The notes under the pieces were generated by a model. That model searched no databases. It saw only the letters and a program-made list of their open reading frames with translations, and was not told the origin of the DNA. Source: Streptomyces sp. NBC_00582 (lineage in GTDB: Bacteria; Actinomycetota; Actinomycetes; Streptomycetales; Streptomycetaceae). From it: DNA of 64,000 nucleotides. Shown here piece after piece: positions 1 to 64,000 of this stretch. The stretch covers positions 2,294,001-2,358,000 of the forward strand of contig NZ_CP107772.1 in NCBI RefSeq assembly GCF_036345155.1. The letters run 5' to 3'. The translations under genes and the position numbers were made by a program. Within the stretch, counting starts at the first letter, position 1; every line of letters starts with the position of its first letter.

Positions 1-2
1 CG

Positions 3-458
3 CGGCCGGAGATCTCGGTCGCGCGCTACAAGCTGACCCGTGAGGTGCCCACCCTGCGGGAGGCGGAGATCGCCTCGGTGGCCCGCTACGAGCGGCTGTT
101 CACCCGCTATCTGCTCGGCCACTTCGACGAGCACGCGCACGACGACGACGCCAACGACGACCCGCTGCTCGCCGAGGTCGCCGCGTCCGCGGTGGTCACC
201 GCCCACAACCACGTCCTGCGGCGCTGGCTGCGGGCCGGCGGCCAGGGCGACGTCGAGGCACAGCTCGACCACGCCTTCGCGATCGTCCGCCGGACCTTCG
301 GGACGGGCATCGGCGCGGGACGCGACGGCGGCGCACCGGGCCGGCAGGTCCCCGCCGCGGTCTCCGCGCAGGGCGAGGTGCTGGTGACGGTCGCCCGCAC
401 CGACGCCCCGCTCCACGAGGTCATGCGCACCATCGAACAGGCGCTCAAGGAGCGCTGA
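3..458 (+). CDS. TetR-family transcriptional regulator, C-terminal part (5' end outside window)
   Basis: An open frame enters from the left edge and stops at TGA 456-458, so only the ligand-binding half of the protein is visible. The residues (ARYERLFTRYLLGHFDE, then AASAVVTAHNHVLRRWLR) are helical and resemble the C-terminal domain of TetR regulators of the MftR type; the DNA-binding helix-turn-helix would lie outside the window. It is followed by an intrinsic terminator and then the ccr promoter, whose spacer holds a dyad of the kind TetR proteins bind. Control of the ethylmalonyl-CoA operon by this protein is an inference from position only. An in-frame GTG at 45 is internal to the domain and is not a likely true start. 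Confidence 0.7.
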   Translation, partial: RPEISVARYKLTREVPTLREAEIASVARYERLFTRYLLGHFDEHAHDDDANDDPLLAEVAASAVVTAHNHVLRRWLRAGGQGDVEAQLDHAFAIVRRTFGTGIGAGRDGGAPGRQVPAAVSAQGEVLVTVARTDAPLHEVMRTIEQALKER

Positions 459-480
459 CCCGCACCGCAGCCCTGTGATG

Positions 481-504
481 ACGGCCACCCGACCGGGTGG
501 CCGT
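481..504 (+). terminator. Intrinsic terminator after the TetR gene
   Basis: An 11-bp perfect stem, ACGGCCACCCG at 481-491 with CGGGTGGCCGT at 494-504, has a 2-nt spacer and runs into TTTT. It sits 22 bp after the regulator stop codon and separates it from the ccr transcription unit. Confidence 0.8.
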
Positions 505-570
505 TTTGGCATGTCAGGGCATGTTTTCGCGTGGATTTCCGACCCGGTTCGATCGATCATCGCTCATTTG

Positions 571-615
571 TTACGTAAAGATTTCATCTGAGGCGAAGAT
601 CTGGCACTCAGTGCC
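571..615. promoter_or_regulatory. Two palindromes upstream of the ccr promoter
   Basis: TTACGTAA at 571-578 is a perfect 8-bp palindrome. GGCACTCAGTGCC at 603-615 is a perfect dyad with 6-bp arms, ending exactly one base before the -35 hexamer. Both are candidate protein-binding sites; which protein binds is unknown. Confidence 0.4.
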
Positions 616-644
616 TTGCGACCTGACACGCGGTGTCATACGTT
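616..644 (+). promoter_or_regulatory. Promoter of the ccr operon with an operator in the spacer
   Basis: TTGCGA at 616-621 is a good -35, followed by exactly 17 bp and TACGTT at 639-644 as -10, so transcription should start near 651. The spacer holds the 15-bp dyad TGACACGCGGTGTCA (624-638), which fills the gap between the two hexamers. A protein bound there would block RNA polymerase, so repression is the expected mode. Confidence 0.6.
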
Positions 645-650
645 GAAGGT

Positions 651-827
651 GTCCGGGCGGCCGGCGTGCAGAGACCTTTCGTACGCCGGCTGTCCCCGCA
701 GCTCATGACCTGCGCGCCCGGACGCCTGCGTCACAGGCAACCTCCCGCGCCACAAAGCGCTGCCGCACAGCACCGAACCAACCCTCAGCGCCCCTCCCTC
801 AGGGCGCTCACCGCCGGAGGCAACACC
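651..827 (+). other. Long structured leader of the ccr mRNA
   Basis: About 177 nt lie between the predicted transcription start and the GTG of ccr. The leader contains two perfect hairpins: GCCGGCGT 660-667 with ACGCCGGC 683-690, and AGCGCCC 787-793 with GGGCGCT 802-808. The second ends eight bases before the Shine-Dalgarno GGAGG (816-820). No known riboswitch class was recognised. Confidence 0.4.
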
Positions 828-2171
828 GTGACCACTCAGGACATCCTGGACGCGATCCAGTCGCCGGACGCGACGCCGGCCGACTTCGCCGCCCTGCCGC
901 TTCCCGAGTCGTACCGCGCGATCACCGTCCACAAGGACGAGACGGAGATGTTCGCCGGGCTCGAGACCCGCGACAAGGACCCGCGCAAGTCGATCCATCT
1001 CGACGAGGTGCCCCTGCCCGAGCTCGGCCCGGGCGAGGCCCTGGTGGCCGTCATGGCCTCCTCGGTCAACTACAACTCCGTGTGGACCTCGATCTTCGAG
1101 CCGCTGTCCACGTTCGGCTTCCTCGAGCGCTACGGCCGCCTCAGCGAGCTCACCAGGCGCCACGACCTGCCGTACCACATCATCGGCTCCGACCTCGCGG
1201 GCGTCGTCCTGCGCACCGGCCCCGGCGTGAACGCCTGGAAGCCGGGCGACGAGGTCGTCGCGCACTGCCTCAGCGTCGAGCTGGAGTCGTCCGACGGCCA
1301 CAACGACACCATGCTCGACCCGGAGCAGCGCATCTGGGGCTTCGAGACCAACTTCGGCGGCCTCGCCGAGATCGCGCTCGTCAAGTCCAACCAGCTCATG
1401 CCGAAGCCGAACCACCTGAGCTGGGAGGAGGCCGCCGCCCCCGGTCTGGTCAACTCCACCGCCTACCGGCAGCTCGTCTCCCGCAACGGCGCCGGCATGA
1501 AGCAGGGCGACAACGTCCTGATCTGGGGCGCGAGCGGCGGACTCGGCTCCTACGCCACCCAGTTCGCGCTCGCGGGCGGCGCCAACCCCATCTGTGTGGT
1601 GAGCAGCCCCCAGAAGGCGGACATCTGCCGGTCGATGGGCGCCGAGGCGATCATCGACCGCAACGCCGAGGGCTACAGGTTCTGGAAGGACGAGCAGACC
1701 CAGGACCCGAAGGAGTGGAAGCGCTTCGGCAAGCGCATCCGTGAACTCACCGGCGGCGAGGACATCGACATCGTCTTCGAGCACCCCGGCCGCGAGACCT
1801 TCGGCGCGAGCGTCTTCGTCACCCGCAAGGGCGGCACCATCACCACGTGCGCCTCGACCTCGGGCTACATGCACGAGTACGACAACCGCTACCTGTGGAT
1901 GTCCCTGAAGCGGATCATCGGTTCGCACTTCGCCAACTACCGCGAGGCCTGGGAGGCCAACCGGCTGATCGCGAAGGGCAAGATCCACCCGACGCTCTCC
2001 AAGGTCTACGACCTGGAGGAGACCGGCCAGGCGGCCTACGACGTGCACCGCAACCTCCACCAGGGCAAGGTCGGCGTCCTGTGCCTGGCCCCGGAGGAAG
2101 GCCTCGGCGTGCGCGACGAGGAGATGCGCGCCCAGCACCTCGACGCCATCAACCGCTTCCGCAACATCTGA
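828..2171 (+). CDS. ccr: Crotonyl-CoA carboxylase/reductase
   Basis: Converts crotonyl-CoA, CO2 and NADPH to ethylmalonyl-CoA, the committing step of the ethylmalonyl-CoA pathway and a source of polyketide extender units. The 447-residue product is the normal length for Ccr. It is a medium-chain dehydrogenase/reductase protein: an N-terminal substrate half, then a nucleotide-binding half with the glycine motif WGASGGLGSYATQFA. The GTG at 828 was chosen because GGAGG lies 7 bp upstream and the protein then begins TTQDILDAIQ as in Streptomyces homologues; a longer frame from 633 would translate the leader. It is the first gene of a five-gene operon, 17 bp before the mutase gene. Confidence 0.95.
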   Translation: MTTQDILDAIQSPDATPADFAALPLPESYRAITVHKDETEMFAGLETRDKDPRKSIHLDEVPLPELGPGEALVAVMASSVNYNSVWTSIFEPLSTFGFLERYGRLSELTRRHDLPYHIIGSDLAGVVLRTGPGVNAWKPGDEVVAHCLSVELESSDGHNDTMLDPEQRIWGFETNFGGLAEIALVKSNQLMPKPNHLSWEEAAAPGLVNSTAYRQLVSRNGAGMKQGDNVLIWGASGGLGSYATQFALAGGANPICVVSSPQKADICRSMGAEAIIDRNAEGYRFWKDEQTQDPKEWKRFGKRIRELTGGEDIDIVFEHPGRETFGASVFVTRKGGTITTCASTSGYMHEYDNRYLWMSLKRIIGSHFANYREAWEANRLIAKGKIHPTLSKVYDLEETGQAAYDVHRNLHQGKVGVLCLAPEEGLGVRDEEMRAQHLDAINRFRNI

Positions 2172-2188
2172 GACACCCGAGGTCATAG

Positions 2189-4237
2189 ATGACTGAGCGT
2201 CAGCCCGCCGCAGGCAGGCGGGAGAAGGACCGGCCGTGGCTCATGCGCACGTACGCCGGCCACTCCACCGCCGAGGCGTCCAACGAGCTGTACCGGCGCA
2301 ACCTCGCCAAGGGCCAGACCGGCCTGTCGGTGGCGTTCGACCTGCCGACCCAGACCGGCTACGACTCCGACCACGTCCTCGCCCGCGGCGAGGTCGGCCG
2401 GGTCGGCGTGCCGGTGGCCCATCTCGGTGACATGCGCCGGCTGTTCCAGGACATCCCCCTGGAGCAGATGAACACCTCGATGACCATCAACGCCACCGCC
2501 ATGTGGCTGCTGGCGCTCTACCAGGTCGTCGCGGAGGAGCAGGGCGCGGACATCACCCGGCTCCAGGGCACGACCCAGAACGACATCGTCAAGGAGTACC
2601 TGTCCCGGGGCACGCACGTGTTCCCGCCGGGGCCCTCGCTCCGGCTGACGACGGACATGATCGCGTACACGGTCTCCCACATCCCGAAGTGGAACCCGAT
2701 CAACATCTGCAGCTATCACCTGCAGGAGGCGGGCGCCACGCCGGTGCAGGAGATCGCGTACGCGATGTCCACCGCGATCGCCGTCCTGGACGCCGTCCGC
2801 GACTCGGGCCAGGTGCCGGCCGAGAAGTTCGGTGACGTCGTCGCCCGGATCTCGTTCTTCGTGAACGCGGGCGTCCGGTTCATCGAGGAGATGTGCAAGA
2901 TGCGCGCCTTCGGCCGCATCTGGGACCAGGTCACCCGTGAGCGGTACGGCATCGAGGACGCCAAGCAGCGCCGGTTCCGCTACGGCGTCCAGGTCAACTC
3001 GCTCGGGCTGACCGAGGCGCAGCCGGAGAACAACGTCCAGCGGATCGTGCTGGAGATGCTGGCCGTGACGCTGTCGAAGGACGCACGCGCGCGTGCCGTG
3101 CAGCTGCCCGCGTGGAACGAGGCCCTGGGGCTGCCCCGCCCCTGGGACCAGCAGTGGTCGCTGCGTATCCAGCAGGTCCTCGCGCACGAGAGCGATCTGC
3201 TGGAGTACGAGGACATCTTCGAGGGCTCGCACGTCATCGAGGCGAAGGTCGCGAAGCTGGTCGAGGAGTCCCTCGCGGAGATCGGGCGGATCCAGGAGAT
3301 GGGCGGCGCGATGGCCGCCGTGGAGTCCGGCTACCTCAAGTCGCAGCTGGTCTCCTCGCACGCCGAGCGCAGGGCCCGGATCGAGTCCGGTCAAGAGAAG
3401 ATCGTGGGCGTCAACATCTTCGAGACGACCGAGCCCAACCCCCTGACGGCCGATCTCGACACGGCCATCCAGACGGTGGATCCCGCGGTCGAGGCGCGGG
3501 TCGTCGCCTCGTTGCGGAACTGGCGCGACACCCGCTACCAGCCGCCCTTCAACCACCCGCGCCCGTGCAAGGCCCTGGAGCGGCTGAAGGAGGCCGCCAA
3601 GGGCACCGACAACCTGATGGAGGCCACCCTGGAGTGCGCCCGCGCCGGGGTCACGACCGGCGAGTGGGCCGGGGCCCTGCGCGAGGTGTTCGGTGAGTTC
3701 CGGGCGCCGACCGGGGTCTCCTCGGCGCCGGTGGCGGTCCCCGCCGAGGAGGGCTCGGCGATGTCGGAGGTCCGCCGCAAAGTGGAGGCGACCGCCGAGG
3801 ACCTCGGTTCGGGCAAGCTGCGCTTCCTGGTCGGCAAGCCCGGTCTGGACGGGCACTCCAACGGCGCCGAGCAGATCGCCGTGCGCGCCCGCGACGCCGG
3901 CTTCGAGGTGGTCTACCAGGGCATCCGGCTCACCCCGGAGCAGATCGTGGACGCGGCCCTCGCCGAGGACGTGCACGCGGTGGGTCTGTCGATCCTGTCC
4001 GGTTCGCACGCGCAGCTCGTGCCGGACGTGCTGGAGCGGCTGCGTGTGGCCGGTGCCACAGATATACCGGTGATCGCCGGTGGCATCATCCCGAATGGTG
4101 ACGCCGAGCAGCTGAGGGCCGCCGGAGTGGCAGCCGTCTTCACCCCGAAGGACTTCGACATCACCGGAATCATCGGCCGCATCGTCGACGAGATCCGCAA
4201 AGCGAACAAGCTCGACCCCCTGGAGGTCCCCGCATGA
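2189..4237 (+). CDS. meaA: Ethylmalonyl-CoA mutase (MeaA-like), coenzyme B12-dependent
   Basis: Rearranges (2R)-ethylmalonyl-CoA to methylsuccinyl-CoA. The 682-residue protein has the methylmalonyl-CoA mutase catalytic domain first (about 1-520, with [20 protein letters not shown] near the start) and a fused cobalamin-binding domain at about 535-670. The B12-lower-ligand motif DxHxxG is present as D554-G-H556-S-N-G559. MeaA-type proteins are this length and carry both domains in one chain, which separates them from two-subunit methylmalonyl-CoA mutases. Ccr upstream and the CitE-like lyase downstream support the ethylmalonyl assignment. Its stop overlaps the next start in ATGA, implying translational coupling. 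Confidence 0.92.
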
Positions 4238-5193
4238 CCGTCAACCGTCTGCGTCCGCGCCGCTCGTGTCTCGCGGTCCCGGGCAGCAACCCCCGCTTCC
4301 TGGAGAAGGCGCAGGGCCTGGCGGCGGACCAGGTCTTCCTCGACCTGGAGGACGCGTGCGCCCCGCTCGCCAAGCCCGAGGCGCGGCACACCGTCGTCAA
4401 GTTCCTCAACGAGGGCGACTGGACGGGCAAGACCAGGGTCGTGCGCGTCAACGACTGGACGACCGAGTGGACGTACCGTGACGTCGTGACGGTCGTCGAG
4501 GGCGCCGGTCCGAACCTCGACTGCATCATGCTGCCGAAGGTGCAGAACGCGCAGCAGATCGTCGCCCTGGACCTGCTGCTGACCCAGATCGAGAAGACCA
4601 TGGGCTTCGAGGTCGGCCGGATCGGCATCGAGGCGCAGATCGAGAACGCGCAGGGCCTGAACAACGTCAACGAGATCGCGCAGGCCTCCCCGCGCATCGA
4701 GACGATCATCTTCGGCCCGGCCGACTTCATGGCGTCGATCAACATGAAGTCGCTCGTCGTGGGCGAGCAGCCGCCCGGCTACCCGGCGGACGCCTACCAC
4801 TACATCCTGATGAAGATCCTGATGGCCGCCCGCGCCAACGACCTCCAGGCGATCGACGGCCCCTACCTGCAGATCCGCAACGTCGACGGCTACCGCGAGG
4901 TCGCGCGGCGCGCCGCCGCGCTCGGCTTCGACGGCAAGTGGGTGCTCCACCCGGGCCAGGTCGAGGCGTCCAACGAGATCTTCTCGCCGTCGCAGGAGGA
5001 CTACGACCACGCCGAACTGATCCTGGACGCGTACGACTACTACACGTCCGAGGCGGGCGGAAAGAAGGGCTCGGCGATGCTCGGCGACGAGATGATCGAC
5101 GAGGCCAGCCGCAAGATGGCGCTGGTCATCTCGGGCAAGGGCCGCGCGGCCGGCATGAAGCGCACCAGCACGTTCGAGATCCCGGAGGCGTGA
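4234..5193 (+). CDS. CitE-like CoA ester lyase (beta-methylmalyl-CoA/malyl-CoA lyase)
   Basis: Likely cleaves beta-methylmalyl-CoA to glyoxylate and propionyl-CoA in the ethylmalonyl-CoA pathway. The 319-residue product is a HpcH/HpaI (CitE) TIM-barrel protein: the N-terminal RRSCLAVPGSNPRFLEKA, the acidic DLEDACAP segment near residues 37-44 and the IEAQIENAQGL strand that carries metal-binding Glu in the family are all visible. It starts within the stop of the mutase gene (4-nt overlap) and is two bases from the hydratase gene. Assignment to the Mcl role rests on this operon; the family also includes citramalyl-CoA lyases. Confidence 0.88.
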   Translation: MTVNRLRPRRSCLAVPGSNPRFLEKAQGLAADQVFLDLEDACAPLAKPEARHTVVKFLNEGDWTGKTRVVRVNDWTTEWTYRDVVTVVEGAGPNLDCIMLPKVQNAQQIVALDLLLTQIEKTMGFEVGRIGIEAQIENAQGLNNVNEIAQASPRIETIIFGPADFMASINMKSLVVGEQPPGYPADAYHYILMKILMAARANDLQAIDGPYLQIRNVDGYREVARRAAALGFDGKWVLHPGQVEASNEIFSPSQEDYDHAELILDAYDYYTSEAGGKKGSAMLGDEMIDEASRKMALVISGKGRAAGMKRTSTFEIPEA

Positions 5194-5195
5194 CG

Positions 5196-5708
5196 ATGCA
5201 GTTCGGGCGCACCTACGAGGAGTTCGAGGTCGGGGCGACGTACAAGCACTGGCCGGGCAAGACGGTCACCGAGTACGACGACCATCTGTTCTGTCTCCTC
5301 ACCATGAACCACCACCCGCTCCACATGGACGTCAACTACGCCGAGAACACGACGGACTTCGGCAAGAACGTGGTGGTCGGGAACTACATCTACTCCCTGC
5401 TGCTCGGCATGTCGGTGCCGGACGTCTCCGGCAAGGCGATCGCCAACCTGGAGATCGAGTCGCTCAGGCACGTGGCGCCGACCTTCCACGGCGACACGAT
5501 CTACGGCGAGACGACCGTGCTGGACAAGTGGCCGTCGAAGTCGAAGAACGACCGCGGGATCGTCCACGTCGAGACCAGGGGCTACAGGCAGGACGGCACG
5601 CTCGTGTGCATCTTCCGCCGGAAGGTGATGGTGCCGACCGAGACGTACATCAAGGAGCGCGGCGGCGAGCAGCCCGGCCGCCCGGAGCTCAAGCAGCAGG
5701 AGAAGTAG
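5196..5708 (+). CDS. MaoC-family mesaconyl-CoA hydratase
   Basis: Probably hydrates mesaconyl-(C1)-CoA to beta-methylmalyl-CoA. The 170-residue product is a single hotdog-fold domain of the MaoC type; the segment TMNHHPLHMDVNYAENT at about 42-58 holds the hydratase Asp/His region, and FGKNVVVGNYIYSLLLG follows as in the family. ATG 5196 lies two bases after the lyase stop. A longer frame from 4938 overlaps the lyase and is not used. Its position between the lyase and acyl-CoA dehydrogenase genes gives the substrate; sequence alone would say only enoyl-CoA hydratase type. Confidence 0.87.
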   Translation: MQFGRTYEEFEVGATYKHWPGKTVTEYDDHLFCLLTMNHHPLHMDVNYAENTTDFGKNVVVGNYIYSLLLGMSVPDVSGKAIANLEIESLRHVAPTFHGDTIYGETTVLDKWPSKSKNDRGIVHVETRGYRQDGTLVCIFRRKVMVPTETYIKERGGEQPGRPELKQQEK

Positions 5709-5710
5709 CC

Positions 5711-6916
5711 ATGGCGCGACTTGCCCAGACCGCCGGTCTGACGGACGTCCAGCAGGAGATCCTCTCCACCGTCCGCGACTTCGTGGACAAGGAGATCATC
5801 CCGGTCGCCACCGAGCTGGAGCACCGCGACGAGTACCCGCAAGCGATCGTCGACGGCCTGAAGGAACTCGGCCTGTTCGGCCTGATGATCCCCGAGGAGT
5901 ACGGGGGCCTGGGCGAGTCGCTCCTCACCTACGCGCTGTGCGTCGAGGAGATCGCCCGGGGCTGGATGTCCGTCTCCGGGATCATCAACACGCACTTCAT
6001 CGTGGCGTACATGCTCAAGCAGCACGGCACGCAGGAGCAGAAGGACCACTTCCTGCCGCGGATGGCGGCCGGCGACATCCGGGGCGCGTTCTCGATGTCG
6101 GAGCCGGGCCTCGGCTCGGACGTGTCGGCGATCACGTCGAAGGCGGTCAAGGACGGCGACGAGTACGTCCTGAACGGTCAGAAGATGTGGCTGACGAACG
6201 GCGGTACGTCGTCGCTGGTGGCCGTTCTGGTCCGAAGTGACGAAGGACACCCCGAGGGCACGGCGCCCCACAAGTCGATGACGACCTTCCTCGTGGAGAA
6301 GGAGCCCGGCTTCGGTGAGGTCCGCCCCGGCCTCACCATCCCCGGCAAGATCGACAAGATGGGCTACAAGGGGGTCGACACCACCGAGCTCATCATGGAC
6401 GGCCTGCGGATTCCCGAGAACCGCGTGCTCGGAGGGGTCACCGGCCGAGGTTTTTACCAAATGATGGACGGCGTCGAGGTGGGACGCGTGAATGTGGCGG
6501 CGCGTGGCTGCGGTGTCGCTCAGCGTGCCTTCGAGCTGGGCGTCCGCTACGCACAGCAGCGTCACACGTTCGGCAAGGCGATCGCCCAGCACCAGGCCAT
6601 CCAGTTCAAGCTCGCCGAGATGGCTACCAAGGTCGAGGCGGCGCATGCCATGATGGTGAACGCGGCACGCAAAAAGGACTCCGGAGAACGAAACGACCTC
6701 GAGGCCGGTATGGCGAAGTACCTCGCCTCCGAGTACTGCAAGGAGGTCGTGGAGGACGCCTTCCGGATCCACGGCGGCTACGGCTTCTCCAAGGAGTACG
6801 AGATCGAGCGCCTCTACCGGGAGGCCCCGATGCTGCTGATCGGTGAAGGTACCGCCGAAATCCAGAAAATGATCATCGGGCGCCGACTGCTCGAAGAGTA
6901 TCGATTCCAGGGCTAG
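5711..6916 (+). CDS. Acyl-CoA dehydrogenase, probably methylsuccinyl-CoA dehydrogenase
   Basis: A 401-residue FAD acyl-CoA dehydrogenase. It has the FSMSEPGLGSDVSAI substrate/FAD signature and the C-terminal signature around HGGYGFSKEYEIERLYREA. The operon places it as the dehydrogenase making mesaconyl-CoA from methylsuccinyl-CoA. ATG 5711 is two bases after the hydratase stop, and a stem-loop terminator follows the gene. It is close to the usual acyl-CoA dehydrogenase length; some bacterial methylsuccinyl-CoA dehydrogenases are longer, so substrate specificity is inferred from context. Confidence 0.88.
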   Translation: MARLAQTAGLTDVQQEILSTVRDFVDKEIIPVATELEHRDEYPQAIVDGLKELGLFGLMIPEEYGGLGESLLTYALCVEEIARGWMSVSGIINTHFIVAYMLKQHGTQEQKDHFLPRMAAGDIRGAFSMSEPGLGSDVSAITSKAVKDGDEYVLNGQKMWLTNGGTSSLVAVLVRSDEGHPEGTAPHKSMTTFLVEKEPGFGEVRPGLTIPGKIDKMGYKGVDTTELIMDGLRIPENRVLGGVTGRGFYQMMDGVEVGRVNVAARGCGVAQRAFELGVRYAQQRHTFGKAIAQHQAIQFKLAEMATKVEAAHAMMVNAARKKDSGERNDLEAGMAKYLASEYCKEVVEDAFRIHGGYGFSKEYEIERLYREAPMLLIGEGTAEIQKMIIGRRLLEEYRFQG

Positions 6917-6928
6917 ATGTCCGGGTTG

Positions 6929-6961
6929 GGGGTGTTTTCTTCGAGAAGAAGATCACACCCC
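6929..6961 (+). terminator. Stem-loop ending the ethylmalonyl-CoA operon
   Basis: GGGGTGT 6929-6935 pairs with ACACCCC 6955-6961, and inside it TTCTTCGAGAAGAA (6937-6950) is a perfect palindrome. It begins 12 bp after the acyl-CoA dehydrogenase stop. Confidence 0.65.
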
Positions 6962-7086
6962 GTCAACTTCCCCCCGCTGTCGACTCGGCTTCCTGGCTTA
7001 CCCAGTTGCGCCCCACAACCGCTACGATCGCCGGAAAGCCGCCGTCCCCCGTCGAAGCGCGGCATCGTCCGCTACGAAGGTCATCC

Positions 7087-7743
7087 ATGCCCCACAGCCA
7101 AACCTCTGCACACCGCGACCGCCTGGTAGGCGCACGCCTCGCGCGCGGAGCATCGCCGTGGCTTCTGCCGACCGTCGCCACCGCAGCCGTCAGCCTGGTC
7201 CGCGCCCGCCGCTCGGGCGTCGCCAAGGCCGTCGCCGTGCCCGCCACCGCTCTCGCGGCGGGCATGCTGTGGTTCTTCCGCGACCCCGAGCGCGAGATCG
7301 CCTCGGGCCGGGTCATCTCCCCCGCCGACGGAGTGGTGCAGAGCATCATGCCGTGGAAGGACGGACGCACCCGGGTCGCGATCTTCATGAGCCCGCTCAA
7401 CGTCCACGTCAACCGCGCGCCGCTCTCCGGCACGGTCACGTCCGTCGAGCACATCCCCGGCGGGTTCGTTCCGGCGTTCAACAAGGAGAGCGAGAACAAC
7501 GAGCGCGTCGTCTGGCACTTCGACACCGAGCTCGGTGACATCGAGATGATCCAGATCGCCGGTGCCGTCGCCCGCCGTATCGTCCCCTACCTCCCCGAGG
7601 GCACGAAGGTCGAGCAGGGGGACCGGATCGGCCTCATCCGCTTCGGCTCGCGCGTCGACATCTACCTGCCCGAGGGCGTGGACGTCGCGGTCGAGGTCGG
7701 CCAGAAGACCGTGGCGGGGGTGACTCGCATTGACCGTGATTGA
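7087..7743 (+). CDS. psd: Phosphatidylserine decarboxylase proenzyme
   Basis: Makes phosphatidylethanolamine from phosphatidylserine at the membrane. The 218-residue protein belongs to the short archaeal/actinobacterial type. The self-cleavage site FGSR is visible with Ser188 as the future pyruvoyl group, near the C-terminus as expected. A membrane segment lies near residues 46-64 (AVPATALAAGMLWFF). ATG 7087 has GAAGG upstream; an earlier in-frame ATG at 7006 would add residues not typical of the family. It overlaps the synthase gene by 8-14 nt depending on the start used, so the two enzymes of the pathway are coupled. Confidence 0.92.
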   Translation: MPHSQTSAHRDRLVGARLARGASPWLLPTVATAAVSLVRARRSGVAKAVAVPATALAAGMLWFFRDPEREIASGRVISPADGVVQSIMPWKDGRTRVAIFMSPLNVHVNRAPLSGTVTSVEHIPGGFVPAFNKESENNERVVWHFDTELGDIEMIQIAGAVARRIVPYLPEGTKVEQGDRIGLIRFGSRVDIYLPEGVDVAVEVGQKTVAGVTRIDRD

Positions 7744-8584
7744 CCCTGAGACCCAGGCGGGCTGGGTGCCCGAGGCCGACGACGCGGACGACGAGGAGGA
7801 GATGCCCCTCTCGCTGCGTCTGTCGATAGCGGACACCCTCACCCTCGGCAACGCCACGTGCGGCTTCATGGCGGTGTACTTCACCACCACCGGCATCCTG
7901 ATCCCGCACCTCACCGGGGACCAGGAGACCGGCATGGCCCGCCACAGCGCGGCCACCGCCGTCATCCTGATGCTCTGCGCGGCCGTCTTCGACCTGTTCG
8001 ACGGCCTGGTCGCGCGCAAGCTGCGCAGCTCCCCCATGGGAGCGGAGCTGGACAACCTCTCCGACCTGATCAGCTTCGGCCTGGCCCCGGCGTACTTCGT
8101 CCTGGTCTACGGCATGGTCGCCGACGACGCCCACCAGCGGGTGGCGGCGGTCGGCGCGATCGTCGTCCTGCTGGCCGTGGTGCTGCGGCTGGCGAGATTC
8201 TCGTGCGTGACACCGCCGAACGGCATGTTCCAGGGCATGCCCTCGCCGTTCGGCGCGCTCACCGTCGTCTCGATCGTGCTGCTCGAGCTGCCCTTCGTCG
8301 CGACGCTGCTGGCCATCCTGGGCACCGCCTGGCTGATGGTGAGCCGGGTCGAGTACCCCAAGCCGCGGGGCCGCCTCGCCGGCGCGGTGCTCGCCTGGAT
8401 CGTGCTGTCGATGGGGCTGCTGGCGGCCTGGGCGTTCGACGCGCCGAGCGGTCAGCTGCTGCTGCAGACCGGCTGCGCGCTGCAGCTCGTCATGGGGGCG
8501 GTGATTCCGCTGGTCGCCACGGCTCGGCGGGTGAACACGTTCCGTGACAACCGTCGTGAGGCCCGGGCCGCGCAGTTGCCCTAG
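7730..8584 (+). CDS. pssA: CDP-diacylglycerol-serine O-phosphatidyltransferase
   Basis: Makes phosphatidylserine from CDP-diacylglycerol and serine, the substrate for the preceding decarboxylase. The CDP-alcohol phosphatidyltransferase motif DG-x2-AR-x8-G-x3-D-x3-D is complete in FDGLVARKL followed by MGAELDNLSD (from about residue 90). Several hydrophobic membrane spans follow, including one near the C-terminus (LAWIVLSMGLLAAWAF). TTG 7730 or GTG 7736, both in frame and inside psd, can be the start. A strong stem-loop follows the gene. Confidence 0.92.
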   Translation: MTVIDPETQAGWVPEADDADDEEEMPLSLRLSIADTLTLGNATCGFMAVYFTTTGILIPHLTGDQETGMARHSAATAVILMLCAAVFDLFDGLVARKLRSSPMGAELDNLSDLISFGLAPAYFVLVYGMVADDAHQRVAAVGAIVVLLAVVLRLARFSCVTPPNGMFQGMPSPFGALTVVSIVLLELPFVATLLAILGTAWLMVSRVEYPKPRGRLAGAVLAWIVLSMGLLAAWAFDAPSGQLLLQTGCALQLVMGAVIPLVATARRVNTFRDNRREARAAQLP

Positions 8585-8602
8585 CGGCATGCGAGCCATG
8601 TG

Positions 8603-8635
8603 AGGGGCCCCGGACCTGGTTGGTCCGGGGCCCCT
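8603..8635 (+). terminator. Intrinsic terminator after pssA
   Basis: A perfect 14-bp stem (8603-8616 with 8622-8635, AGGGGCCCCGGACC and its complement) with a 5-nt loop is followed by TTGTT. It lies 18 bp after the pssA stop. Confidence 0.88.
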
Positions 8636-8710
8636 TGTTCTGGTGCTTCGGGTGCTCCGCCGCGTGGCCTGTCGCGCCCGCGCGGCGGAGCCGCAGATCG
8701 ATACAGCCCC

Positions 8711-8727
8711 GCGCCCCTGAGGGGCGC
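8711..8727 (-). terminator. Stem-loop downstream of glycerate kinase
   Basis: GCGCCCC-TGA-GGGGCGC is a perfect 7-bp hairpin 11 bp beyond the stop of the minus-strand kinase gene. It matches the GCGCCCCTG hairpin core common between Streptomyces genes; another copy of that core is at 56024-56054. Confidence 0.55.
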
Positions 8728-8738
8728 TGCCCGTGCCG

Positions 8739-9893
8739 TCAGGTCAGGAAGTCCCGGGCGATGTGCTCCGCCACGCGTTCCAGGATGGGGCCCGCGTCCG
8801 TGATGCAGAGGGAGACGTCCGGTTCGAGCTCCGTCAGGGGGTAGGCGCGGCGGATTCCGGCGCGGCCCAGGGCCTGCGGGGGGAGGGCGAGGCGACCGCA
8901 GACCGCGACGACCTCCTTGCCGGCCGCGCGGGCGGCCGCCGCGACGCCGGCGGGGGCCTTGCCGTGCAGGGTCTGGGCGTCCAGGGAGCCCTCGCCGGTG
9001 ATCACCAGGTCCGCCCGTTCCAGGGACGGGGCGAAGCCCAGGACGTCGAGCATCACCTCGATGCCGGCCCGGAACCGGGCGCCCAGCAGCAGGGCGCCGT
9101 AGCCGATGCCGCCCGCCGCGCCGGCGCCCGGCGCGGTCGCGTGGGCGGCGGCCTTCGGGCCCAGCTCGGCCTCCAGCACCCGCGCGTAGTGCGCGAGCGC
9201 CGCGTCCAGTGCCTCCACGTCGTCCGGGGAGGCGCCCTTCTGCGGCCCGTACACCGCCGGGGCGCCCTTCGGGCCGGTCAGCGGGTTGTCGACGTCGCTG
9301 GCGAGGACCAGCTCCACGGAGGACAGCCGCGGGTCGAGGCCGGACAGGTCGGCGCGGACCAGGTTCGCGAGTCCGCCGCCGCCCGGCGCCACCGGCTCGC
9401 CGTCCTCGTCCAGGAACCGCGCCCCGAGCGCGGACAGCATGCCCGCGCCGCCGTCGGTGGTCGCGCTGCCGCCGACCCCGAACACGATCGTGCGCGCTCC
9501 CGCGTCCAGCGCGGCGCGCAGCAGCTCTCCGGAGCCGTACGTGGAGGCCGTCAGCGGGGCGAAGACACCGGCCGGGAGCCGCTGCAGACCGCTCGCCTCC
9601 GCCATCTCCACCACGGCGGTGTCGCCGCGCAGCGCGAACGCGGCGGTGACCTCGTCCCCGAGAGGGCCGGCGACCCGTACCTCCCGGCGTTCGAACCCGG
9701 CCGCGACCGCCGCGTCGACCGTGCCGTCGCCTCCGTCGGCGACCGGCAGGGCCTCCACCTCGACGTCGGGCACGACCCGGCGCAGCCCGGCCGACACCCG
9801 CTCCGCGACCTGTACGGCCGTCAGCGACCCCTTGAACTTGTCCGCGGCCACGAGCACCCGTCGTCGGGTGCCCTGCGTTGCAGCGTCCGCCAC
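8739..9893 (-). CDS. Glycerate kinase (type 1 family)
   Basis: Phosphorylates D-glycerate with ATP, linking glyoxylate or serine breakdown to glycolysis. The 384-residue product shows the family signature: RRVLVAADKFKGSLTAVQVAE at the N-terminus, TASTYGSGELL in the middle and GGSATTDGGAGMLSALGA as the glycine-rich loop. GTG 9893 was chosen because the conserved start VAADKFKGS follows directly and AGGGG lies upstream; the longer frame to 10232 runs through the neighbouring gene. Glyoxylate made by the ethylmalonyl-CoA operon could feed this enzyme through tartronate semialdehyde, but no such genes lie between them. Confidence 0.88.
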   Translation of the reverse strand: MADAATQGTRRRVLVAADKFKGSLTAVQVAERVSAGLRRVVPDVEVEALPVADGGDGTVDAAVAAGFERREVRVAGPLGDEVTAAFALRGDTAVVEMAEASGLQRLPAGVFAPLTASTYGSGELLRAALDAGARTIVFGVGGSATTDGGAGMLSALGARFLDEDGEPVAPGGGGLANLVRADLSGLDPRLSSVELVLASDVDNPLTGPKGAPAVYGPQKGASPDDVEALDAALAHYARVLEAELGPKAAAHATAPGAGAAGGIGYGALLLGARFRAGIEVMLDVLGFAPSLERADLVITGEGSLDAQTLHGKAPAGVAAAARAAGKEVVAVCGRLALPPQALGRAGIRRAYPLTELEPDVSLCITDAGPILERVAEHIARDFLT

Positions 9894-10095
9894 CGTTCCA
9901 TCCCCTTGCTCTCCGGGCCCCGCGCACGTCAGGGGCCAGTCGCGCCGCTGTGACCTTAACCGGAGGACGCCCCCGCCGTCATGCGTTGCCCGCACCCTGG
10001 AACAGCCTGAGGACCGGCTGTGCGAACCGCGCGGAAGACGGGTGGGGACCGGCGAAAGCCGCGCGCGGGCCCCCGGAATCGGGTAGACCGGAGCC

Positions 10096-11175
10096 ATGAC
10101 CCCCATGGGGACTCCCGAGGGCACCGGGCCCGCCCTCGCCGACCGTGTGCACGGCGGCTGGCTCGGCCGTATCGCCGGCAACATGCTCGGCAAACCCGTC
10201 GAACAGGGCGAGGTGTGGACCCGCGACCGCATCGACGGCTATCTGCGCCGCGCGGACGCGCTCCCGCTCACCGACTACCTGCCCGAACCGCCCACCGAGG
10301 AGGACCGCCGACGGCTGCGGCCCGAGTGGCGGAGCTGTGTGCGCGGGCGGGTCCACGGCAGTTGCCGCGACGACGACATCGACTACGCGATCCTCGGCCT
10401 CGACCTGCTGGAGACCCACGGGTTCGACTTCACCACCGAGGCGGTCGGCGACCTGTGGCTGCTGCGGCTGCCGTATCTGCAGACGTTCACCGCCGAGCGC
10501 GCCGCGTACCGCAACCTCGCCAACGGCATCAGACCGCCGCTGACGGCGACGTACGACAATCCGTACCAGGAGTGGATCGGCGCCCTCATCCGCGCCGACG
10601 TCTTCGGCTGGACCTGCCCGGGTGCCCCGCACCGGGCGGCCTCCCTCGCCCGCCGGGACGCGGTGCTCTCGCACACCGGGAACGGGGTCTACGGCGCCAT
10701 GTGGTCGGCGGCGCTGATCGCGGCGGCGTTCACCGCGCCGAGCGTGCGCGGCGCGGTCGAGGAGGCGCTGGGCGTCGTCCCCGCGAGCTGCCGCCTCGCC
10801 CGGACCGTGCGCCGGGTCACGGCCCTCCACGACGCGGGCCTGGCCTGGGAGGACACGCTGGCCACCCTGACCGACGAGACGGCCGGCCTCGGCTGGATCC
10901 ACACCGTCCCGAACGCCGCCGTCCTCACCGCGGGCCTCCTCTACGGCGACGGCGACTTCACTCGCACCATCGCCCTCACCGTCCGCGGCGGCCTGGACAC
11001 CGACTCCAACGGCGCCACGGCCGGCTCGGTGGCCGGCGTGCTGACCGGCGCACGGGCGATCCCGGCCCGCTGGACGGAGCCCCTGCAGGACACCGTGCAC
11101 AGCGCGGTGTTCGGCTTCGACGGGGTCCACATCAGCGAACTGGCGGAGCGGACGGTGAGACTGGCGGAGACGTAG
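10096..11175 (+). CDS. ADP-ribosylglycohydrolase family protein
   Basis: A 359-residue protein of the DraG/ARH family, which removes ADP-ribose from proteins or nucleic-acid adducts using Mg ions. The metal motifs are present: SCRDDDIDYAILG near residues 93-105 and GGLDTDSNGATAGSVAG near residue 300. The N-terminal GGWLGRIAGNMLGKPVE is also typical. The start ATG follows CGGAG. The 125 bp to the Nudix gene hold nothing I recognise. With the Nudix hydrolase and the sirtuin nearby, this may be part of ADP-ribose turnover; no ADP-ribosyltransferase is visible in the window. Confidence 0.88.
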   Translation: MTPMGTPEGTGPALADRVHGGWLGRIAGNMLGKPVEQGEVWTRDRIDGYLRRADALPLTDYLPEPPTEEDRRRLRPEWRSCVRGRVHGSCRDDDIDYAILGLDLLETHGFDFTTEAVGDLWLLRLPYLQTFTAERAAYRNLANGIRPPLTATYDNPYQEWIGALIRADVFGWTCPGAPHRAASLARRDAVLSHTGNGVYGAMWSAALIAAAFTAPSVRGAVEEALGVVPASCRLARTVRRVTALHDAGLAWEDTLATLTDETAGLGWIHTVPNAAVLTAGLLYGDGDFTRTIALTVRGGLDTDSNGATAGSVAGVLTGARAIPARWTEPLQDTVHSAVFGFDGVHISELAERTVRLAET

Positions 11176-11300
11176 GGGAACGGAAGCCTCGGGGGCGTGC
11201 GGGAGTGCGGTGGGGCGTGCGAGGGCGCAGGGGCGCTCGGGCCGGGCGCGCGTCGTGCTCGGCGCGCGAAAGGGCCGGGAGACCTGGATACCCTGCTGGG

Positions 11301-11801
11301 ATGACTGCTTCCAGCGCCTCCGACTTCGCCGCGTACGTCGCCACCCTGCCCCGCGTCCTGGCCGGCGCCGCCGCCCTCTTCCGGGACGCGCGGGGACGGG
11401 TCCTGCTCGTCGAGCCGAACTACCGCGACGGCTGGGCGCTGCCGGGCGGCACCATCGAGTCCGACCGGAACGAGACGCCTCGCGAGGGTGCGCGCCGCGA
11501 GACGCTGGAGGAGATCGGCCTCGACCGTCCGCTCGGCCGGCTGCTCGCGGTGGACTGGTCGGTCGGGCCGGGCCGGCCGCCGCTGGTGGCGTACCTCTAC
11601 GACGGCGGGGTCCTCGACGAGGACGACCTCAAGGCGATCCGGCTCCAGGAGGAAGAGCTGCTGTCCTGGCGGCTCGTACCGCGCGAGGACCTCACCGCCC
11701 ACCTCCTGGGCGCCCTCGGCCACCGCGTCCTCGCCGCACTGGACACCCTCACTGACGGCTCGGGCCCGGTCGAGCTGGAGAACGGCCGCCGGGTGGACTG
11801 A
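11301..11801 (+). CDS. Nudix hydrolase
   Basis: A 166-residue Nudix protein that probably cleaves a nucleoside-diphosphate-linked substrate. The Nudix box runs GGTIESDRNETP-REGARRETLEEIGL: the REx2EEIG helix is intact, but two extra residues separate the glycine from the first box glutamate compared with the standard G-x5-E spacing. The LALPGG-like strand (WALPGG) precedes it. Because the neighbour is an ADP-ribosylglycohydrolase, ADP-ribose is a reasonable but unproven substrate. The gene converges on the small minus-strand gene at 11833. Confidence 0.85.
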   Translation: MTASSASDFAAYVATLPRVLAGAAALFRDARGRVLLVEPNYRDGWALPGGTIESDRNETPREGARRETLEEIGLDRPLGRLLAVDWSVGPGRPPLVAYLYDGGVLDEDDLKAIRLQEEELLSWRLVPREDLTAHLLGALGHRVLAALDTLTDGSGPVELENGRRVD

Positions 11802-11832
11802 CCGGCCCTCGGGGGCGCGGGAGGGCTGCGGG

Positions 11833-12033
11833 TCAGCCCTCGGTGGCGCGCGGCTCGGCGTCGACCTCGCGCAGCGCCTCGTCGCGCGCGGCGACCCGGG
11901 CCTCGGTGCGGTGGCCGCGCTCGATGTAGTCGCGGACGACGAGTTCGACGGCGTCCTGGGGGCTGCCGACCCCGGAGAGGACCATGACCTCGACGACGAG
12001 CTCGGCGGGGAGGGAGACGGTGACCTTGGCCAT
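11833..12033 (-). CDS. Small VapB/ribbon-helix-helix-like protein
   Basis: A 66-residue protein beginning MAKVTVSLPAELVVEVM, a pattern seen in VapB-type antitoxins and other ribbon-helix-helix proteins. The rest (GSPQDAVELVVRDYIERG) fits the two helices of such a domain. No toxin gene lies next to it: upstream is an insertion sequence and downstream the converging Nudix gene, so it is either a solitary regulator or an orphan antitoxin. The ribosome-binding site is weak. A longer reading starting at an upstream ATG is possible but lacks support. Confidence 0.6.
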   Translation of the reverse strand: MAKVTVSLPAELVVEVMVLSGVGSPQDAVELVVRDYIERGHRTEARVAARDEALREVDAEPRATEG

Positions 12034-12231
12034 GCAGGGACGGTAACAGGCGGAGCCCGGGCCCGGGAGCGGTCGGCGGACAACAAGGAGACAACAACGG
12101 GCGTCGACAGGGCGCGCGGTGTGCGTCATGATCGCCCGGCGGCGCTCCTGTGCGTCATGGTCGAGACGCGGCCCGGTGGGGTGAGCGCGTCCGTCGACCC
12201 CGCGGGAGTGGTCGGCCGGACACGGCCTAGT

Positions 12232-13283
12232 TGTATTGATCACGAGCGTTGTTGACACTGGCGGGTCTTGAACATGGCGAAGACCTCCGATGTGGTGGAG
12301 CTGTCTAAGAACACACCGCACGGAGGTCTTCGTGTCCCACCGTAATGCCCGGCTGACCGTTCACGGCAGGCGGCTGCTCGTCGAGCGTGTCCGTTCGGGC
12401 CGCCCCGTCGCGCATGTCGCGGCCGAGATGGGCATCTCACGTGTCACGGCCCACAAGTGGATGCGCCGCTGGCAAGCGGAGGGCGAACAGGGGCTGCACG
12501 ACCGCCCCAGCCGTCCACTGACGACACCCCACCGCACGGCGGCAGCCGTGGAGGCCCGGGTGTGCCGGCTGCGCCAGGACCGCAAACTCGGCCCCGCCCG
12601 CCTCGGCCCCGTCCTGGGACTGCCCGCCTCGACCGTGCACCGCATCCTGGTCCGCCACGGCCTGAACCGGCTTGCCTTCCTCGACCGGCCCACCGGCCAG
12701 GTCATCCGCCGCTACGAACGCGACCGACCCGGCGAACTCATCCACGTCGACGTCAAGAAACTCGGCCGCATCCCCGACGGCGGCGGCCACAAGGTCCTGG
12801 GCCGCCAGGCCGGCCGCGCCCGCCGCAGCAGCGTGGGCTTCGACTACGTCCACTCAGCCATCGACGACCACAGCCGCCTCGCCTACAGCGAGATCCACCG
12901 CGACGAGAAAGTCGCCACCTGCGCCGGCTTCCTCACCCGCGCGGCCGCCTTCTTCCACGCCCACGGCATCACCCGCATCGAACGCGTGCTCACCGACAAC
13001 GCCTGGGCCTACCGCAAGGGCCTGGCCTGGAAGCAGGTGCTCATCGAGATCGGCGCGACCGGCAAGCTGACTCGCGCCTACCGCCCGCAGACCAACGGCA
13101 AGGTCGAACGCTTCAACCGCACCCTGCTCGACGAGTGGGCCTACCTGCGGCCTTTCACCAGCAACGACGAACGCACCGCAGCCCTGGCCGACTTCCTCCA
13201 CACCTACAACTACCATCGCTGCCACACCGCACTCGGAGGCCAGCCACCCATCACCCGAGTCAACAACCCTGCGGGTCAATACA
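12232..13283 (+). mobile_element. IS481-family insertion sequence, intact, 1052 bp
   Basis: The ends are TG...CA and form an imperfect inverted repeat: TGTATTGATCACGAGC at the left (12232 on) and the complement of 13259-13283 at the right agree at 20 of 25 positions. A perfect 6-bp direct repeat, CCTAGT, flanks the element at 12226-12231 and 13284-13289, which is the target duplication. One transposase gene fills it. Intact ends, an open transposase and an exact duplication suggest a recent insertion. Confidence 0.9.
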
Positions 13284-13288
13284 CCTAG
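12332..13288 (+). CDS. IS481-family transposase
   Basis: A 318-residue DDE transposase. N-terminal helix-turn-helix regions (PVAHVAAEMGISRVTAHKWMRRW) bind the ends; the integrase core shows the triad as ELIHVDVKKLG, RVLTDNAWAY and NGKVERFNRTLLDEW. GTG 12332 follows GGAGG (12322-12326). The frame reads through the right end of the element: the last codon uses the final base of the IS and the stop TAG (13286-13288) lies wholly inside the target duplication CCTAGT. Confidence 0.93.
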   Translation: MSHRNARLTVHGRRLLVERVRSGRPVAHVAAEMGISRVTAHKWMRRWQAEGEQGLHDRPSRPLTTPHRTAAAVEARVCRLRQDRKLGPARLGPVLGLPASTVHRILVRHGLNRLAFLDRPTGQVIRRYERDRPGELIHVDVKKLGRIPDGGGHKVLGRQAGRARRSSVGFDYVHSAIDDHSRLAYSEIHRDEKVATCAGFLTRAAAFFHAHGITRIERVLTDNAWAYRKGLAWKQVLIEIGATGKLTRAYRPQTNGKVERFNRTLLDEWAYLRPFTSNDERTAALADFLHTYNYHRCHTALGGQPPITRVNNPAGQYT

Positions 13289-13344
13289 TCTGTTGCCCCC
13301 TGAACAGCTTTTCGAAGCCCGGCACTTGGAAAAGGTGACGCGCG

Positions 13345-15141
13345 ATGTCGCTGAGCCCCGGCGATCCGGAATCCATGGGCGGCTATGCGCTGGTCGACCG
13401 GCTCGGCAGCGGCGGCATGGGCGTCGTCTATCTGGGGCGTTCGGACTCGGGGCGGCAGGTCGCGGTGAAGGTCGTGCACCCGCCGTACGCGCAGGACCAG
13501 GAGTTCCGCACCCGCTTCCGGCAGGAGGTGGCGGCGGCCCGCCGGGTCAGCGGGGCGTTCACGGCCCCGGTGGTGGACGCGGATCCGGACGGCGCGCAGC
13601 CGTGGATGGCGACCCTGTACGTCCCGGGCCGCACCCTGTCGGACGTCGTGGCCCAGGACGGCCCGCTGCGCGGACGGGCGTTGCGCGTGCTCGCGCTGGG
13701 GCTCGTCGAGGCGCTGCGGGACATCCACCGGGCGGGTGTGGTGCACCGTGATCTGAAGCCGAGCAACGTTCTGATGGCCGAGGACGGGCCCCGGGTCATC
13801 GACTTCGGCATCTCGCACGCCGTCGACAACGAGGCTCTCACCATGACCGGCCGGCTGATCGGCACCCCGCCCTTCATGTCGCCGGAGCAGTTCACCGCGC
13901 CGCGCGAGGTCACCGGCGCCTCGGACGTCTTCTCGCTGGGGTCGCTGCTGGTCTACGCGGCCACCGGCAACCGCCCGTTCGACGGCAGCAGCCCGTACCT
14001 GACCGGTTATCAGGTGATGTACGAGGCGCCCGACCTGGACGGGGTCGTCGAACCGCTGCGGAGCGTCGCCCGACGCTGTCTGGACAAGGACCCGGCGGCC
14101 CGGCCCGAGCTCGGTGAACTGCGCGACATGCTGCGGGCGCTGCCGGACTCCGACGTGGTGGCCGAACCGGTCACGCCGGTGGCGGATCCCGTCGAGCCCG
14201 CGGGGCGTGACGCCGGGGCGGTGAACCGTGGGGGTTCCGGACGTCGGAGGCGGCGCGTCCTCGTCGGTCTCGCGGCGGTCCTCGCCGTCACCGGGCTGAG
14301 CATCGTGGCGGTGAGAGGCGGATCGGCCGTGCTGAACGCGGCCTCCCCCTCGCCCACCGCGCCCCCGGTCGGCGCCGGCGCGTCCCCCACCCGGTCGCCG
14401 GCATCCCCCTCGGCGTCCGCGTCCCGCGCCACGGTGACGCCGCCGCCGAAGCACGTGCCGTGGGACTACCAGATCGGCGGCGCGTACGCCCCGGCGGCCG
14501 GCGTGCGGGTGGTGAGCCGCAGCCATGAGAGCGCCCCCGTGCCCGGGCTCTACACCATCTGCAACATCAACGCCTTCCAGGCGCAGGAGGGCGCGGAGGC
14601 CGAGTGGGACTCCGACCTGCTGCTGCGCGACGCCGACGGGAAGGTCGTCTACGACAAGGACTGGAACGAGGCGATCCTGGACATCCGCACGGACGCCAAG
14701 CGCCGGCGCATCGCCGCCGTGCTGAACACCTGGATCGACGGGTGCGCGGCCAAGGGCTACCAGGCCGTCGAGCCCGACAACTACGACACCTTCACCCGCT
14801 ACCCGGACCGCCTCACGGGCGACCAGGCCGAGGCGCTGATGAAGCTGCTGGCCGCGCACGCCCACGCCGACGGACTGGCCATCGCCCAGAAGAACACCGT
14901 CGAGCTGGTGTCCGACCGGGCGGCCGTGGGCCTGGACTTCGCCGTGGTGGAGGAGTGCGCCGAGTACGACGAGTGCGGCGCGTTCGCCGAGGCGTTCGAC
15001 GACAACGTGCTCGTGGTCGAGTACACGGCGAAGGGCATGGCGCAGGCGTGCTCCGGCTGGGGCGGCACCCTCAGCGTCGTCCGCCGTGACCAGTTGGTCG
15101 TGCCCAAGGGGACGAGCGGGTACGTCCACCAGACCTGTTGA
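13345..15141 (+). CDS. Membrane Ser/Thr protein kinase with extracellular GH114-like domain
   Basis: A 598-residue PASTA-less Hanks-type kinase joined to a glycosidase-like ectodomain. The kinase (about 14-275) is complete: GSGGMGVVY loop, K42, HRDLKPSN with D136 and DFG with D153. An Arg-rich stop (GRRRRR near 298) precedes one membrane span (about 304-322), then a Ser/Pro/Thr linker, then residues 371-598 resembling the endo-alpha-1,4-polygalactosaminidase family (GH114/TM1410): YTICNINAFQ, AVEPDNYDTF, GLAIAQKN and VEECAEYDEC match its conserved blocks. The domain order suggests a sugar-sensing or cell-wall-acting receptor. ATG 13345 has AAGGTG upstream. An IS element ends only 55 bp upstream, so its native promoter region is split. 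Confidence 0.85.
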   Translation: MSLSPGDPESMGGYALVDRLGSGGMGVVYLGRSDSGRQVAVKVVHPPYAQDQEFRTRFRQEVAAARRVSGAFTAPVVDADPDGAQPWMATLYVPGRTLSDVVAQDGPLRGRALRVLALGLVEALRDIHRAGVVHRDLKPSNVLMAEDGPRVIDFGISHAVDNEALTMTGRLIGTPPFMSPEQFTAPREVTGASDVFSLGSLLVYAATGNRPFDGSSPYLTGYQVMYEAPDLDGVVEPLRSVARRCLDKDPAARPELGELRDMLRALPDSDVVAEPVTPVADPVEPAGRDAGAVNRGGSGRRRRRVLVGLAAVLAVTGLSIVAVRGGSAVLNAASPSPTAPPVGAGASPTRSPASPSASASRATVTPPPKHVPWDYQIGGAYAPAAGVRVVSRSHESAPVPGLYTICNINAFQAQEGAEAEWDSDLLLRDADGKVVYDKDWNEAILDIRTDAKRRRIAAVLNTWIDGCAAKGYQAVEPDNYDTFTRYPDRLTGDQAEALMKLLAAHAHADGLAIAQKNTVELVSDRAAVGLDFAVVEECAEYDECGAFAEAFDDNVLVVEYTAKGMAQACSGWGGTLSVVRRDQLVVPKGTSGYVHQTC

Positions 15142-15204
15142 GGCCCGGCCGGGGTGCCGGATATCCGTTCGCCCCGGAGCTCTCGGGCGCCCTACGCTCG
15201 GCCC

Positions 15205-15939
15205 ATGAACAGGCCACTCGTCGCCCTCCTCAGCGGTGCGGGCATCTCCACCGACTCCGGGATCCCCGACTACCGCGGCCCGAACGGGCTGTGGCGGCGG
15301 GATCCCGAGGCCGAGAAGCTCGTCACGTACGAGTACTACATGCGGGATCCGGAGATCCGGCGGCGGTCGTGGCAGATGCGGCGCGCGACCGGGGCGCTGC
15401 GGGCCGAGCCGAACGCGGCGCACCTCGCCGTCGCCGAGCTGGAGAGGTCCGGGATCCCGGTCAGGGTGATCACCCAGAACGTGGACGGGCTGCACCAGCG
15501 CGCGGGCATGCCCGACCGCAAGGTCCTCGAGCTGCACGGCAGCGCGCACGCTGTGGTGTGCACCGGGTGTCATGCCCGGGGGCCGATGCGGGACGCCCTC
15601 GCCCGGGTGGAGGCCGGTGAGGAGGACCCGCCCTGTCTGCGGTGCGGCGGGATCCTCAAGTCGGCCACCGTCATGTTCGGCGAGCGGCTCGACCCGGTGG
15701 TCCTCGGCGACGCGCTCGCGATCTCCAAGGCCTGCACGGTGTTCCTCGCCGTCGGCACCACCCTTCAGGTGCAGCCCGCCGCGGGCCTCGCCGGGGTCGC
15801 CGCCGACCACGGGGCCCGCCTGATCATCGTGAACGCCGAGCCGACCCCGTACGACGAGATCGCCGACGAGGTCGTCCGCGAGCCCATCGGCACCGCCCTG
15901 CCCCGCCTGCTGCGGGAGCTGGCCGCGCCGGCCCTCTGA
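15205..15939 (+). CDS. Sir2-family NAD-dependent protein deacetylase (sirtuin)
   Basis: Removes acyl groups from lysines using NAD, releasing nicotinamide and O-acyl-ADP-ribose. The 244-residue product is a single sirtuin domain: GAGISTDSGIPDYRG for NAD binding, TQNVDGLHQRAG, ELHGS with the catalytic His, and two zinc Cys pairs (CTGC and CLRC). ATG 15205 starts directly before the first conserved strand; an earlier in-frame ATG at 15154 would add an unrelated extension. It lies 63 bp after the kinase gene. The product O-acetyl-ADP-ribose links it by chemistry to the macrodomain protein at 44706. Confidence 0.92.
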   Translation: MNRPLVALLSGAGISTDSGIPDYRGPNGLWRRDPEAEKLVTYEYYMRDPEIRRRSWQMRRATGALRAEPNAAHLAVAELERSGIPVRVITQNVDGLHQRAGMPDRKVLELHGSAHAVVCTGCHARGPMRDALARVEAGEEDPPCLRCGGILKSATVMFGERLDPVVLGDALAISKACTVFLAVGTTLQVQPAAGLAGVAADHGARLIIVNAEPTPYDEIADEVVREPIGTALPRLLRELAAPAL

Positions 15940-15941
15940 GC

Positions 15942-16394
15942 TCAGTCTCCGAAGCGGGCGCGGGCCGTGTCGTGGGCCGTGCGCAGAAGCCGCAGGACCA
16001 GCTCCGTCGTCCTGTCGGCGGGGTCGACGACCGCGATCCAGCCGAGCCCGCCGTACACGGGGTGCGGCAGCACGGTGTCGGCGGCCGCGTGGTCGCGAGG
16101 ACGGGTGAGGGCGCGCGGGTCCTCCCCGGTCAGCTCGGCGAACGTCGGCCGGTCGACCTTGACGTTCACCCGCCAGCGGCCCGGCGCGTCGAGGCCGGAG
16201 GCGGTGTCGTCGGGGTAGTCCTTGGTGACGATCGTCCCGTACGGCTGACCGCGCCGCGGCATCCGGCCGTCGGGCGCGTAGTAGAAGAACGCGTCCCCCC
16301 AGGCGATCTCGGGAAGGTCGCCACCCGGGGCCGGGACGACCACGAGGGCACCCTCGAAGGAACGCACGGTCGCGATGATCTGCTCCATACTCAT
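15942..16394 (-). CDS. DUF6194-like protein
   Basis: A 150-residue soluble protein of unknown function. The sequence (MEQIIATVRSFEGALVVV, then WGDAFFYYAPDG and a C-terminal VDPADRTTELVLRLLRTAH) resembles the actinobacterial DUF6194 family, which has no assigned reaction. The start is ATG 16394 or ATG 16388. It is divergent from the MerR gene, with 56 bp between them containing a CAAG-TG-CTTG dyad at 16412-16421, and convergent with the sirtuin gene, whose stop is two bases away. Confidence 0.65.
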   Translation of the reverse strand: MSMEQIIATVRSFEGALVVVPAPGGDLPEIAWGDAFFYYAPDGRMPRRGQPYGTIVTKDYPDDTASGLDAPGRWRVNVKVDRPTFAELTGEDPRALTRPRDHAAADTVLPHPVYGGLGWIAVVDPADRTTELVLRLLRTAHDTARARFGD

Positions 16395-16450
16395 GGTTCG
16401 AGCATGACCTTCAAGTGCTTGTGTGGGGTTGGTCGCGGGGAGGGGAGCCG

Positions 16451-17161
16451 TTGCGCACCGTCGACGTGGCGCGGGAGTCGGGATACTCCGTGCAGCAGGT
16501 GCGGGACCTGGAGCGGCTCGGTGTGATTCCGCCGGCCGTGCGGGCGGCCAACGGCTACCGCGCCTACACCCCGGCGCATGTGCACGCGCTGCGCGCCTAC
16601 CGGGGACTCGCGGGGGCGGTCGGGCCCGTCGAGGCCCGGCGGCTGCTCGCCCGGGTGCGGACACGGACGCTCGCTGAGGCCGCTGCGGCCGTCAGCGCGC
16701 TGCATGTCCGGCTGGCGCGGGAACGCGACGAGGCGCTGCGCGCCGAGGAGGCGTTGCGGGCGATCCGGGACGAGGCCGGGACCGGTGGGGCGGAGCGCGA
16801 CAGCGACGCCATGACGATCACCGAGCTGGCGGGAGCGCTGGGGGTCCGTCCCTCCACCCTGCGGTTCTGGGAGCAGGAGGGGCTGGTCGCGCCCGAGCGG
16901 GTGACCACGCTGCGGGCCCGCCGGTACGGTCTCGCGGCGGTCCGGGCGGCCCGTGTCGTCGCGGCGCTGCGCGGCAGCGGCTACGGCATTCCCGCCGTGC
17001 GCGAGATCATGGGCTCCCTCGACCGGCTCGACGGGCTGGAGGACACCGCACGCCTCCTGGGGCAACGGCTCGACCGGATCGCCGACAGGACCGTGGCGCT
17101 GCTCCGGGCGGGCGCGGACCTGGCGGCGATCTGCGAGGGTGAGCGGTCAGGACGGGGCTGA
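16451..17161 (+). CDS. MerR-family regulator with two HTH domains
   Basis: The 236-residue product has two separate MerR-type winged helices: residues 1-70 (TVDVARESGYSVQQVRDLERLGVI) and about 122-190 (TITELAGALGVRPSTLRFWE), joined by an Ala/Glu-rich helix and followed by a short C-terminal helix. Typical MerR proteins have one such domain plus an effector part and act as dimers; here one chain could hold both halves. No metal-binding Cys cluster is seen. TTG 16451 was taken as start because GGAGGGGAG precedes it and the first HTH begins at once; GTG 16424 in frame is an alternative. It is divergent from the DUF6194-like gene and converges on the ogt gene. Confidence 0.8.
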   Translation: MRTVDVARESGYSVQQVRDLERLGVIPPAVRAANGYRAYTPAHVHALRAYRGLAGAVGPVEARRLLARVRTRTLAEAAAAVSALHVRLARERDEALRAEEALRAIRDEAGTGGAERDSDAMTITELAGALGVRPSTLRFWEQEGLVAPERVTTLRARRYGLAAVRAARVVAALRGSGYGIPAVREIMGSLDRLDGLEDTARLLGQRLDRIADRTVALLRAGADLAAICEGERSGRG

Positions 17162-17165
17162 GCCG

Positions 17166-17651
17166 TCAGAACAGGGCCGTGCCGGTCTCGAAGTCCAGCA
17201 GGCGCTGCTTGCGGTCGAGGCCGCCGCCGTAGCCGGTGAGGCTGCCGTTCGCGCCCACGACGCGGTGACAGGGGACGATGATCCCGATCGGGTTCTTGCC
17301 GTTGGCGAGGCCTACCGCCCGGGAGGCCCCCGGGTTGCCGAGGAACGCGGCGAGTTCGCCGTAGGAGCGGGTCTCGCCGTAGGGGATCCTGCGGAGCTGT
17401 TCCCACACCGTGCGCTGGAACGGGGTGCCCCCGTCGAGGCGGAGCGGGAGGGTGAACTCCTTCAGCCCTCCCTCGAAATACGCCTCCAACTGGTCCTCGG
17501 CCTCGCGGAAGAGGGTGTCGTCACGCGGTCCGAAGCTCTCCTCGGCCGGCCGGTGGCGCTGTCCGGTCATGTAGAGGCCGCACAGCACGCCGTCGTCGGC
17601 GACGAGGGTGAGGGGGCCGTAGGGGCTGTCGATGACGGTGTGCTTCTTCAT
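17166..17651 (-). CDS. ogt: Methylated-DNA-[protein]-cysteine S-methyltransferase
   Basis: Repairs O6-alkylguanine by transferring the alkyl group to its own cysteine. The 161-residue protein has the acceptor motif PCHRV with Cys128, preceded by the DNA-binding helix [17 protein letters not shown]. It is the usual single-domain size. It lies 10 bp downstream of the AdaA-AlkA gene on the same strand, so the two repair proteins are probably made from one transcript. Confidence 0.95.
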
Positions 17652-17661
17652 CGGAACGTCC

Positions 17662-19167
17662 TCAGACGGGAAGGAAGTTGATCGGGTGGCTGTCGGTCGC
17701 CCACAGGTACTGGACCGCGTACGCCCGCCAGGGACGCCAGGCCGCCGCGCGGGCCGTGAGGGCCGCCGGGGTGGACGGCAGGCCCAGCTCCTGGGCGGCC
17801 CGGCGGATGCCGAGGTCGGTGGGGAGGAAGGCGTCGGGGTCGCCGAGGGCGCGCAGGGCGATGACGTCGACGGTCCACGGGCCGAATCCGGGGAGGGCGA
17901 GGAGCCGGGCGCGGGTCGCGGGCCAGTCGCTCTCCGGGCCGAGGTGGAGGGTTCCGTCGGCCAGGTGACGGACGAGGGTGGTGAAGGTGGTGCGGCGGGT
18001 GCGGGGCATCGCCAGGGACTCGGGGTCGACGGCGGCCAGTGCCTCGGGGGACGGGAAGAGACGGGTGAGGCCGCCTTCCGGGTCGTCGACCGGCTCGCCG
18101 TACGCGGTGACCAGGCGCGCCGCGTGGGTGCGGGCGGCCGCCGTGGACACCTGCTGGCCCAGGACGGCGCGTACGGCGAACTCGGCCTCGTCGACCGTGC
18201 GCGGCACCCGGCGGCCGGGCGCCTTGTCGACCAGGGGGGCGAGCAGCGGGTCGGTGCGCAGGTGGTCGTCGACGGCGACCGGGTCGGCGTCGAGGTCGAG
18301 CATGCGGCGGCAGCGGCTGATGGCGACGGTGAGGTCGCGCAGGTCGGTGAGGGTGAGCCGGCAGCCGATGTGGTCGGGGCGCGGGGTGAGGGCGACGACG
18401 CCGTGCCCGTACGGCAGGCGCAGGGTGCGCCGGAAGGCTCCGTCCCGCCACTCCTCCACTCCGGGGACGCCGGTCGCGGCGAGGTGTCCGAAGAGGTTGT
18501 CGGGGTTGAGCGGGGCCCGGAACGGCAGCCGGAGCTGGAGGGTGCCGCCGGGGGTGGGTGCGGCCGGGTCGACGGCAGGGGGCGGGCCCTTCTTCGGGGT
18601 GCGGGCGCGCAGCTCGCTCGGGGCGAGCGCGAACACCTCGCGCACGGTGTCGTTGAAGGTGCGCACGGAGGCGAAGCCGGCGGCGAACGCCACGTCCGCC
18701 ATGGGCAGTGCGGTGGTCTCGACCAGGAGGCGGGCCGTCTGGGCGCGCTGGGCGCGGGCCAGTGCGAGGGGGCCCGCGCCGAGTTGGGCGAGGAGCTGGC
18801 GTTCCACCTGGCGGGTGCTGTAGCCGAGGCGGGCGGCGAGGCCGGGCACGCCGTCCCGGTCGACGACCCCGTCGGCGATCAGCCGCATGGCGCGGGCGAC
18901 CAGGTCGGCTCGCTGGTTCCACTCCGGGGAGCCGGGGCTGGTGTCCGGCCGGCAGCGCTTGCAGGCGCGGAACCCGGCCTGCTGGCAGGCGGCGGCGCTC
19001 GGATGGAAGACCATGTTGTCCGGCTTGGGCGGCACGGCGGGGCAGCTCGGCCGGCAGTAGATCCCGGTGGTGAGGACCGCCGTGAAGAACCATCCGTCGA
19101 ACCGCGCGTCCTTCGACTGCACGGCGCGCACACAGCGCTCGCGGTCGGTGTGCATCCCGTTCTGCAT
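17662..19167 (-). CDS. AdaA-AlkA fusion: methyl-sensing activator and DNA-3-methyladenine glycosylase
   Basis: A 501-residue protein. The N-terminus is the Ada methyl-phosphotriester domain with zinc cysteines (C38 and C42 in IYCRPSC, then ACKRC), followed by an AraC helix-turn-helix ([28 protein letters not shown]). The second half is AlkA: an AlkA N-domain and the helix-hairpin-helix glycosylase core ([30 protein letters not shown]). The O6-alkylguanine domain of classical Ada is absent and is supplied by the next gene. Such a protein would sense methylation and also excise alkylated bases. Start ATG 19167, or ATG 19155 four codons on (MHTDRERC), which matches relatives better. Confidence 0.92.
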
Positions 19168-19250
19168 GCGTCCAGCATCAGGCACCGCCCGGCTGCGGCG
19201 CTGGCGAGAATCCGACATGGACGTCTTCTGTCCTGGGGCGCGGCGGGTCA

Positions 19251-19309
19251 CTGGTGCCGCGGCAGGCAACGTTTGCCCCGTCGCGCAACGTTGCCTGCCG
19301 GGGCACCAG
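19251..19309. repeat. Palindrome A in the adaA-alkA/MFS intergenic region
   Basis: Arms 19251-19273 (CTGGTGCCGCGGCAGGCAAC and on) and 19287-19309 are complementary at 22 of 23 positions with a 13-nt loop. It abuts palindrome B without a gap. No T-tract follows on either strand. Confidence 0.85.
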
Positions 19310-19470
19310 GGGGCGTTTCGAAAGTCCTGTGCGGTGCCCGCGGTGTCCGGTGCGTGCTCTCGGCGTGCCGGACGAAAGCCCTCGTACTGGACGTACTTGG
19401 GGCTTCGGCCGGTGCGGCGCGAGGACGTGCCGGGCGCCGCGGGTGCTGTGCGGGACTTTCGAAACACCCC
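19310..19470 (+). repeat. Palindrome B, 161 bp, G-U-rich hairpin on the plus strand
   Basis: Two arms of about 78 nt meet at the centre GTAC-TGGAC-GTAC (19384-19396). The outer ends are GGGGCGTTTCGAAAGTCC and its near-complement GGACTTTCGAAACACCCC. About 57 of 78 positions pair by Watson-Crick rules, and about 12 of the remaining pairs would be G-U in a plus-strand RNA, against about two in a minus-strand RNA. The element ends 14 bp before the MFS start codon. It resembles long extragenic palindromes reported from Streptomyces, but I cannot confirm family membership. Confidence 0.8.
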
Positions 19471-19484
19471 TTAGGCTGCCGCGC

Positions 19485-20657
19485 ATGGATCAGGCAGCCG
19501 GCCCCCGCCGGCCACGGTTGTGGCCGTTGTACGCGGCCGGGTTCACCACCGCGTTCGGGGCGCACGGCATCGCCGCGAACCTGGGCGGCGGCTCCGAGGA
19601 CGCGGTCACCTCGCTGCTCGTCCTCGGCGGGCTGCTGGCGTTGTACGACGGTGCGGAGGTCGTCCTGAAGCCGGTGTTCGGCACCCTCGCCGACCGGGTC
19701 GGGGCGCGGCCGGTGCTGCTGGGCGGGCTCGTCGCCTTCGCGCTCGCCTCCCTGTCGTACGTCGTCGTGGACTCCCCCGGCGGGCTCTGGGCGGCGCGGC
19801 TCGGGCAGGGGGCGGCGGCCTCGGCGTTCTCACCGGCCGCCTCCGCGCTCGTGTCGCGGCTGAGTCCCGCGGCGGGGCAGGGGCGGGCGTTCGGGAGCTA
19901 CGGCTTCCACAAGTCCGTCGGCTACACGCTGGGGCCGCTGCTCGGCGGGGTGCTGGTGTGGGCGGGCGGGCTGCGGCTGCTGTTCGGGGTGCTCGCGGCG
20001 CTGGGGGCCGCGGTGGCGGTGTGGGCGTGGGTCTCGGTGCCCGTCGTGCCGCCGCTGCCGAAGGCCCGGCAGACGGTGGTGGATCTGGCGCGGCGGCTGG
20101 CGGATCCGGTGTTCCTGGTGCCGACGGCGGGGCTCGCGGGGGCGACCGCCGCGCTGTCGGTCGGGGTGGGATTTCTGCCGGTGTCGGGGGCGGCTGCCGG
20201 GCTGGGGACGGTGGCGACGGGTGCGGCGGTGTCGGTGCTGGCGGCCTGTGCGGCGGTGGTGCAGCCCCGGGCGGGGCGGGCGCTGGACGCCGGGCGGATC
20301 GGCGCCCGGGGCGGGCTGGTGCTGGGCACCGCCGTCACGGCGGCGGGGCTGGCGTGCGCGATGCTGCCGGGGCTCACGGGGGTGCTGTCGGCGGCGGTGC
20401 TCATCGGCGTCGGCACGGGTCTGATCACCCCGCTCGGTTTCGCGGCGCTGGCCTCCTCGACCCCGAAGGAGCGGCTGGGCCAGACCATGGGCGCGGCGGA
20501 ACTCGGCCGCGAACTGGGCGACGCGGGCGGTCCCCTGCTGGTGGCGGGGGTCGCGACGGCCACCACCCTGACCCACGGGTACGCGGCCCTGGCGGCGCTC
20601 CTGCTGTGCGGTCCGCTGGCTGTTCTGGGCCGACGGGTGGTGTCGGGGGCGCGCTGA
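19485..20657 (+). CDS. Major facilitator superfamily transporter
   Basis: A 390-residue membrane protein with about 12 hydrophobic spans. The MFS loop motif between spans 2 and 3 is seen as FGTLADRVGARPVLL. Other typical features are GRAFGSYGFHKSVGYTLGPLLGG and the C-terminal TPKERLGQTMGAAELGRELG loop. The substrate cannot be read from sequence; relatives are often annotated as drug or sugar exporters. The start ATG is preceded at 14 bp by a long palindrome, so the mRNA leader is unusual. It is divergent from the alkylation-repair genes and converges on the small membrane protein gene at 20678. Confidence 0.85.
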   Translation: MDQAAGPRRPRLWPLYAAGFTTAFGAHGIAANLGGGSEDAVTSLLVLGGLLALYDGAEVVLKPVFGTLADRVGARPVLLGGLVAFALASLSYVVVDSPGGLWAARLGQGAAASAFSPAASALVSRLSPAAGQGRAFGSYGFHKSVGYTLGPLLGGVLVWAGGLRLLFGVLAALGAAVAVWAWVSVPVVPPLPKARQTVVDLARRLADPVFLVPTAGLAGATAALSVGVGFLPVSGAAAGLGTVATGAAVSVLAACAAVVQPRAGRALDAGRIGARGGLVLGTAVTAAGLACAMLPGLTGVLSAAVLIGVGTGLITPLGFAALASSTPKERLGQTMGAAELGRELGDAGGPLLVAGVATATTLTHGYAALAALLLCGPLAVLGRRVVSGAR

Positions 20658-20677
20658 TGCCCGGGCGGGCCGGGAGC

Positions 20678-21181
20678 TCAGGCGCGGTGGACCGGCGGGG
20701 CTTGTCGCTCCGGGAGCATCGCCAGGGACCAGATCACGAAGATGTCGATCCCCATCACGGTCACCGACCACGGCGGCTCGTACGGCAGGAACAGCCACTG
20801 GGCGACCAGACCGAGCGCGGCCAGGACGATGCCGGGGAAGCGGGCCCGGGCGATCCCCTTGAGCAGGGCCGCGCCGGTCGCGGCGGTGAGGACGCCGAGG
20901 ACGAGGTGGACCGCGCCCCAGCCGGTGAGGCCGAGTTCGTAGACGTAGGAGCCGACGCGGGCGTAGACGTCGTCCCCGGCGAGCGCGGCGACCCCCTGGA
21001 GGACGCAGAGGAAGCCGCCGCAGAGCATCAGGACGCCGGCGAAGGTGACCCCGCCGGAGGCGAAGCCGTCCCGCGTGGCCGGTGCGGAGGCCCGCGGCCC
21101 ACCGGGAGGCACGGACCACGCCGTGCCGATCTCGCCCTGGGTGTGGCCGGTGGGGCCGTGGGGAGAGGAATGCGAGGTCAT
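20678..21181 (-). CDS. Small four-helix membrane protein (DUF7144-like)
   Basis: A 167-residue protein with a polar N-terminal tail of about 45 residues and four hydrophobic spans (GVLMLCGGFLCVLQGVAAL, WGAVHLVLGVLTAATGAALL, FPGIVLAALGLVAQWLFLP and VMGIDIFVIWSLAML). This layout is that of the DUF7144 family, common in actinomycetes and of unknown role. ATG 21181 has GGAAGGGA upstream. It converges on the MFS gene with 20 bp between the stops. Confidence 0.75.
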   Translation of the reverse strand: MTSHSSPHGPTGHTQGEIGTAWSVPPGGPRASAPATRDGFASGGVTFAGVLMLCGGFLCVLQGVAALAGDDVYARVGSYVYELGLTGWGAVHLVLGVLTAATGAALLKGIARARFPGIVLAALGLVAQWLFLPYEPPWSVTVMGIDIFVIWSLAMLPERQAPPVHRA

Positions 21182-21326
21182 CGGGTGCGTCCCTTCCGCT
21201 CCTGCGCCGACGGCCGCCGGGGGCGTTCCCCGCGGCCGCTGCCAGCACACCCCGCCCCCACGGCCGGGGCGACCGCGGCGGCCCCATACGGGTGAACGGC
21301 CGCCCGGGCGGGATCGCGAGCGCCCG

Positions 21327-22739
<1,413 letters not shown>

Positions 22740-22757
22740 GAGGGGTTCCTGTTCCAT

Positions 22758-22793
22758 GGGTACCGTTACGTGTTCCGTGGGGAAACGGTACCC
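22758..22793 (-). promoter_or_regulatory. Inverted repeat upstream of lpdA
   Basis: GGGTACCGTT 22758-22767 and AACGGTACCC 22784-22793 are perfect complements separated by 16 nt. It lies between the beta-galactosidase stop and the lpdA start. It could be an operator for lpdA or a hairpin ending the upstream transcript; no U-tract is present, so the first is slightly favoured. Confidence 0.5.
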
Positions 22794-22809
22794 AGGCGGC
22801 GGCTGCGCG

Positions 22810-26778
<3,969 letters not shown>

Positions 26779-26844
26779 TCAGATCTTGTCGGATAGTGTT
26801 GATAAACCGAACAGGGGCGCGCCGTTCTGGCCGGATTTCGCCGC

Positions 26845-29800
26845 TCAGTACACGTCTCGCACGTATCGCTTGTCCGAGGCGAGCTGCTTGACATACGCCG
26901 CGGCCTCCGCCTCGCCGAGGCCGCCGTGCACGACGGCGATGTCGCGCAGCGCCCGGTCGACGTCCTTGGCCATGCGGGAGGCGTCGCCGCAGACGTAGAA
27001 GTGGGCGCCGTCCTGGAGCCAGGACCACAGATGGGAGCCGTGCTCGCGCATCCGGTCCTGGACGTACACCTTGGCACGCTGGTCGCGGGAGAAGGCGGTG
27101 TCCAGGCGGGCGAGTCCCCCGTCGGCGAGCAGGCCGGTGAGCTCCTCCTCGTAGTAGAAGTCGGTCGACCGGCGCTGTTCGCCGAAGAACAGCCAGTTGG
27201 GGGCCCGGTGGCCACGGGCCCGGCGCTCCTGGAGGAAACCGACGAAGGGCGCCACACCGGTGCCGGGGCCCACCATCACCATCGGGGTGGCCGGGTCGGC
27301 GGGCGGGCGGAAGTGCGGGGAACGCTGGACGTGGACCGTGACCTCGGTGCCGGGCTCGGCGTCGGCGAGGAACGGCGAGCAGACGCCCTGGCGGGGGCGG
27401 CCGGCCAGGTTCTCGTACCGCACGACGGAGACGGTCAGCGAGACGAGGTGGGGGTCGGTCAGCGGGCTGCTGGAGATGGAGTACAGCCGTGGCTGGAGCC
27501 GGCCCAGCACCTCGGTCCACTCCTGGGCGCCGGCCCGGACCCCGAACTCGGCGACCACGTCGACGGCCTGCCGGCCCCAGGACCACTTCGCCAGCTCGCC
27601 CTTGTTGTCCGGCCGCAGCAGTTTGCGCAGCTCGCGCGGGTCACGGGTGCGGTCGGCGGTGAAGCGCAGCAGGGCCGGGGTGATCCGGGTGATGTCGAGG
27701 TCCCGCAGCAGGGCCTCGCCGAGGTCTCTCTCGCCGACTCCGGTGACCTGGACGGCCGTCCCGGCGTCCAGACCGGTGACGGCGAGCCACTCCTCGACCA
27801 GCGCCGGGGAGTTGAGGGGCCGTACCCCGAGGGCATCACCCGCCTCGTAGACCAGCGGGCTGTCGCTGTCGCGGGTGTCGAAGGTGAAGCGCCGGACCTC
27901 CTTGCCGGAACCGGGCCGGCTGAGCAGCCGGTTCCCGGTGAGGCGGGCGGCGACGGGGGCGGGGCGCCTGGGGCGGGGCGGAGCGGCGGGGGCAGGGGCC
28001 GGGGCGGCGGGGGTGGCGGCGGGGCCGGTCGGCGCGGAGACCGCACCGTCGGCCACCGTGCCACCGGCCGCCGCGCCCCCGGCCGAACCGCCGTCGGCCG
28101 GTGCGGGCCCGGTGTCCGGGAGGCCGTGTCCCGTGGCCTCCTTCAGTGCCGTGAGCACCTGGTCCAGCCATGCCTCGGCCTGCGGCTCGTAGTCGGGTTC
28201 GCAGTCGGTGCGCGGGGCGAGCCGTACCGCGCCGAGTTCGTCCATACGGTCGTCCAGGCGCCGCCCGTGGCCGCAGAAGTCGTCGTAGGAGGAGTCCCCG
28301 AAGGCGAGGACGGCATAGCGGCGGCCCTCCAGGCGGCCGGTGTCCAGCGCGTCGAGGCCGTCCCAGAAGCCGGCGCCGTTGTCGGGGGCGTCGCCGTCGC
28401 CGAAGGTGCTGGTGATCAGCAGCAGGTCGGCACCGGCGGGCAGCGCGGCCGGGTCGGCCTGGTCCATGGCGACGAGGGAGGCGGCGTGGCCGCCCGCGGT
28501 GAGCCGCTCGGCGGTGGTGGCGGCGAACTCCTCCGCGTTGCCGGTCTGCGAGGCCCAGAGGATCACCACCCGGCGCCCGGCGGGCTCCTCGGGGACGGGT
28601 ACGGACGCGGTGCGGGAGTACATGCCGGCGAGGGTGCCGTTGACCCACAGCGCGTGCTCCGGGCTGAAGGGCGCGTCCGGCGGCAGGACGGGGACGCCGG
28701 GGGCACCGGCCGGGATGCCGGCGAGGAAGCCGACCAGGTAGCGGCGTTCGGGTGCGGTGAGGACCGGCGGCGGGGCGGGGTCCAGGCCGAAGACGGCGGC
28801 GGCGGAGGGCAGCACGGCGGTGGGGGCGAGCACCCGCGGCTCCGGCGTGCTCACCGGGGCGGCCACGGTCACCGGGGTCGACACCTTCGTCAGGGAGACC
28901 GCGCACACCTTCAGTTCCGGCTGGAAGGAGAGCGGGTCGACGGCGTCGCTGGTCACGGCGTTGACGCTGAGGTACTCGCCGAACAGGTCGTTCCAGTGGA
29001 ACGGCGCGAAGCAGGACCCGGGCAGCACCCGGTCGGTGACGACGGCGGGCAGGACGGCCCGGCCGCGCCGCGAGGCGACCTCGACGGAGTCGCCGTCGGC
29101 TAGCCCGAGCGCGGCCGCGTCCTCGGGGTGCACCTCGACGAACGGGCCGGGGTTGAGCTTGTTGAGCTTGGCGACCCTGGCGGTCTTGGTGAGGGTGTGC
29201 CACTGGTGCTGGAGCCGGCCCGTGTTCAGGACGAACGGGTAGTCGTCGTCCGGCATCTCGGCGGGGTCGAGGTGCGGGCGGGCGTGGAAGACGGCACGGC
29301 CGGAGGGGGTGGCGAAGGTGAGGGTGCCGTCGGGGCCGACGTACCGGATCGGGTTGCGGTCGGGGCCGTCGGCGGTGGCGGCGGGCCACTGTACGGTGGT
29401 GGAGCGGAGCCGGTCGTAGGTGACGCCGCGCAGGTCGTAGCCGGTCTGCGGGTTGTGGAAGCGCTTGATCTCCTCGAAGATCTCCTCGGCGCTCGTGTAC
29501 GAGAAGCCGTCCTCGTAGCCCATCGCGCGGGCGACGTCGGCGATGAGACGCCAGTCGGGGGTGGCCTCGCCGGGCGGGTCGGTGGCGGGGCGGGCGAGGG
29601 TGAGGTTGCGCTCGCTGTTGATGAGGACGCCCTCGGTCTCGGTCCACAGGGCGGCGGGCAGGACGACGTCGGCGTAGGCGTTGGTCTCGGTGTCGGCGAA
29701 GACGTCCTGGGCGACGACGAACTCGGCGGCCTCCAGACCCTCGATGACGGTCCTGCGGTGGGCGACGGAGGCGACCGGGTTGGTGCAGATGATCCAGCAG

Positions 29801-31032
29801 GCCTTGATGGCGCCGTCGGCCATCCTCCGGAACATCTCGATCGTGCCCTTGCCGACGCCGTCGGCGCGGATCGTGCCGGGCGCGAGGCCCCACACCTCCT
29901 CCGTGAACGCGCGGTCGGCGTCGACGAGGACGGACCGCTGGCCGGGCAGCCCGGGTCCCATGTAGCCCATCTCGCGGCCGCCCATGGCGTTGGGCTGGCC
30001 GGTGAGGGAGAACGGGCCGCTGCCGGGGCGGCAGATCTTTCCGGTGGCCAGGTGCAGGTTGACCAGGGCGTTGGTGTTCCAGGTGCCGTGCGTGGACTGG
30101 TTCAGGCCCATCGTCCAGCAGCTGGTCCACTCCCCCGCCTCGCCGATCAGCCGGGCCGCCTCGCGCAGGTCGGCCTCGGGGATGCCGGTGAGCTCCGCGA
30201 CGGTGGCGGGCGGGTAGTCGGCGAGGAACTCCTCCATCGCCTCCCAGCCCTCGGTGTACGCGGCGACGAAGTCGGGGTCGGTGTGGCCGTTCGCATGGAG
30301 GAGGTGCAGCAGGCCGTTGAGGAGGGCGAGGTCGGCGCCCGGCCTGATCTGGAGGAACAGGTCGGCCTTCTCGGCGGTGGCGGTGCGGCGGGGGTCGACG
30401 ACGATGAGCTTGGCGCCCGCCTTGACCCGGTCCATCATGCGCAGGAAGAGGATGGGGTGGCAGTCGGCCATGTTGGAGCCGATGACGAGGAAGACGTCCG
30501 CCCGGTCGAGGTCCTCGTACGAGCCGGGCGGTCCGTCGGCGCCGAGGGAGAGCTTGTAGCCGGTGCCGGCGCTCGCCATGCACAGCCGGGAGTTCGACTC
30601 GATGGTGTTGGTGCGCAGATAGCCCTTGGTGAGCTTGTTGGCGAGGTACTGGGCCTCCAGGCTCATCTGGCCGGAGACGTAGAGGGCGACCGCGTCGGGG
30701 CCGTGCTCGTCGACGATCGCCCGCAGCCGGCGCGCGGTCTCGGCGACGGCGGCGTCCACGGGCGCGGGCTCGGCCTGCTCGCCCCGGTCGGCGCGGACCA
30801 GGGCGGTGGTGAGGCGGCCGGGGGCGGCGAGCAGGTCGGCGGTGGTGGCGCCCTTCGTGCAGAGCCGGCCGAGGTTCGCCGGGTGCTCCTTGTCGCCGGA
30901 CGCCTTCAGGACCGTGCGGCGTCCGTCGGGGCCGCGGCCGATGTCGAGGACCAGGCCACAGCCGACACCGCAGTACGAGCAGACCGTGCGCACCTTCGTC
31001 GCGCTGTCGGTCCGCGGGTCCGGCACGGCCAC
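26845..31032 (-). CDS. Assimilatory nitrate reductase fused to a CysJ-like NADPH flavoprotein reductase
   Basis: A 1395-residue bifunctional enzyme that should reduce nitrate to nitrite with electrons taken directly from NADPH. The N-terminal half is a molybdopterin reductase of the NarB/NasC type: a 4Fe-4S motif with C18, C21, C25 and C58, the likely Mo-ligand Cys in NSRLCMAS, and a molydopterin-binding domain around [18 protein letters not shown]. The second half starts with a flavodoxin domain ([15 protein letters not shown] near 825), a Pro/Ala linker, then an FAD/NADPH reductase (RLYSISSSP and [18 protein letters not shown]). GTG 31032 has AAAGGGG 7 bp upstream; a longer frame to 31107 is less likely. 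No nitrite reductase or nitrate transporter gene is in the window. Confidence 0.92.
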
Positions 31033-31334
31033 GGGCGCCCCTTTCGTTCTGCCGCGTTCTGGTGAACGGCCCTGGTGAGGGCCTTGTCGACGGTACGAAG
31101 TGTGCATTACGCAGGTGTCTCCCTCACCGGCCGCCGGGAGTTAAGCGCGCCGCACAGCGGGGGGCGGGCGGGTGTGAGCGGACCCTTCGCGGGCGCTCGC
31201 TGTGGGATTCCTTTGCCGAACCCTGGGTGACATGGACGCGTCAGTTCTGTCAGGATTCCCCCACCCGTCGCACACCGCCGCTCTCCCTCCGGCACACCTC
31301 TGCCGGGGGTCCGGACGCCTCGAAGGAGCCACGT
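31033..31334. other. Divergent intergenic region between the nitrate reductase and peptidase genes
   Basis: These 302 bp carry the upstream regions of both genes. On the plus side a promoter is proposed at 31227-31256. On the minus side I saw no convincing -35/-10 pair and no clear GlnR box of the GTnAC-n6-GaAAC type. Confidence 0.5.
31227..31256 (+). promoter_or_regulatory. Candidate promoter of the secreted peptidase gene
   Basis: GTGACA (31227-31232) and CAGGAT (31251-31256) are one mismatch each from TTGACA and TAGGAT and are 18 bp apart. The transcript would begin near 31263, giving a leader of about 72 nt with GAAGGAG before the start. Confidence 0.4.
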
Positions 31335-33185
31335 GTGAGACCCACCCCCCGCAAGGCCCTCGCCGCGAGCGCGCTCGCTCTCGCCGCGGTGGCCGCCCTC
31401 TCCCTGCCCGCCGCTCCGGCGAGCGCCGCCCCCGAGGCGGCCGAGGCCTGCACCCCCTCGCAGGCCGTCGCCAACGGCGGCTTCGAGAGCGGTGCCACCT
31501 CCTGGACCCAGTCGTCGACCACCGTCGTGACCAACCGCACCGGCCAGAGCGCGCACGGCGGCAGCTCCTACGCCTGGCTCGACGGCACCGGCGGCACCCA
31601 CACCGACACGCTGTCCCAGAGCGTCACCGTCCCCTCCGGCTGCGCGAAGGCCACGCTCACCTTCTGGCTGCACATCGACACCGCCGAGACGACGTCCTCC
31701 ACCGCCTACGACAAGCTCACCGCCAAGATCGGCTCGACCACCCTCGCGACCTACTCGAACCTCGACAAGAACACCGGGTACGTCCAGAAGTCGTTCGACG
31801 TGTCCGCGTTCGCGGGCCAGACCGTCGCGCTGTCCTTCACCGGCACCGAGGACTCCAGCCTCCAGTCCAGCTTCGTCCTCGACGACATCGCGCTCGCCAC
31901 CTCCGACGCGACCACCCCGCCCGCCGACGCGACCCGGACGCCCGCCGCACCGGCGTACACCGTCAGTCTCAGCAGCAACACCGCCGGCACGGTGTGGACC
32001 GGGCACGAGACCGCGACCTTCACCAACGCCTCCGCCACCGCGCTGAGCGAGGTGTACCTGCGGCTGTGGGACAACTACCACGGCACCTGCTCCGCACCGC
32101 CGATCACCGTCACCAAGGTCACCGGCGGCACGGCCGGCGCCCTCGCGGTCTCCTGCACCGCCCTGCCGATCACCCTGGCCACCCCGCTCGCCCAGGGCCA
32201 GAGCGCCACCATCGGCTTCGACCTGGGGATCTCGGTGCCCAGCGGCGCCGACCGCTTCGGCTACGACGGCTCCTTCAGCTTCATCGGCAACGCGCTGCCC
32301 GTGCTGGCGGTGAAGGACGGCGCGGGCTGGCACCTGGACCCGTACACCAACAACGGCGAGTCCTTCTACTCCCTGGCCGCCGACTTCAAGGTGACCCTCG
32401 ACCACCCGACGACCCTGCTGGTCCCGGCCACCGGCACCTCAGTCGACACGGCCGGCTCCAGCGGACGCACCGTCACCACGGCCACCGCCACCAAGGTCCG
32501 TGACTTCGCCTGGGCGGCCGGCCCCTTCACCAAGATCTCCGGCACCTCGGCCGCGGGAACCCCCATCAACGTGTACTCGGTCTCCGGGATCAGCTCCTCC
32601 AGCGCCTCCTCGATGCTCAGCACCGCCAGGACGGCCGTCGACGCGCACGCGGCCCGCTTCGGGGCGTACCCGTACGGCGAGCTGGACGCCGTCATCGACA
32701 ACAACTTCTGGTTCGGCGGGATGGAGTACCCCGGATTCGTCCTCGACCTGGTCAGCACCACCGCGCTCACCCATGAGATCGGCCACCAGTGGTGGTACGG
32801 CATCGTCGGCGACGACGAGTACAACAGCCCCTGGCTGGACGAGTCGTTCACGGACTACGCCACCGACCTGGCCCTCGGCAGCACCGGCACGAACTGCTGG
32901 AACAGCGTCTCCTGGGCGTCGTCCGCGGAGAAGATCACCAACTCGATGGCGTACTGGGACGCCCACTCCTCCCGGTACGGCACCGTCGTCTACACCTACG
33001 GCAAGTGCGCCCTGCACGACCTCAGGCGGCTCATCGGGGACACCGCGATGACCAACCTCCTGAAGAGCTACGCCACTTCGCACTGGTACGGCGTGTCGAC
33101 CACGGCCGAGTTCAAGGCGGCCGCGCAGGCCGCCACGACCACGGACCTGACGTCGTTCTGGACCACGCACCGCATCGAGGGCTGA
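31335..33185 (+). CDS. Secreted M1-family metallopeptidase with N-terminal carbohydrate-binding-like domain
   Basis: A 616-residue exported zinc aminopeptidase. A Sec signal peptide (about 1-34, ending ASAAPEA) is followed by a beta-sandwich domain of about 150 residues ([14 protein letters not shown], typical of CBM-like domains) and then a gluzincin peptidase. Zinc ligands are HEIGH with H480 and H484, and E503 eighteen residues later (HExxH-x18-E). The exopeptidase motif GGMEYPG lies at about 460. GTG 31335 was chosen because GAAGGAG lies 6 bp upstream and the signal peptide follows at once; an earlier frame from 31062 would translate the divergent region. A terminator follows the gene. 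Confidence 0.9.
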
Positions 33186-33203
33186 GCGGGCGGAGGTTCC
33201 TCA

Positions 33204-33230
33204 CGGGTGGCGCCGACGCGGCGTCACCCG
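33204..33230 (+). terminator. Terminator after the M1 peptidase gene
   Basis: CGGGTG-G-CGCCG, ACG loop, CGGCG-T-CACCCG form an 11-pair stem with one mismatch, 18 bp after the stop codon. Confidence 0.7.
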
Positions 33231-33389
33231 TTCGCCTGTGAGGGCGTCAGCCCGGTGAATCGGATGGGCCGAGCGGGTGAAGCGGCTGCGGCCCGAGGCG
33301 GTGTCCGCCGTGCGGGGCAATGCATGAAGCCGCGGCCCCATTCCGGTGGAGTCGGCGGACATGACGCCTGGAGGGCGAGTGATGAAGGA

Positions 33390-35084
33390 ATGACGAAGAA
33401 CCAGACGGCCGAACGAGCCGGCGAGACCGTCCACAAGGTCCCGGTCCTCATCGTCGGCGGGTCCCTGGTGGGCCTGTCGACGTCCCTGTTCCTGGGCCGG
33501 CTGGGGGTACGGCACACCCTGGTGGAGCGCCACGCCGGCACCTCCGTCCATCCCCGCGGCCGCGGCAACAACGTCCGCACGATGGAGCTGTTCCGGGTGG
33601 CCGGAGCCGAGCCGGGGATCCACGAGGCCGCGGCCACCCTGGCCGACAACCACGGCATCCTGCAGACGCCGACCCTGGTCGGCGACGCGGGCGAGTGGCT
33701 GTTCAAGGACATCGACCCGGGTGGCGGGCTGGCCCGGTTCAGCCCGACCGCCTGGTGCCTGTGCAGCCAGAACGACCTGGAGCCGGTCCTGCGCGAGCAG
33801 GCCGCGCGGCAGGGCGGCGATCTGCGCTTCCACACCGAGCTGATGTCGTTCGAGGCCGACGACGACGGCGTCACCGCGCTGGTCAAGAGCCGCGACACGG
33901 GCGAGCACCTGACGGTCCGCGCGGACTACCTGGTCGCCGCCGACGGCCCGCGCAGCCCCGTGCGGGAGGCGCTCGGCATCGGGCAGAGCGGCCCCGGCGA
34001 CCTGTTCCACAACATCAGCATGACGTTCCGTTCCCGGCGGCTCGCCGAGGTGGTGGGCGAGCGCCGCTTCATCGTCTGCTACCTGACCGAGCCGGACGCC
34101 GACGGTGCTCTGCTGCCCGTGGACAACCGCGAGAACTGGGTCTTCCACGCCCCCTGGCACCCCGAACACGGCGAGACGATGGAGGAGTTCACCGACGAAC
34201 GCTGCATCGAGCACATCCGCCGCGCGGTCGGGGTCCCCGACCTGGACGTGGAGATCACCGGCAAGGCGCCCTGGCACGCCGCCCAGCGGGTGACCCGCGC
34301 CTACCGGTCGGGGCGCGTCCTCCTCGCCGGCGACTCGGCGCACGAGATGTCCCCCACCGGCGCGTTCGGCTCCAACACCGGCATCCAGGACGCCCACAAC
34401 CTCGCCTGGAAACTGGCCGCGGTGCTCGACGGCTGGGCGGGCGAGGAACTCCTCGACACCTACGACGCCGAACGCCGTCCCGTGGCGGAGGCCACCAGCG
34501 CCCGCGCGGCCGCCCGGTCGGCCGAGCACAGCCACCCCGGCTTCGCGCCGCCGCCCTCCGCCGGCGGAGGCGGCGGACCGCAGCGGGGCATCCTGAACGT
34601 CGCGCTCGGCTACCGCTATCCGCGGGGCGCCGTCGTCGGCGCCGACCCCGCGGGCCCCGTGGTCCCCGAGGGGCTCTCCCTGACCGGGGAACCCGGAAGC
34701 AGGGCCCCCCATCTGTGGGTACGGCGCGCGGGCGAGCGGATCTCCACGCTCGACCTGTACGAGCGCACCATGGTGCTGCTCAGCGACGCCGACGACGCAC
34801 ACCCGGACGGTGAGCCGGGCGCCTGGCACGAGGCCGCCGCCCGCCTCTCCGACCGGGAGTCGATCCCGCTCACCCCCTACCGGGTGGGCACCGCGCCGGA
34901 CGCCGACCTGACACCCCTCGACGGGCCGCCCGGCACGGACTGGCGGGCCGCCCACGGCATCGGGGTCGGCGGTGCCGTCCTCGTACGGCCGGACGGGTTC
35001 GTCGCCTGGCGCTCCCCCGGTCCGGTCGCGGACCCCCAGTCGACGCTGCGTCAGGTGCTGGGCACCGTGCTGTCCTTGCCCTGA
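33390..35084 (+). CDS. FAD-dependent aromatic polyketide hydroxylase (spore pigment cluster, whiE ORFVIII-type)
   Basis: A 564-residue class A flavoprotein monooxygenase (PHBH fold), expected to hydroxylate the aromatic polyketide of the neighbouring cluster. It shows the FAD loop VLIVGGSLVGLSTSLFLG, the DG motif in VAADGPRSPVREALG and the GD motif in VLLAGDSAHEMSPTGAFG, with a thioredoxin-like C-terminal region. It lies upstream of the pigment operon on the same strand, whereas in S. coelicolor the whiE hydroxylase gene is divergent. Two surface-protein genes separate it from the rest of the cluster. ATG 33390 is preceded by GAAGGA at very short spacing, so the start is moderately certain. 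A strong terminator follows. Confidence 0.87.
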   Translation: MTKNQTAERAGETVHKVPVLIVGGSLVGLSTSLFLGRLGVRHTLVERHAGTSVHPRGRGNNVRTMELFRVAGAEPGIHEAAATLADNHGILQTPTLVGDAGEWLFKDIDPGGGLARFSPTAWCLCSQNDLEPVLREQAARQGGDLRFHTELMSFEADDDGVTALVKSRDTGEHLTVRADYLVAADGPRSPVREALGIGQSGPGDLFHNISMTFRSRRLAEVVGERRFIVCYLTEPDADGALLPVDNRENWVFHAPWHPEHGETMEEFTDERCIEHIRRAVGVPDLDVEITGKAPWHAAQRVTRAYRSGRVLLAGDSAHEMSPTGAFGSNTGIQDAHNLAWKLAAVLDGWAGEELLDTYDAERRPVAEATSARAAARSAEHSHPGFAPPPSAGGGGGPQRGILNVALGYRYPRGAVVGADPAGPVVPEGLSLTGEPGSRAPHLWVRRAGERISTLDLYERTMVLLSDADDAHPDGEPGAWHEAAARLSDRESIPLTPYRVGTAPDADLTPLDGPPGTDWRAAHGIGVGGAVLVRPDGFVAWRSPGPVADPQSTLRQVLGTVLSLP

Positions 35085-35103
35085 CCCCCCGCCCCCTCGA
35101 CCT

Positions 35104-35133
35104 CGGCCGGCAGCGCCCCTGCGCTGCCGGCCG
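35104..35133 (+). terminator. Strong terminator after the hydroxylase gene
   Basis: CGGCCGGCAGCGC 35104-35116 and its exact complement 35121-35133 form a perfect 13-bp stem with a 4-nt CCCT loop, 20 bp after the stop. Confidence 0.85.
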
Positions 35134-35229
35134 ACTCGTTCGGCGGGACGCGTTCACCCGCGTGACCGCCCCGAGTGGTGGGCGGCCGGGACTTGGCTGA
35201 CAGTGGATCACGTCGGGCCGGGTCATCTC

Positions 35230-35248
35230 AGCTGACGAGGCGTCAGCT
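35230..35248. promoter_or_regulatory. 19-bp perfect dyad upstream of the surface protein gene
   Basis: AGCTGACG-AGG-CGTCAGCT has perfect 8-bp arms. It ends 28 bp before the start codon at 35277, so it is placed to act as an operator over the transcription start or as a leader hairpin. Confidence 0.55.
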
Positions 35249-35276
35249 ACCCGGCTGTGACGGAAGGAACCCGCAC

Positions 35277-35864
35277 ATGCGTTCTGCTCGCATCATCCTG
35301 GCCACCGCGGCGGCCTCGGCCGCCCTCGCCCTCGCCGCGCCCGGCGCCTACGCGGCCGACGGCGACTGGGAGAAGGGCGACTCGTCCTACAGCAAGAAGG
35401 ACGACTCGTACGAGAAGAAGGACGACTCCTACAGCAAGGAGGACTCCGGCTACGGCAAGGAGCACGACAAGGACCACGGCAAGGACTACGGCAAGCCCCA
35501 CGGCGGCGTCCACACCGGCGGCGGCGCGCTGACCCTCGTGACCGACGGTTACGACAAGGGCGACAAGGGCGGCAAGGAGTGGAGCAAGGAGGACGGCGGC
35601 AAGGACTCCTGGAGCAAGGAGGACGGCGGCAAGGACTCCTGGAGCAAGGAGGACTCCGGCTACGGCAAGGACGACTCCTCCTGGAGCAAGGAGGACGGTG
35701 AGGACTCCTGGAGCGGCAAGGACAAGCCCCACGGCGGTGTGCACACCGGCGGTGGCGCCCTGGCCGCTCCGGGCGTGACCGCGGGCGGTCTGGCCGTCCT
35801 CGCGGTCGCCGGGGCCGGTCTGTACGGCGTGCGCCGCAAGAAGTCGGCGCACGGCCTGGCCTGA
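35277..35864 (+). CDS. Secreted Lys/Asp/Ser-rich repeat protein, likely sortase substrate
   Basis: A 195-residue exported protein. Residues 1-26 are a signal peptide. The body is very polar and repetitive, built of DDSYSK/EDSGYGK units and DGGKDSWSKE units; the latter come from a perfect 30-bp DNA duplication. The motif KPHGGVHTGGGAL occurs twice, at 73-85 and 150-162. The second copy is followed by a hydrophobic span (about 166-184) and the charged tail RRKK, the arrangement of a cell-wall sorting signal, although no LPxTG or LAxTG is present. A class F sortase gene lies 118 bp downstream. I infer that HTGGG is the cleavage motif. ATG 35277 follows GGAAGGA. Confidence 0.8.
   Translation: MRSARIILATAAASAALALAAPGAYAADGDWEKGDSSYSKKDDSYEKKDDSYSKEDSGYGKEHDKDHGKDYGKPHGGVHTGGGALTLVTDGYDKGDKGGKEWSKEDGGKDSWSKEDGGKDSWSKEDSGYGKDDSSWSKEDGEDSWSGKDKPHGGVHTGGGALAAPGVTAGGLAVLAVAGAGLYGVRRKKSAHGLA
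35581..35654 (+). repeat. 30-bp tandem repeat in the surface protein gene
   Basis: The 30-bp unit at 35581-35610 (beginning GGAGCAAGGAGGACGGCGGC) is repeated exactly at 35611-35640 and its first 14 bases again at 35641-35654. The length is a multiple of three, so copy-number change would lengthen or shorten the protein in frame by ten residues. Confidence 0.95.
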
Positions 35865-35982
35865 CCATGCCGGACGCGATAGAGCCGCGGCCGCCACCGG
35901 TGCATCGTGTGGCGGCCGCCCGGCCGGTTCTTCGCCCCGCCCCGTCCGCCCGCAGATCCGCCCCGTCCGAGGTGTTGACCCG

Positions 35983-36699
35983 ATGGCTGTCCCCCCTCCT
36001 TCCCCCGCCGACGACCTGTCGGACGGCCAGGAGTCCCGCTCGACCCTGACCGTGCTCGCCGCCGTGGCGCTGCTGATCCTGGCGGTGAGCCTGATCGGCG
36101 GCAACGACGCGTCCTCGTCCGGCTCCTCCTCGATCCCGACGCGGGCCCGGCAGGCGCCCCAGGTCCCCGGGACCTCGCTCTCCTCGGCGCCGCCGCTGCG
36201 CTCCTCCGCCCCGGCCGCGGGCGCCGCACAGCCGGTGGGCCGGCATCTGCCCCGCTCCCGGCCGGTCCGGCTGCGCATCCCCCGGATCTCGGTGGACGCC
36301 CCCTTCACGTACCTCACCCTGAACGCGAACGGGCAGCTCGAGGCCCCGCCCCCGAACGACACCAACCTCGTCGGCTGGCACGCCGCCGGCCCCTCCCCGG
36401 GCGAGGCGGGCACCGCGATCATCGCCGGTCACGTCGACACCAAGACCTCCGCCGCCGTCTTCGCCGGGCTGCAGTACCTGCGCAAGGGCGATGTCTTCGA
36501 CGTCCTGCGGGCGGACGGCAGCATCGCGCACTTCGAGATCGACGACACCGAGACGTTCGCCAAGGACGAGTTCCCGAGCGAGCGGGTCTACGCCGACACG
36601 CCCCGGGCCGAGGCCCGCCTCATCACCTGCGCGGGCGTCTACGACCGCTCGGCCAAGGACTACAAGGACAACCTGGTCGTCTTCGCCCACCTGCGATGA
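35983..36699 (+). CDS. Class F sortase
   Basis: A 238-residue membrane-anchored transpeptidase that should cut a sorting motif and join the protein to a cell-surface nucleophile. One membrane span (about 21-39) is followed by a Ser/Pro-rich linker and the sortase domain from about residue 95. The catalytic His150 lies in IIAGHVD and Cys216 in RLITCAG; VGWHAAGPSPGEAG and the final DNLVVFAHLR match class F. The likely substrate is the repeat protein just upstream. ATG 35983 has GAGGTG upstream. Both genes sit inside the spore-pigment cluster, which is unusual. Confidence 0.88.
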   Translation: MAVPPPSPADDLSDGQESRSTLTVLAAVALLILAVSLIGGNDASSSGSSSIPTRARQAPQVPGTSLSSAPPLRSSAPAAGAAQPVGRHLPRSRPVRLRIPRISVDAPFTYLTLNANGQLEAPPPNDTNLVGWHAAGPSPGEAGTAIIAGHVDTKTSAAVFAGLQYLRKGDVFDVLRADGSIAHFEIDDTETFAKDEFPSERVYADTPRAEARLITCAGVYDRSAKDYKDNLVVFAHLR

Positions 36700-36703
36700 A
36701 CCG

Positions 36704-36719
36704 TCACCCCCAGGGGTGA
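36704..36719 (+). terminator. Short hairpin after the sortase gene
   Basis: TCACCCC-CA-GGGGTGA is a perfect 7-bp stem starting 5 bp after the stop. It may be a weak terminator between the sortase and pigment operon. Confidence 0.45.
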
Positions 36720-36781
36720 TCACCCGCGCAGTCCATCCGAATCGCGCGCCGGTGGGGAGCGGCCCAGGATCGAGTCACGGC

Positions 36782-36819
36782 CACCTCGCAGCACCGCGCC
36801 TTCACCTCGCAGCACCGCG
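36782..36819 (+). promoter_or_regulatory. Perfect 17-bp direct repeat upstream of the pigment operon
   Basis: CACCTCGCAGCACCGCG occurs at 36782-36798 and again at 36803-36819, identical at all 17 positions with a 21-bp period, i.e. two turns of the helix. It ends 43 bp before the first pigment gene. The geometry suits two protein molecules bound on the same face. Confidence 0.6.
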
Positions 36820-36862
36820 AGGGAAGTTCACCGCTCCCCTCCCGCGAAGGAGATGTCCCCGC

Positions 36863-37960
36863 ATGACCACCACGCCCGCTCCCGCCTCCGCGCCGCTGAC
36901 CCGCCGCGTGTCGCAGCGTGTCTCCCAGTCCGTGTTCGACGGTTCCCGGCTCCGGGTCGTCCTGCTGGTCGATGTCCACGACGGCGCCCAGCAGCAGTTC
37001 CTGGAGGCGTACGAGCAGCTCTGCAACCAGGTCGCCTCCGTCCCCGGCCATGTCAGCGACCAGCTCTGCCAGTCGATCGAGAACCCCTCCCAGTGGCTCA
37101 TCACCAGTGAGTGGGAGAGCGCCCCGCCGTTCCTCACCTGGGTGAACAGCGAGGAGCACGTGGAGATGGTCAAGCCGCTGCACAGCTGTGTCCGCGACAC
37201 CCGCAGCCTGCGCTTCCACGTCGTACGGGAGACCGGCGGGCCGGCGGCGAACGCCGGCCGCGCCCTGCAGACGTCGCCCCGGATGGGGGACGGGGTGATC
37301 CGCCACGCGCTCACCTTCACCGTGCAGCCGGGCAGCGAGGAGAAGGTCGCCCGCATCCTGTCCGACTACGCCTCGCCCGACCCGAAGGTCGACGACACCA
37401 CGCGGCTGTGCCGTACGTCCCTGTACATGCACGGCAACCGGGTGGTGCGGGCCATCGAGGTGCGGGGCGACCTGATGGCCGCGCTGCGCCATGTCGCCCG
37501 GCAGCCCGAGGTGCGGGCCGTCGAGGAGGCCATCAACCCCTATCTGGAACAGGACCGGGACCTCGACGACCCGGACTCCGCACGGGTGTTCTTCACCCGG
37601 GCGGCGCTGCCCGCCGTCCACCACGTGGCGGCCGACCAGGAGGCCCCGAAGGCCGAGCGGCACGCCCTGTACTACCCGGCGAAGCCCGGCTGCGGCCTGG
37701 AGCTGGCCCGGCTGCTGGCCGAGCAGGACGAGGCGGCCGCGGACGACCCGAAGTGCCCGGTGCTGAGCAGCACGATCTTCCAGCGCGACGACGTCGTGGT
37801 GCGCCTGGTGGACGTACGGCACGGGGTGGGCGCCGACGACCCCGCGCTGTCGCCGAAGGCGGCCGAGCTGAAGCGGCTGCTGGACGGCCGCGCCCAGAAG
37901 GGTGCCGCCGGGCCGACCCGGATGGCCCTCGTCACCGACCGCCGCTCGCCCGGCGCCTGA
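36863..37960 (+). CDS. SchA/CurD-like protein (whiE ORFI-type), spore pigment cluster
   Basis: A 365-residue protein of the SchA/CurD family, found only in spore-pigment type II polyketide clusters and needed for pigment formation, with no defined reaction. An ABM-like ferredoxin-fold domain lies near residues 29-120 ([24 protein letters not shown]) and the SchA/CurD domain covers most of the rest ([22 protein letters not shown] and later [20 protein letters not shown]). ATG 36863 has AAGGAGAT 8 bp upstream. It is the first gene of an operon of seven, matching the order of whiE ORFI-VII. Confidence 0.88.
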
Positions 37961-38018
37961 TCCGTCCCGCACCCGCCCCTCGGCAGAGCAGAGCACAGCA
38001 CCCGATCGGAGCAACGTC

Positions 38019-38420
38019 GTGATCAATTCCCGTCCCAGAATCGTGGATCTCAGCGAGGTCGAGCCCAACACCCGGCGCGGCGGCGATCTGCGCGCCATGC
38101 TCACCCCGGCCACGGTCGGCTCCACCAGCGGTTTCATGGGCGTGGCCCTCATCCAGCCCGGCGACCGCATCGGCGAGCACTACCACCCGTACTCCGAGGA
38201 GTTCGTGTACGTCCTGTGCGGGCAGCTCGAGGTCGACCTGGACGGCGAGCCCACGCCGCTCCAGCCGGAGCAGGGTCTGCTGATCCCCATGCACATGAAG
38301 CACCGCTTCCGCAACGTCGGCAAGGTCGAGGCACGGATCGTCTTCCACCTCGGTCCGCTGGCCCCGAGCCCGCCGCTCGGCCACGTCGACACCGAGGAGA
38401 CCGCCGAGGTCGTCTCATGA
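38019..38420 (+). CDS. Cupin-domain protein (whiE ORFII-type)
   Basis: A 133-residue single cupin. The metal-site motif is seen as [18 protein letters not shown] with two His and one Glu, and the second motif as [11 protein letters not shown]. In pigment clusters such cupins are thought to help cyclisation or oxidation of the polyketide; the reaction is not settled. GTG 38019 has GGAG upstream. Its stop overlaps the KS-alpha start by ATGA (38417-38420). Confidence 0.88.
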
Positions 38421-39685
38421 GCGGGCGGCGGGTGGCGGTCACCGGCATAGGCGTGGTCGCACCCGGCGGCATCGGTGTGCCGGCGTTCTGGGACCTGCTC
38501 TCGCACGGGCGGACCGCGACGCGCGGCATCACCTTCTTCGATCCGGCCGGCCTGAGGTCACGGATCGCCGCCGAGTGCGACTTCGACCCGGCGGCCTCGG
38601 GGCTGGCCGCCGAGGAGATCGCCCGCAGCGACCGGTACATCCAGTTCGCGCTGGTCGCCGGGGAGGAGGCGGTGCGGGACGCGGGCCTCGACCTCGCCCG
38701 GGAGAACCCGTGGCGGGTCGGGGTGTCGCTGGGCACCGCGGTCGGCGGCACCACCCGGCTGGAGCACGACTACGTGCTGGTCAGCCATCGCGGGCAGCGC
38801 TGGGACGTCGACGGCGGGCGGGCGGAGCCGGAGCTGCACCGCGCGTTCACGCCGGCCACGCTCGCGGCCACCGTGGCCGAGCGGTTCGAGGCGCGCGGCC
38901 CGGTGCAGACGGTCTCCACGGGCTGCACCTCGGGGCTGGACGCCGTCGGGTACGCCTTCCACACGATCGAGGAGGGCCGGGCCGACGTCTGCATAGCCGG
39001 CGCGTCGGACTCGCCGATCTCCCCGATCACCATGGCGTGCTTCGACGCGATCAAGGCGACGTCGCCGAACAACGACGATCCCGCCCACGCCTCCCGCCCC
39101 TTCGACGCCGACCGCAACGGCTTCGTGATGGGCGAGGGCGGCGCCGTCCTCGTCCTGGAGGACCTGGAGCACGCCAAGGCCCGTGGGGCGCGCGTCTACT
39201 GCGAGCTGGGCGGCTACGCCACCTTCGGCAACGCGTACCACATGACGGGGCTGACCAAGGACGGTCTGGAGATGGCCCGGGCGATCGACTTCGCCCTCGA
39301 CCACGCCCGGCTGGACCCCACGGCCATCGACTACGTCAACGCGCACGGGTCGGGCACCCTGCAGAACGACCGTCATGAGACGGCGGCCGTGAAGCGGGCC
39401 CTGGGGCAGCACGCGTACGCCACCCCGATGAGCTCCATCAAGTCCATGGTGGGTCACTCGCTCGGCGCGATCGGCGCGATCGAGGTCGTCGCCTGTGTCC
39501 TCGCCATGGCCCACCAGGTGGTCCCGCCCACCGCGAACTACGAGACCCCCGACCCCGAGTGCGACCTGGACTACGTGCCGCGGGTCGCGCGGGAACGGAC
39601 GCTGAACAGCGTGCTCTCCGTGGGCAGCGGGTTCGGCGGGTTCCAGTCCGCGGTGGTCCTGACCCGGCCGAGGGAGAGGACATGA
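38417..39685 (+). CDS. Type II polyketide ketosynthase alpha (spore pigment)
   Basis: The condensing subunit of the minimal polyketide synthase, 422 residues. Active-site Cys170 lies in [10 protein letters not shown], with His in NAHGSGT and His in VGHSLGA, so all catalytic residues are present. It works as a heterodimer with the next gene product and extends malonyl units on the ACP. The gene is coupled at both ends: ATGA overlap with the cupin gene and with the KS-beta gene. Confidence 0.95.
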
Positions 39686-40935
39686 TGAGCGCACCGCGTT
39701 CACGGCGCGCCGCCGTCACCGGAATCGGTGTCGTCGCGCCGAACGGAACCAACACCCAGGCCTTCTGGAAGGCCACGCAGGAAGGCATCAGCGTCCTGGA
39801 CCGGGTGACCCGCGAGGGCTGCGGGCATCTGCCGCTGCGGGTGGCCGGCGAGGTCCGCGACTTCGACGCGTCGGCCTCCGTGGAGGAACGCTTCCTCGTC
39901 CAGACGGACCGGTTCACGCACTTCGCGATGGCCGCCGCCGATCTCGCGCTGGAGGACGCCCGGCTCGGCCAGGCCGACACCGCCGAGGCCCCCTACTCGG
40001 TGGGCGTGGTCACCGCCGCCGGCAGCGGCGGCGGCGAGTTCGGTCAGCGGGAGCTGCAGCAGCTGTGGGGCAAGGGCAGCCGGTTCGTCGGGCCGTACCA
40101 GTCGATCGCCTGGTTCTACGCGGCGTCCACCGGCCAGATCTCGATCCGCCGCGGCTTCAAGGGCCCCTGCTCGGTGCTCGCCGCGGACGAGGCGGGCGGT
40201 CTGGACGCCCTCGCGCACGCGGCGCGGGCGGTACGGCGCGGCACCGATGTGCTGGTGACCGGCTCGACCGAGGCGCCGCTCGCCCCGTACTCGATGGTCT
40301 GCCAGCTCGGTTACGAGGCGCTGAGCACCGTGGCGGAGCCGGAGCGCGCCTACCGCCCGTTCACCGAGGCGGCGTGCGGGTTCGTGCCCGCCGAGGGCGG
40401 CGCCATGTTCGTCGTGGAGTCGGAGTCCTCGGCCCGGGAGCGGGGGGCCCGGGTGCGGGCCATCCTCGTCGGGCACGCGGCGACGTTCACCGGGGCCTCC
40501 CGGTGGGCGCAGTCGCGGGAGGGGCTCGCGCAGGCGATCCGGGGCGCGCTGGACGAGGCGGGGTGTGCCCCGGAGGAGATCGACGTGGTCTTCGCCGACG
40601 CCCTGGGGGTGCCGGAGGCGGACCGGGCCGAGGCGCTCGCGATCGCCGACGCGCTCGGCGCGCACGGCCGCAAGGTGCCGGTGACGGCGCCGAAGACCGG
40701 GATCGGCCGGGCCTACGGCGGGGCGCCGGTGCTGGACACGGCGGCCGCGGTGCTGGCGATGGAGCACGGTCTGGTCCCGCCCACCCCCCATGTCTTCGAC
40801 ATCTGCCATGACCTCGACCTGGTGACCGAGCGCGCCCGTCCCGCGGACCTGCGGACGGCGCTGGTCCTCAGCCGGGGCCTCATGGGGTCGAACTCGGCGC
40901 TGGTGCTGCGGCACGGCGCCGCCCACGCCTCGTAG
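39682..40935 (+). CDS. Type II polyketide chain length factor (KS-beta)
   Basis: The 417-residue partner of KS-alpha that sets chain length. It aligns with KS-alpha throughout, but the active-site Cys position is Glu170 in [10 protein letters not shown]; most chain-length factors have Gln there. Lack of the Cys confirms it cannot condense on its own. The start ATG overlaps the KS-alpha stop; a second ATG is the next codon. Forty-eight bases separate it from the ACP gene. Confidence 0.93.
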
Positions 40936-40983
40936 CGGGGCGCGGCACGCACAGCACGGCACAGCACGAAGGAGAGGTTTCGC

Positions 40984-41725
<742 letters not shown>

Positions 41726-41747
41726 GCCGGACAAAGGACACTCCCCC

Positions 41748-42080
41748 ATGCACCAAGCCCTGATCGTCGCCCGTATGGCCCCCGGTTCGGCCCCCGACAT
41801 CGCCAAGGTGTTCGAGGAGTCCGACCGGGGGGAGCTGCCGCACCTCGTCGGGGTGGTCCGGCGCAGCCTCTTCCAGTTCGGCGATGTGTACCTGCACCTG
41901 ATCGAGTCCGAGCGCGACCCCGGCCCGGCCATCGCCAAGGTGACGAACCATCCCGAGTTCCGGGACGTCAGCGAGCGCCTGACGGCGTACGTCAGCGCCT
42001 ACGACCCCGAGACCTGGCGTTCCCCGAAGGACGCCATGGCGCGGCGCTTCTACCTCTGGGAGCGCGAACCGGCCGGCTGA
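41748..42080 (+). CDS. TcmI-family polyketide cyclase (whiE ORFVII-type)
   Basis: A 110-residue ferredoxin-like cyclase (HQALIVARMAPGSAPDIAKVFEESDRGELPH, then the DVYLHLIESE strand) that closes a later ring. It is the last gene of the pigment operon and ends before a strong shared terminator. Confidence 0.92.
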   Translation: MHQALIVARMAPGSAPDIAKVFEESDRGELPHLVGVVRRSLFQFGDVYLHLIESERDPGPAIAKVTNHPEFRDVSERLTAYVSAYDPETWRSPKDAMARRFYLWEREPAG

Positions 42081-42094
42081 GTCCGCGCCGGTGT

Positions 42095-42139
42095 CACCGG
42101 TCGCCGGGTCCGCGACAGCCGCGGACCCGGCGACCGGTG
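42095..42139. terminator. 20-bp bidirectional terminator between pigment operon and methyltransferase
   Basis: The arms 42095-42114 (CACCGGTCGCCGGGTCCGCG) and 42120-42139 are exact complements over 20 bp with a 5-nt loop. It lies between converging genes and can stop transcription from both sides. Confidence 0.9.
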
Positions 42140-42149
42140 GTGTCGGACG

Positions 42150-43178
42150 TCAGTCCGGGACGTGGCAGTCGAAGGCGTGCAGATAGGGGTTGACGGGCCG
42201 GATGTCGTCGATGACCAGGCCCGCCTCGGTGAGCCGGCTCACCATGGACTCGGTGGTGTGCTTGGCCCCGCCGACGTTGAGGAGCAGCAGCAGGTCCATC
42301 GCGGTGCTGAACCGCATGGAGGGGGTGTCGTCGACGAGGTTCTCGATGACGACGACCCGGGTGCCGGGGCCGCCCGCGCCGATGACGTTGGCGAGGGTCC
42401 TGGCGGTGGACTCGTCGTCCCATTCCAGGATGTTCTTGATGACGTAGACGTCGGCCTTGACGGGGACGGCCTTGCGGACGTCGCCGGGGACGATCCGGGC
42501 GCGGCCCGCGAGGTCGCCGCCCTCGCGCAGCCGGGGCACGGCGTTGTCGACCACGCGGGGCAGGTCGAGCAGGGTGCCCCGCATCGCCGGGTACTTGTCG
42601 AGGAGGCTGGCGACCACATGGCCCTGGCCGCCGCCGATGTCGGCCACGGACCTGCTGCCGGACAGGTCGAGGAGGGCCGCGACCTCCCGCGCCGACTGCT
42701 CGCTGGAGGTGGTCATGGCCCGGTTGAAGACCTCGGCCGACTCGGGGGCGTCCTCGTTGAGGTAGGTGAAGAACTCCTTGCCGTAGAGGTCCTCCACGAC
42801 GTTGTGGCCGGTGCGCACGGCCTCGTCGAGCCGGGGCCAGGCGTCCCAGGTCCACGGTTCGGTGCACCACAGGGTGATGTTGCGCAGACTGTGCGGGTCG
42901 TCCTCGCGCAGCAGCCGGGACATGTCTGTGTGGGTGAACGTGCCGTCGGGGCGCTCGGCGAAGACGCCGTAGCAGGACAGGGCGCGCAGCAGCCGGCGCA
43001 GCGGCTTCGGCTCGGTCTTCACCGCGGCGGCGAGGTCCTCCACGGTCATGGGGTCCTCAGCGAGGGCGTCGGCGACGCCGAGCCGGGCCGAGGCACGCAG
43101 GGCGGCGGCACATGCCGCCCCGAACACGAGCTCCCGCAGCCGCATGGGTGGGGGCGGGGCGCTTTGAGCGGTCGTCAT
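42150..43178 (-). CDS. SAM-dependent O-methyltransferase
   Basis: A 342-residue small-molecule methyltransferase of the plant/actinomycete O-methyltransferase type. It has an N-terminal dimerisation winged helix (LRRLLRALSCYGVFAE) and the Rossmann domain with the SAM loop VADIGGGQGHVVASLL. Relatives act on aromatic polyketides, so it may modify the spore pigment, but it is on the opposite strand and outside the operon. ATG 43178 has AAAGG upstream. Confidence 0.88.
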   Translation of the reverse strand: MTTAQSAPPPPMRLRELVFGAACAAALRASARLGVADALAEDPMTVEDLAAAVKTEPKPLRRLLRALSCYGVFAERPDGTFTHTDMSRLLREDDPHSLRNITLWCTEPWTWDAWPRLDEAVRTGHNVVEDLYGKEFFTYLNEDAPESAEVFNRAMTTSSEQSAREVAALLDLSGSRSVADIGGGQGHVVASLLDKYPAMRGTLLDLPRVVDNAVPRLREGGDLAGRARIVPGDVRKAVPVKADVYVIKNILEWDDESTARTLANVIGAGGPGTRVVVIENLVDDTPSMRFSTAMDLLLLLNVGGAKHTTESMVSRLTEAGLVIDDIRPVNPYLHAFDCHVPD

Positions 43179-43228
43179 GTGCCGCCTTTCGTCTTCTTGA
43201 GGGGCTTTCGATGGTTCCGGGTGTCCGC

Positions 43229-44305
43229 TCAGCACAGACCCGCGGGCCGGGAGGCCTTGCAGGTGTTGCGCTCGAAGGTGTTGCCCTTGCCGGCGGTGTC
43301 CGTGACGACGAGGTCGGCCGGGGAGTTGCCCGAGAGCTTGTTGTCGCTGATCCGGTTCCGCTCGCTGGTGGTGCCCACGAAGCTCTTGAACAGGACGATG
43401 CCGCCGGACAGCGGGGAGGTGCCGGCGTTGTCCCTGATCTCGTTGCGGGTGACGACGCTGTCCTCGGCGCCGGTCAGGACGATGCCGGAGCCCTGGAGGG
43501 CGTCGAGGCGGGCGGTCTTCGGGCAGGACTTGTTGTTCGCGACGATGCGGTTGTCGCGCACGGTGACATGGCCGGCCTTGGGCTTGTTCTCGTCGCCGAC
43601 GACGAAGACGGCCGCGCAGTTGCCGGTCATCTGGTTGCGGGCGACGGTGAGGTCGCGCAGCCGGCGGACGGTGACGCCGATCCGGTTGCCCTCCAGCCGG
43701 TTGCCCTGGACCAGGGTGCCCCCGGTCTCCGTGGCACCCTGCTCCTCCTTGACGGTGTTGGCGAGGAACAGTCCGGCGTCGCCGTTGCCGCGGGCGATGT
43801 TGCCGCGCAGCTCGGTGCGCCGGGAGGCCTCGGTGGCGATGCCCCAGACCCCGTTCTTCTCCGCGGTGACATGACGTACGGTCAGTTTGTCGGTGGTGGT
43901 GGCGTACACGCCGTTCTTGGTGAAGCCGGTGACGGTCAGTCCGGCGACGGTGACGTGCTTGATCCTTCGGTCCTTGCTGCCGATCACACAGATGCCGTTG
44001 CCGTCGGCGGCACAGGTGCCGGTGGCCTTCTTCTTGACCGGGGCCGGGCGGAGCACGGTGCGCGGGCCCGCGCCGCGCAGGGTCACCCCGTCGGTGGTGA
44101 CGGTGACGCTCTCCCGGTAGGTGCCGGCGGCCACGTAGACCGTGTCGCCGGGGGCGGCGGCGTCCACCGCCTTCTGGATGGACTGCCCCTGCCGGACGAC
44201 ATGGGTCGCGTGGTGGGGGTGCCCGGCGGCCGCCGGGGCGGCACCGAGCCCCGTCCCGACGATCGCGGCGGTGCACGCCAGGTACACAAGGTGGCATTTC
44301 GTCAT
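43229..44305 (-). CDS. Secreted right-handed beta-helix protein
   Basis: A 358-residue exported protein. Residues 1-27 are a signal peptide. The segment IQKAVDAAAPGDTVYVAAGTY opens a parallel beta-helix of the pectate-lyase/Nos copper-binding type, with repeated N-x-I/L-x-G-N turns (GNRLEGNRIGV, NQMTGN, NRIVANN, NEIRDN). No catalytic residues can be assigned, so binding or polysaccharide-lyase roles are both possible. It lies 50 bp upstream of the methyltransferase on the same strand. Upstream is TTGACA (complement of 44363-44368), which could be a -35, but the matching -10 is poor. Confidence 0.82.
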   Translation of the reverse strand: MTKCHLVYLACTAAIVGTGLGAAPAAAGHPHHATHVVRQGQSIQKAVDAAAPGDTVYVAAGTYRESVTVTTDGVTLRGAGPRTVLRPAPVKKKATGTCAADGNGICVIGSKDRRIKHVTVAGLTVTGFTKNGVYATTTDKLTVRHVTAEKNGVWGIATEASRRTELRGNIARGNGDAGLFLANTVKEEQGATETGGTLVQGNRLEGNRIGVTVRRLRDLTVARNQMTGNCAAVFVVGDENKPKAGHVTVRDNRIVANNKSCPKTARLDALQGSGIVLTGAEDSVVTRNEIRDNAGTSPLSGGIVLFKSFVGTTSERNRISDNKLSGNSPADLVVTDTAGKGNTFERNTCKASRPAGLC

Positions 44306-44705
44306 ATTTCACAAGATATGTCCGGATGGCCCCAAGGTGGCTGCATGAGCCATCCTGCGGCGTGTCAAGCGGCGGCGTCGGCCCACGGATGTCGACCCGG
44401 GCGCGCCGCCGGCCGCGACGGGCGGACGGCCCACGCGCTCGAAGCCGCCTGCGAAGAGCGCGGCCTCCCCGACTCTCCGGCCCCCGGGTCCCGGAGGTCT
44501 CCGGCACGGCTTTCCCCCACCCTCAGCGGCGGGAACTCACCTACGGAATAGCCGCGTTGGCGGAACTCCGACTCCCGCCGGCTGACCCGCTCCCCGGGCT
44601 TCGTGGCCTGGGTATCGGTTTCCGGCTCGCCCGCTTGGGCGGCGGCGGCTGCCCGCACAGTTCGAGCCGAGCCGGTGAACGGACCGGCCGTTCGCCCGGT
44701 CCGTC
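44306..44705. other. 400 bp without a recognised gene
   Basis: Between two minus-strand genes. It contains a hairpin whose arms AGCGGCGGGA (44525-44534) and TCCCGCCGGCT (44572-44582) pair with one bulge, a CCGGAG-GT-CTCCGG hairpin (44491-44504) and two near copies of GGCGGGAACTC. No open frame in it looks like a protein, and I did not match it to a riboswitch class. Confidence 0.4.
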
Positions 44706-45215
44706 TCACCCGGTCTGCCGTGCGAACGCCGTGTACGCCCGCTCGTCGAACAGGACGAACCTGATCTCCTCGACCTCCGTCGGGGTGGCGCGGACCGTCT
44801 CCACGGCGATACGGGCGGCGTCGTCCAGCGGCCAGCCGTAGATGCCGGCCGAGACGGCGGGGAAGGCCACCGTGCGGGCGCCGAGTTCGTCGGCGACGCG
44901 GAGGGACTCGCGGTAGCAGGAGGCGAGCAGGGCGGAGCGGTCCTCGCTCGCGCTGTACACGGGGCCGACGGTGTGGATGACCCAGCGGGCGTCCAGGTCG
45001 CCGGCCGTGGTGGCGACGGCCTGGCCGGTGGGCAGGCCCTTGCCGTAGTGGGATGCGCGCAGGCGGCGGCAGTCGGCGAGGACGGCGGGGCCGCCCCGGC
45101 GGTGGATGGCGCCGTCGACGCCACCGCCACCGAGGAGCGAGGAGTTGGCCGCGTTGACGAGGGCGTCCACGGACTGCTCGGTGATGTCGCCCCGGACAAG
45201 CGTGAGGGTGGTCAT
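44706..45215 (-). CDS. Macrodomain protein (O-acetyl-ADP-ribose deacetylase type)
   Basis: A 169-residue single macrodomain predicted to bind ADP-ribose and to deacetylate O-acetyl-ADP-ribose. Motifs are DALVNAANSSLLGGGGVDGAIH for ribose/phosphate binding and FPAVSAGIYGWPLDDA for the second loop, typical of the MacroD/YmdB type. ATG 45215 was chosen because MTTLTLVRGDIT starts the domain; ATG at 45230 is also in frame. The sirtuin at 15205 makes its substrate, but they are 30 kb apart. Confidence 0.93.
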   Translation of the reverse strand: MTTLTLVRGDITEQSVDALVNAANSSLLGGGGVDGAIHRRGGPAVLADCRRLRASHYGKGLPTGQAVATTAGDLDARWVIHTVGPVYSASEDRSALLASCYRESLRVADELGARTVAFPAVSAGIYGWPLDDAARIAVETVRATPTEVEEIRFVLFDERAYTAFARQTG

Positions 45216-45269
45216 GCCTGTGTATACCAACCGACGGCCCCGGTCGGCCCGCGCGGGGATGACCGGGTG

Positions 45270-46691
45270 TCAGTTCTGGGCGCGCAGTCTCCGCCACACG
45301 GCCTTCGCCGCGTTGTGGCCGGACATGCCGTGGACGCCGGGGCCCGGTGGGGTGGACGAGGAGCAGAGGAACACGGCCGGGTGCGGGGTCGCGTACGGGG
45401 ACAGGGAGAGCTTGGGGCGCAGCAGGAGCTGGAGGCCGGTCGCCGCGCCGGAGGCGATGTCGCCGCCGACGTAGTTGGCGTTGCGGGCGGCGAGTTCGGC
45501 GGGGCCGGCGACGGCGCGGGCGAGGACGCGGTCGCGGAACCCGGGGGCGAAGCGCTCCAGTTGGCGTTCGACGGCGTCGGTGAGGTCGCCGGTCCAGCCG
45601 TTGGGCACATGCCCGTAGGCCCAGAACACCTGCTTGCCGGCCGGGGCCCGGGTGGGGTCGGCGACGCCGGGCTGGACCGTGATCAGGAAGGGCCGTTCGG
45701 GTGCGCGGCCCTCCTTGGACGCGGCGCGCAGGGCGGTGCCGATCTCCGCGCTGTCCGCGCCGATCTGCACGGTCCCGGCCACCCGGGCCTCCGGCGCGGT
45801 CCAGGGGACCGGTCCGTCGAGCGCGTAGTCGACCTTGAAGGCGGCGGCGCCGTAGCGGAAGCGTGCGTAGTGGCTGCCGAAGCCGGCGATGCGGGCGAGG
45901 GCGGTGGGGGTGGTGTCGAAGACGTAGGCGCGGGCCGGGGGCAGGTCGTCGAGGCGCTTGACCTCGTAGTCGGTGTGGACGCTGCCGCCGAGGTCCTCGA
46001 GGTAGGCGGCGAGGGCGTCGGAGATGGCCTGGGAGCCGCCTCGGGCCACGGGCCAGCCGCGGGCGTGCGCGGCGAGGGCGAAGACCAGGCCGACCGCGCC
46101 GGTGGCCAGGCCCCCGAGCGGGGCCATGACATGGGCGACGAGTCCGGCGAAGAGGGTCTTGGCCGGTTCGTCGCGGAAGCGGCGGACCAGCCAGGTGGAC
46201 GGGGGAAGCCCGGCCAGGCCGAAGCGGGCCAGGGTGACCGGGTCGCGTGGGAGCGCGGTGCGCGGCAGCGACATGAAGTCCCGGACGAGGGTGTCCCAGT
46301 GGGGCAGGAACGGCTCGACGAGACGGCGGTACGCGCCCGCGTCGCGCGGTCCGAAGGACGCGGCGGTCTCGGCGACCGACCGGGACAGCACGGCGGCGCT
46401 GCCGTCGGGGAACGGGTGCGCCATGGGCAGGTCGGCGTGCAGCCACTGAAGGCCGTACCGCTCCAGTGGCAGGGCGCGGAACGCCGGTGAGTTGATGCCG
46501 AGGGGGTGGGCCGCGGCGCACGGGTCGTGGCGGAAGCCGGGGAGGGTGAGTTCCTCGGTGCGGGATCCCCCGCCCACGGTGTCGCGCGCCTCGAACAGCG
46601 CCACGGAGAAGCCGCGTCTGGCCAGCTCCACTGCGGCGGTCAGCCCGTTGGGCCCCGCCCCCACCACGACCGCATCGAGCATCGACGGCAC
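45270..46691 (-). CDS. CrtI/phytoene-desaturase-like FAD oxidoreductase
   Basis: A 473-residue flavoprotein. The N-terminal FAD loop [20 protein letters not shown] and the C-terminal [15 protein letters not shown] motif place it with phytoene desaturase-like amine oxidases. No carotenoid genes are nearby, so the substrate is unknown; relatives include carotenoid isomerases and retinol saturases. GTG 46691 was taken because GGGTCGC precedes it; an ATG three codons later is possible. Confidence 0.85.
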
Positions 46692-46795
46692 TTGCGACCC
46701 CTTCGTCAGCGCGTGACCTCCGCAGCCCGGTGGCCTACGGGGTCAGGATATGCCGGGGGTACGACAGCCCGCCGAAGGGCATCCGCGGGCGGCCG

Positions 46796-47665
46796 TCAGC
46801 CCCCTGTCCCGCTCGCCAGCAGGTCCGCCACGCGGCGGGCGGTGGCCGCGTCCCGGGCGGCGGTGAAGGGCAGCGAGTTGCCGCCGGTGATGCGGAACGG
46901 TTCGCCGGTGAGGGTCAGATGGGCGCCGCCCGCCTCCTGCACCAGCAGCAGTCCGGCCGCGTGGTCCCAGGCGGCCTCCCAGGAGAAGGCCGTCGCGTCC
47001 AGCTCGCCCCGGGCTATGGCGAGGTACTCGAGGCCGGCCGAGCCGCAGGGGCGCGGCGCGATGCCGTCGGTGCGCAGGGACAGCAGGGCGCGCTTCTGCG
47101 CGTCGGTGGTGTAGTCCGGGTGGGAGGTGGCCACCACCAGGTCGCGGCCGGGCGCGGGCGGACCGGCGAACAGCCGCTCGCCGTCGAGGAAGGCGCCGCC
47201 GCCGCGCACCGCGGTGGCGAACCGGTCGAGGGCCGGGGCGTAGGTCCAGGAGGCGAGCAGGACACCGCGGTGGGCGAGGGCGACCAGGGTGCAGAAGCCC
47301 TCCTCGCCGCGGACGAACTGGCGGGTGCCGTCGACGGGGTCGACGATCCAGACCGGCGCGTCGCCCCGGATCGCCTCGTACGTCGTAGGGTCGGCGTGGA
47401 CCGCCTCCTCGCCGACGACGACCGAGCCGGGCAGCAGCGCGCCGAGGGCCTGGGTGAGGAACCGCTCGGCGTACCGGTCGGCGTCGGTCACCAGGTCGTG
47501 GGGGCCGGACTTCTGGTCGACCTCGTGGTCGGCGAGCTGCCGGAACCGCGGCATGATCTCGGCCGCGGCGGCCTTGCGGACGGCTTCCTCCACGTCGGCC
47601 GAGTGACGGCCGAGAAACTCGTGCGTGCCGTCGAGGGGCTCCTTGTCTTCGATCATGCCTCCCAT
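46796..47665 (-). CDS. Inositol monophosphatase-family phosphatase (possibly histidinol-phosphatase)
   Basis: A 289-residue Mg-dependent sugar phosphatase. The metal site is complete: GEEAVHADP, WIVDPVDGTRQFVRG and WEAAWDHAAGLLLVQEAGG. The family includes inositol monophosphatase and the HisN-type histidinol-phosphatase of actinomycetes; sequence alone does not decide. ATG 47665 has GGGG upstream; ATG 47656 is also in frame but sits too close to its GGAGG. Confidence 0.85.
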   Translation of the reverse strand: MGGMIEDKEPLDGTHEFLGRHSADVEEAVRKAAAAEIMPRFRQLADHEVDQKSGPHDLVTDADRYAERFLTQALGALLPGSVVVGEEAVHADPTTYEAIRGDAPVWIVDPVDGTRQFVRGEEGFCTLVALAHRGVLLASWTYAPALDRFATAVRGGGAFLDGERLFAGPPAPGRDLVVATSHPDYTTDAQKRALLSLRTDGIAPRPCGSAGLEYLAIARGELDATAFSWEAAWDHAAGLLLVQEAGGAHLTLTGEPFRITGGNSLPFTAARDAATARRVADLLASGTGG

Positions 47666-47754
47666 GAGAACACGCCCCACTGACAATCCCTGCCCCGCCG
47701 GTGCACTCCGGGCGGAATCGGGATGAAGAACGGGTGCGGGCGGCCCGCCGTTCG

Positions 47755-49557
47755 TCAACGGCCCACCGCGTAGCCCTGCATCCCCCGCGGGTTCGCCGCC
47801 GCCGACAGGATCCCGGTCTCCGGGGCGCGGGCGACCGCGCACAGCCGTCCCTCGGACCAGGGGGCGCCGACGGTCACGTCGTGGCCGCGCCGCCGCAGTC
47901 CCTCCACCACCTCGGGCGGCGTCCGCGATTCGACGGTGACGCCGCCGGGTCGCATGCCGCGCGGATAGAAGGAGCCGGGGAAGGAGTCGGTGTGCCAGTT
48001 CGGGGCGTCGATGGCGCCCTGGAGGTCGAGGCCGCCGCGCACGCGCGCGTGGTGGGCGACGGCGAGGAAGAAGTGCAGTTGCCACTGGTCCTGCTGGTCG
48101 CCGCCGGGGGTGCCGAAGGCCAGCACCGGCACTCCGTCGCGCAGGGCGAGGGAGGGGGTGAGGGTGGTGCGGGGGCGGCGGCCGGGGGTGAGCGAGTTGG
48201 GCAGGCCCTCCTCCAGCCAGGTCATCTGCAGCCGGGTGCCGAGCGGGAAGCCCAGTTCCGGGACGACCGGGTTGGACTGGAGCCAGCCGCCGCTGGGCGT
48301 GGCCGCGACCATGTTGCCCCAGCGGTCGACGACGTCGAGGTGGCAGGTGTCGCCCCGGGTGAGGCCGTCCCCGGTGACGTGCGGCTCGGCGACGGTGGGC
48401 TCGCCGGCCCCCATCGGGCTGACCCCGGGCTCGTCGGAGCGCACGGTGTGCGCGTGCGCGGCGAGCCGGGGCGGGCGTCCGCCGGGGCTGCCGGGCCGCA
48501 GTTCGTACGACGCCTTGTCGCCGACGAGCGAGCGGCGCCCGGTGTTGTAGCCGTCCGAGAGCAGGTCGGCCAGCGGCACGTCGGCCGCGTCGCCGTACCA
48601 GGCCTCGCGGTCGGCCATGGCGAGCTTGCAGCCCTCGACCAGCAGATGGACGTACTCCGCGGAGGCGTACGGGGGCAGTTCGGGCGGGAGCAGGGCGAGC
48701 TGCTGGAGGAAGGCCGGGCCCTGGCTCCAGGGGCCGGCCTTGCACAGGGTCCAGCCGTTCCAGTCGTACGTCGCCGGTGTCTCGTAGGTCGCGGACCAGG
48801 CGGCGAGGTCGGCGGCGGTGAGGGTGCCGGTGTGGCGCTCGCCGCTGGTGTCCAGGGTGGGCCGGGCGGCCTGGCGGACGAGCGCCTCGGCGACGAATCC
48901 GGTCCGCCACACCTGCCGCGCGGCCTCGATGCGCGCCTCGCGGTCCCCGGCGCCCGCGGTCTCGGCGAGGAGCCGCCGCCAGGTGGCGGCGAGCGCGGGG
49001 TTGCGCAGGAGGGTGCCGGGCCGGGGCGCCCTGCCGCCGGGCAGGTACACCTCGGCCGACGCGGTCCACTCCCTCTCGAACAGCTCCCGTACGGTCTCCA
49101 CGGTCGCGCCGACGTTCTCCACGGGCGCGTGCCCGTGCTCGGCGTACCCGACGGCGTACTTCAGGACGTCGGCGAGGTCCTTGGTGCCGTGGTCGCGCAG
49201 CAGGACCATCCAGGCGTCGAACGCGCCGGGCACGGCGGCGGCGAGCGGGCCGGTGCCGGGGACGAGGTCCAGGCCGAGGCCCCGGTAGTGGGCGACCGTC
49301 GCGCCCGCCGGTGCCACGCCCTGTCCGCACAGCACCCGCACCTCGCCGCCGGCCGGGGCGAGCAGGATGGGGACCTCGCCCGCGGGGCCGTTGAGGTGGG
49401 GTTCGACGACGTGCAGGACGAACGCCCCGGCGACGGCGGCGTCGTAGGCGTTGCCCCCGTCCTCCAGGACGGCCATCGCGGACTGCGAGGCCAGCCAGTG
49501 CGTGGACGACACCATGCCGAAGGTGCCCTGGAGGGTGGGCCGGGTGGTGAAGGTCAT
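47755..49557 (-). CDS. Gamma-glutamyltransferase-family protein
   Basis: A 600-residue N-terminal-nucleophile hydrolase of the gamma-glutamyltranspeptidase/cephalosporin acylase family. The maturation site has nucleophile Thr404 in RGDTCHLDVVD, followed by NMVAATPSGGWLQSN and FGTPGGDQQDQWQ. There is no signal peptide, so it probably acts in the cytoplasm, unlike classical periplasmic Ggt. It may act on glutathione-like or gamma-glutamyl compounds. It is 29 bp downstream of the DUF3533 membrane protein gene. Confidence 0.88.
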   Translation of the reverse strand: MTFTTRPTLQGTFGMVSSTHWLASQSAMAVLEDGGNAYDAAVAGAFVLHVVEPHLNGPAGEVPILLAPAGGEVRVLCGQGVAPAGATVAHYRGLGLDLVPGTGPLAAAVPGAFDAWMVLLRDHGTKDLADVLKYAVGYAEHGHAPVENVGATVETVRELFEREWTASAEVYLPGGRAPRPGTLLRNPALAATWRRLLAETAGAGDREARIEAARQVWRTGFVAEALVRQAARPTLDTSGERHTGTLTAADLAAWSATYETPATYDWNGWTLCKAGPWSQGPAFLQQLALLPPELPPYASAEYVHLLVEGCKLAMADREAWYGDAADVPLADLLSDGYNTGRRSLVGDKASYELRPGSPGGRPPRLAAHAHTVRSDEPGVSPMGAGEPTVAEPHVTGDGLTRGDTCHLDVVDRWGNMVAATPSGGWLQSNPVVPELGFPLGTRLQMTWLEEGLPNSLTPGRRPRTTLTPSLALRDGVPVLAFGTPGGDQQDQWQLHFFLAVAHHARVRGGLDLQGAIDAPNWHTDSFPGSFYPRGMRPGGVTVESRTPPEVVEGLRRRGHDVTVGAPWSEGRLCAVARAPETGILSAAANPRGMQGYAVGR

Positions 49558-49586
49558 CCCTGAATGCTGTCCAGCGGGAGCGGGAG

Positions 49587-50852
49587 TCACGCGGGCTGCG
49601 GGGTGAGGCGTTTGTGGCCGGTGCGGTCGTAGTAGCGGGTCATCGCGAAGCCGAAGACGAGGGCGAGGGCCGCGCCGATCGCGATCATGATCCAGGAGCG
49701 GGTCAGTCCGGCGTCGCCGCGCGCGTCGAAGTAGAGGATGGCGCGCACGCCGTCGCTGAGCTGACGCATCGGCTCGAAGTACGACAGGAAGCGGTAGAAG
49801 TCGGGCACCGCCTGGAGGGGGACGGTGGCGCCGGAGGACGGCAGGCCGAGGACGATGAAGACGAACACGGAGACGAGCTGGCCGATGCCGCCGAAGGCCG
49901 CGTTGATGGCCTGGACGCCGAGGCCGACGGCGAGGCACGCGCAGTAGGAGTAGATCCACAGCAGCGGCAGGTGCGAGGCGTCCATGTCCAGGACGGCCAC
50001 GCAGGCGAGCATCACCAGGGAGACGCTGAGGAGGGTGATGCCCGCCGTCATCGCCATCTTCAGCAGCAGGGTCTGGGTGCGGTCGATCGGCACGGTGGGG
50101 CGGCGGGTGTGCCAGGGGCCGATCTCGTTGTCGGCGTACCCGAGGGCGGTGTCCACGCCGTTGCTGATGACGTTGCCGCCCATGAAGCCGGCGAGGACCA
50201 GCAGCAGCGTGTAGTAGAAGGCGGTCAGCCCGAGGCCGCTGTGAGTGCCGATGGGGTGGCCGACCCGGGTGACGACGTTCACCGGGTCGGCGAGCAGCAG
50301 GGCGGTCGTGGAGTCGGCGGTGGGGGTGGCGGCGGTGAGCTGTCTGCCGACGTCCAGGGAGACCTGGTGGGCCGCCCTGGTGGTGATCTGGCTCGCCAGG
50401 GAGGAGCCGAGGCTGCCCTTGCCGGGGTTGGTGAGGACGGTGAGCGTCGGCCGCTGGGTGGCCCGGGTGGTGGTGAGCGCGGTGAGGGAGTCGGTGAAGT
50501 TCGCGGGGATGACGAGCGCGCCGTACACCTTCCCGGAGTCCAGTTCGTCCTGGGCCGCGGCGCGGCCGAGGAGGCGCCATTCGACCGAGCCGCCGCCGGT
50601 GTCGGCGGCGATGGCGGCGGCGACCTGGGTGCCCAGGTTCTGCCGCTGCCCCGCGGGCGGCTCGCCGGTGTCGCTGTTGACGAGGGCGACGGGCAGGTCG
50701 CGCAGATCGCCGTTGGGGTTGACGATGCCGCCCATGTAGAGGAGGGACAGCAGCAGGGCGAGCAGTCCGGTCAGGACCGTGGGCAGCAGCCAGAGTCTGG
50801 GGCGGCCCAGCAGGGTGAGGGCGCGGGCCTCGGGGGCGGCGGATTCGGGCAT
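49587..50852 (-). CDS. DUF3533/YhgE-Pip-like membrane protein
   Basis: A 421-residue membrane protein. One span near the N-terminus (LWLLPTVLTGLLALLLSLLYMGGI) is followed by a large extracytoplasmic region of about 170 residues and five more spans (FYYTLLLVLAGFMGG on). This is the ABC-2-permease-like layout of DUF3533 proteins, which are often linked to export or drug tolerance; there is no ATPase beside it. A GACGATATGTC near-palindrome lies upstream at 50911-50921. Confidence 0.78.
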   Translation of the reverse strand: MPESAAPEARALTLLGRPRLWLLPTVLTGLLALLLSLLYMGGIVNPNGDLRDLPVALVNSDTGEPPAGQRQNLGTQVAAAIAADTGGGSVEWRLLGRAAAQDELDSGKVYGALVIPANFTDSLTALTTTRATQRPTLTVLTNPGKGSLGSSLASQITTRAAHQVSLDVGRQLTAATPTADSTTALLLADPVNVVTRVGHPIGTHSGLGLTAFYYTLLLVLAGFMGGNVISNGVDTALGYADNEIGPWHTRRPTVPIDRTQTLLLKMAMTAGITLLSVSLVMLACVAVLDMDASHLPLLWIYSYCACLAVGLGVQAINAAFGGIGQLVSVFVFIVLGLPSSGATVPLQAVPDFYRFLSYFEPMRQLSDGVRAILYFDARGDAGLTRSWIMIAIGAALALVFGFAMTRYYDRTGHKRLTPQPA

Positions 50853-50910
50853 GGCTCTCCGTAGATGGCTGGTCGTGGTGCCAATTTATCCCCGTACACC
50901 CGAAAAATCC

Positions 50911-50921
50911 GACGATATGTC
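50911..50921 (-). promoter_or_regulatory. Near-palindrome upstream of the DUF3533 gene
   Basis: GACGATATGTC agrees with its complement at 9 of 11 positions and lies 59 bp before the start, within an A/T-richer stretch that could hold the promoter (GGGATAAATT on the minus strand). It is a candidate operator only. Confidence 0.3.
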
Positions 50922-51019
50922 AGGAGGGGCGTGCCTGGTCGTGCCCCTTCGTCACCGCCCGTGCACACTGCGAGTTTTCGCTTCCGCCCCACAGGGAGTC
51001 GTGTGACACTGGCGTCCTT

Positions 51020-51045
51020 GTCCGCACTGCGGACTGCTGTCCGCA
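51020..51045 (+). promoter_or_regulatory. Three GTCCGC half-sites upstream of the secreted DUF3558-like gene
   Basis: GTCCGC-ACT-GCGGAC (51020-51034) is a perfect dyad and a third GTCCGCA follows at 51039-51045. They lie 23-48 bp before the GTG start of the gene at 51068. Confidence 0.4.
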
Positions 51046-51067
51046 CCGTCCCCCACGAAAGTGCGCC

Positions 51068-51742
51068 GTGCGTTCTCTCCCACTGCCGCTCGCCCTCACC
51101 GCCCGTCTGACCCCGGTGGTCGTGCTGGCCTGCGCGGGCTGGGCGATGACCTCCGGTTCGGACGCCGACGCCCAGGACACCGCGGCCAAGGACACCCGGC
51201 AGACCCAGTCCGAGAAGAAGGACTCCGACGGCGGCTCGTCCGGCACCGCCGTGTCCAAGACGTACGACGCCGCGCTCGCGCCGTGCACGAGTGTGGCCGC
51301 CAAGACGATCACCACGCTGGTGCCGGGCGCCAAGACGGCCGGCAAGGAGATCCCCTCCACGGACACCAAGCTGCGCCGCACCTGCTCCTGGAACGCGCTC
51401 AAGGGCTTCGACTACCGCTGGCTCGACATCTCCTTCGAGATCACCGACTCGGACGCCGCGGCGCAGTCCTCGTACACGGACCGGCTGAAGGAGAAGAGCG
51501 GCGGCGGCGATGTGCCGGGGCTCGGTGACGCGGGCTACTCGGTGGTGAACCTGACCACGGAGGACAAGCAGCAGACCCGGGAGGGCACCGTCATCGCCCG
51601 GGTCTCCAACGCGCTGGTCGTCGTCACCTACAACGGCAGCGACTTCGAGTCGAAGAAGGCCCCCAGCACGGATGTGATCAACAAGGGCGCGATCAAGGCG
51701 GCCAAGGAGGCCGTGGCCGCGCTGCGGAAGAGCGCCGGCTGA
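51068..51742 (+). CDS. Secreted DUF3558-like protein
   Basis: A 224-residue exported protein. A hydrophobic N-terminal segment (LALTARLTPVVVLACAGWAM) may be a lipoprotein signal with Cys22, although the box is imperfect. A Lys/Ser/Asp-rich linker is followed by a DUF3558-like domain with two cysteines (C83-area PCTSV and RRTCSWNAL). The function of this family is unknown; members are common actinomycete lipoproteins. GTG 51068 has GAAAG upstream. It converges on the NCS1 transporter with a terminator between. Confidence 0.7.
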   Translation: MRSLPLPLALTARLTPVVVLACAGWAMTSGSDADAQDTAAKDTRQTQSEKKDSDGGSSGTAVSKTYDAALAPCTSVAAKTITTLVPGAKTAGKEIPSTDTKLRRTCSWNALKGFDYRWLDISFEITDSDAAAQSSYTDRLKEKSGGGDVPGLGDAGYSVVNLTTEDKQQTREGTVIARVSNALVVVTYNGSDFESKKAPSTDVINKGAIKAAKEAVAALRKSAG

Positions 51743-51761
51743 GCGGTCCGCGGACACGGCG

Positions 51762-51792
51762 ACGGCCGGAGGGTCCAAGGCCCCCCGGCCGT
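51762..51792 (+). terminator. Terminator between the DUF3558-like gene and the NCS1 gene
   Basis: ACGGCCGG 51762-51769 pairs with CCGGCCGT 51785-51792, with inner G/C pairs, and TTT follows. It lies between converging genes. Confidence 0.75.
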
Positions 51793-51809
51793 TTCCCGGT
51801 GGCCGTACG

Positions 51810-53339
<1,530 letters not shown>

Positions 53340-53393
53340 GGGCAGGCCAATCAAACGAGGGGCGGATCCGGAAAGGCCGTGCGGGGCCGGCGC

Positions 53394-53439
53394 GGCCGGA
53401 GAAGGACGGGTGGGGGAGGGTGCCGGTCCTTCTCCGGCC
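53394..53439 (-). terminator. Perfect 14-bp inverted repeat upstream of the NCS1 gene
   Basis: GGCCGGAGAAGGAC 53394-53407 and GTCCTTCTCCGGCC 53426-53439 are exact complements with an 18-nt loop. On the minus strand it follows the LLM oxidoreductase gene and precedes the transporter, acting as a terminator or attenuator. Confidence 0.65.
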
Positions 53440-53526
53440 CCGCCTCCCCCTCCCCCGGGACGGCGAGGAAGGGGAGAACTGGAGTGGGGGGAGGGGAAGT
53501 CGATCCTGGGGACAGGAGGGCGCGGG

Positions 53527-54546
53527 TCAGCCGTTGAGGGCGGGGATCACCGTCGTGCCGTACGCGTCGATGACCTTCTCGCGGGCGTCGTGCATGTCGT
53601 AGACGGCGAACTGGTCGACACCCAGCTCGCGCAGGGCCCGCAGCTTCTCGACGTGCTTCTCGACGGGGCCGATGACACAGAACCGGTCGACGATCTCGTC
53701 GGGCACGAACGCGGTGTCGGGGTTGTCGCTGCGGCCGTGGTGGGAGTAGTCGTACCCCTCACGGGCCTTGATGTAGTCGGTGAGTTCCTCGGGGACCCGG
53801 GAGGAGTGCGCGCCGTACTTGGACACCAGGTCGGCGACATGGTTGCCGACCATGCCGCCGAACCAGCGGCACTGGTCGCGGGCGTGGGCGAGGGCCTCGG
53901 GCGAGTCGTCCTCGGTGACGTAGGCGGGGGCGGCGACACAGATCTTCACGTCACCGGGGTCACGGCCGGCCGCGACCGCCGCGTCCTTGACAGCCTTCAC
54001 CATGTACTCGGTGAGATACAGGTCGGCGAGCTGGAGAATGAAGCCGTCGGCCTCCTCCCCGGTCATCTTCAGCGCCTTCGGCCCGTACGCGGCCATCCAG
54101 ACGGGGAGCTTCGCGTCCTCCTTGATCCAGGGGAAGCGGATCACCGTGCCGCCGAGGTTGGCCTCCTGGCCCGAGCCGAGGGCGCGGATGACCTTCATGG
54201 CGGCGCTGATCCGGGCGAGGGTGTTCGGGGTGCGGCCGGCCACCCGCATCGCGGAGTCGCCGCGGCCGATGCCGCAGACCGTGCGGTTGCCGAACATGTC
54301 GTTGAGGGTGGCGAAGGTGGAGGCGGTGACCTCCCAGGTGCGGGTGCCCGGGTTGGTCACCATGGGGCCGACGGTCAGGCGGCTGGTGCCGGCCAGGATC
54401 TGACTGTAGATCACGAACGGTTCCTGCCAGAGCACGGCGGAGTCGAAGGTCCAGCCGTAGGTGAAGCCGTTGTCCTCCGCGCGTTGCATCAGCTCGACGA
54501 CCTTCGAGGCCGGCGGGTCGGTCTGCAGGACGAGTCCGAAGTCCAT
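53527..54546 (-). CDS. LLM-class flavin/F420-dependent oxidoreductase
   Basis: A 339-residue TIM-barrel protein of the luciferase-like family, of the F420-dependent type. Features are MDFGLVLQTDPPASKVVELMQRAE at the start, TSRLTVGPMVTNPGTR and GIGRGDSAMRVAGR. It lies 11 bp after the dihydropyrimidinase gene in the same operon, where a dihydropyrimidine dehydrogenase would be expected. I infer it supplies or consumes the reduced pyrimidine using F420H2 or FMNH2; this is not established. AGGAAGG precedes ATG 54546. Confidence 0.85.
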   Translation of the reverse strand: MDFGLVLQTDPPASKVVELMQRAEDNGFTYGWTFDSAVLWQEPFVIYSQILAGTSRLTVGPMVTNPGTRTWEVTASTFATLNDMFGNRTVCGIGRGDSAMRVAGRTPNTLARISAAMKVIRALGSGQEANLGGTVIRFPWIKEDAKLPVWMAAYGPKALKMTGEEADGFILQLADLYLTEYMVKAVKDAAVAAGRDPGDVKICVAAPAYVTEDDSPEALAHARDQCRWFGGMVGNHVADLVSKYGAHSSRVPEELTDYIKAREGYDYSHHGRSDNPDTAFVPDEIVDRFCVIGPVEKHVEKLRALRELGVDQFAVYDMHDAREKVIDAYGTTVIPALNG

Positions 54547-54557
54547 GGGCGCCCTTC

Positions 54558-55961
54558 CTAGGTGAGGTACTGACAGGTGGAGCGCGGGGTGTAGACGCCG
54601 TGACCCGCGCGTCCGGTGTACTCCCGCTCGGTGATGACGAGTTCGCCCCGCGACAGGACCGTCTCGACCCGGCCGGTGAGACGCCTGCCCTCGTACGCCG
54701 AGTAGTCGACGTTCATGTGGTGCGTCTCGGCGGAGACCGTCTGCTCGGTGTGCGGGTCGTAGATCACGACGTCCGCGTCGGCGCCGGGCGCGATGGTGCC
54801 CTTCTTCGGGTACATGCCGAACATCCGGGCCGGGGTCGCGCAGGCGATCTCGATCCAGCGGCGGCGCGAGATGTGCCCGTCGACGACGGCCTGGTGGAGC
54901 AGGTCCATCCGGTTCTCGACGCCCGGCAGACCGTTGGGGATCTTGGAGAAGTCCCCGCGCCCGAGCTCCTTCTGGCCCACGAAGCAGAACGGGCAGTGGT
55001 CCGTGGAGACCACCTGGAGGTCGTTGGTGCGCAGACCCTGCCAGAGCTTGGCCTGGTGCTCCTTCGGCCGCAGCGGGGTGCTGCACACGTACTTGGCGCC
55101 CTCGAAGTCCGGCTCGGCGAGATTGTCCGTCGACAGGAACAGGTACTGCGGACAGGTCTCGCCGAAGACGTTCAGTCCCTCGTCGCGCGCCCTCGCCAGC
55201 TCGGCGACCGCCTCCATGGCCGAGACGTGCACGACGTACAGCGGGGCGCCCGCGACCTGGGCGAGCCGGATCGCGCGGTGGGTGGCCTCGGCCTCCAGCA
55301 GGGCCTTGCGGACCTCGCCGTGGTAGCGCGGGTCCCTCTCGCCGCGGGCCAGCGCCTGCTCCACCAGGACGTCGATCGCGATGCCGTTCTCGGCGTGCAT
55401 CATGATCAGGCCGCCGTTGTCGGCGGAGCGCTGCATGGCGCGCAGGATCTGGCCGTCGTCGCTGTAGAAGACACCCGGGTAGGCCATGAACTGCTTGAAG
55501 GAGGTGACGCCCTCCTCCACGAGGTGGTCCATCTCCTTGAGCGTCTCCTCGTTCACATCGGAGACGATCATGTGGAAGCCGTAGTCGATCGCGCAGGTGC
55601 CCTCGGCCTTGGCGTGCCAGGCGTCCAGGCCGTCGCGCAGGGTCTGGCCGACGCTCTGCACCGCGAAGTCGACGATCGTGGTCGTACCGCCCCAGGCGGC
55701 GGCGCGGGTGCCGGTCTCGAAGGTGTCGGAGGCGAAGGTGCCGCCGAAGGGCAGCTCCATGTGGGTGTGGGCGTCGACCCCGCCCGGGATGACGTACTTC
55801 CCGGTGGCGTCGATGACCTGCCCGTCGGTCCAGGCCTCGGCGGCCGGGGTCCCGGAGGCGGCGAGGGCGGCGATACGGCCGTCCTCGATCAGGACGTCGG
55901 CGTGGATCTCGTCGGACGCGGTGATGACGAGACCGCCGCGGATGATTTTACGGCTGCTCAT
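54558..55961 (-). CDS. hydA: Dihydropyrimidinase
   Basis: Opens the ring of dihydrouracil or dihydrothymine (or hydantoins) to an N-carbamoyl-beta-amino acid. The 467-residue amidohydrolase has the metal motif GGVDAHTHMELPFGG, the carboxylated Lys in TSFKQFMAYPG, and further His/Asp ligands in HAENG and STDHCPF. It is followed at 11 bp by the LLM oxidoreductase gene and preceded by a beta-ureidopropionase gene, giving steps two and three of the reductive pathway. Confidence 0.94.
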   Translation of the reverse strand: MSSRKIIRGGLVITASDEIHADVLIEDGRIAALAASGTPAAEAWTDGQVIDATGKYVIPGGVDAHTHMELPFGGTFASDTFETGTRAAAWGGTTTIVDFAVQSVGQTLRDGLDAWHAKAEGTCAIDYGFHMIVSDVNEETLKEMDHLVEEGVTSFKQFMAYPGVFYSDDGQILRAMQRSADNGGLIMMHAENGIAIDVLVEQALARGERDPRYHGEVRKALLEAEATHRAIRLAQVAGAPLYVVHVSAMEAVAELARARDEGLNVFGETCPQYLFLSTDNLAEPDFEGAKYVCSTPLRPKEHQAKLWQGLRTNDLQVVSTDHCPFCFVGQKELGRGDFSKIPNGLPGVENRMDLLHQAVVDGHISRRRWIEIACATPARMFGMYPKKGTIAPGADADVVIYDPHTEQTVSAETHHMNVDYSAYEGRRLTGRVETVLSRGELVITEREYTGRAGHGVYTPRSTCQYLT

Positions 55962-56023
55962 GTTTCCGGCTCCGGAGAGGTAGGTGGTCGGGTGCGGGTC
56001 TGCGGGGGCTGGTCGCGCGGTTC

Positions 56024-56054
56024 CCCGCGCCCCTGAAAGCAGCAGGGGCGCGGG
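56024..56054 (-). terminator. GCGCCCCTG-core hairpin between dihydropyrimidinase and ureidopropionase genes
   Basis: CCCGCGCCCCTG 56024-56035 and CAGGGGCGCGGG 56043-56054 form a perfect 12-bp stem with a 7-nt loop. This sequence family is widespread between Streptomyces genes. On the minus strand it lies downstream of the first ureidopropionase gene, so it may reduce downstream expression. Confidence 0.6.
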
Positions 56055-56067
56055 AGAGCTGCATGCG

Positions 56068-56910
56068 TCACGGGGCTGTCAGCGGGCCGTACGCCTCCGG
56101 GCGGCGGTCGCGGTAGAACTGCCAGCGGTCGCGGACCTCGCGGAGCTTGGCCAGGTCCAGGTCCCGGACGACGAGTTCGGTCTCCTTGTCGCTCGCCACC
56201 TCGCCGACGAACTGGGCCTCCGGGTCCACGAAGTAGGAGGTCCCGTAGAAGTCGTTGTCGCCGAGTTCCTCGGTGCCGACCCGGTTGATCGCGCCGACGA
56301 AGTACTCGTTGGCGACGGCCGCCGCCGGCTGCTCCAGCTGCCAGAGGTAGGCGGACAGACCGCGCGAGGTGGCCGAGGGGTTGAAGACGATCTCGGCGCC
56401 CGCGAGGCCGAGCGCCCGCCAGCCCTCGGGGAAGTGGCGGTCGTAGCAGATGTACACGCCGATCTTGCCGACGGCCGTGTCGAAGATCGGCCAGCCCGCG
56501 TTCCCGGGGCGGAAGTAGAACTTCTCCCAGAAGCCCTTGACCTGCGGGATGTGGTGCTTGCGGTACTTGCCGAGGTAGGAGCCGTCGGCGTCGATCACGG
56601 CGGCCGTGTTGTAGAGGACGCCCGGCTGCTCCTCCTCGTACATCGGGAGCACCAGGACGATGCCGTGCTCCCGGGCGAGGGCCTGGAAGCGCTGGACGAT
56701 CGGGCCGTCGGGGATCTGCTCGGCGTACTCGTAGAACTGCGGGTCCTGCACCTGGCAGAAGTACGGCCCGTAGAACAGCTCCTGGAAGCACAGGACCTGG
56801 GCGCCCTGCGCGGCCGCGTCGCGGACCGCCTGCTCGTGCACCTGGATCATCGATTCCTTGTCGCCGGTCCAGGCCGTCTGGAAGACGGCGGCGCGGATCA
56901 CTCTGCTCAT
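56068..56910 (-). CDS. Beta-ureidopropionase (nitrilase family), copy 1
   Basis: Hydrolyses N-carbamoyl-beta-alanine to beta-alanine, CO2 and ammonia. The 280-residue protein has the nitrilase triad E44, K118 and C155 (FQELF, YRKHHIPQ, YICYDRHFPEG) and the C-terminal NRVGTEELGDNDFYGTSYF. GGAGGTCCCG precedes ATG 56910. It aligns without gaps to the second copy at 60010. It is the first gene of the downstream group (ureidopropionase, dihydropyrimidinase, LLM oxidoreductase), and operator-like repeats lie upstream. Confidence 0.92.
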   Translation of the reverse strand: MSRVIRAAVFQTAWTGDKESMIQVHEQAVRDAAAQGAQVLCFQELFYGPYFCQVQDPQFYEYAEQIPDGPIVQRFQALAREHGIVLVLPMYEEEQPGVLYNTAAVIDADGSYLGKYRKHHIPQVKGFWEKFYFRPGNAGWPIFDTAVGKIGVYICYDRHFPEGWRALGLAGAEIVFNPSATSRGLSAYLWQLEQPAAAVANEYFVGAINRVGTEELGDNDFYGTSYFVDPEAQFVGEVASDKETELVVRDLDLAKLREVRDRWQFYRDRRPEAYGPLTAP

Positions 56911-56939
56911 CGGGACCTCCACTCGCTCGGTGTGAGAGG

Positions 56940-57018
56940 ACCTTAGAAAGCCGACGAGCCCGCTTTGAGTGGCACGGTGTCACGTCTGGGGGAGTCGGGC
57001 GTGCCACCGTGTCACGTC
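56940..57018 (-). promoter_or_regulatory. Promoter region of the ureidopropionase-1 operon with two 16-bp operator-like repeats
   Basis: GGCACGGTGTCACGTC (56971-56986) and GCCACCGTGTCACGTC (57003-57018) agree at 14 of 16 bases and are 32 bp apart, three helical turns. Each contains the palindrome GTGTCAC. On the minus strand TAAGGT (complement of 56940-56945) is a usable -10 with a poor -35, so the copies would be centred near -45 and -77, positions used by activators. CCATGTTTC also occurs twice, 31 bp apart, at 57028 and 57059. Confidence 0.5.
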
Positions 57019-57101
57019 CTCCAAGTCCCATGTTTCACCGCCGTTTTCGCAGGTCGTTCCATGTTTCCGGGGTGTTGCCCGGGGCTGCCGGGACCGGTGG
57101 G

Positions 57102-58688
57102 TCAGGCTTGCTGGGCGTCGTGCGCGAGGAGCGCGATGTGCACCGAGGCGGCCTGTTCGAAGTCGTCCAGGTCCACCCCGAGGCGGGCCTGTATCGCCTC
57201 CAGGCGGCGGTAGAGGGCGGGGCGGGAGACGTGGTGGAGCTGGGCGGTGCGCGACTTGTTGCGGCCGGTGGCGAGATAGGTGCGCAGGACGGCGAGGAGG
57301 TCGTCTCCGGCTCCCGCGCAGAGCAGTCCGTCCAGCTCGCGCTCGGCGAAGGACTGCACGTGCGGGTCGTCGCGCAGCAGCCGGATCAGTCCGCGCAGAT
57401 GGACGTCCTTGAGGCGGACGACGGGCGGCAGGTCGAGGGCGGCCGAGGAGTCGGCGACGGCGTCGGCGACGTGCCTGGCCTCGCGCAGTCCGGCCGGGAC
57501 GTCGTCCCACAGGGTGCGCGGTCCGGCGGAGGCGACGACCGTGCCGGGTTCCGCGGACTCGGTGCGCAGCCGGGCCGCGAAGTGCGCGGCGAGCGCCTCG
57601 GCGTCCTGGTCGCGGGCGAGGCTCAGCAGCACGGCGGTGGCCCCGTCGGCGAGCTCCGCGACCAGCCCCGGCAGCCCCAACAGCCGTAGCATGCGGTCGA
57701 GTTGGGCGGGATCGCCGTCCCGGACGACCAGCGGGACGAAGGTGCGCCGGTTGACGGGCAGTCCGGCCGCCCGGGCCCGCGGAAGCAGTTGCCGTGCCGG
57801 TACGACACCGGAGGCGAGGTCGGTGAGGAGGCTCTGCGCGGACTGCTCCTCCCAGGTGTGGGCGGAGGCCCCGCCGAGCATGCGGTGCAGGACGAGGGCC
57901 TCGGCGGCACGGTCGGCGAGGAGACGGCCGCCGGCGGTGTCGCCGCGGTAGCCGCACAGCATGATCTCTCCCCACCGTTCGCCGCGTCCGCCGAGTTCGG
58001 CGCGGATCCAGCCGTCGCCCTCGGTGCCGCCGGCCTGCCGGGCGATGCGCTCCCAGTCCCGCAGCACGTCGTCGACCGCCGAGCGTTCCCCGCCGGTGGC
58101 CAGCACCCGGTGGGCGAGGTTGGTGACGACGACGGGGCAGCCGGTGTGGTGGGCGATCTCGTCGAGGAGGCGTTGCAGCGGCGCCCCGGCCGTCATCAGC
58201 GCGGTCAGGGCGGTCCGTACGGCCTCCGAGAGGCTGACGGCGGCGAACTTGCGGCGCACCAGCCGGGACTGGACCTCCTCGGTCAGCTCGGCGAACGGGA
58301 ACGGCCGGTGCAGGACGACCAGGGGCAGCCCGCACCGCTCGGCGGCGCGCCGCATCGCGTCGGGCGGGGCGGGGAAGGCGCGCCCGAGGCCGAGGACGAC
58401 GGCGGCGGCCTCGGCGCGGTGCAGGGACCGGATGTACTCGGCCTGGGCGCCCTCGTCCCCGGCGAGGAGGACCCCGGTGGTGAGGACCATCTCGCCGCCG
58501 CTCAGCATCACGCCGACGTCCGGGGCCTCGGCGACATGCACCCAGCGCACCGGCCGGTCGAGCCGGTCCGCGCCGGCCACCACCTCGGGGTCCCCGGCGA
58601 GGACGCGCTCCAGGGACAGGACCTGACGGACCGACAGGGCGGGTTCCAGGGGCTCTACGGGGCCCCAGGTCTCCAGGGTGGTGGTCAT
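57102..58688 (-). CDS. PucR-family transcriptional regulator
   Basis: A 528-residue regulator. The N-terminal PucR ligand domain (about 17-140, SVRQVLSLERVLAGDPEVVAG) is followed by a GGDEF-like middle region and a C-terminal helix-turn-helix (YLATGRNKSRTAQLHHVSRPALYRRL). Members control purine or pyrimidine breakdown in actinomycetes and Bacillus, usually as ligand-responsive activators. It lies inside the pyrimidine locus between the two operons, which makes it the likely local regulator. The 11-bp tandem repeat just upstream may be part of its own control. Confidence 0.92.
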   Translation of the reverse strand: MTTTLETWGPVEPLEPALSVRQVLSLERVLAGDPEVVAGADRLDRPVRWVHVAEAPDVGVMLSGGEMVLTTGVLLAGDEGAQAEYIRSLHRAEAAAVVLGLGRAFPAPPDAMRRAAERCGLPLVVLHRPFPFAELTEEVQSRLVRRKFAAVSLSEAVRTALTALMTAGAPLQRLLDEIAHHTGCPVVVTNLAHRVLATGGERSAVDDVLRDWERIARQAGGTEGDGWIRAELGGRGERWGEIMLCGYRGDTAGGRLLADRAAEALVLHRMLGGASAHTWEEQSAQSLLTDLASGVVPARQLLPRARAAGLPVNRRTFVPLVVRDGDPAQLDRMLRLLGLPGLVAELADGATAVLLSLARDQDAEALAAHFAARLRTESAEPGTVVASAGPRTLWDDVPAGLREARHVADAVADSSAALDLPPVVRLKDVHLRGLIRLLRDDPHVQSFAERELDGLLCAGAGDDLLAVLRTYLATGRNKSRTAQLHHVSRPALYRRLEAIQARLGVDLDDFEQAASVHIALLAHDAQQA

Positions 58689-58700
58689 GGCGGTTCCCTT

Positions 58701-58728
58701 GCTCGACCGGTACTCCTGCTCGACCGGT
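58701..58728 (-). repeat. Tandem GCTCGACCGGT copies before the PucR gene
   Basis: GCTCGACCGGT occurs at 58701-58711 and 58718-58728, a 17-bp period, in the 41-bp gap between the aminotransferase stop and the PucR start. It may be a small duplication around the ribosome-binding region or a binding site. Confidence 0.5.
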
Positions 58729-58729
58729 G

Positions 58730-60013
58730 CTACTGCGTGCTCCTCAGCGCGCTTTCGAGGATCGCGGCGCCCTCCTCGGCCTCCGCGACGGTCAGGGACA
58801 GCGGCGGGGCGATCCTGAGGGCGCTGGTGTCGTGCCCGCCGCCCTTGCCGAGCAGCAGGCCGCCCGCCCGGGCCGCCTCCAGCACGGCCGACGCCCGCTC
58901 CGGGTCGGCCTTGTCGGTGCCGGGCCGGGTCAGCTCGACGCCGATCATCAGGCCGCGTCCGCGGACCTCCCGTACGCCGGGGTCCTGGGCGGCGGCGGAC
59001 CGCAGCCGCTCGATCAGCAGACCGCCGACGCGCCGGGCGTTGCCCTGGAGGTCGTGTTCCAGGAGGTAGGTGAGGTTGGCGAGGCCGGCGGCCATGGTGA
59101 GCTGGGTGCCGCCGAAGGTGGAGATGCTGTTGGCGTCCAGGCAGTTCATGATCTCGGCGCGGGCGATCACCCCGCCGATGGAGGAGCCGTTGCCGATGCC
59201 CTTGGCGAAGGTGACGATGTCGGGCGGGCCGCTGCGGCCGTGCGCCTGCCAGCCCCAGAAGTGGTCGCCGGTGCGGCCCCAGCCGGTCTGCACCTCGTCG
59301 GCGATCCACAGGATGCCCCGCTCGTGCAGGACGTCCCGGAACGCCGCGTACAGGCCGTCGGGGGGCGAGGTGAAGCCGCCGACGCCCTGGATGGGCTCGG
59401 CGATCAGCGCGGCGGGCGGCCGGGTGTGGCCGAGGAGGTCCTTGAGGTCGTCGACGCAGGCCGCGATGTACTCCTCGTCGTCCAGCCCGGCGAAGGGGCC
59501 TCGGCCGCGCACCCCGCCGTGCACGTACAGCGTCTGCAGCGGGGACAGCGATGTCGGCGACCAGCCGCGGTTGCCGGTGATGCCGACCGCGCTGAAGGAA
59601 CGGCCGTGGTAGCTGTTGCGCATCGCCAGGATCGTGTTGCTGCGCCGGTACGTCGTGGCGAGCATCAGGGCGGTGTCGTTGGCCTCGGTGCCGGAGGTGG
59701 TGAAGAAGACGCGGGCGTCGGGGACGCCGCTGAGCTGGGCGACCCGCTCCGCGAGCTCGACCATCGGCCGGTTCAGGTACAGCGTGGAGGAGTGGATGAT
59801 CCGTCCGGCCTGCTCGGTGACGGCCTTGGTCACCTCGGGCAGGGCGTGGGCGGTCATCGTCGTGAGGATCCCGCCGAAGAAGTCCAGGTACCTGGTCCCG
59901 TCGGCGCCCCAGACGTACCGGCCCTCGCCGTGGGTGATCTCCAGCGGCTCCTCGTAGTAGAGCGCCAGCCAGTCCGGCAGGACGTTGCGGTGACGCGCGT
60001 ACAGGTCGCTCAC
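58730..60013 (-). CDS. Class III aminotransferase, probably beta-alanine transaminase
   Basis: A 427-residue PLP enzyme of the AGXT2/omega-transaminase type. The PLP pocket is seen in FFTTSGTEANDTALML, ADEVQTGWGRTGD and the lysine in TFAKGIGNG. In this locus it probably converts beta-alanine (or beta-aminoisobutyrate) to the semialdehyde, the last step of pyrimidine breakdown. The GTG 60013 start overlaps the TGA of the upstream ureidopropionase gene, so the two are translated together. Confidence 0.88.
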   Translation of the reverse strand: MSDLYARHRNVLPDWLALYYEEPLEITHGEGRYVWGADGTRYLDFFGGILTTMTAHALPEVTKAVTEQAGRIIHSSTLYLNRPMVELAERVAQLSGVPDARVFFTTSGTEANDTALMLATTYRRSNTILAMRNSYHGRSFSAVGITGNRGWSPTSLSPLQTLYVHGGVRGRGPFAGLDDEEYIAACVDDLKDLLGHTRPPAALIAEPIQGVGGFTSPPDGLYAAFRDVLHERGILWIADEVQTGWGRTGDHFWGWQAHGRSGPPDIVTFAKGIGNGSSIGGVIARAEIMNCLDANSISTFGGTQLTMAAGLANLTYLLEHDLQGNARRVGGLLIERLRSAAAQDPGVREVRGRGLMIGVELTRPGTDKADPERASAVLEAARAGGLLLGKGGGHDTSALRIAPPLSLTVAEAEEGAAILESALRSTQ

Positions 60014-60852
60014 GGCTGTACCAGCCCTTCGTAGGCGTCGGGGCGGCGGTCGCGGTAGAAGGCCCACTGCTGCCGCACCTGTTCGATCAGGTCGAAGTCC
60101 AGGTCGCGGACGACGAGTTCCTCGCTCCGGTCACTCGCGACCTCGCCCACGAACTGGCCTCGCGGGTCGACGAAGTACGACGTCCCGTAGAAATCGTTGT
60201 CCCCGTACTCCTCGACTCCCACACGGTTGATCGCGGCGACGAAGTACTCGTTGGCGACGGCCGCGGCGGGCTGCTCCAGCCGCCACAGGTGACTGGAGAG
60301 GCCGCGGTGGGTGGCGGAGGGGTTGTAGACGAGCTGGGCGCCGTTGATGCCGAGCTGCCGCCAGCCCTCGGGGAAGTGGCGGTCGTAGCAGATGTAGACG
60401 CCGACCTTCCCGACGGCGGTGTCGAAGACGGGCCAGCCGACGTTGCCCGGCCGGAAGTAGTACTTCTCCCAGAAGCCCTTGACCTGCGGGATGTGGTGCT
60501 TGCGGTACTTGCCGAGGTAGGAGCCGTCGGCGTCGATCACGGCGGCGGTGTTGTAGTAGAAACCGCTCTGCTCGACCTCGAACACCGGGACGACGATCAC
60601 CATGCCCGTCTCGCGCGCGAGGTCCCGCATCCGGCGCACGGTCGGCCCGTCCGGCACCGGCTCGGCCCAGCGGTAGTGCTCGGGCTCCTGCACCTGGCAG
60701 AAGTAGGGGGCGTTGAAGACCTCCTGGAACCCGATCACCTTCGCGCCCTGCCGGGCCGCCTCACGGGCGTGCTCCTCGTGTTTCGCCACCATGGACTCGG
60801 TGTCGCCGGTCCAGGTGGCCTGGACCAGCGCGGCACGTACGACGTCGGTCAT
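60010..60852 (-). CDS. Beta-ureidopropionase (nitrilase family), copy 2
   Basis: A 280-residue nitrilase-superfamily amidase with the same triad positions as copy 1 (E44, K118, C155; FQEVF, YRKHHIPQ, YICYDRHFPEG). The two copies align end to end without gaps, so this locus holds a duplicated enzyme. GAAGGAGC precedes ATG 60852. It heads the aminotransferase/PucR transcript and has a well-formed promoter with operator repeats. Different substrates (for example carbamoyl-beta-alanine and carbamoyl-aminoisobutyrate) could explain two copies. Confidence 0.92.
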   Translation of the reverse strand: MTDVVRAALVQATWTGDTESMVAKHEEHAREAARQGAKVIGFQEVFNAPYFCQVQEPEHYRWAEPVPDGPTVRRMRDLARETGMVIVVPVFEVEQSGFYYNTAAVIDADGSYLGKYRKHHIPQVKGFWEKYYFRPGNVGWPVFDTAVGKVGVYICYDRHFPEGWRQLGINGAQLVYNPSATHRGLSSHLWRLEQPAAAVANEYFVAAINRVGVEEYGDNDFYGTSYFVDPRGQFVGEVASDRSEELVVRDLDFDLIEQVRQQWAFYRDRRPDAYEGLVQP

Positions 60853-60881
60853 GAGCTGCTCCTTCGACAGGACGTCAGAGC

Positions 60882-60944
60882 CTCTACGCCCGTAGACGAA
60901 GGTCGTAGAGGGACGAACGTAAGCCTCCGGGAGGGGCTTGCCAA
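60882..60944 (-). promoter_or_regulatory. Promoter and operator of the ureidopropionase-2 operon
   Basis: On the minus strand TTGGCA (complement of 60939-60944), a 17-bp spacer and TACGTT (complement of 60916-60921) make a good promoter, with the start near 60909. Just downstream are three half-sites: CTCTACG 60882-60888, CGTAGA 60891-60896 and CGTAGAG 60904-60910; the outer two are a perfect inverted pair. Sites over +1 fit repression. Confidence 0.6.
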
Positions 60945-61001
60945 GACCATTGTCGTCAACCCGCGGGGTCGATCGTGTTTCACACTCACGTGGGTGAGCC
61001 G

Positions 61002-61040
61002 GGGTGCGGACGGCGTAGCCGGACCGCCCCGTCCGCACCC
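61002..61040 (-). terminator. Stem-loop downstream of the proline-rich protein gene
   Basis: GGGTGCGGACGG 61002-61013 and CCGTCCGCACCC 61029-61040 are exact 12-bp complements with a 15-nt loop, 13 bp beyond the stop of the gene at 61054. Confidence 0.65.
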
Positions 61041-61053
61041 GCTGCGGACCCGG

Positions 61054-63078
61054 TCAGACGGTGAGGCCGGCGACCCTCAGGGCGTGGACCAGGTCCCAGC
61101 GGCGTTGTTCCGAGACACCTCGGGCCGCCTCCAGGAGCAGGGGGACGAGGGTCTGGGGGGCGGGGGCGGCGCTGCGGGCCGCCTCCTCCGGGCTGCGGAC
61201 GCGGACGTAGGCGTCGAGGAGGGCGCGGGCCTCGCGGCGGCGGCCGCCGGAGTGCAGCGCGAGGACGGACCGTCCGATCTCCTCGGCCGGCCGGGCCACG
61301 CCCTGCCGCAGGATCTGCTCGCCGTCGACCGTGCGCCCCACGGCGGCCAGGGCGTCGGCCGCCTCCACCAGGCGGTCGGCGGGCAGGGAGGCGGCCTCCC
61401 ACAGCAGGGTGGTCCAGTCGGCGCTCAGCCCGGCGCGCTGGAGCTCCGCGGCGAGCAGCGGGATCCGGGCGGCCGGCCAGTACGCGAGCTCGACGAGCAG
61501 CGCGTGCGCCTCGCCGCTGCGCCCTTCCGCCCGGAGCCCCACCAGCCGCTCCACCGCCCGCACGGTCTCCCGCCGCGCCTCGGCGTCCAGGGGCTCCCGC
61601 TGCGGCTCCTCCCGCCGCTCCGCCCGCGCGGCCGCCCCGGCGAACCGTGCGCCCCGGAGCGTGCGCCGGCCGGCGGGAGCGGGCTCGGGGGGCTCGGTCC
61701 CGACGGTCGGCGGTACGACGACGGCGTCCTCCTCCTGAACCACCCCGGCGAACCGCGCCCCACCCCGCCGCCGCTTGCGCTGCTTGGAGGGCGCGGGGAG
61801 GGGCTCGGCTTCCTCGCGGGGGGTGGGGGTGGGGGTCGGGGTGGCGATGGAAGCGGGGCCTTGAACGGCGACGGGTTCGGGGTCCGGGGCCGGGGCGGGG
61901 ACGGAGGCCGGGGCGAAGGGGGCGGCCGAACCGGGAGCCGGAGCCGGGTCGAAGAAGGAGCCAGGGCCGGAGGCCGGGGCGGAAGCGGCGGCCGAACCGG
62001 GAGCCGGGTCGAAGACGGAGCCGGAGCCGGAGGCCGGAACGAAAGCGGCGGCCGAACCCGGAGCCGGAGCCGGGTCGAAAACGGAGCCGGAGGCCGGGGC
62101 GCGGGGGGCGGCCGAACCGGGAGCCGGGTCGAAGACGGAGCCAGGGCCGGAGGCCGGGGTGAAAGCGGCGGCCGAACCGGGAGCCCGGTCGAAGAAGGAG
62201 CCGGAGGCCGGGGCGCGGTCGTGCGGGGCGACCGGGGCCGGGGCGGAGGGGTGCACGGGCTGGGGCGAGGGATCCGGGTGAAGGGACCCGGCCGGGTGAG
62301 ACGCCGCGGCCGGGTGAGGGGACCCGGCCGCACGGGGGGACCCGGCCGCATGCGGGGACGTCTCGGGATGGGAGGACGGCGCCGGATGGGAGGACGCCGC
62401 CGGGTGAGCAGTCGAGTCGGCCGCGCCTCGGCCGCCCGCCGAGGGCTCCGCGTCGTAGGCGAGATCTGTGGGACCGCCCGCCGCTCCGGCCATGTGCCCG
62501 GAACCACGGGTGGGCACCCGCCCTGCGGGGCCGTGTGTCGGGTGGGGACCCGACCGTTGCCCCTCCCCTTGCCTGCGGTCCAACTCGGCCATGCGGTAGC
62601 GGAGTTCGGCGCAGCGGGCCACGGCGCGTTCGTGGTCGTCGTGGGCCCAGGCGAGGTCGAGGCGGATGGCCTCGGCGTCCTCCTGGGTGGCCGCGGCACC
62701 GAGCAGGCGCCCCAGTTCGGCCTGGCGTTCGACGGCGTAGCGCTGCTCGCGGAGCATCACGTCGAGCCGGTCGCCGAGGGCGTCACGACCGCCGGGACGG
62801 GCGTCGTACGCGGCGAGCGCCGCGGCGTGCAGGGACCGTGCGAGGTCGGCGTCCCGGGCGGCGGCCGGTGTGCCGTGCTCTGCGGCGAAATCCTGCAACA
62901 GCGCTTCCACGACGTCCCAGGGCGGCACCTCGACCCCGTCGAGGCAGGCCTGCATACCGTCGGGATCGCGCTGCCAGAACACCGCGCACCAGCCGGCGCC
63001 CTGATCGAGGCGCGCCAGCAGTCCGTTCAGGTAGTTCGCGAACTCCCGCACCCGGCCCGGGAGTTGATCCACACCCAT
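61054..63078 (-). CDS. Proline-rich repeat protein of unknown function
   Basis: A 674-residue protein that I do not recognise as an enzyme. Residues 1-165 are mostly helical (VREFANYLNGLLARLDQG, then a coiled-coil-like RCAELRYRMAELDRR). Residues 166-395 are low-complexity Pro/Ala/Ser with five copies of a unit like GSVFDPAPGSAA. From about 434 the chain is folded again: KQRKRRRGGARFAG, a second LRGARFAG, then a helical repeat region rich in LLxEA/ALLxxY patterns to the end. Such proteins are often labelled large tegument-like in actinomycetes, a low-complexity artefact. No signal or membrane segment is seen. ATG 63078 has GGGAG upstream; a start at 63105 is less likely. Confidence 0.75.
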   Translation of the reverse strand: MGVDQLPGRVREFANYLNGLLARLDQGAGWCAVFWQRDPDGMQACLDGVEVPPWDVVEALLQDFAAEHGTPAAARDADLARSLHAAALAAYDARPGGRDALGDRLDVMLREQRYAVERQAELGRLLGAAATQEDAEAIRLDLAWAHDDHERAVARCAELRYRMAELDRRQGEGQRSGPHPTHGPAGRVPTRGSGHMAGAAGGPTDLAYDAEPSAGGRGAADSTAHPAASSHPAPSSHPETSPHAAGSPRAAGSPHPAAASHPAGSLHPDPSPQPVHPSAPAPVAPHDRAPASGSFFDRAPGSAAAFTPASGPGSVFDPAPGSAAPRAPASGSVFDPAPAPGSAAAFVPASGSGSVFDPAPGSAAASAPASGPGSFFDPAPAPGSAAPFAPASVPAPAPDPEPVAVQGPASIATPTPTPTPREEAEPLPAPSKQRKRRRGGARFAGVVQEEDAVVVPPTVGTEPPEPAPAGRRTLRGARFAGAAARAERREEPQREPLDAEARRETVRAVERLVGLRAEGRSGEAHALLVELAYWPAARIPLLAAELQRAGLSADWTTLLWEAASLPADRLVEAADALAAVGRTVDGEQILRQGVARPAEEIGRSVLALHSGGRRREARALLDAYVRVRSPEEAARSAAPAPQTLVPLLLEAARGVSEQRRWDLVHALRVAGLTV
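61895..62215 (-). repeat. Degenerate coding repeats (VFDPAPGSAA units)
   Basis: About five in-frame copies of a 50-75 bp unit encoding S-[VF]-F-D-[PR]-A-P-G-S-A-A, separated by Pro/Ala/Ser spacers. The units vary in length by multiples of three, which suggests repeated slippage or unequal exchange with the frame kept. Confidence 0.85.
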
Positions 63079-63232
63079 CGCACAGCTCCCGCCCGACCGG
63101 AACACTCCGGTCCGTAGAAAACACCAGCCGTGTTACAGCCGGGCTACGACGAGTTTTCAAAGCGGACGCGGAAGCCGCCCTGCGCGGACCTTGGCCGGAA
63201 AGAGCCCCCGCCCCGGCCGAGTTCACGCCGGC

Positions 63233-63484
63233 TCACACACCGACCGGCGCACACCTCCCGGCCAACTCGTCCATCGACAGCCCCAGCGCACCGGCCAGCG
63301 CCGCGACGGTGAAGAACGCCGGCGTCGGCGCCCGTCCGGTCTCGATCTTACGGAGGGTCTCGGCGGAGATGCCCGCACTGGCCGCGATCTCGGCCATGCT
63401 CCGCCCACCGCGCGCCTCGCGCAGCAACCGCCCGAGTCGCTCGCCGCGCTCGCGCTCTTCCGGGGTCAACGGGTTACGCACCAT
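63233..63484 (-). CDS. Small XRE-family HTH regulator
   Basis: An 83-residue DNA-binding protein. Residues 28-60 form the XRE helix-turn-helix (RSMAEIAASAGISAETLRKIETGR). It has no effector domain. It is divergent from the methionine aminopeptidase gene with 33 bp between starts, and a perfect ATACC-GGTAT palindrome lies in that gap, so autorepression and control of the peptidase are likely. No ribosome-binding site is seen; the message may be leaderless. Confidence 0.85.
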   Translation of the reverse strand: MVRNPLTPEERERGERLGRLLREARGGRSMAEIAASAGISAETLRKIETGRAPTPAFFTVAALAGALGLSMDELAGRCAPVGV

Positions 63485-63517
63485 GCCGTCATTCTAATAC
63501 CGGTATAGTAATTGGCA
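63485..63517. promoter_or_regulatory. Divergent leaderless promoters around an ATACCGGTAT operator
   Basis: The palindrome ATACCGGTAT is at 63498-63507. TATAGT (63505-63510) is a -10 for the plus-strand gene, and TAGAAT (complement of 63492-63497) a -10 for the minus-strand gene. Each places the transcription start within one base of its ATG, so both transcripts would lack a leader. The palindrome overlaps the plus-strand -10 and lies one base from the minus-strand one. Confidence 0.55.
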
Positions 63518-64000
63518 TGGTGGAACTCAAAACGCGGGCGTCGATCGATGCCATGTACGAAGCGGGCCAGGTCGTGGCGCGGATCCTGACGACCGTGCGC
63601 AAGGCCGCCGACGTGGGCGTCACGCTGCTGGAGCTGGACGAGGTGGCACGGGACGTCCTTCGGGAGGCGGGCGCGGACTCGCCCTTCCTCGGCTACCGGC
63701 CGTCCTTCGCGCCCACCCCGTTCCCGGCGGTGATCTGCGCCTCGGTGAACGACGCGATCGTGCACGGCGTCCCCACCGGTCAGCGGCTGTGCGACGGCGA
63801 CCTGGTCTCCATCGACTCCGGCGCGAAACTGGGGGGCTGGGTCGGCGACTCGGCGATCAGCTTCACCGTGGGCCGGGCGCGCCCGGCGGACGTCCGGATG
63901 ATCGGGACGGCGGAACGCGCCCTCGCGGCCGCCATCGAGGCGGCGGTCCCCGGCAACCGCATCGGCGACATCGCCCACGCGATCGGCACGGTCTGCCGCG
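63518..64000 (+). CDS. map: Type I methionine aminopeptidase, N-terminal part (3' end outside window)
   Basis: Removes the initiator Met from new proteins. The visible 161 codons include the pita-bread fold start (IDAMYEAGQVVARIL), NDAIVHGVP with the first His and the metal residues DLVSIDSGAKLGGWVGDSA. The rest lies beyond the right edge. ATG 63518 has no ribosome-binding site and a -10 hexamer 7 bp upstream, so the mRNA may be leaderless. Actinomycetes often carry more than one map gene, so this need not be the essential copy. Confidence 0.88.

What the first reader, a model, noticed from the sequence alone, without database searches (positions are those of the whole stretch)
35277..36699. 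Class F sortase with a repeat-protein substrate bearing a duplicated HTGGGAL motif
The protein at 35277 ends with KPHGGVHTGGGAL, a hydrophobic span and RRKK, which is the geometry of a sorting signal without LPxTG. The same 13-residue motif occurs once more in the middle (73-85). A class F sortase, whose substrates are poorly known, follows directly. Two motifs in one protein could allow cutting at two places, or cross-linking of one molecule to another. The polar Lys/Asp/Tyr repeats suggest a surface layer.
Basis: partly seen in the sequence, partly recalled or inferred. Interest (0 to 1): 0.75.

Follow-up and report, generated by a model that had tools for sequence, protein, structure and literature searches.

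The report
Sorting tag repeated inside spore-wall protein
A Streptomyces surface protein carries, besides the end-tag that a neighbouring enzyme probably uses to fix it to the cell wall, one or more internal copies of that tag which evolution has kept almost unchanged, hinting that the enzyme may act on the protein at several places.

Summary
The protein at 35277-35864 has a signal peptide, a D/G/K/S-rich body, KPHGGVHTGGGAL at residues 73-85 and 150-162, a membrane span and RRKK; a class F sortase follows at 35983-36699. In 127 of 137 sortase-anchored loci the upstream gene ends with PxGG[VMI]x[T/A]GGG + span + basic tail. Of 124 usable proteins 110 also carry 1-5 internal copies; these are perfect or nearly so (191 at 8/8, 8 at 7/8, none at 6/8), although their codons have diverged to about 86% of saturation. 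So the internal copies are under purifying selection. In 20 of 20 fetched pairs from six other genera there is a terminal signal only: the internal copies are a Streptomyces addition, lost several times. Gene order ties the pair to S. coelicolor SCO7449-SCO7450: induced in sporulation, and deletion of SCO7449-7451 changes spore colour (PMC3878966). The terminal signal belongs to a type NCBI already names (GVDTG_CTERM). My paper searches found no description of internally repeated sorting sites. Whether the sortase cuts the internal copies, only binds them, or they serve something else is undecided; multi-site processing is favoured at about even odds.

The parts
35277..35354 (+). Sec-type signal peptide (residues 1-26, MRSAR...AYA), judged by eye
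   Evidence: many relatives begin MRSAR/MRSVR
35277..35864 (+). substrate gene, 195 aa, low-complexity D/G/K/S/E/Y/W-rich mature part
   Evidence: composition
35493..35531 (+). internal copy KPHGGVHTGGGAL (residues 73-85)
35724..35762 (+). terminal copy KPHGGVHTGGGAL (residues 150-162), the presumed sorting signal
   Evidence: weak GVDTG_CTERM hit at 151-187
35772..35843 (+). hydrophobic span and RRKK tail (about residues 166-189)
   Evidence: by eye
35887..35919 (+). hairpin GCGGCCGCCAC...GTGGCGGCCGC between substrate and sortase, possible attenuator or processing site
35983..36699 (+). class F sortase, 238 aa (Cys216 in LITCAG, His150 in AGHVD)
36863..37960 (+). whiE ORFI-like protein (SchA/CurD and ABM domains); neighbour that ties the pair to a spore-pigment locus
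   Evidence: same family beside the pair in 10 of 28 named loci

Best explanation
The pair is a two-gene wall-anchoring module linked to sporulation. The substrate is exported, held in the membrane by its C-terminal span, and its terminal PxGG-V-H-T|GGG signal is cut by the adjacent class F sortase and joined to the wall precursor (inferred from family knowledge). In Streptomyces the same recognition site was duplicated into the low-complexity body and is kept by selection because the partner sortase also recognises, and most likely cuts, the internal copies. One chain would then give several wall-joined segments, or segments linked to one another. Shown: pairing, conservation, likeness of the sites, lineage-specific gain. 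Inferred: export, anchoring, cleavage at any copy, products.
For: Pairing: 127 of 137 sortase-anchored loci, kept through different neighbourhoods. A scan of the bodies that asks for any 5 of the 8 fixed positions (P, GG, V/M/I, T/A, GGG, on both sides of the presumed scissile bond) finds internal sites all or none: 191 at 8/8, 8 at 7/8, 0 at 6/8 in 124 proteins (shuffles). Codons diverged, residues kept: 344 synonymous differences of 936 (402 expected at saturation) against 54 amino-acid differences of 990. P1 is only T or A in both positions, and A also occurs in sole terminal signals (2 of 3 in genus g115), so A need not mean dead. In other GVxTG subfamilies a class F sortase signature is nearby in 28 of 30 loci and no second motif copy was seen in 28 readable proteins, as in 20 of 20 pairs of other genera: the motif was a sorting signal before it was repeated. 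Sporulation link: SCO7449-7451 (PMC3878966) by shared gene order.
Against: I found no biochemistry for a class F sortase on a GVxTG site; the one characterised class F enzyme (C. acnes) is reported to use LPXTG (PMC13257024, passage). 11 of 110 proteins have only Ala internally but Thr terminally, 1 the reverse, so internal sites are under somewhat different constraint. Internal copies also keep a downstream Val (102 of 140) where the terminal copy has Pro (114 of 119). Agreement of P1-P3 between first internal and terminal copy exceeds all 5000 permutations, but the tree-aware test has only 3 and 6 independent pairs and is not significant. 14 of 124 proteins do without internal copies. Deleting all four class F sortases of Actinoplanes missouriensis gave no phenotype (PMC13251363, passage).
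Confidence: 0.48

Rival explanations
1. Docking, not cutting: the internal copies bind the sortase (or a partner) to hold or cluster it near the substrate, and only the membrane-held terminal copy is cut.
For: Same recognition residues at all copies; internal Ala with terminal Thr in 11 of 110; conventional sorting uses a membrane span, which internal copies lack.
Against: The prime-side GGG is kept internally too (199 internal sites, of which 8 have GSG), more than docking by the non-prime side alone would need.
Confidence: 0.2
2. The motif is a functional element of the mature wall protein (a sticker that binds another spore-wall part, pigment, metal or itself); its likeness to the sorting signal is by descent only.
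For: Extra conserved residues AL..V after internal copies; spacer-and-motif layout with copy number varying between close relatives: 3, 4 and 5 copies in L113, L115, L116; pigment phenotype of the SCO7449-7451 deletion.
Against: Selection for another role would not be expected to keep P1 to T/A and the GGG so like the terminal site; 14 of 124 pairs and 20 of 20 in other genera lack internal copies.
Confidence: 0.2
3. Neutral by-product: recent tandem duplication or gene conversion of a repetitive gene leaves motif copies without function.
For: Copy number varies; some neighbouring repeat units are near-identical (L115).
Against: Synonymous codons near saturation between first internal and terminal copy; no decaying copies (0 at 6/8).
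Confidence: 0.04

Closest known systems
GVDTG_CTERM sorting domain, NCBIfam NF058571
   Same: C-terminal G-V-x-T-G + span + Arg/Lys tail; of the 30 top-scoring loci fetched, 28 have a sortase signature within 1.5 kb
   Different: No second motif copy seen in the 28 readable members (by eye); the window protein scores below the cut-off (18.2 against 29 bits), though some of its orthologues pass
S. coelicolor SCO7449-SCO7450(-SCO7451), PMC3878966 (section 7 read, other passages searched)
   Same: Membrane protein + sortase + whiE ORFI-like gene, with an O-methyltransferase gene and one for a secreted protein next: this order is seen in L053, L055, L070 (L051 as far as the methyltransferase) and L266-L268
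   Different: There SCO7449 is called a membrane protein of unknown function and SCO7450 a subgroup E sortase; in the parts seen the motif and its repetition are not mentioned. The SCO7449 sequence itself was not seen here
Class E sortases and long chaplins ChpA-C of Streptomyces (PMC5148588, passage seen)
   Same: Developmental wall proteins anchored by an actinobacterial sortase
   Different: LAXTG signal; class E enzyme
SspA of Actinoplanes missouriensis (PMC13293333, passages seen)
   Same: Predicted disordered, sortase-anchored protein of the spore wall
   Different: Anchored by a class E sortase (PMC13251363, passages); internal motif copies are not mentioned in the passages seen
Sortase C pili (recalled)
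   Same: A sortase can link substrates to one another
   Different: Pili use a terminal signal plus a pilin lysine; repeated sorting motifs within one chain are not part of it

Membership tests
Class F sortase (NF033748) | profile score over curated cut-off | tested here: met
   201.8 bits, cut-off 166
Class F sortase (NF033748) | catalytic His and Cys | tested here: met
   H150 and C216 invariant in 28 aligned sequences
Class F sortase (NF033748) | Arg replaced by Asn in actinobacterial class F (PMC6998099, passage) | tested here: inconclusive
   no invariant Arg after C216 and N230 is invariant, but that N230 is the position meant was not verified
Class F sortase (NF033748) | transpeptidase activity | not testable with these tools
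   no assay; structure model poor (mean pLDDT 52)
GVDTG_CTERM sorting signal (NF058571) | score over cut-off 29 bits | tested here: not met
   18.2 bits, E 0.0023; not listed in the own-genome scan. At least five orthologous substrates do pass: those of L131, L132, L135, L153, L203
GVDTG_CTERM sorting signal (NF058571) | G-[VMI]-x-T-G, span, basic tail beside a class F sortase | tested here: met
Sortase substrate | signal peptide, C-terminal motif, span, positive tail | tested here: met
   by eye; no signal-peptide program was run
Sortase substrate | covalent wall attachment | not testable with these tools
   needs wall fractionation
SCO7449-7451 locus | gene order and sporulation expression | tested here: inconclusive
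   order shared by relatives; expression known for S. coelicolor only; SCO7449 sequence not seen

The most novel reading that the evidence does not exclude
Each HT|GGG site codes for both partners of a sortase reaction: the acyl donor (...HT) and, once cut, an N-terminal triglycine, a classic sortase acceptor (recalled). The class F sortase could then cut the chain at every copy and rejoin pieces head to tail by ordinary peptide bonds, building a wall-linked polymer or shuffled set of disordered segments in the spore wall: a sortase-processed polyprotein.
Probability: 0.15. Interest if true: 0.9.

Novelty: new variant of a known kind. Interest (0 to 1): 0.68.

Why it matters
S. coelicolor has five class F sortases (PMC5148588, passage) and the physiological role of the class is called unknown (PMC13251363, passage). 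This gives a concrete substrate, a likely recognition site, a developmental setting in a model organism with a deletion strain already described (K317, PMC3878966), and an unusual design, conserved internal copies of a sorting site, that would change the view of sortases as end-of-chain enzymes if they are used.

Tried and rejected
Rejected: recent duplication or gene conversion as the reason for identical copies (codon divergence); chance; a 'single-copy clade' of S. althioticus, S. werraensis, S. cellulosae and relatives (an artefact of my first regex, which required Thr or Ser: they have an internal HAGGG copy); co-variation of internal and terminal copies as strong evidence (permutations pass, the tree-aware test does not); the invariance of GG, T and GGG in the table as evidence (the regex that built the table fixes those columns; the scans do not).

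Led nowhere: PDB sequence search with the sortase (no hit); AlphaFold2 model of the sortase (mean pLDDT 52, not used); paper searches for GVDTG (7 papers by listing, none on sortases by title), 'internal sorting motif' (0), two/multiple/tandem sorting motifs (0), sortase + TGGG + Streptomyces (27 papers, 20 listed, none on this by title; one searched for passages, no TGGG motif there), class F sortase (210 papers, 40 listed).

Rows dropped: of 119 rows I read 109 (30 loci + 79 fetched); the ten weakest were left out. Of 127 loci with a substrate, L120 (fragment), L203 (contig end) and L075 (frameshift) were dropped before the 124-protein counts; L203 and L075 show an internal copy, L120 cannot be judged. 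The scan missed one more (L057, trimmed too far; 123 scanned), repaired. Some named and unnamed loci are the same or near-identical (120 different sortases among 124 rows; 120 different substrate ends), so counts are not independent events. The 20 loci of other genera were picked by me from the top of a longer, cut list. Homologue sets are biased by multi-copy queries; the sortase-anchored set is the fair one. The hairpin shuffles keep single-base make-up only.

Full report
What is there. The gene at 35277-35864 encodes 195 residues: a signal peptide, a body rich in Asp, Gly, Lys and Ser (24, 23, 21 and 18 of the 122 residues before the terminal motif), KPHGGVHTGGGAL at 73-85 and again at 150-162, a hydrophobic span and RRKK. 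The two copies are identical in protein but differ at 4 of 13 codons (by eye). After a 118-base gap holding a strong hairpin comes a class F sortase. Pfam has no significant match for the substrate (best E 0.88); NCBIfam's GVDTG_CTERM hits weakly.

Pairing. I anchored on the sortase rather than on the repeat, to avoid query bias. A scan of named genomes gave 28 loci and a search of 199 genomes of the genus gave matches in 112 (119 rows), of which I read 109. In 127 of these 137 loci a protein ending in P-x-GG-x-x-x-GGG plus span lies just upstream. Of the ten misses, eight lie at or near contig ends (L067, L071, L128, L159, L166, L189, L193, L208); L112 has no recognisable substrate gene and L124 a decayed one. 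The pair keeps together while its neighbours differ: 10 of 28 named loci have a whiE ORFI-like gene of one family beside it; others share other neighbour families (named by eye as an HtpG-like chaperone, a TctA-like permease and Kdp-like proteins).

Copies. The terminal copy is present in all 127 by the way they were found. Allowing Ala for Thr and one Ser or Ala within the GGG, 110 of 124 usable proteins have two to six copies and 14 have one. A scan of the bodies that scores the eight fixed positions finds 191 perfect internal copies, 8 with one change (all GSG, in three related loci), none with two changes and 18 with three (a first run on 123 proteins gave 190, 8, 0 and 18, against shuffled means of 0.05 for one change, 1.9 for two and 39.7 for three). 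This all-or-none picture is what strict selection gives. Between the first internal and the terminal copy, 344 of 936 same-residue codons differ, 402 being expected if codons were drawn independently; 54 of 990 residues differ. In the query-biased homologue lists all 210 substrates have at least two copies and one has eight.

History. Of 20 loci fetched from six other genera of the family, all end in a terminal signal (GGG in 14, GIG in 6) and none has an internal one. On the sortase tree the single/multi label needs 7 changes with these included (quick tree, many weak branches). So the simplest history is a single-site pair, a gain of internal copies in Streptomyces, and several losses. In other GVxTG subfamilies (30 top-scoring loci) a class F sortase signature lies within 1.5 kb in 28 of 30, and in none of 28 readable proteins did I see the motif repeated (by eye). 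In the window's own genome, four more sortases lie beside a single-site protein that hits the model at E 0.0035 or better; one hit in that range (7498053, E 2.7e-4) is beside none of the 11 sortases listed.

Thr or Ala. P1 is Thr or Ala and nothing else in 326 copies that fit the other positions. Seven proteins have Ala in every copy, eleven have Ala inside and Thr at the end, one the reverse, and five have mixed internal copies. Two sole signals in another genus have Ala, so Ala seems to work. Work on other sortases has found additional residues accepted at this position (PMC10763551, abstract). First internal and terminal copy agree more than permutations allow at P1, P2 and P3 (0 of 5000 each), but shared ancestry can explain that: for P1 and P3 only 3 and 6 independent comparisons remain and the test cannot decide (P2 not tested that way).

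Setting. In S. coelicolor, SCO7449 (membrane protein), SCO7450 (sortase) and SCO7451 (whiE ORFI-like) have an O-methyltransferase gene and one for a secreted protein next to them. SCO7449 is strongly induced in sporulation, needs whiA and whiH, its promoter gave 831 fluorescence units in spores against 15.7 in vegetative hyphae (empty vector 21.3 in spores), and deletion of SCO7449-7451 makes colonies brownish with no effect found on growth, sporulation, spore shape or stress tolerance (PMC3878966; section 7 read and further passages searched). The same order substrate, sortase, whiE ORFI, methyltransferase, beta-helix protein occurs in L053, L055, L070 and, in three genomes whose sortases are 93-96% identical to one of S. 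violaceoruber, in L266-L268. I take SCO7449/SCO7450 as the homologous pair by gene order; I did not see the SCO7449 sequence. SCO7449 is also lowered in a sigma-factor mutant with other differentiation genes (PMC5826349, passage). A class F sortase inside a type II polyketide cluster was noted before in S. yeochonensis (PMC6998099, passages).

Mechanism. Export, membrane retention and cutting at the terminal site follow from sortase knowledge and are inferred. For the internal sites the evidence says that the same site, on both sides of the presumed cut, is kept. That favours recognition by the partner sortase. Cutting would give several wall-joined segments per chain; since each cut leaves an N-terminal GGG, rejoining is chemically plausible (recalled: oligoglycine is the acceptor for sortase A). 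Docking and a sortase-independent role of the motif remain open, and the internal Ala/terminal Thr lineages and the extra conserved Val after internal copies speak for some difference in use.

Verdict. Real, conserved and, as far as my searches went (for class F sortases in general, by listing), not described. The terminal signal and the pairing with class F sortases extend a known kind; the internal repetition is the new part.

Noticed in passing
window 35887-35919 and the gaps of relatives: A perfect inverted repeat of 9 bp or more lies within 95 nt after the substrate stop in 97 of 127 loci (6.1 expected in single-base shuffles); it may lower sortase expression relative to its substrate.
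   Followed up: partly
window 33207-40935: The pair sits between an aromatic-ring hydroxylase and a whiE-like spore-pigment cluster (SchA/CurD protein, cupin, ketosynthases).
   Followed up: partly
L124, L112: L124 keeps the sortase beside a decayed substrate (SRGRTHTGGG, broken span); L112 keeps the sortase with no substrate gene found.
   Followed up: no
L079 (own genome, 1705664-1705789): The protein beside another sortase ends in GGVRGGLGGS + span, with no Thr at the expected place.
   Followed up: no
class-level scan: GVDTG_CTERM matches at E <= 1e-4 occur in 90 of 296 genomes of the class and 38 of 114 genera, so this signal is widespread in actinomycetes.
   Followed up: no
L194: Substrate body with long Asp runs and all three motif copies as GGVDAGGG.
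   Followed up: no
L113, L115, L116: Near relatives (sortases 93-96% identical to one S. violaceoruber sortase) carry 3, 4 and 5 copies, so copy number changes fast.
   Followed up: no
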